DNA from: Oerskovia flava
GTDB taxonomy: Bacteria; Actinomycetota; Actinomycetes; Actinomycetales; Cellulomonadaceae
DNA length: 64,000 bases
Assembly (NCBI RefSeq): GCF_026163685.1
Contig: NZ_JAOXSR010000001.1
Span: forward strand, 186,001 to 250,000
Reading direction: 5' to 3'
Both the position numbers and the translations under genes were made by a program. Of this stretch, positions 1-64,000 are shown in pieces. The stretch's first letter is position 1. Each line of letters opens with the position of its first letter. The notes below the pieces were generated by a model. The model was not told the DNA's origin, made no database searches, and saw only the letters and a list, made by a program, of their open reading frames with translations.

Positions 1-566
1 TGGGCGCGCTCCTCCAGCCACCGGGTCACCGCGAAGCCGTTCCAGCCGGGCATGCGCGCGGGCGACTCGACAGTCCCGGCCTCGACGTCCACGGGGCCCG
101 GCAGCCCGACGGCCATGCCGCGCAGCGTCGTGACCGGGCCGACGGTCGCGGCGAGGTCGAGCGCCGCCGCGAGCACGGACTCCAGCGAGGGAGCGGGCCC
201 GGCGGCGACGTCGACGGGCAGCTCCTGCACGGCGCGCAGGGCACCCGTCAGGTCGACGACCCCGATCCGGGCGTGGGCACCGCCGAGGTCGGCGGCGAGC
301 ACGTACCCGCCCTCGGGACGGATGCGCAGGAGGCGCGGTCGCCGTCCGCCGCGCGAGGCGCCGATCCCGCCGTCGTCGACCACGCCGGCGTCCATGAGCT
401 CCTGGACGCGCAGGGAGATGGTGGACGGCGCGAGGGACAGCTCGCGGGCGAGGTCCGCGCGGGACGTGGCGACACCCGCGGAGACGAGCGCAACGATCTG
501 CGAGCTCACCGAGGCGTCCTGCCCGGCGGCGTCGCGCGGGACGGGGAGCGGACCGGTCGACGTCAT
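1..566 (-). CDS. ROK-family transcriptional regulator (partial, C-terminus cut by window edge)
   Basis: Repressor-type ROK protein: an N-terminal winged helix-turn-helix joined to a sugar-kinase-like domain. About 188 residues are visible from the ATG at 566. Residues 20-70 form the HTH (SRADLARELSLAPSTISLRV), followed by a basic GASRGGRRPR hinge and the start of the ROK fold (LAADLGGAHARIGVV, then AVGLPGPVD and MPGWNG). The rest of the ROK domain lies left of the window, so its zinc motif cannot be judged. It is divergent from the fucosidase/ABC/ROK-kinase unit across a 190-bp AT-richer gap, the usual layout for a local repressor answering to the imported sugar or its phosphate. The ligand is unknown. 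Family call is firm; the target operon is inferred from position. Confidence 0.9.
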   Translation of the reverse strand, partial: MTSTGPLPVPRDAAGQDASVSSQIVALVSAGVATSRADLARELSLAPSTISLRVQELMDAGVVDDGGIGASRGGRRPRLLRIRPEGGYVLAADLGGAHARIGVVDLTGALRAVQELPVDVAAGPAPSLESVLAAALDLAATVGPVTTLRGMAVGLPGPVDVEAGTVESPARMPGWNGFAVTRWLEERA

Positions 567-758
567 GGTGGTTCCTTCGCCCTCGAACAAAGTGTGCGAG
601 CCACCATCATGGCGCGGATCGGCCCGCCTCGACACCTGATCGGTGAATGTACTCGAACTGTTACATGATCTTAACGTACTTCGTTCACTTTCTTCGATTC
701 ATATGATGTTATGGGTCTGTGCCCGGACGACGGGCGACCGACTCGACGAGGAGAGACC
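567..758. promoter_or_regulatory. Divergent promoter region between ROK regulator and fucosidase operon
   Basis: This 190-bp gap is much more AT-rich than its surroundings. A good plus-strand -10 (TATGAT, 702-707) lies just left of an ATG at 711, which makes the in-frame GTG at 759, preceded by GAGGAG, the likelier fucosidase start. Inverted elements such as GTTA-N8-TAAC (659-674) could be the ROK operator, but the match is weak. Confidence 0.45.
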
Positions 759-2105
759 GTGACGCAACCCCCCGTACCCGGTACCGCTGCCGCGGGAGCC
801 GGCGCGCAGCTCGACTGGTTCACGCAGGCGCGCTTCGGGCTCTTCGTCCACTTCGGCCTCTACAGCGTGGCCGCCCGGCACGAGTGGGTCATGACCCGCG
901 AGCAGATCCCCGTCGCCGACTACGAGCGCTACGCCCAGGTCTTCGACCCCGACCGGTTCGACGCCCCCGCGCTGGTGCGCGCCGCCCAGGAGGCGGGGAT
1001 GGGCTACGTCGTGCTCACCACGAAGCACCACGACGGCTTCGCGCTGTGGGACACCCGCGAGAGCGACTACTCGACGCAGACGACCGTCGGCCGCGACCTC
1101 GTGGCCGAGCTCGTCGAGGCGGCGCGGGCAGCCGGGCTGCGGGTGGGCCTCTACCACTCGCTCATCGACTGGCACCACCCGGACTTCACGATCGACTACC
1201 ACCACCCCCAGCGCGACGCCGCGGACGCCCGCGAGCTCAACGCCGGCAAGGACATGGCGCGGTACCGGGCGTACCTGCACGCCCAGGTGCGCGAGCTGCT
1301 CACGGGGTACGGGCAGATCGACTACCTGTTCTTCGACTTCACCTACGCCGAGGACGTCGACGGGTGGCGGGGGAAGTACCCGCAGGACTGGGACGCCGAC
1401 GGGCTCCTCGCGCTCGTCCGCGAGCTGCAGCCCGGGATCGTCGTCAACGACCGCCTGGGGATCCCCGCCGACCTCGTCACGCCCGAGCAGTACCAGCCCG
1501 ACGCGCCGATGACCGCGGCGGACGGGACGCCGCAGGTCTGGGAGGGGTGCCAGACCCTCAACGGGAGCTGGGGCTACGACCGGGACAACACCGCCTTCAA
1601 GACCCCCGACCTGCTCGTGCGCATGCTGGTCGACACCGTCTCCAAGGACGGCAACCTCCTGCTCAACGTCGGGCCCGACGGTCGAGGTGCCCTCAGCCCG
1701 CGCGACGCGGCGACCCTCACCGCGATCGGCGGGTGGATGGACCTGCACCACCGCGCCGTGATCGGCGCCGGGGCGAGCGACGTCCCCGCACCGCCCGCGA
1801 CCGTCGTCACGCAGCGACCGGGGCGGCTCTACGTGCACCTGCTGGCCTGGCCGTTCGGGCACCTGCACCTGCACCTGTCCGGCCTGGCCGACGACGTCCT
1901 GCACGCCCAGCTCCTGCACGACGCGTCCGAGATCCGCACCTCCCGGACCGACCCGTCCCAGGCGGCGTGGAACACGACGCCCGGCGGGCAGCCGCCCGGG
2001 ACGCTCACCCTGCACCTGCCGACCACCCGACCGGACGTCCTCGTCCCGGTGGTCGAGATCTTCCTCAAGTCCGAGGACGGCGGGGCGACGACGCCCCGCA
2101 CCTGA
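759..2105 (+). CDS. Alpha-L-fucosidase, GH29 family, cytosolic
   Basis: Predicted retaining exo-fucosidase that removes alpha-L-fucose from oligosaccharides. The GTG start at 759 has GAGGAG a few bases upstream and gives 448 residues; the ATG at 711 sits on the promoter and is rejected. GH29 hallmarks are the N-terminal [17 protein letters not shown], the [13 protein letters not shown] block (residues 88-99) and [13 protein letters not shown], where Asp193 is the probable nucleophile. There is no signal peptide, so it should act on sugars already imported. It heads a co-directional unit with a CUT1 binding protein, two permeases and a ROK kinase, which points to uptake and intracellular trimming of a fucosylated glycan. 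The substrate linkage cannot be read from sequence. Confidence 0.9.
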
Positions 2106-2164
2106 CCCGGCTCTCCGGCCGCCCGTCAGCGACACCCCACGCAGTACGAGAGAGGAACACCTTC

Positions 2165-3427
2165 ATGCGCATCCCCCAGGCAGTCTCCGTCAGCACGGCG
2201 GCGCTCGCCGTGCTCGCCCTCACCGCAGCCTGCGGCTCCGGAGGTTCTGGCAGTTCCGGCGACGCGTCGTCCACGATCGTGTGGGACATGTGGGCCGGCA
2301 GCCAGAGCGACATCGACGCGCTCGAGGCGACCCTCGAGATCGTCCGGACCGAGAACCCGGACCTCGAGGTCGAACTGCAGACCGCCCCGTGGAACGACTA
2401 CTTCACGAAGCTCACGACGAACCTGTCGTCGGGGAACATGGCCTGCGTGACCTCGATGAACGGTCAGCGGTTGTCGGGCTACGCGAGCGCGTTCGAGCCG
2501 CTCACCGACGCCGACCTCGAGACCGCGGGCATCGACCCGGCGGACTTCACCGAGGGCTCGCTCGACATCATGTCCTACGACGGCGACCTCTACGGGATCC
2601 CCTACGACGTCGCCGCGATGATGGTCTACTTCAACAAGGACCTGCTGGCGGAGGCCGGCACGCCGGACCCCGAGCTCGACTGGACCTTCGACGACTTCGA
2701 GGCCACGGCGCAGGGTGCCACGACGGACACGCACAAGGGCTTCGCCGTCGGCATGGGCGAGTTCCAGTGGATGGCGCTGCCCATCGCGCTGTCGGGCAAG
2801 CAGCCCGTCGACGAGAGCGGTGCGCTCGCTCTCACCGACCCCGACTTCGAGGCGGCCGCCTCCTGGTACGCCGAGCTCGTGACCGTCGACGAGGTCGCCT
2901 CCCCGGCTCCGTCGGCGTCCGACACGGGCTGGGGCGAGAACGAGTACGCGGCCGGCAACGCGGCGATGGCGGTCGACGGCACCTGGAACGCCGTCAGCTA
3001 CCTGGACAACGAGACCGGCTTCGCCGCCGGCATGACGAACCTGCCCTCGGGCCCCGCGGGCAACACCGCCCTCGTGCTGGGGTCCGGCTACGGCATCGCG
3101 AAGGACTGCGAGGACAAGGAGGCCGCGCTGAAGGTGCTGGGCTCCCTGGTGGGCGAGGCCGCCCAGGACGAGATCGCGTCGTCGGGCCGCAGCTACCCGG
3201 CGCGGGTCTCCTCCCAGCCGCTGTACTTCGAGTCGCTCGACGAGTCCGTCCGTGACGACGTCCAGGCCGCGTTCGACGCCGCGTTCGCGAACGTCGAGGG
3301 TCAGCGCTCCACGAGCGACTGGGACCAGGTGAACACGGCGCTCCAGCCGAGCCTCGTGAGCGTCTACAACGACCAGGCGACCATGGCCGACGTCCTCGCG
3401 CAGGTCCAGCAGCAGTTCGGCCAGTGA
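2165..3427 (+). CDS. Sugar ABC transporter substrate-binding lipoprotein (CUT1, family 1)
   Basis: Extracellular solute-binding lipoprotein of 420 residues. The signal sequence ends in LALTAAC, so Cys23 is the lipid anchor, followed by a Gly/Ser linker. The mature protein has the family-1 pattern: VWDMWAGS near the start, [21 protein letters not shown] in the middle, and a C-terminal [14 protein letters not shown]. It lies 59 bp after the fucosidase and directly before two matching permeases, so it should give the importer its specificity, probably for a fucose-containing or related oligosaccharide. Family assignment is clear; the ligand is inferred from context only. Confidence 0.93.
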
Positions 3428-3446
3428 GGCCGAGGAACCTCGTCCC

Positions 3447-4370
3447 ATGTTCATGACTCGCCAGCAGGCGTCGCGCGGCCGTGGCCGCAGCGCGCTGAGC
3501 AAGGTCGAGTCCCGCCAGGCGCTGGGCTTCATGAGCCCGGCCCTGGTGGGGCTCGCCCTCTTCACCATCGTCCCTGTCGGGCTCTCGATCGTCATGAGCC
3601 TGTTCCACTGGCCGGCGTTCGGCGACCGGAGCTTCGCCGGCCTGGGGAACTACGAGACGCTCTTCACGCAGAGCCCCGACTTCTGGCCCGCGCTGCGCAA
3701 CTCGGCGGTCTTCACGCTCCTGTACGTGCCGGCCAACCTCGTCGTCGCGCTCGGCCTGGCCCTCGCGCTCGGTCCGCGGATCCGCGGTCGCGGAGCGTTC
3801 CGGGTGCTCTTCTTCATCCCCGTCGTCACACCGATCGTCGCGAACGCCCTCGTGTGGAAGATGCTCCTGCAGCCGCAGGGCCTGTTCAACGGGGTGTCGA
3901 TGACGGTGTTCGGCTACGAGCTGCCGAACTTCCTGGCGGACCAGAACTGGGCGATGATCATGGTCGTCGTCATGTCCGTCTGGCAGGGCATGGGCTACAA
4001 CATGCTCATCTTCTCCGCCGCGCTGGAACAGCTTCCGGCGCCCGTGGTGGAGGCGGCCCGCATCGACGGCGCCCAGGGGGTGCGGATGCTGCGCAGCATC
4101 GTGCTCCCCATGCTCTCGCCGGCGATCTTCTTCGCCACGGTGATGACCGTCATCACGGCCCTGCAGGTCTTCGCCCAGCCCCAGCTGCTCACGGGTGGGG
4201 GGCCGGGGAACGCGACCATGCCGCTCGTCCAGTTCATCTACAACCAGGGCTTCCGGTTCCAGGACCTCGGCCTGGCCGCTGCCGCGGCATGGGTGCTGTT
4301 CGTCCTGATCATCCTGTTGACCGCGTTCCAGTTCCGGGCGCAGAAGCGGTGGGTGCACTATGAGCACTGA
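3447..4370 (+). CDS. Sugar ABC transporter permease, MalF/UgpA type
   Basis: Inner-membrane permease of 307 residues with about six membrane helices. The cytoplasmic EAA loop that docks with the ATPase reads EAARIDGAQGVRMLRSIVLP. GAGGA lies 10 bases before the ATG. The last 11 bases overlap the next permease, so the two are translationally coupled. No MalK/MsmK-type ATPase is encoded in this unit; actinobacterial CUT1 importers commonly borrow a shared ATPase encoded elsewhere, and I infer that here. Confidence 0.94.
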   Translation: MFMTRQQASRGRGRSALSKVESRQALGFMSPALVGLALFTIVPVGLSIVMSLFHWPAFGDRSFAGLGNYETLFTQSPDFWPALRNSAVFTLLYVPANLVVALGLALALGPRIRGRGAFRVLFFIPVVTPIVANALVWKMLLQPQGLFNGVSMTVFGYELPNFLADQNWAMIMVVVMSVWQGMGYNMLIFSAALEQLPAPVVEAARIDGAQGVRMLRSIVLPMLSPAIFFATVMTVITALQVFAQPQLLTGGGPGNATMPLVQFIYNQGFRFQDLGLAAAAAWVLFVLIILLTAFQFRAQKRWVHYEH

Positions 4371-5226
4371 GGCACTCGACACCCGCGTCGCCGGGCAGCG
4401 TTCCGGGTGCGTGCGGCTCGTCCTCGCCCACGTCGGCGTGGTGCTCGCGGCGGCGATCTTCATCATGCCGCTCGTCTACGCGTTCTTCTCGGCCCTCAAG
4501 CCGAACACCGAGATCTTCTCGATGCCCCCGACGCTCGTCGGGTCCGAGGTCCGGTGGAGCAACTTCGTCGACGTGTTCACCTACGGGCCGTTCGCGACGT
4601 ACATCGCGAACTCGTTCTTCGTCGCGCTCTCGGGGACCTTCGTCGTCCTGGTCGTCTCGACGACGGCCGGGTACGCGTTCGGCCGCCTGCGCTGGCGAGG
4701 ACGGGACGCCATCTTCCTCGTGTTCCTCGTGACGCTCATGGTCCCGCAGGAGGTCCTCGTCGTCCCGATGTTCATCGTCATGCAGTGGTTCGGGTGGGTG
4801 GACACCTACCAGTCGCTGATCTTCCCCTTCGCGTTCACCGCGTTCGGGACGTTCCTCATGCGCCAGTTCTTCCGCGGCATCCCGTTCGAGCTCGACGAGG
4901 CCGCCCGGGTCGACGGCGCAGGCCCGCTGCGCACGTTCCTGCAGATCATCCTCCCGCTCGCGCGCTCCGCCGTGGCGGTGCTCGCGGTCTTCACGTTCAT
5001 GGCGTTCTGGAACAGCTACCTCTGGCCGCTCATCACGGTCGTGGACTACCAGTCGCACGGGACGCTCCCGATCGGTCTGGCCACCTTCTCCGGGCAGAAC
5101 GGGACGCGCTGGGACCTGCAGATGGCGGCTGCGATCATCTCGATGGTCCCGACGACGATCATCGTCATCGCACTGCAGAAGCACCTGGTCAAGGGCATCG
5201 CGACGGCCGGGCTCGGGGGGCGCTGA
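4360..5226 (+). CDS. Sugar ABC transporter permease, MalG/UgpE type
   Basis: Second permease of the importer, 288 residues. It has the MalG-type EAA motif (DEAARVDGAGPLRTFLQIIL) and the usual C-terminal QKHLVKGIATAGLGG ending. It starts inside the 3' end of the preceding permease and stops immediately before the ROK kinase ATG with no gap, so the four genes look like one transcript. It pairs with the upstream permease to form the channel for the lipoprotein-bound sugar. Confidence 0.94.
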   Translation: MSTEALDTRVAGQRSGCVRLVLAHVGVVLAAAIFIMPLVYAFFSALKPNTEIFSMPPTLVGSEVRWSNFVDVFTYGPFATYIANSFFVALSGTFVVLVVSTTAGYAFGRLRWRGRDAIFLVFLVTLMVPQEVLVVPMFIVMQWFGWVDTYQSLIFPFAFTAFGTFLMRQFFRGIPFELDEAARVDGAGPLRTFLQIILPLARSAVAVLAVFTFMAFWNSYLWPLITVVDYQSHGTLPIGLATFSGQNGTRWDLQMAAAIISMVPTTIIVIALQKHLVKGIATAGLGGR

Positions 5227-6249
5227 ATGGGATCCACGACGACACGGGTCGCAGCGGCACCGACGACCGGGAGCGGACGGCGGGGTGCCGCGCACCGGGC
5301 CGTCGCCGGAGTGGACATCGGCGGGACGTCGACCTCCGCGGTCGTCGTCTCCGGCGCCGGCGAGGTGCTCGCGACCGCCCGACGTCGTACCCCGGCCCAG
5401 GAGGGCGGGGCCGCCATGTCCCGGGCCGCCGCCGAGGTGGTCCGGGCCGCGCTCCGGGACGCGGGCGGGGGTGACGCGGGCGAGGGTCGGATCGAGCTCG
5501 TCGGCGTCGGCGTCGGAGCCGCCGGGGTGATCGACCCCACCACCGGAGCGGTCCTCGCCGCCTCCGACTCGTTCCACGACTGGGTCGGGCACCCCCTCGT
5601 GGCCGAGCTCGAGGCGGCGCTCGCGGTCGGCGTCGTCGTCGAGAACGACGTCAACGCGTTCGTCTCGGGAGAGCGGGCGCACGGCGCGGTGAGCGGGGTC
5701 GACGACGTCCTGGGGATCACGCTCGGGACGGGAGTCGGCGGGGCGCTCGTGCTCGACGGGACGCTGCGCCGCGGCCCGCACGGCGGCGCGGGGGAGATCG
5801 GGCACGTCCCGGGGTTCGGTGACCTGCCGTGCACCTGCGGGCAGCGAGGTCATCTCGAGACGCTCGCCTCCGGCCTGTCGATCGCCCGCCGGTACGCCGA
5901 GCGGCGCCTCGCCCACGGCATGTCGTCCCCGCCCGAGGGATGGACCGCTGCCGAGGTCGCGGCCCGGGCCCGTTCGGGGGACCTCGCCGCGCGCGCCGTG
6001 GTCGAGGAGGCCGGCCTCGCGGTCGGGTGCGCCGCGGTGATGGTCGCCACGCTGGTCGACGTGACCGAGGTCGTGGTCGGAGGCGGTGTCGCGCAGGCAT
6101 GGGACCTCCTGGCACCCGCGATCCGCCGGGGGATCGACGCGCGACCGCCCGTCTCGGGCGCCGAGGTGCGCGTTCACCGCTCGTCGCTCGGCGCCGACGC
6201 CGTGGCGCTCGGCGCTGCCGCGGTGGCGGCCGCACGCATCGGCGTCTGA
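5227..6249 (+). CDS. ROK-family sugar kinase
   Basis: Predicted ATP-dependent hexose or amino-sugar kinase of 340 residues, without an HTH and therefore an enzyme rather than a regulator. The phosphate-binding motif is GVDIGGTSTSAVV (Asp30); END at 140-142 holds the catalytic Asp141; the ROK zinc site is formed by EIGHV (His193) and CTCGQRGHLE (202-210). In that last motif the usual final cysteine is His209. It follows the permease stop directly, so it probably phosphorylates a monosaccharide released by the pathway. Since ROK kinases usually act on glucose, mannose, allose or GlcNAc rather than fucose, the substrate may be the non-fucose part of the imported glycan. Confidence 0.9.
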   Translation: MGSTTTRVAAAPTTGSGRRGAAHRAVAGVDIGGTSTSAVVVSGAGEVLATARRRTPAQEGGAAMSRAAAEVVRAALRDAGGGDAGEGRIELVGVGVGAAGVIDPTTGAVLAASDSFHDWVGHPLVAELEAALAVGVVVENDVNAFVSGERAHGAVSGVDDVLGITLGTGVGGALVLDGTLRRGPHGGAGEIGHVPGFGDLPCTCGQRGHLETLASGLSIARRYAERRLAHGMSSPPEGWTAAEVAARARSGDLAARAVVEEAGLAVGCAAVMVATLVDVTEVVVGGGVAQAWDLLAPAIRRGIDARPPVSGAEVRVHRSSLGADAVALGAAAVAAARIGV

Positions 6250-6266
6250 CCCCGCGCTCCACGCCT

Positions 6267-6310
6267 CGACACCGCACGGCCCGCAGGATCCTGCGGGCCG
6301 TGCGGTGTCG
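6267..6310 (+). terminator. 44-bp perfect palindrome, terminator of the fucosidase-ROK kinase unit
   Basis: Two 22-base arms (6267-6288 and 6289-6310) are exactly reverse-complementary with no loop; they meet at AGGATCCT. It lies 17 bp after the ROK kinase stop, with no U-tract, as is common in high-GC actinobacteria. Confidence 0.85.
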
Positions 6311-6357
6311 TGCCCCTGGTCGCGGTCGGCCGGGCGTGGGCGCAGGAGTCGAGCGTG

Positions 6358-6388
6358 TTTCAGTTAGGTAACTTTCCTGATGTATTCT
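6358..6388 (+). promoter_or_regulatory. Promoter and probable ROK-type operator before the Opp-type importer
   Basis: An AT-rich island in GC-rich DNA. The -10 is TATTCT (6383-6388). Just upstream, between the expected -35 and -10, is an imperfect inverted repeat, TTAGGTAA (6365-6372) against TTTCCTGA (6373-6380), six of eight positions matching. Similar TTAGGAAA-type boxes are known for actinobacterial ROK repressors. It is assigned to ROK control by pattern and by the ROK gene nearby; no binding data are implied. Confidence 0.5.
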
Positions 6389-6490
6389 CCGACTGCGGAT
6401 GAGAATTCGTTAGTGTTCCTGCACAAGCCCTCCCGGGCCCACCGCAGACAGACGCGAGGACGCGTCGACCACACTCGAAAGGGACCGAAG

Positions 6491-8179
6491 ATGATCCGAA
6501 GCACGGGGCGCCAGCGCCTGCTTTCTGCCGTCGCGTTGGCCTCCGGCCTCACGCTCCTGGCGGCCGGTTGCTCGTCGTCGTCGAACGACGAAGGGAACGA
6601 CGGGGACGCGCCGTCCACCGCCGAGGCCCGCACGCTCAACGTCTGGGCGGGTAGCCAGACGCCGATCGTCGAGAACTTCAACCCCTACGCACCCGGCGTG
6701 CTCCACGCCGCGCTGGGCGGGGTCTACGAGACGTTCTTCGTCTACAACAAGGTGCAGGACGACCCGCCGATCCCGATGCTGGCCGAGAGCGCCGAGTTCA
6801 ACGACGACGGCACCGAGCTCACCGTCGTCCTCCGCCAGGGTGTGCAGTGGAGCGACGGCGAGGACTTCGACGCCGAGGACGTCATCTACTCGTTCACGGC
6901 CGAGCACGTGAAGCGTGACTGGGTGAAGTCCGTGGAGGCGGTCGACCCGCACACGGTGACGTTCACGTTCGACGGGCCGCAGTTCACCAGCGAGTTCGCG
7001 CTCCTCGGGGCCTCCTGGCTCGTTCCTGAGCACATCTGGTCGGGCATCGAGAACCCGATCGAGATCGTCAACGAGAACCCGGTCGGCACCGGTCCGTACA
7101 TCGTGGACACGGTCTCCGACAACGCCTACACGGTGACGGCGAACCCTGGGTACTGGGGTGGCGAGCCCGCGGTCTCGGAGATCCGCTACCTCGGCGTCGA
7201 CCAGAACCAGACCGCGTCCGACCTGCTCACCTCGGGCCAGATCGACTGGGCCACCATGTTCATCCCGGACGTCGACGCGGTGCTCGCCGACGGCCGCCTC
7301 GGCTACCTCAACACCCCGCAGGACCCGACGGTCCTGTACACCTGCGCGAACGTGGACCTCGGGTGCGAGGGACCGCAGACCGACAAGGCCGTGCGCCAGG
7401 CGCTCAACCTGGCCATCGACCGCGGCGAGATCAACGAGAAGGCGTTCGTCGGCCTCGCTGCCGACATCTCCCCGACCTTCGCGCTCCTCGGTCGCGACGA
7501 CCACTGGATCTCGCCGGACGTCGAGAGCGTGAGCCCGCAGACGGCTGACGTCGACGGGGCGAAGGCGATCCTCGAGGACGCCGGCTACGAGCTCGGTGCG
7601 GACGGCATCTTCGAGAAGGACGGCCAGAAGCTCGAGCTCGAGCTGACGTCCGTCGACGGGTGGACGGACTACAACGACGCCGCCCGCCTCATCGAGGAGA
7701 GCGCCCGTGCCGCGGGCATCGGCCTGACCGCGAGCACCGTGACGTGGCAGGAGTTCTCCGACTCCCGCCAGTCCGGTGAGTTCGAGCTCGTCATGGGCGG
7801 TGTCGTGGGCACGTCCGTCGCCGACCCGTTCCAGATCTACCGCGACTGGTTCTCGGGCGAGTACACCCAGCCGGTCGGCGAGATCCTGCAGCCGGGCGAG
7901 TGGAACTTCTCCCGCTACGACAACCCTGCGGTGAACGACGCCGTCAAGGCTGCCGCCGCGACGAACGACGAGGCGGCGAAGCAGGCGGCCTACGCGACGA
8001 TCCAGGAGCACATCGTCGAGGACCTGCCGTACATCCCGATCGTCATCAACGCGACGCAGACCTTCTTCGACACGAGCGACTTCACGGGGTGGCCGACCGA
8101 GGACGACACGTTCGTCTTCCCGCCGGCGTGGTCGAACCCGTCCTCGGGCGTGATCCTCGGCAAGCTCGCGGGCCAGTGA
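6491..8179 (+). CDS. Opp/Dpp-type ABC transporter substrate-binding lipoprotein (family 5)
   Basis: Large binding protein of 562 residues. The lipobox LLAAGC puts the lipid on Cys27. AAAGGGA before the ATG at 6491 supports this start rather than an upstream ATG at 6380. The SBP_bac_5 layout is complete: GGVYETFFVYNK near the N-terminus, LTVVLRQGVQWSDGEDFDAED, then NPVGTGPYIV and the C-terminal lobe. Family-5 proteins bind oligopeptides or, in many saprophytes, oligosaccharides. Its position beside a glycosidase and ROK operon, and the possible ROK operator upstream, favour oligosaccharides. Confidence 0.93.
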   Translation: MIRSTGRQRLLSAVALASGLTLLAAGCSSSSNDEGNDGDAPSTAEARTLNVWAGSQTPIVENFNPYAPGVLHAALGGVYETFFVYNKVQDDPPIPMLAESAEFNDDGTELTVVLRQGVQWSDGEDFDAEDVIYSFTAEHVKRDWVKSVEAVDPHTVTFTFDGPQFTSEFALLGASWLVPEHIWSGIENPIEIVNENPVGTGPYIVDTVSDNAYTVTANPGYWGGEPAVSEIRYLGVDQNQTASDLLTSGQIDWATMFIPDVDAVLADGRLGYLNTPQDPTVLYTCANVDLGCEGPQTDKAVRQALNLAIDRGEINEKAFVGLAADISPTFALLGRDDHWISPDVESVSPQTADVDGAKAILEDAGYELGADGIFEKDGQKLELELTSVDGWTDYNDAARLIEESARAAGIGLTASTVTWQEFSDSRQSGEFELVMGGVVGTSVADPFQIYRDWFSGEYTQPVGEILQPGEWNFSRYDNPAVNDAVKAAAATNDEAAKQAAYATIQEHIVEDLPYIPIVINATQTFFDTSDFTGWPTEDDTFVFPPAWSNPSSGVILGKLAGQ

Positions 8180-8225
8180 CGCACCCGGTGACACCGCGCT
8201 GACTGCACGCCGAAGAGGAGCTCCG

Positions 8226-8252
8226 ATGACGACGGGACGACAGCAACGATGA
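8226..8252 (+). CDS. Eight-codon minicistron coupled to the downstream permease
   Basis: ATG at 8226, preceded at good spacing by AAGAGGAG (8212-8219), opens a frame for MTTGRQQR that ends at TGA 8250-8252. That stop overlaps the permease ATG (8249-8251) as ATGA. The permease itself has no Shine-Dalgarno in the bases before its ATG, so ribosomes probably load here and restart. It is too short for a domain call. It could instead be a chance frame using a displaced ribosome site. Confidence 0.45.
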   Translation: MTTGRQQR

Positions 8253-9241
8253 AGTTCTACGTGCGGCGGATCACGTTCTACGTGATCACCCTGTGGGCCG
8301 CCATCTCCCTCAACTTCGCCCTTCCGCGCCTGATGCCAGGCGATGCGATGAGCACCATGATCGCGCGGATGGGCCGGTCCGGGGACATCCCCGAATCGAC
8401 CCTGCGAAGCATCGAGCTCCTCTTCGGCAACCCGGACGAATCCTCGCTCTGGGAGCAGTACGTCGCCTACCTGGGGCAGCTCTTCCGCGGCGACCTCGGG
8501 GTGTCCGTGACGAAGTACCCCGCCCCGGTGACCGAGCTCATCGGTCAGGCGCTGCCGTGGACGATCGGTCTGGTCGGTCTCGCGACCGTCATCTCGTTCG
8601 TCCTCGGTGTCGGCGCCGGTGCGTTCGTCGGCTGGAAGCGCGGGACCTGGGTCGACAGCTTCGTCCCGGCCTCGACCCTGCTGCAGGCGGTGCCGTACTT
8701 CTGGCTCGCCATGATCTTCGTCTACCTCTTCGCGGTGACGAACAGGTGGTTCCCGATCGCGTGGAACTACGACCCCTTCTCCTTCTCCGGTCCCGAGCTC
8801 AGCTGGGCGTTCGTCGGCAGCGTGGTCTATCACGGCACCCTGCCCGCGCTGACGATCGTCATCAGCTCGTTCGGAGGCTGGCTGCTCGGGATGCGCAACA
8901 TGATGGTCGCGACGCTGTCGGAGGACTACGTCACGACGGCGGAGGCCAAGGGCCTCAAGCGCTCACGCATCCTCACGACGTACGCGGCACGGAACGCGGC
9001 GCTTCCCTCGATGGCCGGCTTCAGCATCGCGCTCGCGTTCGTCGTCGCGGGATCGATCGTGACCGAGCAGGTCTTCTCCTATCCCGGCCTCGGCAAGCTG
9101 ATGATCACCGCGGTGCAGGGCAACGACTACGCACTCATGCAGGGCACGTTCCTCGTCATCACCATCGCGGTGCTGGCGGCGAACTTCCTCATGGACCTGA
9201 TCTACGGCTTCATCGACCCGAGGACACGGCACAATGGCTAA
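8249..9241 (+). CDS. ABC transporter permease, DppB/OppB type
   Basis: Inner-membrane permease of 330 residues. The N-terminal MKFYVRRITFYVITLWAAIS is the first helix of DppB-type permeases, followed by PGDAMSTMIARMG and a C-terminal transport domain with EAKGLKRSRILTTYAARNA as the EAA loop. Its start overlaps the stop of an 8-codon minicistron. It ends inside the next permease gene (8-base overlap), so both should be made together. It forms the channel with the 9234 gene for the family-5 binding protein. Confidence 0.94.
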   Translation: MKFYVRRITFYVITLWAAISLNFALPRLMPGDAMSTMIARMGRSGDIPESTLRSIELLFGNPDESSLWEQYVAYLGQLFRGDLGVSVTKYPAPVTELIGQALPWTIGLVGLATVISFVLGVGAGAFVGWKRGTWVDSFVPASTLLQAVPYFWLAMIFVYLFAVTNRWFPIAWNYDPFSFSGPELSWAFVGSVVYHGTLPALTIVISSFGGWLLGMRNMMVATLSEDYVTTAEAKGLKRSRILTTYAARNAALPSMAGFSIALAFVVAGSIVTEQVFSYPGLGKLMITAVQGNDYALMQGTFLVITIAVLAANFLMDLIYGFIDPRTRHNG

Positions 9242-10238
9242 GGACGACATCCGCGACCGGGAGACCGTCACGCCCGCCGACGTGCTCGGGGGCCCGACGC
9301 GGCGACGCGGACTCACGGACTTCATGCCACGGAAGTCGGGGAAGCTGCTCGCCGGCCTCGTCCTGGTGGTCGGCACGCTGCTCTTCGCCTTCCTGGGGCC
9401 GCTCTTCACGCAGAACCCTCGCAACTCCGACAACCCCGCGCTCCTGCCGCCGGGCAGCGACGGGCACGTCCTGGGGACGACGTCCCTCGGGCGGGACGTC
9501 CTCGCGCAGCTCGCGCACGGCGCCCAGGGATCGATCATGGTCGGCCTGGTCGCCGGCGCGATCGCCCTGGTGCTCTCGCTGATCTTCGGCATCCTCGCCG
9601 GGTACGTCGGCGGCTGGACGGACGAAGGGCTCTCGGCCTTCACGAGCGTCATGCTCGTCCTGCCGGGCCTGCCCCTCATCATCGTGCTCGCCTCGTTCGC
9701 GCAGCAGTCCGACGCCCTGCAGTTCATGTCGCGGAGCCTGTGGCTCGTGGCCATCATCCTGGGGCTCACGGCCTGGCCGGGCGCCGCGATCGTCCTGCGC
9801 TCCCAGGCGAGGTCCCTGCGCGTCCGTGACTACGTGGCGGCCTCGCGCGTCGCCGGGGAGAAGCCCCACTGGATCATCGGGGTCGAGATCCTCCCGAACC
9901 TGCTGCCCCTCCTCGCCGCGCAGTTCATCGGCGCGGTGATCCTCGCCATCATGAACGAGGCAGGCCTCGCCTACCTCGGGCTCGGACCCTCCGGGTCGAT
10001 CACGTGGGGAACGATGCTCAACGAGGCGCAGACGGGCGCGGCCCTGACCCGCGGAGCCTGGTGGTGGTTCGTCCCACCGGGTCTCATGATCGCCCTGTTC
10101 GGTTGTGGGCTCTCGCTCATCAACTTCAGCATCGACGAGGTCGTCAACCCGAAGCTGCGCACCGCGCCGGCAGCCGTGAAGAGCGTGCGGAAGGCGGCCA
10201 AGGCGGTCGCCGAGGACGAGAAGAAGGTGGAGGCATGA
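9234..10238 (+). CDS. ABC transporter permease, DppC/OppC type
   Basis: Second permease, 334 residues. A 40-residue cytoplasmic N-terminus precedes the first helix (LLAGLVLVVGTLLFAFLG). GTTSLGRDVLAQLAHGAQ is the typical DppC segment, and the EAA loop is AASRVAGEKPHWIIGVEILP. Its stop overlaps the ATG of the first ATPase (ATGA). The C-terminal tail is lysine-rich. It partners the 8249 permease. Confidence 0.94.
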   Translation: MAKDDIRDRETVTPADVLGGPTRRRGLTDFMPRKSGKLLAGLVLVVGTLLFAFLGPLFTQNPRNSDNPALLPPGSDGHVLGTTSLGRDVLAQLAHGAQGSIMVGLVAGAIALVLSLIFGILAGYVGGWTDEGLSAFTSVMLVLPGLPLIIVLASFAQQSDALQFMSRSLWLVAIILGLTAWPGAAIVLRSQARSLRVRDYVAASRVAGEKPHWIIGVEILPNLLPLLAAQFIGAVILAIMNEAGLAYLGLGPSGSITWGTMLNEAQTGAALTRGAWWWFVPPGLMIALFGCGLSLINFSIDEVVNPKLRTAPAAVKSVRKAAKAVAEDEKKVEA

Positions 10239-11149
10239 GCAGCACGCGCGAGCCCGAGCGGGAGCCGGTGGTCACCCGGGCGCCGGGCGGCACCCCGGTC
10301 CTCACACCGGTTCTCACGGCGAAGAACGTCTCGATCGAGTACGAGGTGACCCCGGTCGTCCACGCGGTCAAGGACGTCTCGCTGACGCTGCACCGTGGTG
10401 AGATCCTCGGCCTGGCCGGCGAGTCCGGCTGCGGCAAGACGACCTTCGCCTACGGACTGAACAAGCTGCTCAAGCCGCCCGCGCTGATGCGGTCGGGAGA
10501 GATCACGTTCCACGACAAGAACGGCGAGGACATCGACGTCGTCGGTCTCGACGGCGAGCGCCTCCGGGCGTTCCGCTGGGACAAGATCTCGATGGTGTTC
10601 CAGGGAGCGATGAACTCCCTCAACCCGGTGATCAGCGTCAAGGCGCAGCTCTACGACATCTTCTCGACGCACCGCCCCGGGATGTCGACGAAGGAGAAGA
10701 AGGCGGCCAGCGAAGAGCTGCTCCGGACCGTCGGGGTCGACCCGGCGCGACTCGGCTCCTACGCGCACGAGTTCTCCGGCGGCATGCGTCAGCGGGTGAT
10801 GATCGCGATGGCGCTCGCCCTGCGGCCCCAGGTCATGATCATGGACGAGCCGACGACGGCGCTCGACGTCGTGGTGCAGCGCGGCATCCTGCGGGAGATC
10901 ATGCGCCTGCGTGAGCAGTTCGACTTCGCGGTCGTCTTCATCACCCACGACCTGCCGATGCTGCTCGAGATCAGTGACCGGATCGCGGTCATGCGTGCCG
11001 GCGAGATCGTCGAGCTGGACAGCGCCGAGAACATCTACACGAACCCGCAGCACGAGTACACGCGCAAGCTCCTGAGCTCCTTCCCGAGCCTCACGGGCGA
11101 CCGCGGGGCGTTCGTCCGCACGGGAGAGCAGTCGGGAGAGGTGGCCTGA
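10235..11149 (+). CDS. ABC transporter ATP-binding protein, DppD/OppD type
   Basis: ATPase of 304 residues. Walker A is GESGCGKTTF, the signature is FSGGMRQR, Walker B is VMIMDEPTTALD, and the switch histidine is in FITHDLPM. A roughly 30-residue N-terminal extension precedes the ABC domain. It is somewhat short for the family, and the C-terminal Opp-type cysteine tail seen in many DppD proteins is absent. ATG overlaps the previous stop. It works as a heterodimer with the 11152 product. Confidence 0.94.
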   Translation: MSSTREPEREPVVTRAPGGTPVLTPVLTAKNVSIEYEVTPVVHAVKDVSLTLHRGEILGLAGESGCGKTTFAYGLNKLLKPPALMRSGEITFHDKNGEDIDVVGLDGERLRAFRWDKISMVFQGAMNSLNPVISVKAQLYDIFSTHRPGMSTKEKKAASEELLRTVGVDPARLGSYAHEFSGGMRQRVMIAMALALRPQVMIMDEPTTALDVVVQRGILREIMRLREQFDFAVVFITHDLPMLLEISDRIAVMRAGEIVELDSAENIYTNPQHEYTRKLLSSFPSLTGDRGAFVRTGEQSGEVA

Positions 11150-11151
11150 GC

Positions 11152-12039
11152 ATGAGCGTCCTCGAGGTCAAGGACCTGGTCAAGGACTTCACGGTCCGCA
11201 AGGGGTTGAAGCGCTCGAAGCTGCGGGCGGTGAACGACGTGTCGTTCACCCTCGAGCCCGGCAAGACGATCGCGCTGGTGGGGGAGTCGGGGTCCGGCAA
11301 GTCCACGGTGGCGCGGATGATCGCGAAGCTGGAGACGCCGTCGTCGGGGGAGATCCTGCTGGACGGGGTCCCGAGCGCCACGCGTGGCCGGGGTCTCGAC
11401 GGCTACCGGCACGACGTGCAGATGGTCTTCCAGGACCCGTTCGCCTCGCTCAACCCGTTCCACTCGATCGAGCACCATCTCGAACGCCCGCTGAAGCTGC
11501 ACAAGCGGGCGAAGGGGCGAGGAGAGCTCGAGGGGCAGATCCACGCGCTGCTCGAGCGGGTGAACCTCACGCCTGCGGAGGTCATGGCCAAGCGCCGTCC
11601 CCACGAGCTCTCGGGCGGTCAGCGTCAACGGGTGGCGATCGCCCGGGCGCTCGCGCCGGGTGCCCGCTTCCTCGTGGCGGACGAGCCGGTCTCGATGCTG
11701 GACGTGTCGATCCGCCTCGGGGTGCTCAACCTGCTCGCCCGGCTGCAGCGCGAGGAGAACCTCGGCGTCCTGTACATCACGCACGACCTGGCGACCGCAC
11801 GGCACTTCAGCGACGAGATCCTCGTGATGTTCCGCGGCACCATCGTCGAGCGCGGACCGTCGGACGAGGTGATCCTCGACCCCCAGCACGAGTACACGAA
11901 GCTCCTGCTGTCGGCGTCTCCCGACCCGGGGAACCAGGGAAGGCTGCGCGACGAGGTCCGTGCCGAGCTCGCCGCGTCCGCTGCGGGCGGGACGGTCCAG
12001 GACCCGGGGCGGGACCGGTTCGGGACCGCGGGCCTGTGA
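11152..12039 (+). CDS. ABC transporter ATP-binding protein, DppF/OppF type
   Basis: Second ATPase, 295 residues. Walker A is GESGSGKSTV, the signature is LSGGQRQR, Walker B is FLVADEPVSMLD, and the switch region is YITHDLA. It starts two bases after the preceding stop with GAGGTGG upstream. It completes a self-sufficient importer (binding protein, two permeases, two ATPases), unlike the CUT1 unit to its left, which has no ATPase. Confidence 0.94.
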   Translation: MSVLEVKDLVKDFTVRKGLKRSKLRAVNDVSFTLEPGKTIALVGESGSGKSTVARMIAKLETPSSGEILLDGVPSATRGRGLDGYRHDVQMVFQDPFASLNPFHSIEHHLERPLKLHKRAKGRGELEGQIHALLERVNLTPAEVMAKRRPHELSGGQRQRVAIARALAPGARFLVADEPVSMLDVSIRLGVLNLLARLQREENLGVLYITHDLATARHFSDEILVMFRGTIVERGPSDEVILDPQHEYTKLLLSASPDPGNQGRLRDEVRAELAASAAGGTVQDPGRDRFGTAGL

Positions 12040-12065
12040 GGGCCTGACGCCGTAGAGTCGGCCCC

Positions 12066-13628
12066 GTGCCCAGCCGTCATCTGCACCTCGCGCCCAGCAC
12101 GTCCGCCCCGGCCGCGGCGGTCCGCGCGGCCCTGACCGCGCTCCGCGCGGAGATGGAGGTCCCGGCCGAGTTCCCGCCGGACGTGCTGGCGGAGGCGGAG
12201 CGCGCGGTCGACGGGGTCGCGGGCTCGCGCGACGACCTGCGCGACCTGCCCTTCGTGACGATCGACCCGCCCGGGTCGATGGACCTCGACCAGGCGATGC
12301 ATCTCGCGCGCGAGGACGACGGGTTCGTCGTGCACTACGCGATCGCGGACGTCGCGGCGTTCGTCGAGCCCGGTGGGGCGCTCGACGCCGAGGTGAACCA
12401 GCGGGGCATGACGCTCTACGGGCCCGACCTCCGCACGCCGCTGCACCCGCCCGTGATGTCCGAGGGCGCGGCCAGCCTCCTGCCGGGGCAGGACCGTCCG
12501 GCCGCGGTGTGGCGGGTCGTGCTGGACGCGAGCACGGAGGTCGTCGACGCGCAGGTCCGGCGTGCGCTGGTCCGCTCGGTCGCCCGGTTCGACTACGCGC
12601 AGGTGCAGGCGTGGGTCGACGGCGGTGCGGAGCCGGACGCGACGGTCGGGCCCCGGGAGGCCGCGTCGCTGGCCCTGCTGGCGGCGGTCGGGGAGGGGCG
12701 GCGCCGCCTCGAGCGGGAGCGCGGCGGGGTGTCGCTGGACGTGCCCGAGCAGGAGATCACCACGGCCGAGGACGGCACGTTCGGTCTCGAGCTGCGTTCG
12801 ACGCTCCCGGCCGAGGGCTGGAACGCCCAGATCTCGCTGCTGACGGGGATCGCGGCCGCCGGCATCATGCGGGCGGGCGGCGTGGGGATCTTCCGCACCC
12901 TGCGCGACGCGGACCCGCGGGACGTCGCGCGACTGCGCCGCACGGCTCGCGCGCTCGGCATCGACTGGCCGCAGGAGACCACCTACGCGGACCTGCTGCC
13001 GACGCTCGACTCGCGCGCGTCCCGGCACGCGGCCTTCCTCAACGAGGCGACGTCGCTGTTCCGCGGCGCCTCCTACGCGCCGTTCGGCGCCACGGGCCAG
13101 GAGCCGGGCGTGCCCGACGACGCCGCGCACGCCGCGATCGCCGCCGAGTACGCGCACGTGACCGCGCCGCTGCGCCGACTCGTCGACCGCTACGGGACCG
13201 AGGTGTGCCTCGCGCTGTGCGCGGGAGATCCCGTGCCGCGCTGGGTGCTGGACGCCCTGCCCGGCCTGCCGCGCACCATGGCGCGCACCGGTCAGCGCGC
13301 GGGGACGTACGAGCGGTCGAGCGTCGACGTCGTGGAGGCCGCGCTCCTGCACGGCCGTGAGGGCGAGGAGTTCGACGGGGTCGTCGTCGACGTCGAGGAC
13401 GACGCCGAGCGTGAGCGCCGCCTCGAGCGGGAGGCCGGCGCCGAGAACGGTGGCGAGGACGGCGGGACCGCCGCGGGGTCGCCCGCGCGCGTCGGGCAGG
13501 TCGTGCTCGCCGACCCGGCGGTGCGGGCCACCGTGACGGGCGCGGAGCTGCCGCTCGGCGACCCGTTGCGGGTGCGCCTGGCGGAGGCGTCGGTCCCCGA
13601 GCGGCGCGTCCGCTTCGTCGTCGCCTGA
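12066..13628 (+). CDS. RNB-domain ribonuclease (RNase II/R family, short actinobacterial form)
   Basis: Predicted 3'-to-5' exoribonuclease of 520 residues, built on the RNB catalytic domain with no clear cold-shock or S1 RNA-binding domain. The metal-binding signature reads TIDPPGSMDLDQAM; the E. coli RNase II counterpart carries D201, D207, D209 and D210, so the fourth aspartate position here is Gln while the essential D209 equivalent is kept. HYAIADVAAFV and the later QRAGTYERSSVD also fit. The C-terminus (residues 430-470) is an acidic low-complexity insert. GTG start with TAGAGT seven bases upstream, suggesting a leaderless message. Confidence 0.88.
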   Translation: MPSRHLHLAPSTSAPAAAVRAALTALRAEMEVPAEFPPDVLAEAERAVDGVAGSRDDLRDLPFVTIDPPGSMDLDQAMHLAREDDGFVVHYAIADVAAFVEPGGALDAEVNQRGMTLYGPDLRTPLHPPVMSEGAASLLPGQDRPAAVWRVVLDASTEVVDAQVRRALVRSVARFDYAQVQAWVDGGAEPDATVGPREAASLALLAAVGEGRRRLERERGGVSLDVPEQEITTAEDGTFGLELRSTLPAEGWNAQISLLTGIAAAGIMRAGGVGIFRTLRDADPRDVARLRRTARALGIDWPQETTYADLLPTLDSRASRHAAFLNEATSLFRGASYAPFGATGQEPGVPDDAAHAAIAAEYAHVTAPLRRLVDRYGTEVCLALCAGDPVPRWVLDALPGLPRTMARTGQRAGTYERSSVDVVEAALLHGREGEEFDGVVVDVEDDAERERRLEREAGAENGGEDGGTAAGSPARVGQVVLADPAVRATVTGAELPLGDPLRVRLAEASVPERRVRFVVA

Positions 13629-13694
13629 GCGGTCGTCGCCCGAGCGTCGTCGCCTCGGCCGTCGAGACCCGTGCGCCCTGCGTACGCTGTGCCC

Positions 13695-14069
13695 ATGCCT
13701 GCCCGACGACGCACCGACCCCGCCGTAGGACGCCTCGCCCTGGCGGCGTGGCGGCAGGGCACCGCGATGACGACCGACGTGACGACCGCGGTGCGCTTCA
13801 CGCTCGAGGAGATCGCCGACGTCGCGCCCGGCCGCTCGGTGGAGGTACGCGTCCCGCCGTCGGGCGCGGTGCAGTGCGTCGAGGGGCCGCGGCACACCCG
13901 CGGCACGCCGCCGAACGTCGTCGAGACCGACCCGCAGACGTGGCTCGGCCTCGTGACCGGTGCGGTGGCCTGGGCCGACGCGGTCGCCGACGGGCGGGTG
14001 CGTGCGTCCGGGGAGCGCGCCGACCTCTCGGGGCTCCTGCCGCTGCAGGCGGCGCGCAGCCGGGACTGA
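13695..14069 (+). CDS. Sterol-carrier-protein-like (SCP) domain protein
   Basis: Small soluble protein of 124 residues resembling the bacterial SCP ortholog family found in actinobacteria: [22 protein letters not shown], then [18 protein letters not shown] and the closing GLLPL. Members are thought to bind hydrophobic ligands; none has a settled role in this context. The ATG at 13695 follows TACGCT by six bases, a leaderless pattern, and replaces the GTG at 13671. It sits between RNB and a convergent serine hydrolase. Confidence 0.7.
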
Positions 14070-14072
14070 GCC

Positions 14073-14999
14073 TCAGGCCGCGGGTGCGGACAGGGCCGGC
14101 AGCAGGCCGTCCCAGACGGCGCGCAGGATGTCGTTGGCGTTGCGCTCGTTGTGGGCCGTGACGGTCACGACGGCGCGCTGGCGGGGGAGCACGATCGAGA
14201 ACTGGCCGTACCGGCCGTCGGCCCGCCACGCGCCGTCGGGCGTCGAGGTCCACACCTGGTAGCCGTACCCGCCCGCCGACTCGGGGTCGGTCGAGAAGTG
14301 CGCGGTGCTGACGACGTCGGTGTGCATCGCGTCGACGAAGTCCGCCGGGACGAGGGAAACTCCCTCCCAGGTCCCGCGCTGCAGGAGGAGGCGGCCGAGG
14401 CGGGCGAGCTCGCTCGTCGTGAGGTGCAGGCCCTTCGCCCCCTCGCTGAACCCCAGCGGGCAGCGCAGCCACTGCGGGTTGGCGATGCCGAGCGGGTCGA
14501 ACAGCCGGGGGACGAGGTAGTCGCGCAGGTCCTCGCCGCTGACCCGCTCGACGACGCGTCCGAGCAGGTAGGTCGACGCGTTCGAGTAGTCGAACCGTTC
14601 GCCCGGCCGGGTCACGAGGTCCGCCGAGAGGAACGTCGCCGCGACGTCGTGCGGCGCGTCCGCGGGCAGCTCGAACCACGTCACCGGGCTGCCCGACGTC
14701 ATCTGCAGCAGATGGCGGATCGTCACCTGGTCGACGCCGGCGCCCACCCGGCCGCGGTGGTCGGCGAAGTGGTCGAGCACCGGGTCGTCGAGGTCGAGCA
14801 GACCCGCACCGCGCGCGATGCCGATCGCGACCGCGGTGAACGTCTTGGACCCGGACCAGACGTGCACCCGGTCGTCCGCGCGGAAACGGTGCTCCAGCGG
14901 ATCGTGACCCTCGCGGTGGACGTGCACCCCGTAGACCCCCAGGTCCTGCTCCTCGGTGCGGCGGCGGAAGTCGTCGAGGAGCGCGGTGTCGTGAGTCAT
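14073..14999 (-). CDS. Serine hydrolase, class C beta-lactamase-like
   Basis: 308-residue member of the penicillin-binding-protein / class C beta-lactamase fold. SGSK in HVWSGSKTFTA provides the nucleophile (SxxK); YSN in FDYSNASTYLLG is the second motif; DGRYGQFS takes the place of the KTG/HxG element. There is no signal peptide from the ATG at 14999, so it is likely cytoplasmic and more probably an esterase or peptidase than an antibiotic-resistance enzyme. Convergent with the SCP-like gene, stop codons three bases apart. Confidence 0.88.
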   Translation of the reverse strand: MTHDTALLDDFRRRTEEQDLGVYGVHVHREGHDPLEHRFRADDRVHVWSGSKTFTAVAIGIARGAGLLDLDDPVLDHFADHRGRVGAGVDQVTIRHLLQMTSGSPVTWFELPADAPHDVAATFLSADLVTRPGERFDYSNASTYLLGRVVERVSGEDLRDYLVPRLFDPLGIANPQWLRCPLGFSEGAKGLHLTTSELARLGRLLLQRGTWEGVSLVPADFVDAMHTDVVSTAHFSTDPESAGGYGYQVWTSTPDGAWRADGRYGQFSIVLPRQRAVVTVTAHNERNANDILRAVWDGLLPALSAPAA

Positions 15000-15063
15000 C
15001 GGAACATCGTGGACGACCGGCGGCCGGAGGGCAAAGCGTCCGACCGCCGGACCCACGTGCAGG

Positions 15064-15996
15064 TCAGCGCAGGGGCGTGGCGTCCCGGGCGGCGACGTAC
15101 GACGGCCGGTGACCCGACGCCCCGAAGGGCTCGTCGAGCGCGTTCTCGACGCTGTTGAACACGAAGAAGATGTTGGAGCGGGGGAACGGGGTGATGTTGT
15201 TGCCCGACCCGTGCATGATGTTCGCGTCGAACCACAGCGCGGACCCCGCGGGGCCGGTGAACTGCTCGATGCCCAGGCGATGGGCCAGCTCGGAGATGTC
15301 CTCCTCGGACGGCACACCGGCCTTCTGCTCCTTGAGCGAGGACCGGTAGTTGTCCGCAGGTGTCTCGCCGAGGCTCGGCACGAAGGTGCGGTGCGAGCCC
15401 GGCATGACCATCAGCCCCCCGTTGAACGGGTAGTTGTCGGTCAGCGCGATCGAGCAGCTCACGGCGCGGGGGATCGGCATGCCGTCCTCCGCGTGCCACG
15501 TCTCGAAGTCGGAGTGCCAGGAGAAGCCGGTGCCCTTGAACCCCGGCATGTAGTTGACCCGGGTCTGGTGCAGGTAGACGTCCGAGCCGAGCAGCTGGCG
15601 GGCACGGCCGAGGATCCGCGGGTCGCGCGACAGGGCGTCGATGGCCGGGCTGAGGCGTTGCACCTCGAAGACGGAGCGCACCTCGCCCGAGGACTGCTCC
15701 GTGACGGTCCGCTCGTCGGCGACGACGGCCGGCGTCGTGGTCAGCCGGGTGAGCTCCTGGCGGTACGCGACGACCTCGTCGGCGGTGAGCACCTCCTCGA
15801 GCACCGTGAAGCCGCGCTCGGCGTGGGCGGCGAGCGCGGCGGCGTCGAACGGGCCGTCCGCCTCGGTGCCCCACACGGTGGGGTGCTCGCGGGCGATCGT
15901 GCCGGCCGACGTCGTCACTCTCGTCGGGTAGAGGTCCCGCCGCGCGGTCTCGGCGGTCTGCGGTGCGGTCGGGGATGCGGGCGTCTGCGTCGTCAT
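15064..15996 (-). CDS. ectD: Ectoine hydroxylase (5-hydroxyectoine synthesis)
   Basis: Fe(II)/2-oxoglutarate dioxygenase that converts ectoine to 5-hydroxyectoine. The 310 residues carry the diagnostic EctD signature FSWHSDFETWHAEDGMP at 158-174. Iron ligands are His161, Asp163 and His262 (FDANIMHGSGN). AAGGAG lies six bases before the ATG at 15996. No ectABC gene for making ectoine is beside it, so this is a solitary ectD in this window: it may act on imported ectoine, or ectABC may lie elsewhere. Expression under osmotic or heat stress is expected for the family but not shown here. Confidence 0.93.
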   Translation of the reverse strand: MTTQTPASPTAPQTAETARRDLYPTRVTTSAGTIAREHPTVWGTEADGPFDAAALAAHAERGFTVLEEVLTADEVVAYRQELTRLTTTPAVVADERTVTEQSSGEVRSVFEVQRLSPAIDALSRDPRILGRARQLLGSDVYLHQTRVNYMPGFKGTGFSWHSDFETWHAEDGMPIPRAVSCSIALTDNYPFNGGLMVMPGSHRTFVPSLGETPADNYRSSLKEQKAGVPSEEDISELAHRLGIEQFTGPAGSALWFDANIMHGSGNNITPFPRSNIFFVFNSVENALDEPFGASGHRPSYVAARDATPLR

Positions 15997-16486
15997 ACGG
16001 TCTCCTTCGGCGGCGTTCGTCCTGAGCAGGGGCAGGGCGCTGCGGAGGAGGCCGGGCGCGGGCCCAGGTCCGGGCGGAGCAGGAGTACGGCATAGGTCGA
16101 CGAGCGGCGCGGCTGTCTCGGGCACCTCCCAGAGGGCACATCGGTGGGTCGCGTCCACGCCACGTTACCGACGTCAGCGGCGTTGTCCAGCGGTACCTCG
16201 GTCGGCACCTCGTCGGCACCGTGGCCCGCAGGGCTACTGATCGGTAACGTTCCGGCCGCCAAGGGTGGCGTCCCGGCGGGCGGGCGGCTAGCGTCACTGG
16301 GCATGATCGGCACACGCCGGTCGGACGCCGCGAGCACAGTGACGTGCGCAGGCGTTCGACAGGTCGTGACCCGGCCGCAACCGACAGTTCACACGGGTGC
16401 GCTTCGATGAACCTGGTCGTCGTGCGTCCGGTCCGTGGACAACGGGTCGCGCGTCGGTGCCGTCCGCACCAGATGAAGGAGTCAGC
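15997..16486. other. 490-bp divergent intergenic region (ectD / secreted nuclease)
   Basis: No gene seen on either strand. It holds a perfect 10-bp inverted repeat, ACGTTACCGA (16162-16171) and TCGGTAACGT (16241-16250), nearer ectD, and an 11-nt-spaced set of repeats (16354-16397) nearer the nuclease gene. Promoter hexamers are not convincing. Confidence 0.5.
16354..16397 (+). promoter_or_regulatory. Possible PHO box (PhoP site) before the secreted nuclease gene
   Basis: Four consecutive 11-base units start at 16354, 16365, 16376 and 16387. Against the Streptomyces PHO-box unit (G-G/T-TCAYYYR-G/C-G) they score about 7, 8, 6 and 10 of 11; the last is GTTCACACGGG. Phosphate-starvation control would suit a nuclease/5'-nucleotidase. 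Inferred from pattern only. Confidence 0.4.
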
Positions 16487-19400
16487 GTGTACCACCACCA
16501 GAACCTGCGACGTCGGAGGGTGGTGGTGGCTGCCGCGCTGAGCATGGCGCTCGCCGTGCCCACCGCGTCCGCCGCCGTCGCCGCCCCCGGGGCACCGACC
16601 GCCGTGAGCGCCGCGGTCGACGACGCCACGACCGTCGTCATCAACGAGGCGTACCTGTCGGGCGGGAGCGCCAACGCTCCGTACTCGACCAAGTTCGTCG
16701 AGCTGTACAACCCGACGGACGCGCCGGTCGACCTCGACGGCTGGTCGCTGCAGTACCGCTCGGCGACCGGCACCGGTGCGTCGAACGGCACGGTCGCCCT
16801 CAGCGGGACCATCGACGCCGAGGGCTACTACCTCGTCGCGGGCGGCTCCAACGGCACCAACGGTGCGGCGCTGCCGGAGCCCGACGCCTCGGGCTCGGTG
16901 AACTTCCAGGGCCAGAACGGCACCATCGCGCTGGTCGACGCCCCGGCCGCGATCACGCTGCCCACAGGCGACGTCGTCGGAGCCGACGACCGGATCGTGG
17001 ACCTCCTCGGATACGGCACCTCGAACACGTTCGAGACGGCGGCCGGACCGGCGGGACGAGCCAACAACGCGGGCGGGTCCCTCAACCGGACCGGCTTCGT
17101 CGACACGGACGACAACTCGGCCGACTTCGCGGTCCTCGACGCGGTCACGCCCCAGAACAGCGGCAGCGACCCCGGCCCGGACCCCGAGCCCGAGGTGTGC
17201 GAGGCGGAGACCATCGCCGAGATCCAGGGGACCGGCGACGTGAGCCCCTGCGTGGGCCAGACCGTCACCGCTCGCGGCGTCGTCACGGCGTCGTACCCGA
17301 CCGGCGGCTACGACGGCCTGTACATCCAGACGCCCGGCACCGGCGGCGACCTGGACCTCGAGGAGCACGACGCCTCCGACGCGATCTTCGTCTACTCCGC
17401 GGCCGCCGCCGCCGATCTCGAGATCGGTGACCACGTCGAGGTGACGGGCACGGTCTCCGAGTACTTCACCCTGACGCAGATCGCGCCCGCCGCCGGCGGG
17501 TGGACGGTCCTCGACGAGCCCGCGGAGGCCGTCAAGCCCGCGAACGTCGCCTTCCCGGCCGACGACGCGCAGCGCGAGACGCTCGAGGGCATGCTGCTGC
17601 AGCCGGCCGGCGACCACGTCGTCGCCGACAACTACTCGACGAACTTCTACGGCTCGATCGGTCTGGCGACCGGGACCACCCCCCTCCTCCAGCCCACCGC
17701 GGCCGGTCGCCCGGGCAGCCCGGAGGCCGCCGCGGCCGTCGCGGACGCCGCAGCCCGCGGCGTCGTGCTCGACGACGGCGCGACGACGAACTTCAACACC
17801 CAGGCCAACAAGGCCACGCCGCTGCCCTACCTCACCCCGGACGCGCCCGTGCGGGTGGGTGCCGCGGTCGAGTTCGTCACCCCGGTGATCCTCGACTACC
17901 GGTTCGACGCCTGGACCTACCAGCCGCTCACCCGTCTCACGGCGGACAACGCCGAGGGCGTCCAGCCCGCCACCTTCGCCGACACGCGCACCGACGCCCC
18001 CGAGGACGTCGGCGGCGACATGCAGGTCGCGATCTTCAACGTGCTGAACTACTTCACGACGACGGGCGACCAGCTCAACGGCTGCCAGTACTACACGGAC
18101 CGTGAGGGCAACCCCGTCACCGTCCGGACCGGCTGCCTCGCGCGCGGGGCCGCCGACGCCGAGAACCTCGAGCGCCAGGAGACCAAGATCGTCGCCGCGA
18201 TCGACGCGCTCGGCGCCGACGTCGTGGCCCTCATGGAGATCGAGAACTCCGAGCCGTTCGGCAAGGACCGCGACCAGGCGCTGTCCGACCTCGTCGACGC
18301 CCTCAACGAGGTCGCCGGTGACGGGGTGTGGGCGTTCGCGCCCTCCCCGGCAGCGGTGCCCGCCGACGAGGACGTGATCCGCACCGCGTTCATCTACCGC
18401 GCGGAGTCGGCCGAGCTCGTGGGCGACTCGCAGATCCTCCTCGACGACCCGGCGTACTCCAACGCTCGCGAGCCGCTCGCCCAGGTGTTCCGCCCGGTCG
18501 ACGGCGGGGACGACAGCGAGGTGCTCGTCGTCGCGAACCACTTCAAGTCGAAGGGTTCGGGCACGGGTGAGGACGCCGACCAGGGCGACGGCCAGGGGGC
18601 GTCCAACGCGTCCCGCGTGCGTCAGGCAACGTCCCTCGTCGACTTCGCGCAGGAGGTCGCCGACGACGCCGGGACGGACAAGATCCTGCTTGCCGGCGAC
18701 TTCAACGCCTATGACCAGGAGGACCCGCTCGAGGTCTTCCGCGACGCGCAGTACACGAGCCTGGGCGCCGCGACCGGGGAGAACACCTACCTGTTCGGTG
18801 GCCTCGTCGGATCGCTCGACCACATCTTCGCCTCGCCGGCCGCGGCAGCGACCGTCACCGGTGCGGACGTGTGGAACATCAACTCGGTCGAGCCGATCGC
18901 GAACGAGTACTCGCGCTACAACTACAACGCGACGATCCTCTACGACACCTCGCCGTTCCGCTCCTCCGACCACGACCCGCTGGTCGTCGGGCTCGACCTG
19001 GCCGGCGAGCAGTCCGGCACCACGCAGATCGACCTGTTGGCGATCAACGACTTCCACGGTCGGATCGACAGCAACACCGTGAAGTTCGCGGGGACGATCG
19101 AGGCGCTGCGCGCCGAGAACCCCGACAACACGCTCTTCCTGTCGGCGGGCGACAACATCGGCGCGTCGGTCTTCGCGTCGGCGTCGCAGAACGACCAGCC
19201 GACGATCGACGTCCTCAACGCGCTCGACCTCGCGAGCTCCGCGGTGGGCAACCACGAGTTCGACCAAGGGCTCGACGACCTCACCGGTCGCGTCGAGGAC
19301 GCGAGCGACTGGAACCACCTCGGTGCCAACGTCTACGACAAGGGCACGCTGAACCCGGCGCTCCAGGAGTTCGACGTCATCGAGGTCGACGGCGTGCGGC

Positions 19401-21229
19401 TCGGCATCATCGGTGCCGTGACGGAGGAGACGCCGGCGCTCGTCACCCCGGCAGGCATCGCCGACATCGACTTCGGTGACCCGGTCGAGGCCGTCAACCG
19501 GGTGGCAGCCCAGCTCACCGACGGGGACGAGTCCAACGGCGAGGCCGACGTCCTCATCGCGCTCTACCACGAGGGTGCGGGCGCCGGCACGCCGGACGGC
19601 TCGACCCTCGAGGAGGAGGTCGCCGCGGGCGGGATCTTCGCCGACATCGTCGAGGAGACCGACCCTGCGGTCGCGGCCATCTACACCGGCCACACCCACA
19701 AGCAGTACGCGTGGGACGCGCCGCTGCCCGGCTCTCCGGAGCGGACGCGGCCGATCATCCAGACCGGCAGCTACGGCGAGTACCTCGGGCACGCGACGCT
19801 CACGATCGACTCCGACACCCTCGAGGTGCTCGAGGCGACCGGCGTGAACGTCGCGCGCACCACCACGGCGGACGCCGACCTGGTGGCTGCGTACCCCCGC
19901 GTCGCGGAGGTCCAGCAGATCGTCCAGGCCGCGCTCGCCGAGGCCGAGATCATCGGCGCTCAGCCCGTCGGCGAGGTCACGGCCGACATCACGACCGCGT
20001 TCGCCGGCGGGTCCTACGTGGACGGGATCTACACCGGCGGAGGCCGGGACGATCGCGCGTCGGAGTCGACGCTCGGCAACCTCGTCGCCGACGCGCTCCT
20101 CGCCACCCTCGCCGACCCCGACCGTGGCGGCGCCGACATCGGCGTCGTCAACCCGGGCGGCCTGCGCGGTGAGCTGTACTACGGCGACGACGGCGTCATC
20201 ACGTACGCCGAGGCGAACGGCGTCCTGCCGTTCGTCAACAACCTCTGGACCGTCACGCTGAGCGGTGAGCAGGTCGTCGAGCTCCTCGAGCAGCAGTGGC
20301 AGACGGACGCCCAGGGCAACCGCCCGTCTCGCCCGTACCTGGCCCTCGGGCTCTCGGAGAACGTCTCCTACACGGTCGCCACGGCGGACGTGAACGCGAC
20401 TCCCGGCTCGAACGTCACCTCCGTGACGATCAACGGGGAGCCGCTCGACCCGCAGGGCGAGTACACGGTCGCGACGTTCTCCTTCCTCGCCACCGGTGGT
20501 GACAACTTCCGGGTCTTCACCGAGGGGACGAACGCCCGCGACTCGGGTCTCATCGACCGGGAGGCCTGGATCGCCTACCTCGAGAACAACTCGCCGGTCT
20601 CGCCGTCGTTCGCCCGCACGGGCGTCGTCGTCGACGAGCTCCCGGGGGCCGTCGAGGCCGGCGGAACCGTGAGCGCGAGCCTCTCGCGGCTCGACCTCAC
20701 GTCTCTCGGGTCACCGCAGAACACCGCGGTCGAGGCCTACCTCGTGCCCGAGGGTGAGACGTTCGACCCGGCCGCACCGGGCGACGCCCTCGGCTCCGCG
20801 ACCGTGACCGACGGTGCGGCGACCCTCGAGGTCGTCGTCCCGGAGAGCACCCCGGCGGGTGAGCACGCCCTGTACGTCGTGGCGTCGCCCAGCGGCACCA
20901 CGACCAGGCTGCCGCTGACCGTCGAGGCGTCGGTGCCGTCCGGCGTCGAGCTCGAGAGCGTCGAGGCGCAGCCGCGCTGCACGGGCAGGTTCGTGCACCT
21001 TGCGGTCCGCGCCGTCAACGGCGAGGACGTCCCGGTCGAGATCACGATCGCGACGCCCTACGGGAGCAAGACGTACAAGAACGTGCGTCCGGGTGCGTCC
21101 GCGTACCAGTCCTTCAACACCCGCTCCACGTCCGTCGAGGCGGGCGAGGTCACGGTCACCGGCTCGTTCGGAGACGGTGAGGGGACCGAGGAGTACACGG
21201 TGCCGTTCGACGTGATCAGCTGCAGCTGA
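16487..21229 (+). CDS. Secreted bifunctional ExeM/NucH-type endonuclease and 5'-nucleotidase
   Basis: 1580-residue exported protein that should break down extracellular DNA and dephosphorylate the nucleotides. GTG at 16487 has AAGGAG five bases upstream; the signal peptide ends near ASAAVAAPGA. Order of parts: lamin-tail domain (VINEAYLSGGS...FVELYNPT, about 45-190), OB-fold and ExeM/NucH endonuclease-exonuclease-phosphatase domain (AIFNVLNYF...ADVVALMEIENSE, LAGDFNAY, SSDHDPLVVGLD), then a calcineurin-type 5'-nucleotidase (LLAINDFHGRID, GNHEFDQGLDDL, TGHTHKQ) with its C-terminal substrate domain (VNPGGLRGEL), and a small C-terminal module with two cysteines. No LPXTG or SLH anchor is seen. 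Confidence 0.92.
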   Translation: MYHHQNLRRRRVVVAAALSMALAVPTASAAVAAPGAPTAVSAAVDDATTVVINEAYLSGGSANAPYSTKFVELYNPTDAPVDLDGWSLQYRSATGTGASNGTVALSGTIDAEGYYLVAGGSNGTNGAALPEPDASGSVNFQGQNGTIALVDAPAAITLPTGDVVGADDRIVDLLGYGTSNTFETAAGPAGRANNAGGSLNRTGFVDTDDNSADFAVLDAVTPQNSGSDPGPDPEPEVCEAETIAEIQGTGDVSPCVGQTVTARGVVTASYPTGGYDGLYIQTPGTGGDLDLEEHDASDAIFVYSAAAAADLEIGDHVEVTGTVSEYFTLTQIAPAAGGWTVLDEPAEAVKPANVAFPADDAQRETLEGMLLQPAGDHVVADNYSTNFYGSIGLATGTTPLLQPTAAGRPGSPEAAAAVADAAARGVVLDDGATTNFNTQANKATPLPYLTPDAPVRVGAAVEFVTPVILDYRFDAWTYQPLTRLTADNAEGVQPATFADTRTDAPEDVGGDMQVAIFNVLNYFTTTGDQLNGCQYYTDREGNPVTVRTGCLARGAADAENLERQETKIVAAIDALGADVVALMEIENSEPFGKDRDQALSDLVDALNEVAGDGVWAFAPSPAAVPADEDVIRTAFIYRAESAELVGDSQILLDDPAYSNAREPLAQVFRPVDGGDDSEVLVVANHFKSKGSGTGEDADQGDGQGASNASRVRQATSLVDFAQEVADDAGTDKILLAGDFNAYDQEDPLEVFRDAQYTSLGAATGENTYLFGGLVGSLDHIFASPAAAATVTGADVWNINSVEPIANEYSRYNYNATILYDTSPFRSSDHDPLVVGLDLAGEQSGTTQIDLLAINDFHGRIDSNTVKFAGTIEALRAENPDNTLFLSAGDNIGASVFASASQNDQPTIDVLNALDLASSAVGNHEFDQGLDDLTGRVEDASDWNHLGANVYDKGTLNPALQEFDVIEVDGVRLGIIGAVTEETPALVTPAGIADIDFGDPVEAVNRVAAQLTDGDESNGEADVLIALYHEGAGAGTPDGSTLEEEVAAGGIFADIVEETDPAVAAIYTGHTHKQYAWDAPLPGSPERTRPIIQTGSYGEYLGHATLTIDSDTLEVLEATGVNVARTTTADADLVAAYPRVAEVQQIVQAALAEAEIIGAQPVGEVTADITTAFAGGSYVDGIYTGGGRDDRASESTLGNLVADALLATLADPDRGGADIGVVNPGGLRGELYYGDDGVITYAEANGVLPFVNNLWTVTLSGEQVVELLEQQWQTDAQGNRPSRPYLALGLSENVSYTVATADVNATPGSNVTSVTINGEPLDPQGEYTVATFSFLATGGDNFRVFTEGTNARDSGLIDREAWIAYLENNSPVSPSFARTGVVVDELPGAVEAGGTVSASLSRLDLTSLGSPQNTAVEAYLVPEGETFDPAAPGDALGSATVTDGAATLEVVVPESTPAGEHALYVVASPSGTTTRLPLTVEASVPSGVELESVEAQPRCTGRFVHLAVRAVNGEDVPVEITIATPYGSKTYKNVRPGASAYQSFNTRSTSVEAGEVTVTGSFGDGEGTEEYTVPFDVISCS

Positions 21230-21236
21230 CACACCT

Positions 21237-21275
21237 CGTCGGGCCCCGGTCGACCACGTCGGCCGGGGCCCGACG
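21237..21275 (+). terminator. Terminator hairpin after the nuclease gene
   Basis: Perfect 13-bp stem (21237-21249 with 21263-21275) and a 13-base loop, seven bases after the stop codon. No U-tract. Confidence 0.8.
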
Positions 21276-21335
21276 CCGTCCCGGGGCGAGTCGGCGGCTC
21301 AGGGAGTACTCAGCACCGCCGGGTAGGGTCGTGCC

Positions 21336-21689
21336 GTGAGCACGAACGCCCCTGCCCCCAGCCCGGCGCCGGACGGAGACGCCCCGACCGAGCGGGTCGA
21401 ACCGACCGAGACGTCGGGCGCGCCGTCGGTCGAGATCGAGTCGGCCGTCGACCCGGCGACGGTGCGGCGCGCCCCGCGCTACCGCGCGTTCTTCTGGACC
21501 GGGGCGATCGCCGGGATCGTCCTGGGCTCGGTGCTCGCTGCCGTCCTGCTGTCGAACCCGCAGGCGTCAGGTCTCCTCAAGCCAGGCGTCTACTTCACGG
21601 TGACGGTCCTCGGGACGACGATGGTCACGGTGCTCCTCGCCGGGCTCTGGGCCGTCCTCGCGGACCGGCGCAGCCTGCGCAGGCGCTGA
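21336..21689 (+). CDS. Small two-helix membrane protein of unknown function
   Basis: 117 residues: an acidic, proline-rich cytoplasmic N-terminus (about 1-45), then two transmembrane helices (FFWTGAIAGIVLGSVLAAVL and VYFTVTVLGTTMVTVLLAGL) and a basic tail RRSLRRR. Similar small membrane proteins often precede purF in this group of actinobacteria, but I assign no function. GTG start with TAGGGT six bases upstream, another leaderless arrangement. Confidence 0.75.
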   Translation: MSTNAPAPSPAPDGDAPTERVEPTETSGAPSVEIESAVDPATVRRAPRYRAFFWTGAIAGIVLGSVLAAVLLSNPQASGLLKPGVYFTVTVLGTTMVTVLLAGLWAVLADRRSLRRR

Positions 21690-21758
21690 CCCTCCCGTCG
21701 ACGGGTCGCTGACCGGCCGCTTCGGTCGCCGGGGTACCTCTGTGGGAGACTGGGGAAC

Positions 21759-23306
21759 GTGGCCCCCCGCGGAGATGGACTTCTCACCCACGACCTGATG
21801 CCCGGCGAAAAAGGCCCGCAGGACGCCTGCGGCGTCTTCGGAGTCTGGGCGCCCGGCGAAGAGGTCGCCAAGCTCGCCTACTTCGGCCTGTACGCGCTGC
21901 AGCACCGTGGCCAGGAGTCGGCCGGCATCGCCACCAGCAACGGTGAGCAGATCCTCGTCTACAAGGACATGGGACTCGTCTCGCAGGTCTTCGACGAGAC
22001 GGCGCTCAACGCCCTGACGGGGCACATCGCCGTCGGGCACTGCCGGTACTCCACCACCGGTGGCGTGACGTGGGAGAACGCGCAGCCGACGCTCGGCCCC
22101 ACCGCCTCCGGGACGGTGGCGCTCGGGCACAACGGCAACCTCACCAACTCGGCCGAGCTCGTCAACCTGGTCGCCGAGCGCTACGGCGCCCAGCGCCGCG
22201 GCGAGCTCGCCCGCGGCAACACCACGGACACGGCCCTCGTCACGGCGCTGCTCGCCGGCGACGTCGACCACACCCTCGAGGCGACCGCGCTCGAGGTGCT
22301 CCCACGCCTGCGCGGCGCGTTCAGCCTCGTCTTCATGGACGAGCGCACGCTGTACGCGGCCCGCGACCCGCAGGGTGTGCGCCCCCTGGTCCTCGGCCGC
22401 CTGGACCGCGGGTGGGTCGTCGCGAGCGAGGCGCCCGCCCTCGACATCGTGGGGGCGTCGTTCGTCCGCGAGGTCGAGCCCGGCGAGCTCATCGCGATCG
22501 ACGCCGACGGGCTGCGCTCCACCCGGTTCGCGCCGATCGAGCGCGCCGGCTGCGTCTTCGAGTACGTCTACCTCGCGCGCCCCGACACGACCATCAACGG
22601 TCGGTCCGTGCACGCTGCGCGCGTCGAGATGGGCCGCCAGCTCGCGCGCGAGCACCCCGTCGAGGCGGACCTCGTGATGCCCGTGCCCGAGTCCGGCACC
22701 CCGGCCGCGGTCGGCTACGCGGCGGAGTCCGGCATCCCGTTCGGCCAGGGCCTCACGAAGAACGCCTACGTGGGACGTACGTTCATCCAGCCGTCGGACA
22801 CGTTGCGCCAGCTGGGCATCCGCCTCAAGCTCAACCCGCTGCGCGACGTCATCCGCGGCAAGCGGCTCGTCGTCGTCGACGACTCCATCGTGCGGGGCAA
22901 CACCCAGCGCGCGCTCATCCGGATGCTGCGCGAGGCCGGCGCCGCCGAGGTGCACGTGCGCATCAGCTCGCCGCCCGTGAAGTGGCCGTGCTTCTACGGC
23001 ATCGACTTCGCGTCGCGCGCCGAGCTCATCGCGAACGGCCTCGGCCCGCAGGAGGTCGGCAAGTCGCTGGGCGCCGACACGCTCGGGTACATCTCCCAGG
23101 AAGGGATGGTGGCCGCGACCGAGCAGCCGGCGTCCCAGCTCTGCGCCGCGTGCTTCACCGGGAAGTACCCGATCGAGCTGCCGCCGGACGACCAGCTCGG
23201 CAAGCACCTGCTGGAGCAGAACGAGCTCCCGCTCGGCGCGCCCGAGGACGGGCTGCGCACCCTGTCGGTGGGCGTCGGCGGCGCGACCGCGCTCGACCAC
23301 CCGTGA
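21759..23306 (+). CDS. purF: Amidophosphoribosyltransferase
   Basis: First committed enzyme of de novo purine synthesis: PRPP plus glutamine to phosphoribosylamine. 515 residues. An N-terminal propeptide precedes Cys24 (QDACGVFGVWAP), the glutaminase nucleophile exposed after cleavage. The PRPP loop is VVVDDSIVRGNT. Cysteines in PVKWPCFYGIDF and SQLCAACFTGKYP fit the Bacillus-type Fe-S form of the enzyme. GTG start at 21759. Followed 109 bases later by purM, the usual actinobacterial order. The C-terminus (last 25 residues) is extended and poorly conserved. Confidence 0.97.
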   Translation: MAPRGDGLLTHDLMPGEKGPQDACGVFGVWAPGEEVAKLAYFGLYALQHRGQESAGIATSNGEQILVYKDMGLVSQVFDETALNALTGHIAVGHCRYSTTGGVTWENAQPTLGPTASGTVALGHNGNLTNSAELVNLVAERYGAQRRGELARGNTTDTALVTALLAGDVDHTLEATALEVLPRLRGAFSLVFMDERTLYAARDPQGVRPLVLGRLDRGWVVASEAPALDIVGASFVREVEPGELIAIDADGLRSTRFAPIERAGCVFEYVYLARPDTTINGRSVHAARVEMGRQLAREHPVEADLVMPVPESGTPAAVGYAAESGIPFGQGLTKNAYVGRTFIQPSDTLRQLGIRLKLNPLRDVIRGKRLVVVDDSIVRGNTQRALIRMLREAGAAEVHVRISSPPVKWPCFYGIDFASRAELIANGLGPQEVGKSLGADTLGYISQEGMVAATEQPASQLCAACFTGKYPIELPPDDQLGKHLLEQNELPLGAPEDGLRTLSVGVGGATALDHP

Positions 23307-23415
23307 CCACCCCCCGCTCGTGACCCTCCACCACTCGTGACGTTCGACCACGTGACCACGCACCACCGACTCGTCGTGGCGTCCCGCCGCGCCCCCCGAA
23401 CCAGGAGCAGAACTC

Positions 23416-24543
23416 GTGCCTGACGCATCCCTCGAGCCCCGGCCCGACGGCCTGACCTACGCCGCCGCCGGGGTCGACACCGAGGCCGGCGACAAGGCCG
23501 TCGAGCTGATGAAGGACGCCGTGCGCCGCACCCAGGGGCCGCAGGTCCTGGGAGGCGTCGGTGGGTTCGCCGGGCTCTACGACCTCGCCGAGGTCGCCCG
23601 CTACCGTAAGCCGCTGCTGGCCACCTCGACGGACGGCGTGGGGACGAAGGTGGCGATCGCCCAGGCGCTCGACACCCACGACACCATCGGGTTCGACCTC
23701 GTGGGCATGGTGGTCGACGACATCGTCGTGGTCGGCGCGAAGCCGCTGTTCATGACCGACTACATCGCGTGCGGCAAGGTCGTGCCCGAGCGCATCGCGG
23801 ACATCGTGCGCGGGATCGCCGCGGCCTGCGAGGTCGCGGGGACCGCCCTCGTGGGCGGTGAGACCGCCGAGCACCCCGGCCTCCTCGGCGTCGACGAGTA
23901 CGACGTCGCGGGCGCGGCGACCGGTGTGGTGGAGGCGGACGCGCTCCTCGGGCCCGACCGGGTCCGCGACGGCGACGTCCTCATCGCCATGGCGTCCTCG
24001 GGGCTGCACTCGAACGGCTACTCGCTCGTGCGCGCCGTGGTCAAGCACGCCGGCTGGGGACTGGAGCGGCACGTCGACGAGTTCGGCCGCACGCTCGGTG
24101 AGGAGCTGCTCGAGCCGACGCGGGTCTACGCGAGCGACTGCCTCGCGCTCGCGCACGACGACGCCGCCCAGGTGCACGCGTTCACGCACGTGACGGGTGG
24201 TGGACTCGCCGCCAACCTGGCCCGCGTCCTGCCGGCCGGCCTCGTCGCGACCGTGGACCGGGCGAGCTGGGAGGTGCCGCCGGTCTTCCGTGTCGTGCGG
24301 GAGCTCGGTGCCGTGCCGCGCACGGACCTCGAGAACACGCTCAACCTCGGTGTCGGCATGGTCGCGATCGTCGGTGCCGACGGCGCGGACGCCGCCCTCG
24401 CCCGGTGCGCTGCCCTCGGTGTCCCGGCGTGGACGCTCGGGACCGTCGCGGCCGAGGACCCGGCCGCCGGCCAGGAGGGCCTTGTCGCGGGCACGAAGGG
24501 CGTCCAGGCGGGCGCGGTCCGGCTCGTCGGCGACTACCGCTGA
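23416..24543 (+). CDS. purM: Phosphoribosylformylglycinamidine cyclo-ligase (AIR synthetase)
   Basis: Fifth step of purine synthesis, ATP-dependent ring closure of FGAM to AIR. 375 residues with TYAAAGVDTEAGDKAVELMK at the start, STDGVGTKV, the metal/ATP segment DLVGMVVDDIVVVGAKPLF, and GGETAEHPGLL. AGGAG lies nine bases before the GTG start. The final 30 residues extend beyond the E. coli enzyme. Forms a two-gene purine unit with purF and is followed by a strong hairpin. Confidence 0.97.
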   Translation: MPDASLEPRPDGLTYAAAGVDTEAGDKAVELMKDAVRRTQGPQVLGGVGGFAGLYDLAEVARYRKPLLATSTDGVGTKVAIAQALDTHDTIGFDLVGMVVDDIVVVGAKPLFMTDYIACGKVVPERIADIVRGIAAACEVAGTALVGGETAEHPGLLGVDEYDVAGAATGVVEADALLGPDRVRDGDVLIAMASSGLHSNGYSLVRAVVKHAGWGLERHVDEFGRTLGEELLEPTRVYASDCLALAHDDAAQVHAFTHVTGGGLAANLARVLPAGLVATVDRASWEVPPVFRVVRELGAVPRTDLENTLNLGVGMVAIVGADGADAALARCAALGVPAWTLGTVAAEDPAAGQEGLVAGTKGVQAGAVRLVGDYR

Positions 24544-24565
24544 CCGAGGACCTCGAACGATCGCG

Positions 24566-24617
24566 ACGGACGACGGCGCCGGTTCCTCTCAGGAGGGGAA
24601 CCGGCGCCGTCGTCCGT
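24566..24617. terminator. 21-bp perfect stem-loop between purM and the DUF3073 gene
   Basis: Arms 24566-24586 and 24597-24617 are exactly complementary with a 10-base loop. It lies between convergent genes and could serve both. Confidence 0.85.
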
Positions 24618-24741
24618 TCATGACCTACCGCAGTCCACGAGCCTCATGACGGGATGGTCGTCCGTCGGAGGTGCGGGGGGGTTGCGCACACTGTGCTCGA
24701 GAGCACGAGGTCTCTGCAGAGCGAGGACCGACGGGTGTCCG

Positions 24742-24951
24742 TCAGCGGTCGTCCGACCAGTCGGTGTACCGCTGGTCATAGCTCTCGAGGTCTCGACGAT
24801 CCTCACCGCCGAAGCGGGACTCCGTCGCGAGATCGGTGTGGCTATGACCGGTCAGCTCTTGTTCGAGAGCCTGGTAGTTCGTCTCGGGGCTGTAGTACTT
24901 CAGCGCACGAGCGACCTTGGTCTGCTTAGCCTTCTGACGGCCGCGGCCCAT
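24742..24951 (-). CDS. DUF3073 family protein
   Basis: Conserved actinobacterial protein of 69 residues starting MGRGRQKAKQTKVARALKYY, the DUF3073 hallmark, and ending in an acidic DYDW-like tail (YDQRYTDWSDDR). The longer frame to 25110 is not used: GAGGGGG precedes the ATG at 24951. The basic N-terminus suggests nucleic-acid or ribosome contact, but no function is established. Neighbouring bldC in opposite orientation is a conserved actinobacterial arrangement. Confidence 0.9.
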   Translation of the reverse strand: MGRGRQKAKQTKVARALKYYSPETNYQALEQELTGHSHTDLATESRFGGEDRRDLESYDQRYTDWSDDR

Positions 24952-25290
24952 GGCTCCGACCCCCTCAACGTAGAAGCGGGGCGGCAACGTACTCAGACGT
25001 GCGGCCCCGGGGTGTAGTTTCGTCTGTTCAGAGTCCAACGGTACATGCTCCGCGGCTATTCCAGCCACTCGGAAGACCCGAACGCGGGGCTCGTCACACT
25101 GTCTCCACATGGTGGGAATGGGGTGATCACCACGCCTACCGCCTGTACCCGGAGAACCAAACCTATTTCACCCTGTCTGCCAAGTCGTGCAAAATCCGCA
25201 TGCTGCAACAATGGTGAGGACTAGCGACGGGCTGTCGTCGTGATCCGACGTCACCGTCGGACCAGTACGCCGCTAGGAGGAGGTGCAGTG
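24952..25290. other. 339-bp divergent region between DUF3073 and bldC
   Basis: AT-richer than its surroundings. Possible -10 elements include AACAAT near 25205 (plus) and TACGTT near 24968 and 24985 (minus), none with a strong -35. No small gene is evident. A long bldC leader of about 80 bases is likely. Confidence 0.4.
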
Positions 25291-25506
25291 ATGTCCGTCC
25301 ACGGAGAGTCCGAGGTCCTGCTCACACCGGCTGAGGTGGCGAGCTTGTTCCGTGTCGACCCCAAGACCGTGACCCGCTGGGCCAAGGCCGGCAAGCTCTC
25401 GTCCATCCGCACGCTCGGTGGGCATCGCCGGTACCGCGAGTCGGAGGTCCGCGCCCTGCTGGGCGCGGCGAGCGAGAACGCGGAGGGTCAGGACACCAAG
25501 GAGTGA
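25291..25506 (+). CDS. bldC: BldC-type MerR-like developmental regulator
   Basis: 71-residue DNA-binding protein, a single MerR-type winged HTH without effector domain. LLTPAEVASLFRVDPKTVTR and WAKAGKLSSIRTLGGHRRYR are almost identical to Streptomyces BldC. In Streptomyces it binds direct repeats head-to-tail and delays development; in unicellular relatives the role is unclear. Start ATG 25291 lies behind AGGAGGAGGT (25276-25284); the neighbouring GTG 25288 is possible. The C-terminal 15 residues are acidic and variable. Confidence 0.92.
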   Translation: MSVHGESEVLLTPAEVASLFRVDPKTVTRWAKAGKLSSIRTLGGHRRYRESEVRALLGAASENAEGQDTKE

Positions 25507-25581
25507 CACGGCAGCGGGCGGCACAAGCGGCGCCACGGCGAGGTGGCAGCGCGAGCTACGGCACCGCAGCGTCGGAGTAGC

Positions 25582-25890
25582 TCAGGACTTCCGGCGGACG
25601 ATCGCAGCGACGGCGAGGGCAGCACCGGCGACGACGGCACCGATGAGCACCTTCACGTTGCGGCTCCTGGCGGGGTCCCGGTCCGGGAGCCCGCCGCCGC
25701 TCAGCAGGTTTCCCGTGTCGACCGCTGCCTGCTTGGCCTGGTGCGCGGCGTGGGAGGCGGCGACCCGAGGGTCGAGCCGTGTCGTGAGGTCGTCGATCGT
25801 CGCCGCGAGCTCCTTGCGGGTCACGGCGATCTCGGCCTCCAGCTCGGCCTGCGACTTCTTGGTGTCCTTCGGGGAGCTCGACTCGGTCAC
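25582..25890 (-). CDS. DUF3618 domain protein, one membrane helix
   Basis: 102 residues. The DUF3618 core is ELEAEIAVTRKELAATIDDL followed by TTRLDPRV, then a linker and a C-terminal membrane helix (VLIGAVVAGAALAVAAIV) closing with RRKS. The GTG start overlaps the stop of the holin-like gene by four bases, so the two are co-translated. Members occur next to holin-like proteins across actinobacteria; a role in envelope stress has been proposed but is not shown here. Confidence 0.88.
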   Translation of the reverse strand: MTESSSPKDTKKSQAELEAEIAVTRKELAATIDDLTTRLDPRVAASHAAHQAKQAAVDTGNLLSGGGLPDRDPARSRNVKVLIGAVVAGAALAVAAIVRRKS

Positions 25891-26309
25891 GGGTGCAGCC
25901 CTTCCTTCACGGTGGCGATGTCTTCCTTGATGTTGCGGGTCGCCGACTCGGGGGTCGGGGGGATCCCCTTCTTGAGCTGGCTGCGGCCCACGAGGCCGAG
26001 CACGACGGCGACGAGCACGAGCGCCACGCCGACGATCAGTCCGGCGAGCCACAGCGGAAGCGCAGTCGCGAGCCCGGACATCGCCGCGTGCAGCAGGAAC
26101 CCGAGGGCGTAGAGCAGCAGGACGGCGGCTGCGACGAACAGGCCGATCGCCAGCCCTGCGCGGGTGGCCTTCGTGGTCAGCTCGGTCTTCGCGAGGGCGA
26201 TCTCGGAGCGGACGAGTCGTGTGGCCTGCTCGGAGAGCTGCTCGACGAGCCGTCCGATCGTCGGCTTGTCGGTGGTGGGCGGTGTGCGCCCGTCGTCCCA
26301 GTCACTCAT
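25887..26309 (-). CDS. Phage-holin-family-like membrane protein (actinobacterial)
   Basis: 140 residues with two or three hydrophobic segments (AIGLFVAAAVLLLYALGFLL and LAGLIVGVALVLVAVVLGLV) after an amphipathic region (LVEQLSEQATRLVRSEIALA). Matches the holin_3_6/DUF1469 type, which despite the name is a chromosomal membrane protein. No phage gene is nearby. Coupled by a GTGA overlap to the DUF3618 gene. Start ATG 26309 has a GAAGGGCGA site; the ATG at 26348 is less likely. Confidence 0.88.
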   Translation of the reverse strand: MSDWDDGRTPPTTDKPTIGRLVEQLSEQATRLVRSEIALAKTELTTKATRAGLAIGLFVAAAVLLLYALGFLLHAAMSGLATALPLWLAGLIVGVALVLVAVVLGLVGRSQLKKGIPPTPESATRNIKEDIATVKEGLHP

Positions 26310-26397
26310 GGTGGTCGCCCTTCTCGAGGTGAGTCTCGTCCCACTCAACCGGGCGGGGTGCGCGCTCGCAACTCCCTGCGTGCTGGTCGCAAGACGA

Positions 26398-26430
26398 CGA
26401 ACCCCCGCCCGGTACCCGGGCGGGGGTTCG
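26398..26430 (-). terminator. Terminator of the tRNA Glu-Asp-Phe operon
   Basis: Perfect 15-bp stem (26398-26412 with 26416-26430) and a three-base loop, four bases beyond the tRNA-Phe 3' end. Confidence 0.85.
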
Positions 26431-26433
26431 ATG

Positions 26434-26509
26434 TGGTGGCTCCGACCGGCGTCGATCCGGTGACCTTTCGATTTTCAGTCGAACGCTCTACCAACTGAGC
26501 TACAGAGCC
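26434..26509 (-). tRNA. tRNA-Phe (anticodon GAA)
   Basis: 76 nt including an encoded CCA. The acceptor stem pairs GGCTCTG with CGGAGCC, the anticodon loop is CTGAAAA, and the T-arm is canonical. Last gene of a three-tRNA unit read Glu-Asp-Phe. Confidence 0.97.
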
Positions 26510-26564
26510 CCGAACAGCGAAGCCCGGTTGTCGATGACCGACGACCGGGCGATTCGCCGTCGAG

Positions 26565-26638
26565 CGACCCTGACGGGACTTGAACCCGCGACCTCCGCCG
26601 TGACAGGGCGGCGCGCTAACCAACTGCGCTACAGGGCC
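26565..26638 (-). tRNA. tRNA-Asp (anticodon GTC)
   Basis: 74 nt without encoded CCA. Acceptor GGCCCTG pairs with CAGGGTC (one G-U), anticodon loop CTGTCAC, discriminator G as expected for Asp. Confidence 0.97.
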
Positions 26639-26723
26639 TTGCGTGGCTCCCTGAGGAACCGCGTGAATCTTACCGTACCGATCGCGCGATCCGTAAATCG
26701 TGCGCTGCGGCGGGTGGATCACG

Positions 26724-26796
26724 TACCCCCAACGGGATTCGAACCCGTGCTACCGCCGTGAAAGGGCGGGGTCCTAGGCCGCTAGACGATGGGGGC
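26724..26796 (-). tRNA. tRNA-Glu (anticodon TTC)
   Basis: 73 nt, CCA not encoded. Acceptor GCCCCCA pairs with TGGGGGT (first pair G-U), anticodon loop CTTTCAC, D-loop TCTAGCGGCCTAGGA. First gene of the tRNA unit. Confidence 0.97.
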
Positions 26797-26863
26797 CTAG
26801 GTCCTTGACTGCCCGGGCTCGCCCGGGTGGTTGCACGGGCGCGAACCGTCGAAGACCTCGGTC

Positions 26864-26893
26864 AGCATACGGTCCGGGGGCGGCCCTGCGCAA
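26864..26893 (-). promoter_or_regulatory. Promoter of the tRNA operon
   Basis: On the minus strand, -35 TTGCGC (26888-26893), an 18-base spacer and -10 TATGCT (26864-26869) lie about 60 bases before tRNA-Glu. Confidence 0.5.
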
Positions 26894-26953
26894 AACAGTT
26901 CTGCTGACGGCCCGACGTCGGCCCGGTGGCGCGGACAGGGGAGGATGGGCGGT

Positions 26954-27307
26954 GTGGTGGAGATGACACGTGCCGAGTTCGAGGATGCCGTCCGAGACGC
27001 GCTCGACGAGATCCCGCAGGACCTCGCGGAGCGGATGGACAACGTCGTGGTGCTCGTCGAGGACGACGCGCCGGCGGACGACCCGGAGCTGCTCGGCCTC
27101 TACGAGGGGGTGCCCCTCACGGAGCGGGACCTCATGTGGGCGGCCGGGGCGCTCCCGGACAGGATCACGATCTACCGCAACCCGACGCTCGCGATCTGCG
27201 AGACGCGCGAGGAGGTCGTCGACGAGGTCGCGGTCACCGTGGTCCATGAGATCGCGCACCACTTCGGGATCGACGACGACCGGCTGCACGAGCTCGGATG
27301 GGCGTGA
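26954..27307 (+). CDS. Zincin-like metallopeptidase family protein
   Basis: Small cytosolic metallopeptidase-like protein, 117 residues from GTG 26954 (GGGGAGG nine bases upstream; ATG 26963 is the alternative). The zinc motif HEIAHHFGI is followed by DDDRLHELGW, fitting the small zincin family with an HExxH and a third ligand after the short loop. No export signal. Physiological substrate unknown. Confidence 0.85.
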   Translation: MVEMTRAEFEDAVRDALDEIPQDLAERMDNVVVLVEDDAPADDPELLGLYEGVPLTERDLMWAAGALPDRITIYRNPTLAICETREEVVDEVAVTVVHEIAHHFGIDDDRLHELGWA

Positions 27308-27317
27308 CGAGCCAGGT

Positions 27318-27363
27318 GTGACAGCATCGTCGTTCATCGATATCATCGCTACATGACGATGAA
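27318..27363 (+). promoter_or_regulatory. Promoter/operator of the ArsR-CDF operon, leaderless
   Basis: -35 GTGACA (27318-27323), 17-base spacer, -10 TATCAT (27341-27346), then six bases to the ATG at 27353, so transcription probably starts on the start codon. A perfect inverted repeat TCATCG-N8-CGATGA (27343-27362) runs from the -10 across the start, where a bound ArsR protein would block polymerase; a second TTCATCG copy is at 27333. Confidence 0.65.
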
Positions 27364-27703
27364 TGAGGAGGTGCCGGCGCACGACGAGGCCGCCGGGCGG
27401 GCGAGCGGCCCGGCCCACGACCACGACGCCGTCGCGCACCTCCTGCGCGCCCTCGCGGACCCGAACCGCCTCGCCCTCGTGCACCTCCTCGCCGAGGGCG
27501 AGCGCCGGGTCGTCGACCTCACCGCGGCGCTCGGCCTCGCGCAGTCCACCGTCTCCGCCCACCTCGTGATGCTGCGGGACGTCGGTGTCGTGGCCGTGCG
27601 GCGCGAGGGCCGTGCGTCCTGGTACCGGCTCGTACGACCCGAGGTCGCGCACCTCCTCGCCGACGCCGAGCGGGTCGTCGACGCCGCGGCCGGTGCGCCG
27701 TGA
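27353..27703 (+). CDS. ArsR/SmtB-family metal-responsive repressor
   Basis: 116 residues with the winged HTH (LLRALADPNRLALVHLLAEG, then LAQSTVSAHLVMLRDVGVV and the wing RREGRASWYRL). Histidines near the N-terminus (PAHDEA, GPAHDHDAVAH) and the alpha-5 end could bind metal; no cysteine pair of the CadC/ArsR type is present, which favours zinc, nickel or cobalt over cadmium or arsenic. GTGA overlap with the CDF exporter gene and an operator over its own start suggest autoregulation of the pair. Confidence 0.9.
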   Translation: MTMNEEVPAHDEAAGRASGPAHDHDAVAHLLRALADPNRLALVHLLAEGERRVVDLTAALGLAQSTVSAHLVMLRDVGVVAVRREGRASWYRLVRPEVAHLLADAERVVDAAAGAP

Positions 27704-28614
27704 CCGGGCACTCGCACGCGCACGGCACGGCGACGGCGGCCCACCGCCGCCGGTTGGTCGTCGTGCTCGTGGTGACCCTCGTCGTGATGGTCGGTGAGGT
27801 GGTCGGGGCGCTCGTCTCCGGCTCGCTCGCGCTCCTCGCGGACGCGGGCCACATGCTGACGGACGCGACCGGCATCGGGATCGCGCTCTTCGCGAGCTGG
27901 CTCGCGACCCGGCCGACGACGACGGCCCGCACCTTCGGATGGCAGCGCGCCGAGATCCTCGCCGCGCTCGCGAACGCCCTGCTGCTCGGCTTCGTGGCGG
28001 TGGTCGTGATCGTCGAGGGTGTCGCCCGGGTCCGTGAGCCCGCCCCCGAGATCGACGCCGGCCTGATGGTCGTGGTCGCGCTGGTGGGCCTCGCGGCGAA
28101 CGCGGTGTGCCTGCGGCTCCTCGCCGGCGGCCAGAAGGAGAGCCTCAACGTGCGGGGCGCCTACCTCGAGGTCTTCGGCGACCTCCTGGGCTCGGTCGCG
28201 GTGATCGTGGCGGGTGTCGCCGTGGCCGCGGGCTTCCCGCGCGCGGACGGGCTCGCCTCGATCGCCATCGGCCTGATGATCCTCCCGCGGGCGCTCCTCC
28301 TGCTCCGCGAGGTCGCCAGGGTGCTCCTCGAGTCGACCCCCGACGGTGTCGACCTCGACCAGGTCCGGCGGCACATCGAGCAGGTCCCGGGCGTCGTGGG
28401 CGTCCACGACCTGCACGCGTGGACCATCACGTCCGGCGTCCCGGTGATGTCCGCGCACGTCGAGGTCGAGCCCGACCGCCTCGCCCGGGGTGAGGGCACG
28501 GCCGTCCTGGACCAGCTCCAGTCGTGCCTGCGCGGGCACTTCGACGTCGACCACTGCACGTTCCAGGTCGAGCCGCCCGAACGTCGGCACGCGGAGACCT
28601 CCGCCCACCGGTGA
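27700..28614 (+). CDS. Cation diffusion facilitator (Zn/Co/Ni-type efflux)
   Basis: 304-residue CDF transporter with six membrane helices, a histidine-rich N-terminus (MTGHSHAHGTATAAHRR) and the C-terminal cytoplasmic domain with VHDLHAWTITSG. Metal-site residues are HMLTD in helix 2 and EVFGD in helix 5; the second is usually HxxxD, so glutamate replaces histidine here. Exports a divalent cation against protons. The start overlaps the ArsR stop, so repressor and pump form one operon. Confidence 0.93.
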   Translation: MTGHSHAHGTATAAHRRRLVVVLVVTLVVMVGEVVGALVSGSLALLADAGHMLTDATGIGIALFASWLATRPTTTARTFGWQRAEILAALANALLLGFVAVVVIVEGVARVREPAPEIDAGLMVVVALVGLAANAVCLRLLAGGQKESLNVRGAYLEVFGDLLGSVAVIVAGVAVAAGFPRADGLASIAIGLMILPRALLLLREVARVLLESTPDGVDLDQVRRHIEQVPGVVGVHDLHAWTITSGVPVMSAHVEVEPDRLARGEGTAVLDQLQSCLRGHFDVDHCTFQVEPPERRHAETSAHR

Positions 28615-28657
28615 ACGCACACGGAGCGAAGCCCGACGGCTGACTAGGCTGGGCACC

Positions 28658-29641
28658 ATGACGATTCTGGTGACGGGTGGAGCGGGCTACATCGGCGCGC
28701 ACGTGGTGCGGCTGCTGCAGCAGCGGGGCGAGCAGGTCGTGGTGGTCGACGACCTCAGCACGGGCGAGGCAGGGCGTATCGGCGACGCGACGCTCGTGCA
28801 GCTCGACGTCGCGAGCCCGGAGGCCGCGGACGTGCTCACGCGCACGCTGCGGGAGCACGACGTCCGTGCGGTGATCCACTTCGCCGCCCGCAAGCAGGTC
28901 GGCGAGTCGGTCGAGAAGCCGGCCTGGTACTACCAGCAGAACGTCGGCGGCTTCACGAACCTGGTGTCGGCGATGGAGGCGGCGGGCGTGGACCGACTCG
29001 TCTTCTCGTCCTCCGCCGCCACGTACGGCATGCCGTCGGTGTCGTTCGTCGAGGAGAAGCTGCACGCGGAACCGATCAACCCGTACGGCGAGACCAAGCT
29101 CGTGGGGGAGTGGCTCGGGCGCTCCGCCAGCCGTGCCTGGGGGCTGCGGTTCGTCGCGCTCCGTTACTTCAACGTCGCTGGGGCGGGTTGGCCCGACCTC
29201 GGTGACCCGGCCGTCCTCAACCTCGTGCCGATGGTGCTCGACCGGCTCGCGCGCGGCGAGCGCCCGAAGATCTTCGGGGACGACTACCCGACGCCGGACG
29301 GCACCTGCATCCGGGACTACATCCACGTGCTGGACCTGGCCGAGGCGCACCTCGCGGCGATCGACTACCTGGGCGTGGAGGCGCGTCCGTTCGACGTCTT
29401 CAACGTCGGGACCGGCACGGGGTCCTCGGTGCGCGAGGTCATCGACGAGATCGGTGTCGCGAGCGGCCTCGACGTGACGGCGGACATCTTCCCGCGGCGT
29501 GCGGGGGACCCGCCCCAGCTCGTCGCGTCACCCGAGCGCATCAACGAGGTGCTGGGCTGGCGCGGCTCGAAGGCCCTCCCGGAGATCATCTCCTCGGCCT
29601 GGGAGGCGTGGCAGGCAGGACCGCGGCGCATCGATGTGTGA
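28658..29641 (+). CDS. galE: UDP-glucose 4-epimerase
   Basis: Extended short-chain dehydrogenase of 327 residues interconverting UDP-glucose and UDP-galactose. NAD site GGAGYIGAHVV, catalytic YxxxK in NPYGETKLVGE with SSAATYG supplying the serine/threonine, and the RYFNVAGA and RDYIHVLDLAEAH blocks. ATG 28658 comes seven bases after TAGGCT. Likely supplies galactosyl donors for wall or capsule sugars. Not in an operon with other gal genes. Confidence 0.95.
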   Translation: MTILVTGGAGYIGAHVVRLLQQRGEQVVVVDDLSTGEAGRIGDATLVQLDVASPEAADVLTRTLREHDVRAVIHFAARKQVGESVEKPAWYYQQNVGGFTNLVSAMEAAGVDRLVFSSSAATYGMPSVSFVEEKLHAEPINPYGETKLVGEWLGRSASRAWGLRFVALRYFNVAGAGWPDLGDPAVLNLVPMVLDRLARGERPKIFGDDYPTPDGTCIRDYIHVLDLAEAHLAAIDYLGVEARPFDVFNVGTGTGSSVREVIDEIGVASGLDVTADIFPRRAGDPPQLVASPERINEVLGWRGSKALPEIISSAWEAWQAGPRRIDV

Positions 29642-29674
29642 CGATGGCTGAAGGTCGACGCTGACCGGGGCGTC

Positions 29675-29709
29675 ATGACACCCCCGTAAATGCTCAGTAT
29701 GCTGAGCAT
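29675..29709 (+). promoter_or_regulatory. Carotenoid operon promoter with palindromic operator on the -10
   Basis: -35 ATGACA (29675-29680), 17-base spacer, -10 TATGCT (29698-29703). The -10 is embedded in a perfect palindrome ATGCTCAG-TATG-CTGAGCAT (29690-29709), so a bound dimer would exclude polymerase. Start of transcription is expected near 29710; GAGGAG and the crtE ATG at 29730 follow. Confidence 0.75.
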
Positions 29710-29729
29710 CTACGAGGAGCGGGGAGTCG

Positions 29730-30908
29730 ATGGAGCACACGGACACGGCGAGAGCGCCGGAGCGCCTGCGGGACCCCGGGGAGCAGCTCGCCCCCGAGGT
29801 CGGTGGCGTTCGGTCGGCCGCGGACGCGACGGGCTCACGCCCCGTGGGCCAGGGCCTCGAGGTCAGGGTCGCCGCGGCGCTCGACGTGACCCGGGTCGCG
29901 CTGGACGAGTACCTGGACGACGCGACCGCCGACGCCAAGGACACCGACGCCGCGTACGGCGCCCTGTGGGCGACGCTCGGCGGGCAGGTCGGCGGGAAAT
30001 TCCTGCGGCCGCGGTTGATGTATGCGGCATACCTGGGTCTCGGCGGGCAGGACGCCCGTCGGGTCCGCTCCGCCGCGGTCGCCCACGAGCTGCTGCACAC
30101 CGCGATGCTCGTCCACGACGACCTGCTCGACCACGACGAGGTACGACGCGGGCGGCCCAACCTCGCCGGGACCTACCGGCGACGGGTCGCGGCGGCCGGG
30201 CTCGACGGCCGTCGCGCCGACGACCAGGTCCAGTCCGCGGCGCTCCTCGGCGGCGACCTGGCGCTCATCAGCGCGGTCGACGTCGTGGTGCGCGGCGAAC
30301 TCGAGCCGGACGAGAAGCTCGAGATGATCTCGCTGCTGGTCCGCTCTGTGCACACCACCGTGGCGGGTGAGCTGCTCGACGTCGCAGGGCAGGCACGCCC
30401 GGCCCGCGACGTCGACGCCCTGCGGGTGGCGGAGCTCAAGACCGCGTCGTACACCTGCGTGATCCCCCTGCTGTCCGGTGCCGTCCTCGCCGGTGCCGGC
30501 ACGAGCGAGCGGGAACGGCTCGAGCGCTACGGCTCGGCGCTCGGGGTCGCGTTCCAGCTGGTCGACGACCACCTCGGTGTGTTCGGAGACCCCGCGGTCA
30601 CGGGCAAGTCGGTCCTGTCCGACCTTCGCGAGGGTAAGCGGACGCATCTGCTCGCGCTCGCCCACCGCCGTGCGACGCCGTCCGAGCGCGCCGTCCTCGA
30701 CACGCACGTCGGGCGCCCGGACCTCGACGAGGCCGGGGCCGCCCTCGTGCGCGAGGCGCTGCACTCGAGCGGAGCTGTCCGCGAGGTGCGCGACGTCGCG
30801 CGCGAACGCCTCGACGACGCCCGGGCGGCGGCGTCGCGCGGACTGCCCCCCGATCTGACCTCCTACCTCACCCACCTCGCCGACGCGCTCGCCGACCGGA
30901 CCGCCTGA
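29730..30908 (+). CDS. crtE: Geranylgeranyl diphosphate synthase (polyprenyl synthetase)
   Basis: First gene of the carotenoid operon, 392 residues, making C20 GGPP from IPP and allylic diphosphates. First aspartate-rich motif HDDLLDHDEVRRG, second QLVDDHLGVFGD, and GGKFLRPRLMYAAYLGLGG near the N-terminus. An unusual 55-residue polar N-terminal extension precedes the domain. GAGGAG upstream. Product length (C20 versus C15/C25) is inferred from context with crtB. Confidence 0.92.
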   Translation: MEHTDTARAPERLRDPGEQLAPEVGGVRSAADATGSRPVGQGLEVRVAAALDVTRVALDEYLDDATADAKDTDAAYGALWATLGGQVGGKFLRPRLMYAAYLGLGGQDARRVRSAAVAHELLHTAMLVHDDLLDHDEVRRGRPNLAGTYRRRVAAAGLDGRRADDQVQSAALLGGDLALISAVDVVVRGELEPDEKLEMISLLVRSVHTTVAGELLDVAGQARPARDVDALRVAELKTASYTCVIPLLSGAVLAGAGTSERERLERYGSALGVAFQLVDDHLGVFGDPAVTGKSVLSDLREGKRTHLLALAHRRATPSERAVLDTHVGRPDLDEAGAALVREALHSSGAVREVRDVARERLDDARAAASRGLPPDLTSYLTHLADALADRTA

Positions 30909-30921
30909 TCGAGAGGCCCGC

Positions 30922-31824
30922 ATGACCTCCCCCCGTGCCACACCCCCCTCCCTCTACGACCGCACCGCGGCCCGTGCTAGCCGGGCCGTGCTCGCGACCT
31001 ACTCGACCTCGTTCGGTGCCGGGTCGCGTCTGCTCGGTGAGCGCATGCGCCGTGACATCGAGGCGGTCTACGGACTCGTCCGAGTCGCCGACGAGGTGGT
31101 CGACACCCACCGCGGCGCGACCGCGGGCGACCTCCTGGACGCGCTCGAGGAGGAGACGGCCCTCGCGCTGGAGCGGGGATATTCGACGAACCTCATCGTG
31201 CACGCGTTCGCACGGACGGCTCGGCGGGTGGGGATCGGGCACGCCGAGATCGACCCGTTCTTCGCCTCGATGCGCATGGACCTGACGGTGTCGGTCCACG
31301 ACAAGGCCAGCTACGAGCAGTATGTGTTCGGCTCGGCCGAGGTCGTGGGGCTGATGTGCCTGGCGGTCTTCCTCAATGCCGACCGCCGACCGGACGAGCC
31401 GCTGATCGGGGGCGACGCCCGCCTGGTGCGGGGAGCCCGTGCCCTGGGGGCCGCGTTCCAGAAGATCAACTTCCTGCGCGACCTGCGCACCGATGTCGAG
31501 ACCCTCGGCCGCAGCTACCTCCCCGGGGTCACGCCGCAGTCCCTCAGCACGGACGACCTGGACGCGATCCTGGCCGAGATCGGGGCCGACGTGCAGGCCG
31601 CGCGCGAGGCGCTGCCGTACCTCCCGCGCCGCCCGCGCATCGCGGTGGCGTCGACGCTCGCGCTCTACGAGCGGCTGCTGACCAAGCTGGCCGCGACCAG
31701 CCCCGCCGAGCTCCTGCGCTGCCGGGTGCGTGTTCCGGACGCGGAGAAGGTGCTCGTGGTCGCGCGCGTGGTCGTCCGCTCGTTCGCGCCCGGCGCCGAC
31801 CGTGCGCAGGGTGGTGCGGCGTGA
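30922..31824 (+). CDS. crtB: Phytoene synthase
   Basis: Condenses two GGPP to phytoene. 300 residues with YSTSFGAGSRLL at the start, the first Asp motif VADEVVDTH, the second NFLRDLRTDVETLGR, and YVFGSAEVVGLMCL between them. Lies 13 bases after crtE; its stop overlaps the crtI GTG. A cytosolic or membrane-associated enzyme. Confidence 0.95.
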   Translation: MTSPRATPPSLYDRTAARASRAVLATYSTSFGAGSRLLGERMRRDIEAVYGLVRVADEVVDTHRGATAGDLLDALEEETALALERGYSTNLIVHAFARTARRVGIGHAEIDPFFASMRMDLTVSVHDKASYEQYVFGSAEVVGLMCLAVFLNADRRPDEPLIGGDARLVRGARALGAAFQKINFLRDLRTDVETLGRSYLPGVTPQSLSTDDLDAILAEIGADVQAAREALPYLPRRPRIAVASTLALYERLLTKLAATSPAELLRCRVRVPDAEKVLVVARVVVRSFAPGADRAQGGAA

Positions 31825-33542
31825 GCGCCCAGCAGGAGGTGGTGGTCGTCGGCGGTGGTGTCGCAGGTCTCGCGACGGCGGCGCTGCTGGCGCGCGGCGG
31901 CGCGCGCGTGACGCTGCTCGAGCGCCACGACCAGGTCGGCGGCCGGGCGGGGACGCTCGAGGTCGACGGCTTCCGCTTCGACACCGGGCCCTCGTGGTAC
32001 TTCATGCCCGAGGTGTTCGAGCACTTCTTCGCGCTCTTCGGCGAGGACGTCGACGAGCACCTCGACCTCGTGCCCCTGGACCCGTCCTACCGGGTGTTCC
32101 CCGAGCCGGTGGACGGCGGCGCGGCGACGCCGTTCGACGTCGTGCGGGACCAGGAGGAGAACTGGGCGACGTTCGACGCGATCGAGCCGGGCGCGGGGGA
32201 GCGGATGCGTGCGTACGCCGCGGACTCCTCCGAGGCGTACCGCATGGCGCTCGACCACTTCCTCTACACGACGTTCGAGCGCACGGACCGGGCGGTGGGC
32301 GTCGACGTGCTGCGACGGCTGCCCCGGCTCGCGCGCCTGCTCGGCTCGACGCTCGCCCGCAAGGTCGCGGGCACGGTCTCCGACGAGCGCCTGCGCCAGG
32401 TGCTCGGGTACCACGCGGTGTTCCTCGGGTCCTCGCCGTACCGGGTCCCCGCGCTCTACTCGCTCATGAGCCACCTCGACCTGGTGGACGGTGTACGTTT
32501 CCCGCGCGGCGGGATGTACACGATCGTCTCCGCTCTCGAGAAGATCGCCCGCGCCCAGGGGGTCACGGTCCGCACGGGCGCGGACGTCGTCGGGATCGAG
32601 GTCGAGGACGACCCGGCGCGCGGCGCGTTCGGTCGACCTGCCCGACGCCGAGGCCGCGCCACGGGCGTGCGGCTCGCCGGTGGCGAGGTGCTGAGCGCCG
32701 ACGTGGTCGTCTCCGCCGCGGACCTGCACCACACCGAGACGCAGCTCCTGGCACCGGAGCACGCCACGTACCCGGCCGAGTACTGGGAGAGGCGAGGCCC
32801 CGGCATCAGCGCGCTCCTCGTCATGGCGGGGGTCCGCGGCGAGCTGCCCGAGCTCGCGCACCACTCGCTGTTCTTCACGCGGGACTGGCCGGGGAACTTC
32901 GCCGACATCCTCGGGCAGGACACGAACAGCCCCGTCGCGCAGCTCCGCGTGCCCGAGCCCGCCTCGTTGTACGTCTCGCGGACCTCGGCGACCGACACCG
33001 TCGACACCGCCGACCCGGCCGCGCCGCCGGGCCACGAGAACCTGTTCCTCCTCGTGCCGTTCCCGGCGGACCCGGACCTCGGGGGGGACGTCCCGTCACG
33101 TCGCAGCCTCGACGCCCTCGCCGACGGGTACCTCGACCAGGTCGGCCGGTGGGCGGGGATCGACGACCTGCGCGAGCGGGTGGTGCTGCGCCGCGTCGTG
33201 GGTCCCGCGCACTTCGCCGACTCGTTCTCGGCATGGCGCGGGACGGCCCTCGGGATGGAGCACACGCTGCGGCAGTCCGCGATGTTCCGGCCCGCGGGGG
33301 TCTCCCGACGGGTGGAGGGCCTCTACTACGCCGGTGGCGGCACGGCCCCCGGCGTCGGGTTGCCGATGTGCCTCATCAGCGCCGAGCTCGTCGCGAAGCG
33401 GCTGCTCGGCGAGACCTCCTCGCGGCCGCTGCCCGCACCGCTGCGTCCCGGCTTCCTCGCCGCGAGCCGGCGTCCGGCCTCGCGCCGTACCGCGGCCGAG
33501 CCGGCCGCGCGCGACCAGGACGGCCCGGTGAGCGCCGGATGA
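31821..33542 (+). CDS. crtI: Phytoene desaturase (lycopene-forming)
   Basis: FAD-dependent desaturase of 573 residues, somewhat longer than the usual 500-550. Dinucleotide motif VVVVGGGVAGLATAALLARG at the N-terminus, DTGPSWYFMPEVFEHFF, and the C-terminal flavin motif GLYYAGGGTAPGVGLPMCLI. GTG start at 31821 overlaps the crtB stop. Produces lycopene by four desaturations, as needed by the downstream elongase. A charged 40-residue C-terminal tail is present. Confidence 0.95.
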   Translation: MSAQQEVVVVGGGVAGLATAALLARGGARVTLLERHDQVGGRAGTLEVDGFRFDTGPSWYFMPEVFEHFFALFGEDVDEHLDLVPLDPSYRVFPEPVDGGAATPFDVVRDQEENWATFDAIEPGAGERMRAYAADSSEAYRMALDHFLYTTFERTDRAVGVDVLRRLPRLARLLGSTLARKVAGTVSDERLRQVLGYHAVFLGSSPYRVPALYSLMSHLDLVDGVRFPRGGMYTIVSALEKIARAQGVTVRTGADVVGIEVEDDPARGAFGRPARRRGRATGVRLAGGEVLSADVVVSAADLHHTETQLLAPEHATYPAEYWERRGPGISALLVMAGVRGELPELAHHSLFFTRDWPGNFADILGQDTNSPVAQLRVPEPASLYVSRTSATDTVDTADPAAPPGHENLFLLVPFPADPDLGGDVPSRRSLDALADGYLDQVGRWAGIDDLRERVVLRRVVGPAHFADSFSAWRGTALGMEHTLRQSAMFRPAGVSRRVEGLYYAGGGTAPGVGLPMCLISAELVAKRLLGETSSRPLPAPLRPGFLAASRRPASRRTAAEPAARDQDGPVSAG

Positions 33543-33877
33543 TCGGGCTCGTCTACCTGGGTGCCCTGCTCGTCTCGCTCGGCGGGCTCGCCGTCCTGGA
33601 CCGACGCTTCCGGCTCGCGTTCTGGCACGACTGGCGCCGGACGGCCCTGACCCTCGCCGTCGGCCTCGTGTTCTTCCTGCTGTGGGACGTCGCGGGGCTG
33701 CTCCTCGGCATCTTCGCCCGGGGCGACTCGCCGCACATGACCGGGCTGCTCCTGGCCCCGGAGCTGCCGGTGGAAGAGGCGGTGTTCCTCACCCTGCTCT
33801 GCTACAACACCCTGCTGGTCTGGCGTGCCTTCGCCCGGCGGTGGCCCGTGCGCGCGGCGGCGGGAGGCGAGGCATGA
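33539..33877 (+). CDS. crtYe: C50 carotenoid cyclase subunit (CrtYe/CrtYc type)
   Basis: 112-residue membrane protein with three helices (IGLVYLGALLVSLGGLAVL; TLAVGLVFFLLWDVAGLLLG; the PELPVEEAVFLTLLCYNTLL segment). The LWDVAG and ELPVEE motifs are those of lycopene cyclase domain proteins. In C50 producers this subunit pairs with a second small protein to close the end rings. ATG overlaps the crtI stop, and its own stop overlaps the next gene. Confidence 0.88.
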   Translation: MIGLVYLGALLVSLGGLAVLDRRFRLAFWHDWRRTALTLAVGLVFFLLWDVAGLLLGIFARGDSPHMTGLLLAPELPVEEAVFLTLLCYNTLLVWRAFARRWPVRAAAGGEA

Positions 33878-34212
33878 CCAACATCGTGCTCAACGTCGTC
33901 GTCCTCGGCGTGCTGTCGGCCGTGACGTTCCGGACGCTGCGTCGCGGCCGCACCCGGCCGCTCGTCGCCGCCGCGCTCGTGATGCTCCTGCTCACGCTCG
34001 TCTTCGACACCCTCATGATCGCGGTCGGCCTGTACGTGTACGCACCAGACAAGATCCTCGGCATCTGGATCTGGGGGGCGCCCCTCGAGGACTTCGCGTA
34101 CCCGCTCGCGGCCGTACTCCTCGTGCCCGCCGTGTGGACGTGGCTGGGCGACCGGCGGGCGGCGAGCGACCGTCCCGCCGACTCGTCGACGAGCCACGGG
34201 GCGCAGAGGTGA
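33874..34212 (+). CDS. crtYf: C50 carotenoid cyclase subunit (CrtYf/CrtYd type)
   Basis: 112-residue partner subunit: two to three helices with LVFDTLMIAVGLYVYAPDKI and WIWGAPLEDFAYPLAAVLLV, the latter carrying the PLEDF motif typical of the cyclase family. A polar tail follows. Overlaps crtYe (ATGA) and crtEb (GTGA). Together the subunits should cyclise flavuxanthin-like intermediates to epsilon- or gamma-type rings. Confidence 0.88.
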   Translation: MTNIVLNVVVLGVLSAVTFRTLRRGRTRPLVAAALVMLLLTLVFDTLMIAVGLYVYAPDKILGIWIWGAPLEDFAYPLAAVLLVPAVWTWLGDRRAASDRPADSSTSHGAQR

Positions 34213-35111
34213 GCGCCGCCGTGGCGCACCGGGCGACGGGGGTGCGGGACGTCGTCGCCGCGTCGCGCCCGTTCTCGTGGATCAACACCGCGTTCCCGTT
34301 CGCGGCGGGCTACCTGCTCGCGACCGACGGGCGGTTCGACGTCGCGCTCGTCGTCGGCACGCTGTACTTCCTTGTGCCCTACAACCTGCTCATGTACGGC
34401 GTGAACGACGTGTTCGACTACGCGAGCGACCTGCGCAACCCGCGCAAGGGCGGTATCGAGGGGGCGCTCGCCGACCCCGCCACGGCGCGCGTCACGCACC
34501 GCCTGATCCTCGTGGCGTGCGTCGTGACCAACGTGCCGTTCCTCGTGGTTCTGGTCCTGCTCGGCGGGGCGGCGGCGAACCTCGTGCTCGCGCTCGTCGT
34601 GTTCCTGGTCGTGGCGTACTCCGCGCCGCGCCTGCGGTTCAAGGAGCGCCCGTTCCTCGACTCGTTCACGTCGGCCATGCACTTCGTCGGGCCGCTGCTC
34701 TACGCGCTGGTGCTCGTCGACGCGCCGCTCGGTGCGCGGACCGTGTGGCCGGTCCTCGCCGCGTTCGTGGCCTGGGGCATGGCCTCGCACGCCTTCGGTG
34801 CGGTGCAGGACGTACGGGCCGACCGCGAGGGCGGGATCGCTTCGGTGGCGACCGTGATCGGCGCGCACAGCACGGTCGTCGCGGCGGCCGCGACCTATCT
34901 CGCCGCCGCCGCCGTGCTCCTCGCGCTGCCGTGGCCAGGAGTGCTCGCCGCGGTGCTCCCGCTGCCGTACGTCGTCAACGTGCTCCGGTTCTGGACCGTG
35001 CGCGACGACGACTGCGAGCGCGCCAACGCCGGGTGGCGGACCTTCCTGTGGCTCAACCTCGTCACGGGGTTCTGCGTGACGATGCTGCTCCTGTGGACTG
35101 CCCTCGGCTGA
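34209..35111 (+). CDS. crtEb: Lycopene elongase (UbiA-type prenyltransferase)
   Basis: Integral membrane prenyltransferase of 300 residues that adds two C5 units to lycopene, giving C50 flavuxanthin. UbiA motifs: NDVFDYASDLRNPRKGG (first Asp-rich) and AVQDVRADREGGIASVATVI (second), with about eight helices. Gene order E-B-I-Ye-Yf-Eb is that of the Corynebacterium decaprenoxanthin operon minus the MmpL gene; Micrococcus places the elongase before the cyclase pair. No glycosyltransferase (CrtX) follows. Confidence 0.9.
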   Translation: MSAAVAHRATGVRDVVAASRPFSWINTAFPFAAGYLLATDGRFDVALVVGTLYFLVPYNLLMYGVNDVFDYASDLRNPRKGGIEGALADPATARVTHRLILVACVVTNVPFLVVLVLLGGAAANLVLALVVFLVVAYSAPRLRFKERPFLDSFTSAMHFVGPLLYALVLVDAPLGARTVWPVLAAFVAWGMASHAFGAVQDVRADREGGIASVATVIGAHSTVVAAAATYLAAAAVLLALPWPGVLAAVLPLPYVVNVLRFWTVRDDDCERANAGWRTFLWLNLVTGFCVTMLLLWTALG

Positions 35112-35129
35112 GGCGCGCGACGCCGGTGC

Positions 35130-36614
35130 TCAGGAACCGGTGTCGAACTCCCAGTGCCACGGCTCGTTCTTCGACCCGCCGGCGCGCGCCCATACGGGGT
35201 TGTCCCAGCCGTAGCGCGGCGCGTTCTCGCGCATCCACGCGTACTGGGCGGTGCCGTAGGAGTTGACCCCGTCGCCGAGGTCGATCGCCAGCCCCCACCC
35301 GTGGTCGGAGGTCCCCGGCGTCGCGGCGAAGAAGCCCTTCTCCGCCTTCACGGCGACCTGGGTCGCGTACGAGCGGTAGGACGAGTTGATCGAGATGTCC
35401 CGTCCGAACTGTTCACGGTAGGCCGCGTTGAGGGCCTCGAGCGCCACCCCGGCGTCCGCGCGGACGTAGTGCCCCGGCGCGAAGGACGGCGTGTGGAGCA
35501 GGTCGGTGGGGATGTTGCCGTTCGAGTACCCCTGGACCGCGGCGGTCATGGCGGCGGCGTCGGCCGCGCGCTCCTCGAGCTCGGCCTCCAGCTTCGCCGC
35601 TTCCGCGGCCGCCTTGGCCGCACGCTCCGCGGCGATCTCCTCCGCCGTCGGCGGTGCGGGCTCGACCTGGACCGCGAGGTCCGAGCTGGCGCCGTCGAGC
35701 AGAGCCGTCAGGCTCTTCGTCGTCGCGGCGATCTCCTCAGGCGTCGGGGCCTGCGACCCGGCGGCCTCGGCCTCCTCGGCCTCCTCGGCCGCGTCGTCGG
35801 ACTCGGCGGCGTCGGGCTCGGCGGTCCCCGCGTCGGCGTCCGTGTCGGCCGCGTCGTCGGCCTGCGTGTCGGTCGGACGCGGCTCGGCGTCGACCTCCTC
35901 GGCGTCGGTCCCGGCAGTGGCGTCGGCGTCGTCCTCGAGGAGCGTGAGCGGGCTGCGCTCGCTGTCGCGGCTCGCGCGCTCGGTGGTGCGGTCGGTCGAG
36001 TCCGCTGCGAGGAGCGGCTCGGGCACCTCGAGCTCGGGCGTGTCGAGGTCGATCTCGGGGTCGAGCACGTCACCGGGCGTGGCGCCGGTCTCCTGGCCGA
36101 GGGCGTCCTCCAGCGTGGACCGGGTGGTGTCGACCAGCTCGCGCAGGGCGGCGGTCTCGGCGTTGATCTTCTCCAGCCGGTCGGCGGAGACGGCGCCCGT
36201 GCTCTGGGCGGCGAGCATCTCGGATCGCGCCAGCGCCGCGCTCGCCTCCTCGACGGCCTCCGTCAGGGGATCGGTCTCGGCCGAGTCCTGCCCGTCGTCC
36301 TGCGGGTCGGTGGACTCGACCACGAGGCCGAAGGTTCCGCCAGCCGCGGTGCGCGGGGCCTGCCAGCCGGCACCGGACGCGGTGCGGGTGGTGCTTGCGT
36401 CAGGCGCGGACGTCGTCGGATCGGTCGGGGCGTCGGCCGAGGGGGCGGTCGCGCCGCCGGGGGAGGCGAATCCCGCGGTGGCGACGGCGGTCGTCAGAGC
36501 CATCGCGGTGAGCGAGGCGGCGACGCCGAAGGTCGACCGGTGGGGCCGGAAGGTCGTCACGGCCTGCGGGGTGCGACGGCGTGCGGTACGACGGGGTGCG
36601 GTGTGACGACCCAT
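35130..36614 (-). CDS. Secreted VanY-family D,D-carboxypeptidase-like protein
   Basis: 494 residues. A long N-region (FGVAASLTAMALTTAVATAG) forms the export signal, followed by about 310 residues of acidic, Ala/Glu/Asp-rich low-complexity and coiled-coil sequence (35-350). The C-terminal 130 residues are the VanY domain with SSYRSYATQ, zinc ligands in GTSDHGWGLAIDLG and EPWHWEF. Expected to trim terminal D-Ala of peptidoglycan outside the cell. The repetitive stalk may reach across the wall. Convergent with crtEb, 18 bases apart. Confidence 0.88.
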   Translation of the reverse strand: MGRHTAPRRTARRRTPQAVTTFRPHRSTFGVAASLTAMALTTAVATAGFASPGGATAPSADAPTDPTTSAPDASTTRTASGAGWQAPRTAAGGTFGLVVESTDPQDDGQDSAETDPLTEAVEEASAALARSEMLAAQSTGAVSADRLEKINAETAALRELVDTTRSTLEDALGQETGATPGDVLDPEIDLDTPELEVPEPLLAADSTDRTTERASRDSERSPLTLLEDDADATAGTDAEEVDAEPRPTDTQADDAADTDADAGTAEPDAAESDDAAEEAEEAEAAGSQAPTPEEIAATTKSLTALLDGASSDLAVQVEPAPPTAEEIAAERAAKAAAEAAKLEAELEERAADAAAMTAAVQGYSNGNIPTDLLHTPSFAPGHYVRADAGVALEALNAAYREQFGRDISINSSYRSYATQVAVKAEKGFFAATPGTSDHGWGLAIDLGDGVNSYGTAQYAWMRENAPRYGWDNPVWARAGGSKNEPWHWEFDTGS

Positions 36615-37058
36615 TCAGCGACCACCCTCCGGCGCACGCAGGACGAGGGGCAGGCAGGTGCCGCTCGTGGCGCGCTGCGCGGAGGGCTCGGTCACACCAA
36701 GGCCTCGTGCATGCTCTCGTGCAGGGTTCACGCAAGGTTCCGTTCTTCGGGCTGAGCGAGGCGTGCAGGGTCCGTCGCGCTCGAGGCGCGGGCACGGGGG
36801 CACGCTCGGGCCGGAGGCTGTGCGCCTCCTGGCTCAGCAGGTGTTCACCGCGCCACCGTCGGGGTCGCCGCCGGGCTCGGTGCGTGCAGACAGGCGCCGC
36901 GGATGGTCCTCCGAGCGCCTGCCGGTTGTCTCATCTTCAACCATCTTCCTGAAGGCGGCCCCCGGAAACCACGCGGAAGCGTCGAGGATGACGTGGCGAG
37001 AACGTGCCCAGACGGTGAAGAGGGGACGAGCGTCGCCCCGACGACGGAGCCACGGACG
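36615..37058. other. 444-bp region without a recognised gene
   Basis: Upstream of the VanY-like gene. I looked for a cyclic-di-AMP (ydaO) riboswitch, common before actinobacterial wall hydrolases, and did not find its conserved segments. No convincing ORF, tRNA or long hairpin was seen. Confidence 0.4.
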
Positions 37059-37478
37059 TCAAGCGCCGGCAGGTGCGGACGCCTCGGTGGCGAGCGCGAG
37101 CAGCGCGTCGGCGTACGCGTCGGCGGGGTCGTCGCAGGTGAACGAGCGCTGCTCGCCGAGAAGCTCCGTGCGGACCGTGTAGCCCGACGCCACGCGTTCG
37201 AGTGCGCGGAAAGTGCCTCCGAGCAGGGTGCGCAGCTGCTCCTCGAGCGGGTGCCACAGCGCGTCGTCGAGCGCGACCGAGTCGAGCGCCCACTCGGTGG
37301 TTCCGTTGAAGCCGAGGATCACCCCGGTGTCGAACTCGTGCGGCTCGATCGTCATGTCGCTCACCGTGAAGACGTCACCCCCCGCACCGGTCGCCAGCAG
37401 CCGGAACCGGTCTCCGGAGACGGGATGCCAGCGGACGCCGACTTCCCTCAGGGCACGGGCGCGGTCCCACGAGATCAT
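37059..37478 (-). CDS. Conserved hypothetical protein (small, soluble)
   Basis: 139 residues starting MISWDRARALREVGVRWHPV, then GDRFRLLATGAGGDVFTVSDM and WHPLEEQLRTLLGG. Relatives in Micrococcales are sometimes labelled pilus assembly CpaE, but no Walker motif or receiver domain is present, so I do not adopt that name. ATG 37478 follows TACGGT by six bases on the minus strand, suggesting a leaderless transcript. Function unknown. Confidence 0.75.
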   Translation of the reverse strand: MISWDRARALREVGVRWHPVSGDRFRLLATGAGGDVFTVSDMTIEPHEFDTGVILGFNGTTEWALDSVALDDALWHPLEEQLRTLLGGTFRALERVASGYTVRTELLGEQRSFTCDDPADAYADALLALATEASAPAGA

Positions 37479-37586
37479 CACCCCACCGTAGGGTGCCCGC
37501 GTCCGGCTCGCCCACGCACCGGGACGGTTCGTCCCACGGGGACCGGGCGACGCGTCGTCGAAACATCGGCACCGTGTACTGCGACC

Positions 37587-38237
37587 ATGACCTCCCTCCC
37601 CGGACACCCCCCGCACGATGCAGCGCCCGGCGGCGACCCCGCCTCCGCGCGGGTTGCGGACGTCCCCGTCACCGTCTCCATCCATCGGACCGTCAGCCCG
37701 CAGAACGTCGCCGACGCGACGTCGTGGGTGCAGGCCGGGGTCAACCTGGCCAACCGGTACCCGGGCTTCCTCGGTTCGGGGTGGATCCGGGCCGCGAGGG
37801 ACTCGACCGAGTGGCACATGCTCTACCGGTTCGCCGACGCCGGGACCCTCGACGCGTGGGAGTCCTCAGACGACCGCGCGAGCTGGCTCGAGCAGGGGCG
37901 GGGACTCGTCGAGGAGCGACGGGTCGAGCGGCGGACCGGCATCGAGGGCTGGTTCGACGACCCGTCCCGGGTCGACGACGCCACACCCGGGCCTGCCGAG
38001 GACCGGCACGAGCCGGGGGCGGCACCCGCCCGGTGGAAGCAGTCGGTCAGCATCTGGCTCGGGTTCTTCCCGGTGAACCTCGCCTTCGCGCTGCTCGTCG
38101 GGCGCCTCGTTCCGGACTGGGACACCGTGGCGGTCCTGCCGCGCGTGCTCGTCACGACCCTCGTCCTCACTCCCGTCATGACGTACCTCGTGCTGCCGCG
38201 GGTCACGCGGCTCCTGGCCGGGTGGTTGTCCCGCTGA
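37587..38237 (+). CDS. Antibiotic-biosynthesis-monooxygenase-like (ABM) protein with two membrane helices
   Basis: 216 residues. Residues 25-115 form an ABM-type ferredoxin-like fold (VTVSIHRTVSPQNVADATSW, then YPGFLGSGWIRAA and EWHMLYRFADAGTLDAWE). The C-terminus has two helices (WLGFFPVNLAFALLVGRLV and LVTTLVLTPVMTYLVLPRV). Such membrane-linked ABM proteins are widespread but uncharacterised; a redox or stress role is conceivable only by family analogy. Confidence 0.8.
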   Translation: MTSLPGHPPHDAAPGGDPASARVADVPVTVSIHRTVSPQNVADATSWVQAGVNLANRYPGFLGSGWIRAARDSTEWHMLYRFADAGTLDAWESSDDRASWLEQGRGLVEERRVERRTGIEGWFDDPSRVDDATPGPAEDRHEPGAAPARWKQSVSIWLGFFPVNLAFALLVGRLVPDWDTVAVLPRVLVTTLVLTPVMTYLVLPRVTRLLAGWLSR

Positions 38238-38272
38238 ACGGGGCACGGCAGGGCTGCGCATAGCCTGGACGG

Positions 38273-39781
38273 ATGGACGAAGAGATCGAGACCGCCACCA
38301 ACGTCCTCGTCATGCTGGGCTCCGTGGCCGCTGCCGTGGTCGTCGCCTTCGTGCTCGGGACGGTGATCTCGGCCCTCGTCCGGCGCGCGGGCCGGACGAA
38401 GCCGTGGGCGGACGACCTGTCCCGGCACATGCGTCGGCCCGTGCGTGCGGTGCTCGTCGTGGTCGCGGTGTGGATCGCGGTCCGCGTGTCGACCGACCCG
38501 AGCGTGGGCTGGCGCTCCGTCGTCGAGCACCTGCTGCTCATCGCGCTCATCATCACGGGCGCGTGGCTGGCAGGGGCGCTCGCGTTCGTCCTCGAGGACC
38601 GCGCGCTGTCGCGGTTCCGCACCGACGTCCCCGACAACCGGCACGCGCGCCGGGTGCGCACGCAGATCACGGTGGTGCGGCGGCTGACCGTCTCCGTGCT
38701 CGTGGTGTGCGCGTTCTCCGGGATCCTCCTGACCTTCCCGGAGGCGCGCGCGGCCGGAGCCAGCCTGCTCGCCTCCGCCGGGCTGATCTCCATCGTCGCC
38801 GGCATGGCGGCCCAGACCTCCCTGGCGAACGTCTTCGCCGGCATGCAGATCGCGTTCACCGACGGCATCCGCGTCGACGACGTCGTCGTCCTCGAGGGCG
38901 AGTGGGGTCGGATCGAGGAGATCACGATGACGTACGTCGTCGTGCACCTGTGGGACGACCGCCGCCTCATCATGCCCTCGACGTACTTCACGACGACGCC
39001 CTACCAGAACTGGACGCGGCGGGCGGCCGACCTGCTGGGCACGGTCGAGCTCGACCTCGACTTCCGTGTCCCCGTCGGGGAGATGCGCACGGAGCTCAAA
39101 CGGCTGCTCGGCCTCACGGAGCTCTGGGACGAGCGCGTCGGCATCCTCCAGGTGACCGAGGCGACCGGCGGCACCGTGCGCGTGCGTGCGCTCGTCAGCG
39201 CCCACGACGCCCCGACGCTGTTCGACCTGCGCTGCTTCGTGCGGGAGGGTCTGGTCGACTGGTTGCAGCGTGACGCGCCCGGCGCGCTGCCACGGACCCG
39301 CCTCGAGGGTGGCGTCGCCGCGCAGGTCGAGGACGCGGCCCCGGTCGAGAAGTCCGTCGACACGTCCGCCCCGGTCGACCTGGGCGAGCCCGTGCTGCCC
39401 GACGACGCCCCGTCCGACGGGACCGTCGCCGCACCCGGCCGCGGCGACCGGGAGCAGCCCGCACCGCCCGAGCGTCCGCGGATCCCCCGCCGCACCGCTG
39501 TCCGGAGGGCCGTGCCGGACGACGTCGTCGAGACGTTGCTGCTGGAACCGGTCAATGACGGGCCGGCACCCGCCGACCGGTCGTCGGGCACGCGCGAGGT
39601 CCCCGCGGCGGCGGAGTCGGCGATGTTCACCGGGAGCCTGGCCGCCGTCGAGCGCTCGCGGGCGTTCACAGGGCCCGGTCAGGACGTCATCGACGAGCGC
39701 GAGGAGCACGCCGCCGAGGACGGCCCGCACGAGAACCACGACCACCATCACGACCACCACGGCGAGGCGTCGCGCGGCTGA
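38273..39781 (+). CDS. MscS-family mechanosensitive channel
   Basis: 502 residues. Three or four N-terminal helices, then the pore helix and beta domain: GLISIVAGMAAQTSLANVFA and QIAFTDGIRVDDVVVLEGEW with GRIEEITMTYVVVHLWDDRR. The last 170 residues are a charged cytoplasmic tail ending in a histidine run (HENHDHHHDHHGE). Opens under membrane tension to release solutes on hypo-osmotic shock. ATG 38273 follows TAGCCT by six bases. Confidence 0.93.
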   Translation: MDEEIETATNVLVMLGSVAAAVVVAFVLGTVISALVRRAGRTKPWADDLSRHMRRPVRAVLVVVAVWIAVRVSTDPSVGWRSVVEHLLLIALIITGAWLAGALAFVLEDRALSRFRTDVPDNRHARRVRTQITVVRRLTVSVLVVCAFSGILLTFPEARAAGASLLASAGLISIVAGMAAQTSLANVFAGMQIAFTDGIRVDDVVVLEGEWGRIEEITMTYVVVHLWDDRRLIMPSTYFTTTPYQNWTRRAADLLGTVELDLDFRVPVGEMRTELKRLLGLTELWDERVGILQVTEATGGTVRVRALVSAHDAPTLFDLRCFVREGLVDWLQRDAPGALPRTRLEGGVAAQVEDAAPVEKSVDTSAPVDLGEPVLPDDAPSDGTVAAPGRGDREQPAPPERPRIPRRTAVRRAVPDDVVETLLLEPVNDGPAPADRSSGTREVPAAAESAMFTGSLAAVERSRAFTGPGQDVIDEREEHAAEDGPHENHDHHHDHHGEASRG

Positions 39782-39796
39782 GGCGGCCGGTCGGCG

Positions 39797-40567
39797 TCAG
39801 CGACGGCCTGCCAGCCACCCCCGCAGCCTGTCGGGCCGGTCGGTGATGATGGCGTCGACGTCCGCCTCGCACAGCAGCTCCCACTCGGCGGGCTCGTTCG
39901 CCGTCCACACCATGACCTGCAGGCCCATGGAACGGAGGCGGTCGAGGAGGCCCGGATCGGCGGCGAGCAGCGTGCCGGCCGGGTTGCACGTCACCACGTC
40001 GAGCTCCTTGCAGACTCGCAGGAGCTCGTCCGGACCGTCGGGCGGAAGCGCGAGGAGCAGTCCGCGGGGCAGGTGCTCGGCGGCGTCGCGAAGGGCCTCG
40101 ACGGTCTGGGGCCAGAAGCTCTGCACGACCACTCGCTCTGCCAGGCCGGCGGCGTCTACCGCGTCGGTGACGCGGCGCGCCTCCGTCGGCGTCCAGGCGC
40201 CCTTGACCTCGAGCAGCACATCCGTCCCGGGACGCTCGACGAGGAGGGCGAGCACCTCGTCGAGCGTCGGGACCCGCTGACCGACGAAGGCGCGCGAGAA
40301 CCACGAGCCGGCGTCGAGCGCGCGCAGTGTCGCGAGGTCGAGCTGTTCCACCGCCCCGCTGCCGTCCGTGGTGTCGTCCACCGTGCTGTCGTGGATCACG
40401 ACCACGCGACCGTCGCGGGACAGGCGCACGTCGAGCTCGATGGCGTCCGCGCCGGCACGCCATGCCGACTCGAACGCGGCGAGCGTGTTCTGCGGGGCCA
40501 CCGACGAGTTCCCGCGGTGGGCGATCACCACCGGTTCGGTGGCCCCTGCCGGTCGCAGCACCGTCAC
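39797..40567 (-). CDS. Glycerophosphodiester phosphodiesterase (UgpQ-like)
   Basis: Cytosolic GDPD of 256 residues hydrolysing glycerophosphodiesters to glycerol-3-phosphate and alcohol. TIM-barrel motifs IAHRGNSSVAPQNTLAAFE (catalytic His/Arg), AIELDVRLSRDGRVVVIHD (Glu/Asp/His). No signal peptide. Its start overlaps the stop of the upstream binding-protein gene by four bases, so it is the last gene of the Ugp-like operon and would process what the importer brings in. Confidence 0.93.
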   Translation of the reverse strand: MTVLRPAGATEPVVIAHRGNSSVAPQNTLAAFESAWRAGADAIELDVRLSRDGRVVVIHDSTVDDTTDGSGAVEQLDLATLRALDAGSWFSRAFVGQRVPTLDEVLALLVERPGTDVLLEVKGAWTPTEARRVTDAVDAAGLAERVVVQSFWPQTVEALRDAAEHLPRGLLLALPPDGPDELLRVCKELDVVTCNPAGTLLAADPGLLDRLRSMGLQVMVWTANEPAEWELLCEADVDAIITDRPDRLRGWLAGRR

Positions 40568-41937
40568 AGGTACGGCTCCACGTTCTCGCGGAACGCGCGC
40601 TCGAGCCGAGGCGTCAGTGCGGCCAGCGCCTCAGCCGGGTCCGTCCCCTTGAGGACGATCTCCTCGATCCCGTCGGTGAGGATCTGGTCCCCGGACGGGA
40701 CGAAGACGCGCGCCCAGTCCTGCGACCGGGCCTTCGTCGCGAGCTGATCGACGGCGGTGCGGTACTGCGGTGTGGAGTCGTAGATCGCGCTCATCGTCTC
40801 TCCCTCCTGTGCTGAGGTTCGCACAGGCATGTAGCCCGTGCTCTGCGAGAAGTACGCCGTGTTCTCAGGATCGGTCATGAAGGCGAGGAACATCGCGGCC
40901 GCGAGCTGCTGCTCAGGGGTACGCGAGGAGGGGATCGCGAGGCCGGTGCCGCCCGTGGGAACGCCCGTCCCTGCGGGGCCGTCGGGCATGTACGCGGCAC
41001 CGAGGTCGAAGGAGACGGTGTCGAGCAGACCGGTGAGGCTGCCCGTCGTGCCCACCACGGAGGCGAAGACACCAGCCGCGAAGTCCGCGTTCGTGTCGGT
41101 ACCGACGGCCGCGATCTCCTTCGCGTGGAACAGGTCGTGCACGAACTGGCCCGCCGCTACGGCCTCAGGCGTCTCGAGCGTGACCGTCCACTCCTGGGAG
41201 TACTGTCCACCCTGACCCCACAGCATGTTCGCGAACCACCACGCCGACCAGGACGTGCCCGTGCCGAGGCCGAGCGGGGCGCCGTCGGCGGGCACCTGCT
41301 CGCGCAGCGCGGGCGCCCACTCCTCGAGCTCCGCCCACGTCTCGGGGCCACGGTCCGGCAGGCCGGCGGCCGCCCACATCTCCTTGTTGTAGTAGAACAG
41401 CGGCATCGAGCGGGCGTACGGTGCCGCCCAGTGCTTGCCGTCGTAGGAGTAGTCGCCGTACAGCGTCGGGTTGTAGTCCGCCACGTCCACCTCGAGGTGG
41501 GCGAAGATCTCGTCCACCGGCATGATCTGCCCGTTGATCATGTAGCGGAACCACCACACGTCGGACGCGATGACGAGGTCGGGCAGGTTGTCGGTGCCGG
41601 ATGCTGCCTGGAAGCGCTGCGCGATCTCGTCGTACCCGGCGCCGGCCGTGACCAGTCGGACCGAGATCTCGGGGTGCTGCGCCGTGAACCGGCGGATGAG
41701 CTCCTCCTCGACCTCCTTCGACGCGCCGGGGTGGTTCGACCACCACGTGATCTCCGAGGCAGGCGTGATCGACGACCAGTCGATCCCGGTGCCGGCTGAC
41801 GGGGTGCTCGACCCCGTCCCGCCGACGGTCGGGCCGCCGCACGCGGTGAGGGCGAGGGCCAGGGCGCCGAGGCCGCCGAGGCGCAGGACGTCGCGACGGG
41901 ACGGGCTCCACGAGGAGGGAGTGACGAGCTCGGGCAC
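40564..41937 (-). CDS. ABC substrate-binding lipoprotein, UgpB-like, probable Tat export
   Basis: 457 residues. SPSRRDVLRLGG is a twin-arginine motif and LALTACGG a lipobox (Cys33), so it may be a Tat-exported lipoprotein. The mature part is a family-1 binding protein (EITWWSNHPGASKEVEEELI, YDGKHWAAPYARSMPLFYYN). Operon membership with a GDPD points to glycerol-3-phosphate or glycerophosphodiesters as ligand (UgpB role); that is inference from neighbours. Confidence 0.9.
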   Translation of the reverse strand: MPELVTPSSWSPSRRDVLRLGGLGALALALTACGGPTVGGTGSSTPSAGTGIDWSSITPASEITWWSNHPGASKEVEEELIRRFTAQHPEISVRLVTAGAGYDEIAQRFQAASGTDNLPDLVIASDVWWFRYMINGQIMPVDEIFAHLEVDVADYNPTLYGDYSYDGKHWAAPYARSMPLFYYNKEMWAAAGLPDRGPETWAELEEWAPALREQVPADGAPLGLGTGTSWSAWWFANMLWGQGGQYSQEWTVTLETPEAVAAGQFVHDLFHAKEIAAVGTDTNADFAAGVFASVVGTTGSLTGLLDTVSFDLGAAYMPDGPAGTGVPTGGTGLAIPSSRTPEQQLAAAMFLAFMTDPENTAYFSQSTGYMPVRTSAQEGETMSAIYDSTPQYRTAVDQLATKARSQDWARVFVPSGDQILTDGIEEIVLKGTDPAEALAALTPRLERAFRENVEPYL

Positions 41938-42016
41938 GGTGGGTCTCCTTGGGTGTGTGCGTGGTGGAGCGAGAGAGATGGGTCGGGAGTTCTGGGTGGC
42001 TGCCGGGCGGTGCCGG

Positions 42017-42982
42017 TCAGCCCGTGACGGCGCCGGCCGTCAGACCGGCGACGAGCCGGCGCTGCAGCACGAGGAAGACGACGAGGATCGGCAGGGTCAC
42101 GAGCACGGTGGCAGCCATGAGGACGCCCCAGTTCGTCATCCCGTCGATGCTCTGCAGAAGCGTCAGTCCGACGGGGAGGGTCATCTTCGAGGCGTCGTCG
42201 ATCACGAGGAACGGCCACAGGTACTCGTTCCACTCGCCGACGACGGACACCAGCCCGACCGCCGCGATCGTGGGCCCGGACATGGGGACGACGAACCGCC
42301 ACAGCCTGCGCCAGTGTCCGGCGCCGTCGAGCTGCGCGGCTTCGAGGATCGAGAGGGGCAAGGAGAGGAAGTGCTGGCGGAACAGGAACGTCCCGAACGC
42401 GCTCGCGAGGCCGGGCACGAGGATGCCCTGGTAGGTGTTCAGCCAACCGAGGGACGCGACGAGGGTGTAGTTGGGGATGATCGTGATCTGCTGCGGGATG
42501 AGCAGAGCGAAGATCACGACCACGAACACGGTGCGTCGGAACGGGACGTCGAGGAAGACGAGCGCGTACGCGCAGCACAGGCCGAGGAGCAGCTTGAGGG
42601 ACGCGCCGGCGACCGTCAGCGCCGCGCTGTTGAGGAAGAGCTGACCGATGGGTATCGACTCCGCTGCCTGCGCGTAGTTGGCGAGGTCGAACCGCTCTGG
42701 CAGCCACTGCAGCGGGATCCGGTAGAGCTCGTCGGAGCGTTTGAGGCTCGCGAGCGCCATCCACACCAGCGGCAGGGCCATGACCACCGTGGCGACGATC
42801 ATCGTCACGTAGCCGCCGACCGGGACGCGCGCCCGACGGCGCCGGGCGGGGCGCACCGCGACCGCACCCGCGCCGTCGCTCGGGCCATCGCCCGCTCCTC
42901 CGGTCACCACCGGCGGGAGAGCGTCCCGGGCCGTCGAGCCGGGCGTCGTGGCGTCAGGGCGGTCGAGTCGGGTGAGGCTCAT
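42017..42982 (-). CDS. ABC permease, UgpE/MalG type
   Basis: 321 residues; a 55-residue polar, proline- and arginine-rich N-terminus is unusual before the first helix (VTMIVATVVMALPLVWMALA). EAA motif EAAQLDGAGHWRRLWRFVVP. ATG 42982 overlaps the stop of the UgpA-like gene by four bases. Together with it forms the channel of the importer. The operon has no UgpC ATPase. Confidence 0.92.
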   Translation of the reverse strand: MSLTRLDRPDATTPGSTARDALPPVVTGGAGDGPSDGAGAVAVRPARRRRARVPVGGYVTMIVATVVMALPLVWMALASLKRSDELYRIPLQWLPERFDLANYAQAAESIPIGQLFLNSAALTVAGASLKLLLGLCCAYALVFLDVPFRRTVFVVVIFALLIPQQITIIPNYTLVASLGWLNTYQGILVPGLASAFGTFLFRQHFLSLPLSILEAAQLDGAGHWRRLWRFVVPMSGPTIAAVGLVSVVGEWNEYLWPFLVIDDASKMTLPVGLTLLQSIDGMTNWGVLMAATVLVTLPILVVFLVLQRRLVAGLTAGAVTG

Positions 42983-43911
42983 GCGTAGTGCACCTTCCGC
43001 TCGACGAAGCGCAGCTGGACGACCGTGACGGCCAGCAAGAGGACGAAGAGGATGGTGGCGACGGCCGACGCGTAGCCGGCGCGACCCGTGACGAACCCCT
43101 CCTGGTAGATCTGGTACATCAGCGTCGTGGTGCTGCCGAGCGGCCCGCCCTGGGTCATGGCCTGGATGATGTCGAACGACTGCAGCGAGCTGAGCAACGT
43201 CGTCACCAGCAGGAAGAACGTCGTGGGCGCGAGGAGCGGCAGGACGATCGAGCGGAACGTCCGGACCGTCGACGCGCCGTCGAGGGCGGCTGCCTGCCGC
43301 AGCTCCGCCGGGACCGCCTGCAGACCGGCCAGGTAGATGAGGGCGACGTACCCGAGGTTCTTCCACAGGTAGACCACGATGATCATCACGAGCGCCCAGG
43401 GCGAGGTCGTGTACCACTGCGGGGACGGCAACCCCAGCATGCCGAGCCCGCTGGCGACGAGGCCGTAGCGAGGGTCGAACATGAACAGCCACAGCATCCC
43501 GACAGCCACACCCGAGAGGACGTACGGTGCGAAGACGACGGTGCGGGCCGCCGACCGACCGCGCAGCCTGCGGTTGAGCAGCAGGGCGAGGGCGAGGCCC
43601 AGGACGAGCGAGCCGCCGACCGTCGCGACGGTGAACACCCCGGTCGTGGCCAGGACGGTCCCGGTGCCGGGCGCCGTGAACCACTCGACGTAGTTGCCGA
43701 GCCCGATGAACCGGGCGTCGGGGGAGCCGAGGTTCCACTGGAGCGTCGAGAGGTAGAGGCTCTCGAGGAGCGGCCGGTAGACGAAGATCAGCAGGAGGGC
43801 GACGTTCGGGCCGGCCAGCAGCAGGAAGGCCAGGTAGGTGCGGAGGCGGATGGTGCGCCGTCCCGGGCCACGGCGGGTCGCCGGTCGCGCGGGGGCGGTG
43901 AGGGTGGACAT
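42979..43911 (-). CDS. ABC permease, UgpA/MalF type
   Basis: 310 residues with six helices and the EAA loop RQAAALDGASTVRTFRSIVL. First gene of the unit UgpA-UgpE-UgpB-GDPD on the minus strand. GGAGC lies seven bases before the ATG. Upstream DNA has a -10 (TAGGGT on the minus strand, 43946-43951) and palindromes that may be operator sites. Confidence 0.92.
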   Translation of the reverse strand: MSTLTAPARPATRRGPGRRTIRLRTYLAFLLLAGPNVALLLIFVYRPLLESLYLSTLQWNLGSPDARFIGLGNYVEWFTAPGTGTVLATTGVFTVATVGGSLVLGLALALLLNRRLRGRSAARTVVFAPYVLSGVAVGMLWLFMFDPRYGLVASGLGMLGLPSPQWYTTSPWALVMIIVVYLWKNLGYVALIYLAGLQAVPAELRQAAALDGASTVRTFRSIVLPLLAPTTFFLLVTTLLSSLQSFDIIQAMTQGGPLGSTTTLMYQIYQEGFVTGRAGYASAVATILFVLLLAVTVVQLRFVERKVHYA

Positions 43912-43967
43912 GGGTGCTCCGAATCACGAGCGGATCGACGCCGTCACCCTAGGAGGGGTTCAGGGCC

Positions 43968-44010
43968 GCGAATCACCACGGACGGGATGATTCGCCGAGT
44001 GTTCGCGAAC
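43968..44010 (-). promoter_or_regulatory. Palindromic sites upstream of the Ugp-like operon
   Basis: Inverted repeat GCGAATCA-N12-TGATTCGC (43968-43975 / 43988-43995) lies where the -35 of the operon is expected. A perfect 10-bp palindrome GTTCGCGAAC with a central CG, as in LacI-type operators, is at 44001-44010. No LacI gene is in the window. Confidence 0.5.
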
Positions 44011-44101
44011 CGTTCATCGGCACCTGGGCGGCGCGTCACGCCGGACACGTGGCCGTCATACGATGTGGGTCTTCGGCCCCGGTGATGGTTGTATGCAGGA
44101 C

Positions 44102-44632
44102 ATGAGACGCAGCACGAAAACCCGCGGCGCGACTCTCGGCGCGATCCTTCTCGTCGCCGGGCTCGTCGGCGGGTGCACCGGTGAGGAGCCGCCGGAGGAC
44201 GAGGCCTCGACCGCAGCCCCGGAGAGCACCGAGGACCCGACGGATGACCCGACGGACGACTCGGCCGAGGGCGCGACGGACCCGACCGGCCCGTTGACCG
44301 CGCAGCAGGTGTGCGCCGAGCTCTACGTCGGCGGCGGAGAGCCGCTCGAGGAGGAGGTGGGCAACGCGCTCGTCGCCGCGAGCAAGGGCATGGACCAGGT
44401 GGTCGCGGGGCAGATGACGGCCGTCGGTGTCCAGCTGAGGACGCTCGAGACGAACGCGCCGGACGAGTTCACGGCTGCGATCCAGCAGGTACGGGTGCCG
44501 TTCGTGCAGCTCCAGGAGCACTTCGACATGGGGGGCTCGGACACCGTCGAGCTCGACATCGGCTCCGCACGGGCCGGGCTGGGCGACCTGCGCGGACTCT
44601 GCGCCGACGAGGGCTACGCCTTCCCGTCCTGA
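44102..44632 (+). CDS. Lipoprotein of unknown function
   Basis: 176 residues from the ATG at 44102 (ATGs at 44093 and 44063 are in frame and possible). Lipobox GLVGGC with Cys25, then an acidic Glu/Asp/Thr-rich linker (26-60) and a helical C-terminal domain (EEEVGNALVAASKGMDQVVA, FVQLQEHFDMGGSDTVELD). Two C-terminal-domain cysteines (AQQVCAEL and GLCADEG) could form a disulfide. Divergent from the Ugp-like operon. No family recognised. Confidence 0.72.
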   Translation: MRRSTKTRGATLGAILLVAGLVGGCTGEEPPEDEASTAAPESTEDPTDDPTDDSAEGATDPTGPLTAQQVCAELYVGGGEPLEEEVGNALVAASKGMDQVVAGQMTAVGVQLRTLETNAPDEFTAAIQQVRVPFVQLQEHFDMGGSDTVELDIGSARAGLGDLRGLCADEGYAFPS

Positions 44633-44642
44633 CGCCGGTGGT

Positions 44643-45209
44643 TCAGCGTGCGCGCCCGGAGAGGGCGAGCAGCCGGGTGAGGTCGTCCGCGCCGTCGGGC
44701 ACGGGGAGCGGGTCGGCGAACAGGTGGCTGCGGGCGAGATCGTCGGCACGGGCCTGCGCGTGGCCGAGCGCCCAGCCGACGAGCTCCGCGCCGAGATCGT
44801 CGTCGGGCCGGCCGAGCGCCCGCCGCAGGTCCCATGCGTGCACGGTGAGGTCGAACGTCATCTCCGCGCAGTAGTGCGCGGCGCGCACGTCGCCGTAGGA
44901 CAGGTGCACCGTGCGGTCGAGCACGCCGGGCTCGAGGAACGCCTCGCGCGACACCACGGACGCGTCGATCCACCGGTCGACGGGGTCCTCGCCCAGGACG
45001 TCGCCGTCGAACACGTCGCCCACCTCGCCCGTGGTCCGACCGGCGAGCAGCTCCGGTACCCACAGCTGCTCCGCGGTCAGGTGCCGCACGAGGTCGCGGA
45101 CGCTCCACCCGTCGTCCGGGGTCGGCAGGTCCCACTGGTCGTCGGTGATGGTGCGGACGGGGTGGTCGAACGCACCGATCGCGTCCCCGTGCGCGGCGAG
45201 CAGGTCCAT
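44643..45209 (-). CDS. Maleylpyruvate-isomerase/DinB-like domain protein (TIGR03086-type)
   Basis: 188 residues of four-helix DinB-like fold: RTITDDQWDLPTPDDGWSVR followed by DLVRHLTAEQLWVPELLAG with the metal-site histidine, then MTFDLTVHAWDLRRALG with the second histidine cluster. GAGGAG lies seven bases before ATG 45209. Such proteins may be mycothiol- or metal-dependent, but specific substrates are unknown. Confidence 0.82.
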   Translation of the reverse strand: MDLLAAHGDAIGAFDHPVRTITDDQWDLPTPDDGWSVRDLVRHLTAEQLWVPELLAGRTTGEVGDVFDGDVLGEDPVDRWIDASVVSREAFLEPGVLDRTVHLSYGDVRAAHYCAEMTFDLTVHAWDLRRALGRPDDDLGAELVGWALGHAQARADDLARSHLFADPLPVPDGADDLTRLLALSGRAR

Positions 45210-45303
45210 GAGGGGCTCCTCGTGACGTCGGCCAGGTGCCTTCCCACCGTGGCACGGCGACGACGCTCCCGCAGCGTGACGCCGGCCTGATACGCGTACC
45301 CGG

Positions 45304-46326
45304 TCAGACGGGCGACGCGGTCCGCACGGGTTCGCGGACGGGTTCGCGGGCCTGCTCCTCGAACGGCGCGTCGGCCTCGTCGAGCGGGCAGGCGAACCGG
45401 CGGCGGTAGGCGCCGGGGCTGGTGCCCAGAGAGCGGGCGAAGTGGTGGCGCAGCACGGCCGCGCTCCCGAAGCCGACGAGGGCGGCGATCTCGTCGATGC
45501 CGGCGCGGGTGCTCTCGAGCAGCTCCTGGGCGCGGGCGACGCGCTGCCGGGCGGTCCACGCGGCCGGGGTCGTGCCCGTCTCGGCACGGAATCGGCGAGC
45601 GAAGGTGCGCTCGGACATCATGGCGCGCGCGGCGAGCTCGGGGACGGTGAGCGGCTGGTCGAGGTTCTCGCGCATCCAGGCGAGGAGCGCGGCGAGGGAG
45701 TCGCCCTCGCGCGGGAGGGGGTCGACGACGTACTGCGCCTGGCCCCCGTCGCGCTGGGGTGGGACGACCATGCGGCGGGCGATCGACGTGGCCGCGGCCG
45801 CGCCGAGCTCACGGCGCACGAGGTGCAGGCAGGCGTCGATGCCTGCGGCGCTGCCCGCGCTCGTGATGATGCGGTCGTGCTCGACGAACAGCACGTCGGG
45901 GTCGACGTCGGCGCTCGGCACCATGTCGGCGAGCTGCTCGGTGTACATCCAGTGGGTCGTGCAGCGCCGGTCGGCGAGGAGCCCGGCGTGGGCGAGCGCG
46001 AACGCGCCCGAGCAGATGCTGAGGATCCAGGCGCCGCGCGCGTGCGCGGCCCGCAGCGACTCCAGGACGTCGTCGTCGACCGGGGCGTCGGCGCCGTAGG
46101 CGATGATGACGACGAGATCGGCGTCGGTGATCGCCTCCAGCCCGTGCTCGATCTGGAGCTGGAAGCCGCCCTTGGTGGGCACGAGCCCGGGTCGCGGCGT
46201 GCACAGCGTGAAGTCGAAGCGCGGGCCGCCGGTGTCGGTCCGGTCGATGCCGAACACCTCGTAGGCGACGCCCAGCTCGAAGGGGGCGGTGTTCGGCATC
46301 GCGAGCGCGGCGACGGTTCGGAGCAT
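45304..46326 (-). CDS. GlxA-type AraC-family transcriptional regulator (DJ-1/PfpI plus HTH)
   Basis: 340 residues from ATG 46326. N-terminal class-I glutamine-amidotransferase-like domain (NTAPFELGVAYEVFG, LSICSGAFALAHAGLL with the nucleophile-elbow cysteine) and a C-terminal AraC HTH pair (ELAARAMMSERTFARRFRAE, EIAALVGFGSAAVLRHHFAR). Relatives regulate amino-acid, betaine or quaternary-amine metabolism; the target here is unknown. The upstream in-frame extension to 46503 is unlikely because it runs into a divergent gene. Confidence 0.9.
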   Translation of the reverse strand: MLRTVAALAMPNTAPFELGVAYEVFGIDRTDTGGPRFDFTLCTPRPGLVPTKGGFQLQIEHGLEAITDADLVVIIAYGADAPVDDDVLESLRAAHARGAWILSICSGAFALAHAGLLADRRCTTHWMYTEQLADMVPSADVDPDVLFVEHDRIITSAGSAAGIDACLHLVRRELGAAAATSIARRMVVPPQRDGGQAQYVVDPLPREGDSLAALLAWMRENLDQPLTVPELAARAMMSERTFARRFRAETGTTPAAWTARQRVARAQELLESTRAGIDEIAALVGFGSAAVLRHHFARSLGTSPGAYRRRFACPLDEADAPFEEQAREPVREPVRTASPV

Positions 46327-46419
46327 GCCTCTACCGTCCCACGGCTTTGGCAGGATCTCAATGGATGTCGTCACTCCAGCCACTCGTGGCGGTATGTCGA
46401 CGGGCGCAGCATTGCTGCC

Positions 46420-46566
46420 ATGACACTCTTCCTCGTCGCCGCCGCCCTGCTCGCCCTCGTCCTCGTCCTGCGCCGCACCGTCCGGCGCGACGGTCTCGGT
46501 CACCGTTCACCGCCGCCCACGCGGCGCGCGTGGACCGACGACCTCCCGGAATGGCAGCGCCGCTGA
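46420..46566 (+). CDS. Possible small membrane protein (48 residues)
   Basis: ATG at 46420 opens MTLFLVAAALLALVLVLRRT, one clear membrane helix with a positive cytosolic flank, then a short polar tail ending WTDDLPEWQRR. Divergent from the GlxA-type regulator. No good ribosome site is visible, so existence is uncertain, but the composition is typical of real small membrane proteins. Confidence 0.5.
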   Translation: MTLFLVAAALLALVLVLRRTVRRDGLGHRSPPPTRRAWTDDLPEWQRR

Positions 46567-46623
46567 CGCACCCGTGGTGAGCCACGGTTGCGCGACGGCC
46601 GGTCGACGGCGCACTGTACGCGG

Positions 46624-48249
46624 GTGCCCCTCGACAGCCCTCGCCCCGTCCGTCACGTCCTGTTCCCCGGCCGCCACCACCTCGTCACCCGTTTCCAGGT
46701 CGACTACCTGCGGGCGCTGCGGGCCGGGCTGGTCCGCGATCTCGACGGCGTCCCGGTGCGGTGCGAGCCGGACGTCGTGGTCGTCTGGGCGGTGACGTCG
46801 GCGAACCACTCCGGCACGCGCCGCAACCCGTTGCCGGGCCACCGGCGCGAGGCGCTCATCGAGAACGTCAGCGCGCGCGAGAACCTGCGGTCCGTCGTCG
46901 TCCCGGTGCCCGACGTCGCGCCGCACCCCCGGTTCGCGCACCTCGTGCTCACGTCGGTGGCGACCGGTACCGCGCACACGGTCGTGCCCGACCCGGCGCA
47001 CACCCTCGTCGCGTGCTCGACCCCGACCGTCATCGAGGCCTACCGCGACCTCGGGTACCGGGTCGCGGGGGTCGAGCTCGATGCGGACACTGACGTGGGC
47101 GAAGGCGCCGGTGCCGCGCGGCCGTGGGACGTCGTCGAGCTGCTGGCCGCGGGCGACCCCTCCTGGACGGAGCTCGCGCACCCGGCGGTACCCGAGCTCT
47201 ACGGGCGGTACGGGATCGTGCCGCAGGTCCGCCAGGTGTTCGCCGACCCGGTGGTCTCCGGCGACGGCGACCTCACCACGACCCGCGACTACCGCACCTA
47301 CGCGGCGGCGTTCGAGGACGCGTCGGCGCGCAAGTGGGAGCAGGTCGTGCCGTACGTCGAGCCGGGCCGGATCGTCGACATCGGCTGCGCGACCGGCGGG
47401 CTTCTCGAGCTCGCCGCGCGCGAGCCCCGGCTGCACGAGTCCGACCTCTTCGGCGTCGACGTCGCCCGGCACCTCGTTGCAGAGGCGGAGCACAAGAAGA
47501 CGCAGGGTGTGTTCGCCAACCCGAACGTCTGGTTCGTCCAGGCCAACATCCTCGCGCAGAGCGTCATGCCTGCCCGGTCGGTCGACACGACCGTGACCAT
47601 CGCGCTCACGCACGAGGTGAGCTCGTACGGCGACGGGACGGCCGACGTCGACCGCTTCGCCCGCCGCGTCCTCACCCACACCCGCCCGGGCGGGGTGTGG
47701 ATCAACTCCGACGTGTGCGGCCCCGCCGGCGGGGACCGCGAGGTCCTGCTCACGCTCACCACGACCGACGGCGCCCCCGCCGCGGGCGACGGCCCGGGCG
47801 GCGCCCGCACGGACCTCGACGACCTCGAGCGGCCCGACGTCGCGGCGTACGTCCGGTCCCTGTCGACCGCGGGGCGCCTGGCCCAGTTCGCGTACGACTT
47901 CCCGCGCCTGTCCGGAGCGGGATTCATGGCCGGCGACGAGGGCGACGGGTCCTGGCGCCTGACCCTGCGGGACGCCATGGAGTTCCTCACGACCAAGGAC
48001 TACGCCGACAACTGGCTCTCCGAGTGCCACGAGCGCTTCTGCGACCTCGACGGCGACGCCTGGGCCGACCTGCTGCACGCGGCCGGGTTCGAGCTCGACC
48101 CCGCGAGCGGGCCGTGGCGCAACGAGTGGCTCGTGGAGAACGCGTTCGCCCCCGTCGCGTCGCTGCGGGACGCCGCCACCGGCGAGGTCGTCGACTGGCC
48201 CGACACGCACGTGCTGTCCGTCGCGCGCAGGCCTGTGCTCGAGAGCTGA
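46624..48249 (+). CDS. Nucleotidyltransferase-like / class I SAM methyltransferase fusion
   Basis: About 541 residues from GTG 46624 (TTG 46588 also possible). Residues 1-220 look like an adenylyltransferase (NMNAT-type) fold: HVLFPGRHHLVTRFQVDYL aligns with the GRFQPFHxGH region, and SANHSGTRRNPLPGHRREAL, STPTVIEAYRDLGYR and DPSWTELAHPAVPELYGRYG follow in order. The HxGH core reads TRFQ, so the second His is lost. Residues 245-430 hold a SAM methyltransferase with RIVDIGCATGGLLELAA and DLFGVDVARHL. The C-terminal 110 residues are unassigned. The methyltransferase call is firm; the N-terminal fold is my inference. Confidence 0.75.
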   Translation: MPLDSPRPVRHVLFPGRHHLVTRFQVDYLRALRAGLVRDLDGVPVRCEPDVVVVWAVTSANHSGTRRNPLPGHRREALIENVSARENLRSVVVPVPDVAPHPRFAHLVLTSVATGTAHTVVPDPAHTLVACSTPTVIEAYRDLGYRVAGVELDADTDVGEGAGAARPWDVVELLAAGDPSWTELAHPAVPELYGRYGIVPQVRQVFADPVVSGDGDLTTTRDYRTYAAAFEDASARKWEQVVPYVEPGRIVDIGCATGGLLELAAREPRLHESDLFGVDVARHLVAEAEHKKTQGVFANPNVWFVQANILAQSVMPARSVDTTVTIALTHEVSSYGDGTADVDRFARRVLTHTRPGGVWINSDVCGPAGGDREVLLTLTTTDGAPAAGDGPGGARTDLDDLERPDVAAYVRSLSTAGRLAQFAYDFPRLSGAGFMAGDEGDGSWRLTLRDAMEFLTTKDYADNWLSECHERFCDLDGDAWADLLHAAGFELDPASGPWRNEWLVENAFAPVASLRDAATGEVVDWPDTHVLSVARRPVLES

Positions 48250-48313
48250 CGGCGGTGCCGGTGTCGGTGGCGGCCCCTACCGTGGGAGGACGCCGACGGA
48301 CGGGAAGCACCGC

Positions 48314-49447
48314 ATGACCGGCTGGAGCCTGCGCGACCTCAACCGCTCCACCCTGGCACGCCAGCACCTGCTGGACCGTGCGACCGGGACGGCGCCCGAC
48401 GTCGTCGGGCAGCTGGCCGGGCTGCAGGCCCAGCACGCGACCTGGCCGTACGTCGCGCTGTCGTCACGACGCGCGGGAGCGCCGATCGCGGACCTCGAGG
48501 ACGCCCTCACCGGGCGCACGGTCGTCAAGGCGACCGTGATGCGCCAGACCCTGCACCTCGTGGCCGCCCAGCACCACGCGGCCTACGACGCCGTCGCCGC
48601 CGCCCAACGGCTCGCGACCTGGGCGCCGAGCGGACGCCGCGCCGGGATCGACCTCGTCGAGCTCAACGCACGCCTGCGCGCGTTCTGCGGCGAACCCCGC
48701 ACGGTCGACGAGATGGAGGACCACCTGCAAGGGCTCCACCCCGGCGTGGACGCGGCAGCGCACATCCCCGGCGGCGTCTCGCGCGCCTGGTTCCGGCTGG
48801 GCACCGCAGGTGGTGGGCTCGTGCACGTCCCGCCCAGCGGGCTGTGGTCCGAGCACGGCCGGCCGCGGTACGTCGACGTCCGGGCATGGCTCCCGTCGGA
48901 CGTCGTGCCTGACGATCCCCCGACCGCCGAGGAGGCGCTGCCCGAGGTGGTGGCGCGGTACCTCGCCGCGTACGGGCCGGCGTCGGTCGCTGACGTCCAG
49001 CGTTGGGCAGGGATCCGCAAGATCACCGACGTCCGCCGGGCGCTCGCGGCCCTCGGGGACCGCATCGAGCCGGTGACCGGTACGGACGGGCTCGAGCTCG
49101 TCGACCTGGCCGGCACCGCGGACCTCACGGACGCCCCCGCCCCGGCGCGCTTCCTCGCGAAGTGGGACAGCGTCCTCGTCGCCTACGACGCCCGGGACAG
49201 GATCCTGCCCCCTGAGCACACGCCTGCCGTCATCCGGAAGAACGGTGACATCCTGCCGACGTTCCTCGTGGACGGGTTCGTCGCGGGGCTGTGGTCGGTG
49301 TCGCGCGCCGGAGAACGTGCCGGCCTGCGTCTCCAGCCCTTCGGGCTGGTCCCGCGCGCGGACCGTACGGCGCTCGAGGAGGAGGCGGAGCGGATCGTCC
49401 GCGTCGTCGAGCCGGACGCGGCCGCCCACGAGGTGGGCTGGGACTGA
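48314..49447 (+). CDS. Winged-helix DNA-binding protein, AlkZ-like (HTH_42 family)
   Basis: 377 residues of three tandem winged helices as in AlkZ/AlkX DNA glycosylases. The QxQ motif, catalytic in AlkZ, is present as QLAGLQAQHATWPYVAL near the N-terminus; VMRQTLHLVAAQHHAAY and the late VDGFVAGLWSV also fit. AlkZ proteins unhook interstrand cross-links or remove bulky alkyl adducts; here the activity is inferred from the family. Lone gene, GGGAAG before the ATG. Confidence 0.85.
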   Translation: MTGWSLRDLNRSTLARQHLLDRATGTAPDVVGQLAGLQAQHATWPYVALSSRRAGAPIADLEDALTGRTVVKATVMRQTLHLVAAQHHAAYDAVAAAQRLATWAPSGRRAGIDLVELNARLRAFCGEPRTVDEMEDHLQGLHPGVDAAAHIPGGVSRAWFRLGTAGGGLVHVPPSGLWSEHGRPRYVDVRAWLPSDVVPDDPPTAEEALPEVVARYLAAYGPASVADVQRWAGIRKITDVRRALAALGDRIEPVTGTDGLELVDLAGTADLTDAPAPARFLAKWDSVLVAYDARDRILPPEHTPAVIRKNGDILPTFLVDGFVAGLWSVSRAGERAGLRLQPFGLVPRADRTALEEEAERIVRVVEPDAAAHEVGWD

Positions 49448-49450
49448 CCG

Positions 49451-50020
49451 TCACGACGCGGCGTCGGGGACCTCCAGGGCGGGGAGCCCGTCGAGGCTCT
49501 GCGCGTTGCGATCACGCCAGTACCCGTCGAAGTACTCGGGGGAGCGGCGCTCGTGCGAGCGGTCCAGGATGTCGCGGTCCGCGACGAGCTCCATCCGCGG
49601 CACGGAGAACCCGCACGAGTCCGACACGCGGGTGACGTCCACGACGACGACGCCCCGCTGCCCGATCTCCCGCTCCTTGGCGAACCGGGGTCGCAGCGCG
49701 GCGAACTCGTCCGAGCCGGCCGGCACGTAGCGGCCCGTCCCGTGCAGGCGCACGATGTTCGGCGGGCCCTCGAACGCGCAGAACATCAGCACGATCCGGC
49801 CGTTCTCCCGCAGGTGCGCCGCCGTCTCGGCACCGGACCCCGTGTAGTCGAGGTAGGCGACCGACCGCGGGCCGAGCACCGCGAACGTGCCGGCCATCCC
49901 CTTCGGGGAGACGTTGACGTGCCCGTCCCCGCTCAGCGGTGCCGAACCGACGAAGAAGACCGGCTGCGCCAGGACGAACGCCGCGATCTTCTCCGTGATT
50001 TCCTCGTGGATCGTCGCCAT
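49451..50020 (-). CDS. Pyridoxamine-5'-phosphate-oxidase-like flavin-binding protein
   Basis: 189-residue split-barrel protein: FVGSAPLSGDGHVNVSPKGM, SVAYLDYTGSGAETAAHL and NIVRLHGTGRYV are typical of the PNPOx-like family that binds FMN or F420. A conserved C-terminal half with VSDSCGFSVPRM (the SCGF segment is common in this subfamily). Convergent with the AlkZ-like gene, stops four bases apart. Substrate unknown. Confidence 0.85.
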   Translation of the reverse strand: MATIHEEITEKIAAFVLAQPVFFVGSAPLSGDGHVNVSPKGMAGTFAVLGPRSVAYLDYTGSGAETAAHLRENGRIVLMFCAFEGPPNIVRLHGTGRYVPAGSDEFAALRPRFAKEREIGQRGVVVVDVTRVSDSCGFSVPRMELVADRDILDRSHERRSPEYFDGYWRDRNAQSLDGLPALEVPDAAS

Positions 50021-50062
50021 GGGGGCGAGTCTGCCACCGGTCGGCGCGTGGCGGCGAGCTCG

Positions 50063-50461
50063 CTACTCGAAGCGGATGCGCGCCACCCGGTCCGCGACCG
50101 GGACGTCGGCCGCCTCGGACCCCTCGTTCGCGAGCCGGTGCACGACGAACGCGATCTCGTGGGCCAACCCGTCCTCCAACGCCGTGAGCGTCGACCCGTC
50201 GACGAGCAGCCGCCGACCTCGGACGGTCAGCCGCACCTCGGGGTAGCCCCGCGCGGCAAGGTGCGCGTGGCTCGCCGGGCCCTCGACCAGTTCCTGCTCC
50301 GCGGGCGTCGGCGCCCGAGACAGCAGGGTGGGGATCGTGTACGACGCCGGGCTGTCGGCCGTACCCAGAGACTGCGGGAGCTCCGAGGCGAGGACCGTGG
50401 TCACACGCAGCGGCGGTGGCGCGGGGTCAGGGCGTGGGGGCTGTCCTTCGGTCATGCTCAT
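50063..50461 (-). CDS. Hypothetical protein
   Basis: 132 residues from ATG 50461 (ATG 50455 is an alternative). A proline-rich N-terminus, then LPQSLGTADSPASYTIPTLL and a beta-rich half with VRLTVRGRRLLVDGSTLTAL. No signal peptide, helix or known motif. Codon use matches its neighbours, so it is probably real. 42 bases downstream of the PNPOx-like gene on the same strand. Confidence 0.65.
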   Translation of the reverse strand: MSMTEGQPPRPDPAPPPLRVTTVLASELPQSLGTADSPASYTIPTLLSRAPTPAEQELVEGPASHAHLAARGYPEVRLTVRGRRLLVDGSTLTALEDGLAHEIAFVVHRLANEGSEAADVPVADRVARIRFE

Positions 50462-50765
50462 CACGGTCCGTCGCGGCCAGAGGCATGGCGGTGCCGGACG
50501 GTCTGGCCATGGACCGGCGGCGAGGGCTGGAAGGGTCCTCGTTCCGAAACTACGCCCCGCCCGGCAGCACGTCGAGGATGGAGGCCCCGGTAACGCGAAA
50601 GCCTCCTTACGGCCGGAGCCGGAAGGAGGCAATCGTCGAGACCCCGCTCGCGCGAGGTGCGCACATCCCAGGCCACGACACGCGGGTCACCCCCGAGGTC
50701 GGACAGCAGAACAGGATGCTGCGCCGATCATCCCACGAGTCGCGCCGTGATGGGGGCTGGACGGG
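50462..50765. other. Gene-free region with an isolated hairpin
   Basis: No supported gene. One strong hairpin lies at 50601-50630 (13-base arms with one mismatch, 4-base loop), probably a terminator or attenuator. Base composition is less extreme than in the flanking genes, as in the erm remnant that follows. Confidence 0.45.
50601..50630. terminator. Hairpin upstream of the erm remnant
   Basis: GCCTCCTTACGGC (50601-50613) pairs with GCCGGAAGGAGGC (50618-50630), one A-A mismatch. Its role is unclear: it lies 150 bases before the erm leader promoter. Confidence 0.5.
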
Positions 50766-50803
50766 AAAATGCCGTGCACGTCACCATCAGGCGCGCGTAG
50801 CGT
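50766..50803 (+). promoter_or_regulatory. Possible WhiB7-type promoter of the erm leader
   Basis: AAAAT (50766-50770), three bases, a -35-like GTGCAC (50774-50779), an 18-base spacer and -10 TAGCGT (50798-50803). An AT-run directly before the -35 is the mark of WhiB7-dependent resistance promoters in actinobacteria. The ATG of a short ORF follows seven bases later. Confidence 0.45.
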
Positions 50804-50810
50804 CCCGCCC

Positions 50811-50861
50811 ATGTGTGCAGCAGCCATCGCGATCCGTCCCCGTCCCCGTCGCCACCGCTGA
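50811..50861 (+). CDS. 16-residue leader ORF upstream of the erm remnant
   Basis: ATG 50811 to TGA 50861 encodes MCAAAIAIRPRPRRHR. Its start lies seven bases after a -10, so it would be translated from the transcript's 5' end. An Arg/Pro-rich short peptide before an erm gene fits a regulatory leader that senses stalled ribosomes. It could be chance; it is called real because promoter, peptide and downstream hairpins occur in order. Confidence 0.45.
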   Translation: MCAAAIAIRPRPRRHR

Positions 50862-50893
50862 CGGCGCAGGGACACGCACCTTCCGAACGTTCC

Positions 50894-50959
50894 GCGCCCC
50901 CGGCTTCCTGCCGGGCGGTCGTCTCGTCCTGCCCGGCTCCCGTCGTTCACCAGGAGCCG
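50894..50959 (+). promoter_or_regulatory. Alternative-hairpin attenuator over the erm ribosome binding site
   Basis: Four segments can pair in exclusive ways: 1 (50899-50904) with 2 (50910-50915); 2 (50910-50916) with 3 (50931-50937); 3 (50934-50940) with 4 (50953-50959). Segment 4 contains the Shine-Dalgarno AGGAG (50952-50956) of the erm ATG 50964. So 3:4 hides and 2:3 frees the site, the logic of ermC-type translational attenuation. An extra pairing of 50863-50867 with 50894-50898 joins the leader ORF end to segment 1. Confidence 0.55.
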
Positions 50960-50963
50960 CCGC

Positions 50964-51451
50964 ATGTCTCGCACACGCCTCGGGCCGCACTCGGACAGAA
51001 CCACCCGGCGCGATCACGAGGCACCTCGACCGGCTCGGTCGGCCGGTCCGGGCCGTCGAGGTCGACCCACGGACGGCCGACGTCCTCCGCCGACGGGTCA
51101 GCCCGCGGGTGTCGGTCGTCGAGGACGATCTCCTGCGCCACGCGCCACCGGCGTGGCCGTACGACCTCGTGGGCAACATCCCGTCCCACGTCACGAGGGG
51201 TGGCGCTAGCCGTCCTCCTCACGCAGTGGGAGGTCGCGCGCAAGCGTGCCGCGGTCGGCGGGACGACCGTGCTGACCGCGCAGTGGTGGCCCGGGTACAC
51301 GTTGACGCTGGGCCGGCGCGTCGCCGCGTCGGCGTTCACACCGAGGCCCTCGGTCGACGGGGGCATCCTCTTCATCGACCAACGGGCCGTCCCGCTGATC
51401 GAGGGTCGTGCGACCTCGACGCCCACCGGTGTGTCGGGGCTTGGGCGCTGA
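50964..51451 (+). pseudogene. Decayed Erm 23S rRNA adenine-N6 methyltransferase
   Basis: Remains of an Erm/KsgA-type rRNA methyltransferase spread over frames. One frame gives RAALGQNH (the QNF start motif). A second, from 51004, gives PGAITRHLDRLGRPVRAVEV, EVDPRTADVLRRR, VSVVEDDLLRHAPP and YDLVGNIPSHVT (the NIPF-type catalytic motif). A return to the first frame near 51197 gives LLTQWEVARKRA, LTLGRRVAASAFTPRPSVDG and the stop. About 35 codons of SAM-binding motif I, and more after NIPS, are missing against a 260-residue Erm. At least two frame changes make it inactive unless the sequence is wrong. It would have given MLS resistance. Confidence 0.8.
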
Positions 51452-51564
51452 GTCGCCGGCGTGCCGGGCGCCGTGGACCACGACTCTGACCCGCCGACGT
51501 GCAACCTCGTGGAGGTGGGCCGGAGTGCTTGACCGGATTCGGAGGCACGTGGTTTGATCCCTCG

Positions 51565-51662
51565 CACAGGAGGGGAGTACCCCACCCACGCCTCGTCGTC
51601 AGTACGGCCCATGAGGGTTCCGGCGAGCGGGCCCGTCACAGGGCTGGGAGAGACCTCCGATC
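51565..51662 (+). ncRNA. yybP-ykoY manganese riboswitch
   Basis: Conserved 5' segment AGGAGGGGAGTACCCC (51568-51583) and 3' segment GCTGGGAGAGACCTCC (51643-51658), the two ends that form the Mn2+ site, with CGTCGTCAGTACGG between them as in actinobacterial members. P1 pairs 51569-51573 with 51654-51658. It lies 20 bases before a TerC-family gene, a standard partner of this riboswitch. Confidence 0.92.
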
Positions 51663-51674
51663 AGAGGATCGGAG
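51655..51674 (+). promoter_or_regulatory. Shine-Dalgarno-sequestering hairpin competing with riboswitch P1
   Basis: CTCCGATC (51655-51662) pairs perfectly with GATCGGAG (51667-51674), four-base loop. The right arm holds the GGAG ribosome site of the TerC gene; the left arm shares four of five bases with the 3' strand of P1. With Mn2+ bound, P1 should form and the site be released. Confidence 0.75.
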
Positions 51675-51681
51675 TGTTCTG

Positions 51682-52740
51682 ATGGATGTCCCGTTCTGGG
51701 TCTGGGCCTCAGTGCTCGGCGTCATCGTCGTGATGCTGGCCGTCGACCTGTTCGCCCACCGCCGGGCCCATGTGATCGGAGTGAAGGAAGCGGCCGCCTG
51801 GTCTGGGGTCTGGGTCGCTCTCGGTGTTGCTTTCGGGGTGGTCATCTGGTGGGTCTGGGGTGCTGGGTTCGCGCAGCAGTACTTCGCCGGCTACCTGATC
51901 GAGAAGTCCCTCGCCGTCGACAACGTCTTCGTGTGGGCCATCATCCTCAGCTACTTTGCCGTCCCCCGTGAGTTCCAGCATCGGGTCCTGTTCCTGGGAG
52001 TGCTGGGCGCACTGGTCTTTCGCGGCATCTTCATCGCTGCCGGGGCCATCCTCATCCAGAACTTCGCCTGGGTGCTGTACGTCTTCGCTGCGTTCCTGCT
52101 CTTCACCGGGTTCCGGATGATTCGACAGCGTCACGACCACCTGGAACCAGACCGGTCGGTGGTGCTGCGCACCTTCCGCCGGTTCATCCCGATGACCCAG
52201 ACCTACCACGGCCAGAGACTGCTGGTCCGCCGCAACGGGATGCTCCTGGCCACCCCGTTGCTGGCCGTGCTGGTCCTGATCGAGGTCACCGACGTGGTGT
52301 TCGCCGTGGACTCCATCCCCGCCATCTTCGCGGTGACCGACGAGGTGTTCCTGGTCTTCACCGCCAATGCCTTCGCGGTCCTGGGTCTTCGCGCGATGTA
52401 CTTCCTGCTCGCCGACCTGATCCACCGCTTCGTCTTCCTCAAGGTCGGCCTGGCTCTGGTGCTCATCTGGGTCGGGGTGAAGATGCTTCTCAAGATCGAC
52501 GTCTTCTACGTCCCGACCACCGTGTCCCTGGCAGTCGTCGCCACGATCATCACCGTCTCGATCATCGCGAGCCTGCGCGCCACCCGCGGGCAAGGCCGCC
52601 AAGCGCTGCCCGCACCGTCCGATCCTCCGTTCAGGGTCGCCACCGAGACGGAGGACGCCGATCTGCAACCCTTGTGGGGATCACCCGGCAGGACCGGAGG
52701 CCGCGCTACGACGGCCGACCACGAAGACGGCGGTCCTTGA
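51682..52740 (+). CDS. TerC-family membrane protein (Mn2+ export / Alx-like)
   Basis: 352 residues with about nine helices. TerC motifs: YLIEKSLAVDNVFVWAIIL and LIEVTDVVFAVDSIPAIFAV with the conserved acidic residues, plus FLVFTANAFAVLGLRAMYF. The 60-residue polar tail is variable. Family members such as Alx export manganese or support metalated exoproteins. Directly under a manganese riboswitch whose folding exposes its Shine-Dalgarno, so Mn2+ should raise its synthesis. Confidence 0.93.
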   Translation: MDVPFWVWASVLGVIVVMLAVDLFAHRRAHVIGVKEAAAWSGVWVALGVAFGVVIWWVWGAGFAQQYFAGYLIEKSLAVDNVFVWAIILSYFAVPREFQHRVLFLGVLGALVFRGIFIAAGAILIQNFAWVLYVFAAFLLFTGFRMIRQRHDHLEPDRSVVLRTFRRFIPMTQTYHGQRLLVRRNGMLLATPLLAVLVLIEVTDVVFAVDSIPAIFAVTDEVFLVFTANAFAVLGLRAMYFLLADLIHRFVFLKVGLALVLIWVGVKMLLKIDVFYVPTTVSLAVVATIITVSIIASLRATRGQGRQALPAPSDPPFRVATETEDADLQPLWGSPGRTGGRATTADHEDGGP

Positions 52741-52789
52741 GGCAGCGGTCGCGGCCGCAGCGCTACCGGGTGGGGTCAGCAGCGGGGGT

Positions 52790-52865
52790 GGTGGGCCCCC
52801 CGGGGTTCGAACCCGGAACCTACGGATTAAAAGTCCGCAGCTCTGCCAGTTGAGCTAGAGGCCCT
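52790..52865 (-). tRNA. tRNA-Lys (anticodon TTT)
   Basis: 76 nt including encoded CCA. Acceptor GGGCCTC pairs with GGGGCCC (one U-G), anticodon loop CTTTTAA, standard D- and T-arms. A -10-like TAAACT lies upstream on the minus strand near 52905. Confidence 0.97.
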
Positions 52866-53234
52866 CGTCGGGGCCGGGTGCGTCGCGCGCGCCTGGCCCG
52901 TCCGAGAGTTTACGCGGGGCGAGCGGTCTGGCGGTGAGGTGGTCGGGGGTGGTGCGCACCGTCGTCGGGCAGGCCGTGCCGGACGGGCGGCGGGACCGGG
53001 GACCCGAGGCCCCGCGCCCGCGTGGCGCGTACCGTACGCGGCTCGGGTGAACGTGTCACGCGGGGTCTTGCCTCGTGAGAAGTTCTCTGAGATTCGGGCC
53101 GAACGCTTGCGATCCGACGTCGTTCTTGTTTCGGTGGAAGAGACCGAGGGGCCCGCGGGAGGGTCCATCGCCGTCGCCCGTCCGGGTGGCGACGTGTGTC
53201 CCGCGAGTCTCGCCCGGCTACGAGAGGAGTTCTC
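52866..53234. other. 369-bp intergenic stretch between tRNA-Lys and the HesB-like gene
   Basis: No supported gene, though one frame (52939-53247) is open. The right part (53060-53140) is AT-richer and could hold the promoter of the 53235 gene; no clean -35/-10 pair found. Confidence 0.4.
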
Positions 53235-53516
53235 GTGCTCACCTTGACCGACAACGCCAGTGCAGCAGTTCAGGACCTCACCACGAAGGCTGGAGTCCCC
53301 GAGGGCGGCGGTCTGCGGATCGCCGAGTCCGCCGAGCAGACCGGGAGCTTCGAGCTCGCCCTGGTGCCCGGCCCGCAGCCGGACGACACCGTGGTGGAGT
53401 CCGGAGAGGCGCTCGTGTTCGTGGAGTCCGCCACGGTACCGACGCTGGAGAAGCTCACGCTCGACACCGACCCGCAGGCGGAGTCCGTCGGCTTCGTGCT
53501 GACGCCGCAGGAGTAG
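53235..53516 (+). CDS. HesB/IscA-like fold protein without cysteines
   Basis: 93 residues from GTG 53235, with GAGAGGAG a few bases upstream. LTLTDNASAAVQDLTTKAGV and EALVFVESATVPTLEKLTLD follow the HesB/IscA order, yet the three conserved cysteines that bind the Fe-S cluster or iron are absent, as is every cysteine. Actinobacterial proteins of this sort are usually annotated HesB-like or adhesin. It cannot be a classical Fe-S carrier. Role unknown. Confidence 0.8.
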   Translation: MLTLTDNASAAVQDLTTKAGVPEGGGLRIAESAEQTGSFELALVPGPQPDDTVVESGEALVFVESATVPTLEKLTLDTDPQAESVGFVLTPQE

Positions 53517-53590
53517 AGCGACCCGGGGTTCCGACCCCGCCCGGCCGTCGTCCGATCCTCACGAGATCGACGACGCGCCGCCCAGAACTT

Positions 53591-53628
53591 CACGACGGGC
53601 CGTCCGCACACGCGGGCGGCCCGTCGTG
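53591..53628. terminator. Bidirectional terminator between HesB-like and M50-like genes
   Basis: Perfect 12-bp stem (53591-53602 with 53617-53628) with a smaller inner hairpin in the loop; between convergent genes. Confidence 0.8.
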
Positions 53629-53643
53629 CTGTGCCCGGGCCGG

Positions 53644-54408
53644 TCAGTCCCCGACCGGCCCGACGATCCACAGCCCACCGAGCACGGCCGCGCCGACCGT
53701 GACGAGCAGGAACACCACGACCCAGAACAGCCCGGGCAGCCGCGTCAGGCGCGCGAGCATGTCGGCGTCCGAGCTGCGTGCGCGCCCGCGCGAGCGCTCG
53801 GCCTGCAGCTCGATCACGGGGCGGACGGCGCCGAGCAGCAGGAACCACGTGACCGTGTACGCCACGGCGCTCTGCGCCTGCGGCTCCAGCCACCACGACA
53901 CGGCCACGAGGGCCGCGCCGCTGACCAGCACCGACCACAGCCCGAACCAGTTGCGGATCTGCGCCAGCATGAGAGTCAGCAGCAGCACCAGCAGCCACAG
54001 CAGCCCGACGGCGTAGCCCTGGCGCAGCAGCGCGGCCGCCCCCAGCCCGATCAGCCCGGGCCCGACGTACCCCATGAAGGCCGTGAGGATCATGCCGAAG
54101 CCGCGCGGCCGCCCGTAGGAGACCGTCAGGCCCGAGGTGTCCGAGTGCAGCCGGATGCCGCTCAGCCGACGACCCGTGAGCAGCGCCGCCAACGCGTGCG
54201 CCCCCTCGTGCGCGATCGTCACGACATGGCGCGCGACGCGCCACACCGGCGTGACGAGCACGACGGCGACCGCCACCGCAGCCGTCACCATCACGACCGA
54301 CGTGTCGGGAGCAGCGACCGGCGTCGTCGCGGCCTGCCAGATCTGCCCGACGACGTCCGTCACGCTCGCCCATGCCCCTGCGGAGGTGTCGACTGTCACG
54401 CGCGACAT
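53644..54408 (-). CDS. M50-like membrane metalloprotease
   Basis: 254 residues from ATG 54408. Zinc motif HEGAH in VVTIAHEGAHALAALLTGRR, at the end of the first helix, then GMILTAFMGYVGPGLIGLGA and three to four more helices (WLLVLLLTLMLAQIRNWFGL). The short form without PDZ domain is common in actinobacteria. Site-2-type intramembrane cleavage is possible but no substrate or anti-sigma gene is adjacent. Confidence 0.85.
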   Translation of the reverse strand: MSRVTVDTSAGAWASVTDVVGQIWQAATTPVAAPDTSVVMVTAAVAVAVVLVTPVWRVARHVVTIAHEGAHALAALLTGRRLSGIRLHSDTSGLTVSYGRPRGFGMILTAFMGYVGPGLIGLGAAALLRQGYAVGLLWLLVLLLTLMLAQIRNWFGLWSVLVSGAALVAVSWWLEPQAQSAVAYTVTWFLLLGAVRPVIELQAERSRGRARSSDADMLARLTRLPGLFWVVVFLLVTVGAAVLGGLWIVGPVGD

Positions 54409-54676
54409 TCCACCACAACCGCCTGTGCCCGACCCCCACAACGACCCTGCCCGTCGTCGAGCACGACGTTGAGGTCGTCGGGCGCGGGTTCACGGCAGCA
54501 GGGTCGTGTTCGGCGGGGGAACGAAGGGGGAGACATAGGTCACCACCACGGTCGGGGGCGGGCATGAGACACTGGGTTCACGAGGGCAGCGCAACTGCGC
54601 GCCCCGCGTCGTGGAGATCCCCCCGGATTACGTGCGGCGGACCCCGATCCTTTGAGCCCCGAGAGGCCCACACACT

Positions 54677-56194
54677 GTGACTTCCTTTGCCGATTTCGGC
54701 CTGCCCACCCCTGTTGTCCGCGAGCTCTCGCGCCAGGGCATCGACTCCCCGTTCCCCATCCAGACCGCCACGCTCCCCGACTCGCTCAAGGGCCGCGACG
54801 TCCTCGGCCGGGGCCGCACCGGCTCCGGCAAGACGCTCGCGTTCTCGCTGCCGACGGTCGCCCGTCTCGCCGAGTCGCGTACGTCGCGCCACCCTCGCCG
54901 GCCACGAGCGCTCGTGCTGTGCCCGACGCGTGAGCTCGCCAACCAGATCAACGCCACCATGGAGCCCGTCGCCAAGATCCTCGGTCTGACGACGACCACG
55001 ATCTTCGGCGGAGTCGCGCAGTCGCGTCAGGTCACCGCCCTGGACAAGGGCGTCGACATCGTCATCGCGTGCCCCGGGCGCCTCGAGGACCTGCTGAACC
55101 AGCGGGTGCTCACGCTCGACGGCATCGAGATCACCGTGCTCGACGAGGCCGACCACATGGCCGACCTCGGGTTCCTCCCCGGCGTCAAGCGCATCATGGA
55201 CAAGACCCCCAAGGTCGGCCAGCGCATGCTGTTCTCCGCGACGCTCGACAACGGCGTGGACCAGCTCGTCAAGCGCTACCTCAGCAACCCGGTGCGCCAC
55301 TCCGTGGACGACGCCGCCGCGCCGCCGCCCCAGATGACGCACCACATCCTCGCGGTGCGGGACGCGGACGCCAAGCGTGACGTCGTGCACCAGCTCGCGT
55401 CCGGCACCGGCCGCCGTGTGCTGTTCATGCGCACCAAGCACCAGGCGAAGAAGCTCGCCAAGCAGCTCACCGCGCAGGGCATCCCCGCGGTCGACCTGCA
55501 CGGCAACCTCGGCCAGGGGGCGCGCGAGCGCAACCTCGAGGCCTTCTCGTCCGGTTCGGTGAACGTGCTCGTCGCGACCGACATCGCCGCGCGCGGCATC
55601 CACGTCGACGAGATCGAGCTCGTGGTCCACGTCGACCCGCCGGCCGAGCACAAGGCGTACCTGCACCGCTCGGGCCGTACCGCCCGTGCCGGGTCGGAGG
55701 GCGTCGTCGTCACCGTCATGCTGCCCGAGCAGCGCGGCGACGTGCGCGACCTGACCCGCAAGGCGAAGATCACCGCTCAGCCCCGCCCCGCGGCGCCCGG
55801 CGACGCGACCGTCACCGCCCTCGTCGGCGACGTCGCCGCGTACGTCAAGCCCGCGGCGCTCACCCCGCCGCAGACGCAGGCCCGCCGGGGGACGCCGTCG
55901 ACCAACGGCGGTACCCGCTCCTCGCGCCGCGGTGGCGGCCAGGGCGGTGCCCGCTCCGGCGCGGCCCCGCGCACCGGCACCTCGGCTCAGCGCCCGACGA
56001 CGCAGGGTCAGTCCCGCGGCGCGGGCGCCCCGGCCGGTGGCGGCCAGGGTGGTCGCGCGCAGGGCGGTCGTGGGCAGGGCGCTCAGAACGGCCAGGGCGC
56101 GTCGGCCGGCGCCGGCGCACCGCGCGGGCGTCGTGGCGGGCGCGGTCGCGCGCAGCGCCCCGCCGGCGGCACGGTCTACACGACGTCGTCCTGA
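54677..56194 (+). CDS. DEAD-box RNA helicase
   Basis: 505 residues. Q motif FADFGLPTPVVRELSRQGID, Walker A GRGRTGSGKT, PTRELANQI, DEAD box VLDEADHMADLGF, SAT in MLFSATLDN, then VATDIAARGIHVDEIE and HRSGRTARAG. The last 100 residues are a Gly/Arg/Gln-rich unstructured tail (RRGGGQGGARSGAAPRTGTS and similar), as in RNA-binding cold-shock helicases (RhlE/DeaD type). GTG start. The 270-base gap upstream suggests a long leader, a common place for cold-induced control. Confidence 0.93.
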   Translation: MTSFADFGLPTPVVRELSRQGIDSPFPIQTATLPDSLKGRDVLGRGRTGSGKTLAFSLPTVARLAESRTSRHPRRPRALVLCPTRELANQINATMEPVAKILGLTTTTIFGGVAQSRQVTALDKGVDIVIACPGRLEDLLNQRVLTLDGIEITVLDEADHMADLGFLPGVKRIMDKTPKVGQRMLFSATLDNGVDQLVKRYLSNPVRHSVDDAAAPPPQMTHHILAVRDADAKRDVVHQLASGTGRRVLFMRTKHQAKKLAKQLTAQGIPAVDLHGNLGQGARERNLEAFSSGSVNVLVATDIAARGIHVDEIELVVHVDPPAEHKAYLHRSGRTARAGSEGVVVTVMLPEQRGDVRDLTRKAKITAQPRPAAPGDATVTALVGDVAAYVKPAALTPPQTQARRGTPSTNGGTRSSRRGGGQGGARSGAAPRTGTSAQRPTTQGQSRGAGAPAGGGQGGRAQGGRGQGAQNGQGASAGAGAPRGRRGGRGRAQRPAGGTVYTTSS

Positions 56195-56210
56195 CGCACC
56201 CACACCGAGC

Positions 56211-56274
56211 ACGCCGAACAGGCGGTTGCTCGGCACCCTCACCCGACGGTGCCGAGCAACCGCCTGTTCGGCGT
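56211..56274 (+). terminator. 27-bp perfect stem-loop after the helicase gene
   Basis: Arms 56211-56237 and 56248-56274 match with no mismatch; 10-base loop. The longest perfect hairpin in the window, 16 bases after the stop. Confidence 0.85.
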
Positions 56275-56323
56275 CCGGAACACCGCGGGTCCCGCACTGG
56301 TTGAGCACGATGGAGGTGGACAC

Positions 56324-56725
56324 ATGTCCTATGAAGTGACCAAGACCGACGAGCAGTGGCGCGCCGAGCTCTCGCCCGAGGAGTACGCGGTGCTCCGCAA
56401 GGCCGGCACGGAGCGTCCCTGGACCGGGGAGCTGCTCGACGAGAAGCGCGTCGGTGTGTACCGGTGTCGGGCGTGCAGCGCCGAGCTCTTCCGGTCCGAC
56501 ACGAAGTTCGACTCGCACTGCGGGTGGCCGAGCTTCTTCAGCCCGCTCGCGGGCGACGCCGTCGAGCTCATCGAGGACCGCAGCCTCGGCATGACCCGCA
56601 CCGAGGTGCGCTGCGCGTCGTGCGGGTCGCACCTGGGGCACGTCTTCGACGACGCGCCGCAGACCCCGACCGGTGACCGGTTCTGCATGAACAGCCTCAG
56701 TCTGACGTTCGAGTCCCAGGACTGA
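56324..56725 (+). CDS. msrB: Peptide-methionine (R)-S-oxide reductase
   Basis: 133 residues reducing methionine-R-sulfoxide in proteins. Zinc cysteines CRAC (48/51) and CASC (97/100), catalytic Cys121 in [11 protein letters not shown], and Cys66 in SHCGWPSF as possible resolving residue. GGAGGT lies six bases before ATG 56324, so the ATG at 56249 inside the hairpin is rejected. Single-gene unit. Confidence 0.96.
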
Positions 56726-56743
56726 GCACCGCCGCGGGGGAGC

Positions 56744-57232
56744 TCAGCGGTTCGCCTGCCAGCGCACGACGTCCACCGAGTACTGGTGGAGCAGGTCGGC
56801 CAGCGCGGCGACGTCCTTGGGCTCCCACGCCGCGAGCGCCTCGGAGACCGACACGACCCGCGCCTGCTGCGCCGCCTCGAGGCGCGCGGCGCCGTCCTCG
56901 GTCAGCGAGATGATCTGACCGCGCGAGTCCTCCGGGTCGACCGAGCGCTCCACGAGGCCGAGGTCGTGCAGGCGGCTGAGCTGGCGGGAGATCGTCGCGC
57001 GACCCACGCCGAACTGGTCGGCCAGGTCAGACCCCCGTACGCCGGTGCTCCCGGCGATGTGCGCGAGGAGGGGGTAGGCGCTCGCCGGCAGGTCGGGGTG
57101 GATGCGCCGAGCCATCGCCGTCGCTGCCGCGCCCGCCCGGCGCAGGAGCACCCGGAGCTCACGCTCCAGGTCCGTGTACGCCTCGGTGGCACTCACCTCG
57201 GCTGATCTGGCACTGGGGGTAGCGGCTGACAT
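56744..57232 (-). CDS. MarR-family transcriptional regulator
   Basis: 162 residues with the winged HTH (GVRGSDLADQFGVGRATISR, QLSRLHDLGLVERSVDPEDS with the wing DSRGQIISLT). The frame stays open far upstream, but ATG 57232 opens MSAATPSARSAEVSATEAYT, the normal MarR start. It lies downstream of, and is convergent in function with, an MFS exporter on the same strand 110 bases away. Ligand unknown. Confidence 0.9.
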   Translation of the reverse strand: MSAATPSARSAEVSATEAYTDLERELRVLLRRAGAAATAMARRIHPDLPASAYPLLAHIAGSTGVRGSDLADQFGVGRATISRQLSRLHDLGLVERSVDPEDSRGQIISLTEDGAARLEAAQQARVVSVSEALAAWEPKDVAALADLLHQYSVDVVRWQANR

Positions 57233-57342
57233 GTGCCCATCATGCCGCCTCGGGCCGCGGCGCGGGTCGGCTCGTCCCCAGCCGTTCCCGACCTGTGACA
57301 TCCCGACGGCATCCCGACTGACATCCCGGCCCGCGCACGGGC

Positions 57343-58971
57343 TCAGCCGCGCGGCGTCCCGCCCACGGCGAGGGACTCCTCGAGGGGGCTCTCCTGCTGC
57401 TCGCGTTCCAGACGCTCCACCTGCTCCTGGCGCTCTTGCAGGCCCGACCGGGTACCGAGCGGCACCTCCTTGAGGAGGGCGACGCAGAGCAGCGCCACGA
57501 CGGCCAGCGGGACGGCCACGAGGAAGATGTGCGCGATCCCGGCGCCGTACGACTGCTCGACGAGATCCCGCAGAGGTGCAGGGAGCGTGGTGACGTCGGG
57601 GACCGCCGCGCTGCCGCCGAGGGAGTCGGACGGCACGCCGAGCCGGTCGAGGCCGCTCCGGATCGACGACGTGACCTGGTTCGCGAGGACCGCCCCGAGC
57701 ACCGAGACGCCGATCGCGCCGCCGAGCGTGCGGAAGAACGCGACGGTGGAGGTCCCGGCACCCATCTCGTCGACGTGCAGGGTGTTCTGCACCGCGAGCA
57801 CGAGGTTCTGCATGAGCATGCCCATGCTGACGCCGAGGAAGAACAGGTACACCCCGATGAGCACGAAGCTCGTGTGGTAGTCGATGGTCGACAGCGCGAA
57901 GAGCGAGCCCACGAGGATCGCGGCGCCGGTCACCATAAACGCCTTGTAGCGGCCGGTGCGCGTGATGAGCTGGCCGATGAGCACCGACGCGACGAGCGTG
58001 CCGACGATCATCGGGATGGTCAGCAGGCCCGACTCGGTGGGCGTCTTGCCGCGCGCGACCTGCATGTACTGGCTGAGGAACACCGCGGTCCCGAACATGG
58101 CGACACCCACGGCGACGCTGGCGAGGACCGCGAGGACGAACGTCCGGTTCCGGAACAGGTGCAGCGGGATGATGGGCTCGACGGCGTGCTTCTCGACGAG
58201 GACCGCCGCGACCAGCGCGCCGACGGCGCCGACGACCATCGCGGCGCTGGGCCAGGAGGCCCACGCGAAGCTCTGCCCGGCGAAGGTCACCCACAGCAGC
58301 AGCGTGGAGACGCCGACGCTGATGAGGAGCGCACCCCAGTAGTCGATCCGCACCACCCGGCGGGGCAGCGGGGGCAGGCGCAGAGTGCGCTGCAGGACGA
58401 CGATCGCGACGATCGCGAACGGCAGGCCGACGAAGAAGTTCAGGCGCCAGCTCACGGTGTCGGTGAGCACGCCGCCCAGGAGCGGGCCGCCGATCTGGCT
58501 GACGGCCATGACCGCACCCATGAGGCCCATGTACCGGCCGCGCTCGCGCGGGGAGATGATGTCGGTGACCAGGACCGTCGCCAGCGCCATGAGGCCACCG
58601 GCGCCGATGCCCTGCAGCGCACGGAACGTGATGAGGGTTCCGACGCTCTGCGACAGCCCGGCGAGGGCCGCCGCGACGACCGAGATGACGAGCGCCACCT
58701 GGATGAGCATCTTGCGGTTCGTCAGGTCGGCGAGCTTGCCCCAGATCGGGGTCGAGATCGTCGTCGTGAGGAGCGTCGCGGTGACGACCCACGTGAACGA
58801 GGACTGCGAGCCCTCGAGGTCGCTGATGATCTTCGGCAGCGAGCTCGAGACCACCGAGGTCGCGAGGATCGACACGAACATGCCGAGCAGGATCCCGGAG
58901 AGGGCTTCGAGGACCTCTCGTCGGGTCATGGTCCCGGCGGCGACCGGGGTCTTCGTGGGGGTGCTGGTCAT
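57343..58971 (-). CDS. MFS drug exporter, DHA2 (EmrB/QacA) type
   Basis: 542 residues and about 14 membrane helices. Motif A GKLADLTNRKMLI after helix 2, the start of motif C in GGPLLGGVLTDTVSWRLNFF, and VVSSSLPKIISDLEGSQSSF in the first periplasmic loop. Expected to export lipophilic drugs with protons. The start overlaps by four bases the stop of an upstream MarR gene, so repressor and pump form one operon, likely induced by the pump's substrates. Confidence 0.94.
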   Translation of the reverse strand: MTSTPTKTPVAAGTMTRREVLEALSGILLGMFVSILATSVVSSSLPKIISDLEGSQSSFTWVVTATLLTTTISTPIWGKLADLTNRKMLIQVALVISVVAAALAGLSQSVGTLITFRALQGIGAGGLMALATVLVTDIISPRERGRYMGLMGAVMAVSQIGGPLLGGVLTDTVSWRLNFFVGLPFAIVAIVVLQRTLRLPPLPRRVVRIDYWGALLISVGVSTLLLWVTFAGQSFAWASWPSAAMVVGAVGALVAAVLVEKHAVEPIIPLHLFRNRTFVLAVLASVAVGVAMFGTAVFLSQYMQVARGKTPTESGLLTIPMIVGTLVASVLIGQLITRTGRYKAFMVTGAAILVGSLFALSTIDYHTSFVLIGVYLFFLGVSMGMLMQNLVLAVQNTLHVDEMGAGTSTVAFFRTLGGAIGVSVLGAVLANQVTSSIRSGLDRLGVPSDSLGGSAAVPDVTTLPAPLRDLVEQSYGAGIAHIFLVAVPLAVVALLCVALLKEVPLGTRSGLQERQEQVERLEREQQESPLEESLAVGGTPRG

Positions 58972-59483
58972 CGGGCGTGGTGCTCTTCCTGGTCGGGGGT
59001 CATGGTGGCGGCCACGGCGCGGATGGTCCGGGTCGCGGTGGCGAGCTCGTCCCCGGTCCACCCGGCGAACGTGCGGGCGACCAGCAGGGCGATCTGTCGG
59101 GAGGACTCGGCGGCGAGGTGGCGACCGGTCTCGGTGAGCTCGATCGTGCGGGCCCGCCGGTCGTCGTCGTCCACCGTGCGCCGGACGTAGCCGGCGTCGA
59201 CGAGCGTGCTGACCTGACGGCTCGCGACCGACACGTCGACGCGCAGGCGGGTCGCGACGTCCGAGACCTGCACGGCGCCGCAGCGCTCGAGCAGGCGCAG
59301 GAGGCCGAGGCCGGCGCGCGGGCGGTCGAGGTCGCGGGCGAGCTGTGCCGCCGCCTCTCGCTGCGCCCGGGCGAGCTCTTCGAGCGCGCGGACGAGGTCG
59401 TTCGCTGCGTCGTTCGGGGTGCCGGTCGAGCAGTCGGTCGGGGCGTCGGTCGCCGCTGGGGGAGAAGCGAGGGTCGATCGCAC
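58968..59483 (-). CDS. MarR-family repressor of the MFS operon
   Basis: 171 residues, GTG start at 59483 with AAGGAG six bases upstream. Helix-turn-helix AVQVSDVATRLRVDVSVASR, QVSTLVDAGYVRRTV and wing DDDDRRARTIELT. First gene of a two-gene unit with the DHA2 pump. The promoter carries two matching inverted repeats, arguing for autorepression. Confidence 0.93.
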   Translation of the reverse strand: MRSTLASPPAATDAPTDCSTGTPNDAANDLVRALEELARAQREAAAQLARDLDRPRAGLGLLRLLERCGAVQVSDVATRLRVDVSVASRQVSTLVDAGYVRRTVDDDDRRARTIELTETGRHLAAESSRQIALLVARTFAGWTGDELATATRTIRAVAATMTPDQEEHHAR

Positions 59484-59496
59484 GGGGTCTCCTTAC

Positions 59497-59537
59497 TTGC
59501 CGTAAGCAACAATACGACTAGTAATTGCTCAAGGCAA
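59497..59537 (-). promoter_or_regulatory. MarR-MFS promoter with two operator sites
   Basis: Minus-strand -35 TTGCCT (59532-59537), 17-base spacer, -10 TATTGT (59509-59514). Two TTGC-N5-GCAA repeats occur: 59525-59537 over the -35 and 59497-59509 just after the -10, matching each other at 11 of 13 bases (TTGCT-A-GGCAA pattern). Centres are 28 bases apart. Confidence 0.75.
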
Positions 59538-59600
59538 CTGTTTCTAGGGCCAGGTGGGCGAGAGTGGAACCTACGCCCGCCACGGGGTGAGACTGGGACG

Positions 59601-60242
59601 GTGCCCGACCGTCCCGAGAACCACCGCCCGCGCCGTCCCGCCATGCTCGACCCGCGCGACGCCGCCGACCTGCCCGGCGAGCTCGACCCCGCCCTGCGCG
59701 ACGAGGTCGCCCACACGACCGCGAACGCCATCGTGCGGGGCGGCCGGGACACGCAGGACCCCGAGGTCGTGGCACGGCTGGTCCGGCTCGTGGAGCGCGA
59801 GGGTCTCGACGTCGTGGCCGGGCTCTGGGCCGACGCGGCGCCCAGCTCGCTGCCGGGCGCGCTGTGGCGGCTGTACGTCCTGCGCGAGTGGGTCCGCCGC
59901 GACCCGCAGACCGTCGCGCTGCGCTACCGGCTCGGCGCCGAGGCGGCTCCCGTGCACGGGGCGATCGCCGGCGTCGTCTCCCCGCCCGGTCCGGAGGACG
60001 TGCGCGAGCTGGCCGACGCCGTCCTGTCCGGCGTCTTCACCGGCGCGCTCGACGTCGCGCTCGACCGGGCCGGGTCGTTCTGCCGGATCCTCGCCACGGG
60101 CGCCGCGTTCGACGCCGACTCCCGAGAGGTCGCCGACCCGTTCGGCGCGCTGCACCTCACCCGCGGCGCCTCCTCGTTGCAGCGCACGGCCGAGGAGCTC
60201 GAGCACGCCGCGGCGCTGTGGCGGGCCGGGCGCCTCGACTGA
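59601..60242 (+). CDS. Conserved hypothetical protein
   Basis: 213 residues from GTG 59601. Helical, acidic, no membrane segment or signal: MLDPRDAADLPGELDPALRD, SLPGALWRLYVLREWVRRDP and VLSGVFTGALDVALDRAGSF are the most distinctive parts. Similar proteins in Cellulomonadaceae and relatives have no known role. TGAGACT lies just before the GTG. Divergent from the MarR-MFS operon. Confidence 0.75.
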   Translation: MPDRPENHRPRRPAMLDPRDAADLPGELDPALRDEVAHTTANAIVRGGRDTQDPEVVARLVRLVEREGLDVVAGLWADAAPSSLPGALWRLYVLREWVRRDPQTVALRYRLGAEAAPVHGAIAGVVSPPGPEDVRELADAVLSGVFTGALDVALDRAGSFCRILATGAAFDADSREVADPFGALHLTRGASSLQRTAEELEHAAALWRAGRLD

Positions 60243-60612
60243 TCTCCGCGCACGTGGCGCAGCCCACCACCACCCGCCCCGCCCTCGCTGGGCCTCGTCC
60301 GGGCACGCGGCGTAGCATGGTGGACGACGTCGGGCCGCGGTAGCCCCGGGCTCCACACTCAGCCGCTACGAGCGGCCACGCGCCGAGAGGCGCTCCGCGG
60401 TCCGGCGTCGCCCACCCCCTCCCTCGCGCAGCGAGCGCGCGCAGGATCACCTTGCAGCGATGACGGGATCGCCCGCGGCCTCCGCTACATTTGGCGAGAG
60501 TTCGACGCGCGTTCACCGTGGTCACCACGACGACACGCCCAGCGGTAGCCGTTCACCCGGCCGCGGCCCTACTCTGAACCGACCCCAGCGACCCCCCCTC
60601 TCGGAGCCTGCC
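60243..60612. other. 370-bp region with clustered hairpins before the phosphate genes
   Basis: No ORF supported. Between 60362 and 60435 three hairpins follow each other: GCCGC-tacga-GCGGC, GCGCC-GAGA-GGCGC (a GNRA loop) and CTCGC-gca-GCGAG, with a C-run (60411-60423) between the last two. A -10-like TAGCAT is at 60313. It could be an untranslated structured RNA, but I recognise no family. Confidence 0.35.
60511..60575 (+). promoter_or_regulatory. Possible PHO-box promoter of the DUF47-PiT operon
   Basis: GTTCACC occurs at 60511 and 60551 with GGTCACC at 60520; the 60551 copy (GTTCACCCGGC, 10 of 11 against the PHO unit) overlaps the -35 position of a -10 TACTCT (60570-60575). Spacings are not all 11 bases, so the call is tentative. 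Confidence 0.4.
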
Positions 60613-61233
60613 GTGCGCTTGCGCCTGACACCGCGCGATACCTCGTTCTTCGACCTCCTCGCCGCCTCGGCGCAGCACCTGGTCACCGGATCCAACCTCC
60701 TGGCCGAGCTCCTGGGTGCGGACCGCCCCACGCGCAAGGTGCTCGCGAAGCAGCTCGCCGAGACCGAGCACCTCGCCGACGATGCCACGCACACGATCAT
60801 GCGTCGCCTCAACCAGACGTTCGTCACGCCGTTCGACCGAGACGACATCTACGCGCTGGCCTCCGCGCTCGACGACTGCATGGACTACATGGAGGAAGCG
60901 GCGGACCTCATCGTCCTCTACAAGATCGAGGAGCTGCCTGCGCGGGTCTCCGACCAGGTGCAGGTCCTCCAGCGGGCGTCCGAGCTCACCGCCGAGGCCA
61001 TGCCCCGGCTGCGCTCGATGAGCGACCTCGCGGAGTACTGGGTCGAGGTCAACCGGCTCGAGAACCAGGCCGACAAGATCCACCGCAAGCTCCTCGCGCA
61101 GCTCTTCGACGAGATCGGCGACCCGATCCTCCTCATGAAGCTCAAGGAGATCGTCGAGATCCTCGAGGAGGCGGCGGACGCGTTCGAGAAGGTCGCGAAC
61201 ACCGTCGAGACCATCGCGCTCAAGGAGTCCTGA
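60613..61233 (+). CDS. DUF47/PhoU-like phosphate transport accessory protein
   Basis: 206 residues, GTG 60613 with GGAG upstream. Mostly helical, PhoU-like: FFDLLAASAQHLVTGSNLLA, then TIMRRLNQTFVTPFDRDDIY with the conserved acidic residues and YMEEAADLIVLYKI, ending EEAADAFEKVANTVETIALK. Lies four bases before the PiT transporter, the standard DUF47-PiT pair, and probably gates or regulates it. Confidence 0.93.
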   Translation: MRLRLTPRDTSFFDLLAASAQHLVTGSNLLAELLGADRPTRKVLAKQLAETEHLADDATHTIMRRLNQTFVTPFDRDDIYALASALDDCMDYMEEAADLIVLYKIEELPARVSDQVQVLQRASELTAEAMPRLRSMSDLAEYWVEVNRLENQADKIHRKLLAQLFDEIGDPILLMKLKEIVEILEEAADAFEKVANTVETIALKES

Positions 61234-61237
61234 CCCC

Positions 61238-62239
61238 GTGGAGCTCGCGCTCGTCGTCGTGGTCGTCGCCTTCGCGCTGGGCTTCGACTACACCAACGGC
61301 TTCCACGACGCCGCCAACGCGATCGCGACGTCGGTCTCGACCCGGGCGCTGACGCCCCGGGCCGCGCTCCTCATGGCCGCGGTCTTCAACTTCGTCGGTG
61401 CGCTCCTCGGGACACAGGTCGCCGAGACCATCGCCCGGGACATCGTCGCGATCGACGACGCGTCCGCGCACCGTGGACTCGTGATCGTGCTGTGCGGCCT
61501 CATCGGCGCCATCACGTGGAACCTCATCACCTGGTGGTTCGGGCTGCCGTCGTCCTCGACGCACGCCCTCATCGGCGGACTGGTCGGTGTCGGCATCGCG
61601 TCCGGCATCACCGTCTACTGGAACGCGGTCGTCGAGAAGGTCGTCATCCCGATGGTCGTGTCGCCGCTCGTCGGCTTCGGCCTGGCGTTCGCGCTGATGG
61701 TCGCCGTGCTGTGGATCTTCCGCAAGGCCGCGCCCGCGAGGGCGTTCCGCCGCTTCCGGATCGCGCAGACCGCGTCCGCCGCGGCGATGGCCCTCGGCCA
61801 TGGACTGCAGGACGCGCAGAAGACCATGGGCGTCATCGTCCTCGCGCTCGTCGCAGGCGGCTACCACACGGGCAACGGGATCCCGCTGTGGGTCAAGCTC
61901 TCCGCCGCGGCCGCGATCTCGGCCGGCACGTACGCCGGCGGGTGGCGCATCATGCGCACGCTCGGCCGCCGGATCATCGAGCTCGACCCGGCCCGTGGCT
62001 TCGTCGCCGAGTCGATCGCCGCGCTGGTGCTCTACACGAACGCGTTCGTCTTTCACGCGCCCGTCTCCACCACGCACACCATCACGTCCGCGATCATGGG
62101 CGTCGGCGCGACCAAGCGCCTGTCCGCGGTGCGGTGGGGCGTGGCGAAGAACATCGGGTTCGCCTGGGTGCTGACCATCCCCGCCGCCGGGTTCGTCGCG
62201 GCGGTCATGTACTGGGTGATCTCGCCCTTCCTCGTCTGA
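61238..62239 (+). CDS. pit: Low-affinity inorganic phosphate transporter (PiT family)
   Basis: 333 residues, about ten helices. The twin PiT signatures are GFDYTNGFHDAANAIATSVS and, in inverted repeat form, PVSTTHTITSAIMGVGATKR; SSSTHALIGGLVGV belongs to the first half. Takes up metal-phosphate with protons or sodium. GTG 61238 follows the DUF47 gene by four bases. Confidence 0.95.
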   Translation: MELALVVVVVAFALGFDYTNGFHDAANAIATSVSTRALTPRAALLMAAVFNFVGALLGTQVAETIARDIVAIDDASAHRGLVIVLCGLIGAITWNLITWWFGLPSSSTHALIGGLVGVGIASGITVYWNAVVEKVVIPMVVSPLVGFGLAFALMVAVLWIFRKAAPARAFRRFRIAQTASAAAMALGHGLQDAQKTMGVIVLALVAGGYHTGNGIPLWVKLSAAAAISAGTYAGGWRIMRTLGRRIIELDPARGFVAESIAALVLYTNAFVFHAPVSTTHTITSAIMGVGATKRLSAVRWGVAKNIGFAWVLTIPAAGFVAAVMYWVISPFLV

Positions 62240-62268
62240 CGGCGGCGCTCACCCGGGAGCACGAGGGA

Positions 62269-63294
62269 TCAGTGCAGCGGCGGCGCGACCTTCTCTGCCG
62301 CGACCACCCGAGGGCCCTTCGCGGTCTGCGCGACGTGCGCGACGAGCACCTCGCCGGGCTCGAGGAACGGGTCCTTCGTGGGCAGCACGTTCGCGACCGA
62401 GCGGCGGGAGTGCTGGCCCAGGACGTCGAGCACGGTCGGCAGCACCGGTCGGTGCGTGCACAGCACGGCGGACCGCTCGGACTCGAGGAGCTCGCGCACG
62501 GTCCGGGCCACCCGTGACGGCGACCGCTCGTGCTGCGCCTCCGTGAGGTGGTCGCCGCTCACGGGCCGCAGGCCCGCAGCGCGGGCGTACGGGTCGAGCG
62601 TCGCGGCGCACCGCTCCCACCGGCTCGTCACCAGCTCACCGACGCCGTACGCAGCGAGCACGGGGACCAGCGCGGCGGACTGCGCGTGACCTGTCGGGGT
62701 GAGCGGCCGGTCCTCCTCGTCGCCGTGCCACCCGGCGCGGGCGACCGCCTTGCCGTGCCGGGCGATCGCGACGACGTGCGTCGCGAGCCTTCCGTGCTCG
62801 TACTCCTCCGCGAGGGCGACCAGAGGGTTGCGGTCGGCCGCCCTCGTCAGGCGCGCCAGCGCGGCCTCGACGCCCAACCACTCCGCGCGGTCGATCTCCT
62901 CGACCGAGACCGGCGGCACGGGGGCGCGCGCCGCCAGGGGCGCGGAGTCCGAACGACGCCCCGCACGGCGGGCGGCCCAGTAGTGGACGCGCTTCACCCG
63001 GCCCTCGGGTGTGAGGTACTGCAGCCCCGGCAGCGGCACACCGAGCAGGACGGGACGCCCCGTCTCCTCGGCGACCTCGCGGGCGGCGGCCGTCTGGAAC
63101 GTCTCCCCGGGGTCGAGCTTGCCCTTGGGCCACGACCAGTCGTCGTACCGGGGGCGGTGCACGAGCCGGACCTGGAGCTCGCCGTCGCGCACCCGCCACA
63201 CGAGAGCGCCCGCCGACTCGATGACCGGCGCGTGCGGTACGTGCGTGGGGCCGAGGGTGTCCACGAGGGGCGCCACGCCGGGCAGGGCGGCCAT
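62269..63294 (-). CDS. NUDIX hydrolase fused to histidine phosphatase domain (MutT1-like)
   Basis: 341 residues. NUDIX domain with WSWPKGKLDPGETFQTAAAR and REVAEETG (GX5EX7REUXEEXGU intact) and a C-terminal phosphoglycerate-mutase-like domain starting VVAIARHGKAVARAG. The architecture is that of mycobacterial MutT1, which hydrolyses 8-oxo-dGTP, diadenosine polyphosphates and related compounds. Start ATG 63294, or GTG 63300 overlapping the ppk stop. Co-directional with the polyphosphate kinase, a conserved pair. Confidence 0.93.
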   Translation of the reverse strand: MAALPGVAPLVDTLGPTHVPHAPVIESAGALVWRVRDGELQVRLVHRPRYDDWSWPKGKLDPGETFQTAAAREVAEETGRPVLLGVPLPGLQYLTPEGRVKRVHYWAARRAGRRSDSAPLAARAPVPPVSVEEIDRAEWLGVEAALARLTRAADRNPLVALAEEYEHGRLATHVVAIARHGKAVARAGWHGDEEDRPLTPTGHAQSAALVPVLAAYGVGELVTSRWERCAATLDPYARAAGLRPVSGDHLTEAQHERSPSRVARTVRELLESERSAVLCTHRPVLPTVLDVLGQHSRRSVANVLPTKDPFLEPGEVLVAHVAQTAKGPRVVAAEKVAPPLH

Positions 63295-63296
63295 CC

Positions 63297-64000
63297 TCAC
63301 CGGCCCATGCCTCGGCGCCGGCGCTGACGCTGCACGTGCGTCGCCTGCAGGTCGGTGAGCGGCTCGCCGTCGGGTCCGGTCGAGTGCCGCTCCCACGACC
63401 CGTCGGCCTGCAGGTGCCACGACGCGGTGCCGTCGTCCATGGAGAGGTCGATGAGGTCGATGAGCTCGGTCACCTGGTCGGGGTCGACGATCCGCACGAG
63501 CGTCTCGACACGGCGGTCGAGGTTGCGGTGCATGAGGTCGGCCGACCCGATGTACACCTCGGGCCCGCTCTCGGGGCCGTCGCCGATGGCGGGCCCGCCC
63601 GAGTTCGCGAACGCGAAGATGCGCGAGTGCTCCAGGAAGCGGCCGAGGATCGACCGCACCCGGATGTTCTCGCTGAGCTCCTCGACGCCCGGTCGCACGG
63701 CGCAGATGCCGCGCACGACGAGGTCGACGCGGACCCCGGCCTGCGACGCCCGGTACAGCGCGTCGATGATCACCTCGTCCACGACGGAGTTGACCTTGAT
63801 CTTCACCCACGCCTCGCGGCCCTCGCGGGCGGCGTCGGCCTCGCGCTCGATGCGCTCGACGAGGCCGGACCGCACGGTGCGCGGTGCGACGAGCAGCCGG
63901 TGGAAGCGGGACTGCGGGGCGTACCCGGAGAGCTGGTTGAACAGCCGTGTGAGGTCCTGACCGACGTCCGGGTCGCACGTGAGCAGCCCGTGGTCGGTGT
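63297..64000 (-). CDS. ppk: Polyphosphate kinase 1 (partial, N-terminus beyond window)
   Basis: C-terminal 234 residues of PPK1, which makes polyphosphate from ATP. Visible parts are [72 protein letters not shown] and [15 protein letters not shown]. The N-terminus and the catalytic His region lie right of 64000. Begins the minus-strand pair with the NUDIX gene; convergent with the PiT transporter, so phosphate import and storage genes adjoin. Confidence 0.94.

Follow-up and report, generated by a model that had tools for sequence, protein, structure and literature searches.

A compact, P2-less candidate manganese riboswitch precedes terC in Oerskovia flava and probably acts as a translational ON switch

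According to crystal structures and single-molecule studies of the manganese riboswitches of L. lactis and X. oryzae, Mn2+ sits between the loops L1 and L3, where it contacts N7 of an invariant adenosine (PMC6754395, PMC9190785, PMC11087558). In L. lactis, the 3' strand of helix P1.1 leaves for a terminator when the ligand is absent, and such strand partitioning is an established switch (PMC11087558). Translational ON control by Mn2+ has been established for mntP and alx of E. coli (PMC9603457, PMC11647493); hence the switch logic considered below is not new, being already known from these two genes. For Mycobacterium or Streptomyces, the open-access literature gave only passing co-mentions of an actinobacterial Mn riboswitch.

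The DNA analysed here, called the window, is a stretch of 64,000 nucleotides from Oerskovia flava (RefSeq assembly GCF_026163685.1, contig NZ_JAOXSR010000001.1, positions 186,001 to 250,000), and all positions given are those of the window. The leader under study is followed by a gene of the TerC/Alx type (profile search, TIGR03718, cut-off 246.4 bits, score 402.8 bits, E 1e-120), which provides the association with a Mn efflux or TerC-type gene. Its start codon is the ATG at 51682, and a search of the TerC protein against solved structures gave no match. Just upstream of the leader (50416-51486, + strand), fragments of an rRNA adenine dimethylase gene can be seen (PF00398, 20.7 bits, below the cut-off), apparently in more than one frame, which look like a decayed Erm/KsgA-type gene; an M50B-like peptidase is also found near terC (53644-54441, - strand, PF13398 1.5e-67). 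In relatives, a TANNNT motif is most frequent 14-17 nt before P1.1 (56 of 90 leaders against 7.7 in shuffled ones), which probably places the transcript start at the aptamer. For the window leader, the transcript start is predicted near the 5' edge of P1.1, the promoter there being a weak match that a strict consensus scan of the window did not return.

By direct reading, the leader contains a perfect 8-bp hairpin formed by CTCCGATC (51655-51662) and GATCGGAG (51667-51674) around an AGAG loop, and the GGAG at 51671-51674, 7 nt before the ATG at 51682, lies inside its right arm. A preliminary description of this DNA had claimed that such a hairpin buries the GGAG of the TerC gene and that its left arm overlaps the 3' strand of P1, and both claims are confirmed: P1.1 is made of GGAGG (51569-51573) and CCUCC (51654-51658), and four bases (51655-51658) are common to P1.1 and the anti-Shine-Dalgarno (anti-SD) arm. 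No intrinsic terminator or T-run is present in the window leader, and a terminator explanation was dropped after this had been tested.

Our reading, to which we give a probability of roughly 0.8, is that the leader is a compact variant of the yybP-ykoY-type Mn2+ riboswitch, built on a three-way junction without P2, and that it is a translational ON switch for terC. The transcript would start at or just before P1.1, and P1.2, P3a/P3b and P4 would fold round the three-way junction. At high Mn2+, the metal would bridge L1 and L3 and stabilise P1.1 (51569-51573/51654-51658), the formation of which would take CUCC (51655-51658) from the anti-SD arm, free the GGAG and let TerC be made. At low Mn2+, the toggle strand would instead pair with 51667-51674 and hide the ribosome site. 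Mn2+ as the ligand, like the direction and the size of the switch, is a prediction from sequence. The features are collected in Table 1.

Table 1. Elements of the terC leader and the downstream gene, in window coordinates
Feature	Position	Strand	Evidence
Promoter-like TTGACC (51530-51535), 18-nt spacer, TTTGAT (51554-51559)	51530..51559	+	Direct reading; weak for the window itself
P1.1 5' strand GGAGG, itself Shine-Dalgarno-like in sequence	51569..51573	+	R1 match; covariation columns 2-6/123-127
L1 5' side GGAGUA	51574..51579	+	Invariant in 90/90 parsed actinobacterial leaders, partly by construction
P1.2 5' strand CCC	51581..51583	+	P1.2 pairing in relatives
P3a 5' strand CUCGUCG	51592..51598	+	Covariation helix 3; R1 match
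L3 UCAGUAC	51599..51605	+	Tabulated L3 of relatives
P3b hairpin GGCCC-AUGA-GGGUU	51606..51619	+	Covariation helix 4; R1 match
P3a 3' strand CGGCGAG	51621..51627	+	Covariation; R1 match
P4 hairpin GCCC-GUCACA-GGGC	51631..51644	+	Covariation helix 5; R1 match
P1.2 3' strand GGG	51646..51648	+	P1.2 pairing in relatives; R1 match
L1 3' side GAGA	51650..51653	+	Relatives: GAGA 72, AAGA 15, CAGA 3 of 90
P1.1 3' strand CCUCC, toggle strand	51654..51658	+	Swap test; covariation; R1 match
Anti-Shine-Dalgarno arm CUCCGAUC	51655..51662	+	Perfect complement of 51667-51674; equivalents in relatives; swap test
Right arm GAUCGGAG with Shine-Dalgarno GGAG (51671-51674)	51667..51674	+	Direct reading; relatives; swap test; 7 nt to ATG
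terC/alx gene, 352 aa	51682..52740	+	PF03741 1.9e-52; TIGR03718 1e-120

The preliminary description had named a covariance-model search for RF00080 as a check, and this search fails, with 7.3 bits at the window element against the Rfam gathering score of 45 (Rfam 15). A gathering-level scan of the window gave no match, and the best RF00080 matches in the whole genome, at 11 and 9.9 bits, fall elsewhere. Scans at gathering and at relaxed thresholds would hence wrongly suggest that nothing is there. Moreover, when folded by itself the element does not stand out from shuffles (z -1.04) and its minimum-energy fold is without the aptamer; since plain folding is unremarkable, the evidence is comparative. 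A covariance model, R1, was built from an alignment (A1) of 34 actinobacterial leaders, from which the window, its paralogue and the leader of Ornithinimicrobium sediminis (L194) were left out. R1 matches the window at 51568-51659 with 61.5 bits (E 5e-15, the next best match in the window having E 0.12), with the five aptamer helices and both metal-binding loops intact. Over the whole genome it returns two sites only, the window element and the leader of a paralogous terC (L033, L235; G000:C12:85381-85512), which scores 77.7 bits and carries its own perfect 10-bp anti-SD hairpin before a TerC that is 48% identical.

TerC homologues are present in 57 of 59 related genomes, and the terC leaders of many relatives share GGAGGGGAGUA ... 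GUCGUCANYACGG ... GAGACCUCCGG ... CCGGAGG-start. The closest named leader is that of O. sediminis (TerC 88% identical). A pattern scan of genome contigs gave more actinobacterial leaders, plus leaders from Bacillota and Pseudomonadota, and 90 of the 96 actinobacterial ones parse into P1.1, L1, P1.2, P3a, L3, P3b and P4. The choice of leaders required at least four of five P1.1 pairs and at least six of seven P3a pairs, which partly favours these helices, and the search pattern, which contained the GGAGUA of L1, favours L1 and L3; P1.2, P3b and P4 are free of such selection. The P1.2 pairs are kept in 83, 89, 87 and 82 of 90 leaders, for shuffled means of 48, 64, 82 and 72. Across the 34 sequences of A1, paired cells amount to 88.7% against 71.7% in shuffled data, changes on both sides are found in 183 cells against 62, and the covariation score is 0.494 against 0.198 (0/500 shuffles) and collapses once the partners are slid. 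All five helices covary. Conservation and covariation across dozens of leaders from actinobacteria thus support the manganese aptamer class, the overlap of P1 with the anti-SD arm and the translational-ON logic put forward in the preliminary description.

Both L1 (GGAGUA/GAGA) and L3 (UCA-NY-AC) are conserved in the leaders, and their conserved residues match the metal-site residues described before (PMC6754395, PMC9190785). In the window, the L1 internal loop is intact (51574-51579 and 51650-51653) and L3 (UCAGUAC, 51599-51605) keeps the invariant adenosine of the U39-C40-A41 stretch of L. lactis; A51601 corresponds to the Mn2+-coordinating A41. The four-way junction with P2 known from the crystallised riboswitches is replaced in the window by a short linker between P1.2 and P3a, and this linker is at most 12 nt long in 82 of the 90 parsed leaders, hence a three-way junction. 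Points against a Mn2+ switch are the RF00080 score, the absence of P2 and the C51580/A51649 mismatch in P1.2, where most relatives have U-A, C-G or G-C. The Mn riboswitch reading of the preliminary description is supported, with two corrections: the element is no RF00080 match under Rfam 15, and it has no P2 helix. Given the score and the missing four-way junction, it is filed as a compact variant.

The platform below the aptamer was compared across relatives as well. Over 88 leaders, the anti-SD helix score is 21.0 with the leader's own partner, 16.8 with swapped partners (maximum of 50: 17.4) and 14.0 with shuffled downstream sequence. In 62 of 90 leaders the 5' end of the helix lies within the P1.1 3' strand and the right arm resembles a Shine-Dalgarno; in those 62, the distance from the end of this arm to the start codon is most often 7-9 nt. 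The inner pairs of the arms show compensatory variation (U-A, A-U, C-G, G-C), and the P1.1 5' strand, the shared strand and the Shine-Dalgarno change together: at the fourth P1.1 position this trio reads G-C-G in 37 leaders, A-U-A in 9 and A-U-G in 14. A strand that pairs with the Shine-Dalgarno as well as within the switch helix is thus conserved with covariation. In one Nocardioidaceae leader (L092), a second copy of the P1.1 3' segment AAGAGACCUCCGGAG stands immediately ahead of the Shine-Dalgarno (AAGAGACCUCCGGAGG), possibly a duplicated toggle strand.

These data bear on whether control could act mainly at the transcript level with the aptamer kept, Rho cutting the untranslated mRNA and Mn2+ relieving this by restoring translation. 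Rho-dependent termination is used with the mntP Mn riboswitch of E. coli (PMC11647493), and in 25 of 34 Bacillota leaders the P1.1 3' strand pairs into an arm that is followed by a T-run, that is, an intrinsic terminator made from the equivalent aptamer strand. We regard this as a minority possibility, given that the window leader is without an intrinsic terminator, that the conserved pairing partner is the Shine-Dalgarno and that Rho would act downstream of the SD switch rather than replace it. Of the 62 actinobacterial leaders with an SD-like right arm, 4 have a T-run after that arm. The terC frame is open from 51499, which would allow a coding leader with a TerC start further upstream, but in only 32 of 63 relatives does this frame stay open as far as P1.1, the corresponding region of close relatives encodes unrelated peptides or contains stops, and the SD spacing and the M-D-V-P start agree with relatives. 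This explanation was dropped after testing and is hardly credible.

In the unconstrained fold, the Shine-Dalgarno bases have an unpaired probability of ~0.02; when P1.1, P1.2 and P3a are enforced, this rises to ~0.73-0.77 for the first three of them. According to a nearest-neighbour calculation, which excludes tertiary contacts, Mn2+ and folding order, the OFF ensemble is better by ~9 kcal/mol. For the ON state to form, Mn2+ and the order of folding would have to offset this preference. The constrained ON fold also has a window-specific pairing, 51660-51666/51677-51683, which may partly cover the AUG; it is absent in the close relative L194 and was treated as chance. Such a strong OFF preference, together with the mismatched P1.2 pair, would also suit a hairpin that is a fixed translation damper without sensing, the upstream structure being a decayed old riboswitch. 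However, the window retains all five helices and both loops of the aptamer, and in relatives the toggle strand covaries with each of its two partners, which makes this very improbable.

Regarding the ligand, the downstream genes are of Mn-efflux types and Mn2+ is for this reason favoured. The aptamer might instead sense another signal or a combination, such as a divalent metal other than Mn2+, or alkaline pH along with Mn2+: the alx and mntP switches of E. coli answer to pH besides Mn2+ (PMC9603457), and L3 has two nucleotides after the invariant adenosine in most parsed leaders and one in AACAUAC-type loops. The metal-contact residues are kept though, the genes are those just mentioned, and the longer L3 is also usual in Bacillota leaders, so that we find such a signal unlikely. 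L3 as an unusual variant loop was rejected on the same ground, and no altered specificity is claimed.

Prevalence was assessed in a single sample of 296 Actinomycetota genomes. RF00080 is above its cut-off in 1/296 and reaches E 0.01 in 13/296, and the core pattern is found in 27/296 against 3/296 for a scrambled pattern. At E 0.001, R1 matches 74/296 genomes, including 26/26 of the window's class; the weakest R1 matches may be false, as R1 E-values are roughly calibrated and were set without decoy genomes. A single element working like known Mn riboswitches is not surprising alone, and, with a mechanism conserved in actinobacteria that resembles the E. coli cases, it is less singular than the preliminary description implied; what is new is the breadth, the R1 count set against that of RF00080. 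This exposes an annotation gap, Rfam 15 RF00080 being nearly blind to actinobacterial leaders. On five compact Bacillota leaders (L148, L116, L134, L158, L186) RF00080 gives 18-36 bits, below 45, hence the gap extends beyond actinobacteria.

In the wider leader set, the downstream genes encode TerC, P-type ATPases, GDT1, MntP, Na/Ca exchangers and a few unexpected products. In a Bifidobacterium breve isolate (L181), a leader of the same family precedes an M48 (HtpX-like) protease and has an anti-SD hairpin, CUUUCGACG/CGUCGAAAG, 9 nt before the start codon. Other unexpected targets are an M50 site-2 protease with a CBS domain (L223), a GreA/GreB-like protein (L163) and an AMP-dependent synthetase (L144, by sequence reading only). 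Tentatively, and with less than even confidence, we suggest that Actinomycetes, mycobacteria included, use a class-wide compact P2-less subfamily invisible to Rfam as their standard control of Mn export, and that in some lineages this subfamily also governs unexpected genes (HtpX-like M48 protease, M50 site-2 protease, GreA-like factor), possibly with a retuned response to metal or pH. In many actinobacteria, genes of the terC and P-type-ATPase types would gain a predicted Mn2+ response.

Among known systems, the terC leader of Corynebacterium glutamicum (cg2157) is likewise actinobacterial, with a mapped transcript, and has been listed as yybP-ykoY (PMC3890552); it differs in scoring 49 bits, above the older Rfam cut-off, and is likened by listing, not by sequence. 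In the L. lactis yoaB riboswitch, the P1.1 3' strand also joins another hairpin without Mn2+ (PMC11087558), but there the junction is four-way whereas the window element is three-way and P2-less. The yybP-ykoY leaders of E. coli alx and mntP are alike in being Mn2+-responsive and in turning on translation initiation of TerC/Alx or MntP; they are gammaproteobacterial, and their anti-SD arrangement is likened by description, not base by base. The compact Bacillota leaders, which we take to be of the ykoY type, share L1 and the UCA-NN-AC L3 and have a short linker where P2 would be; R1 gives them 48-68 bits. Their output, however, is usually an intrinsic terminator and not an SD hairpin, which makes for a clean contrast: one and the same aptamer strand goes to a terminator in Bacillota and to a Shine-Dalgarno hairpin in Actinomycetota.
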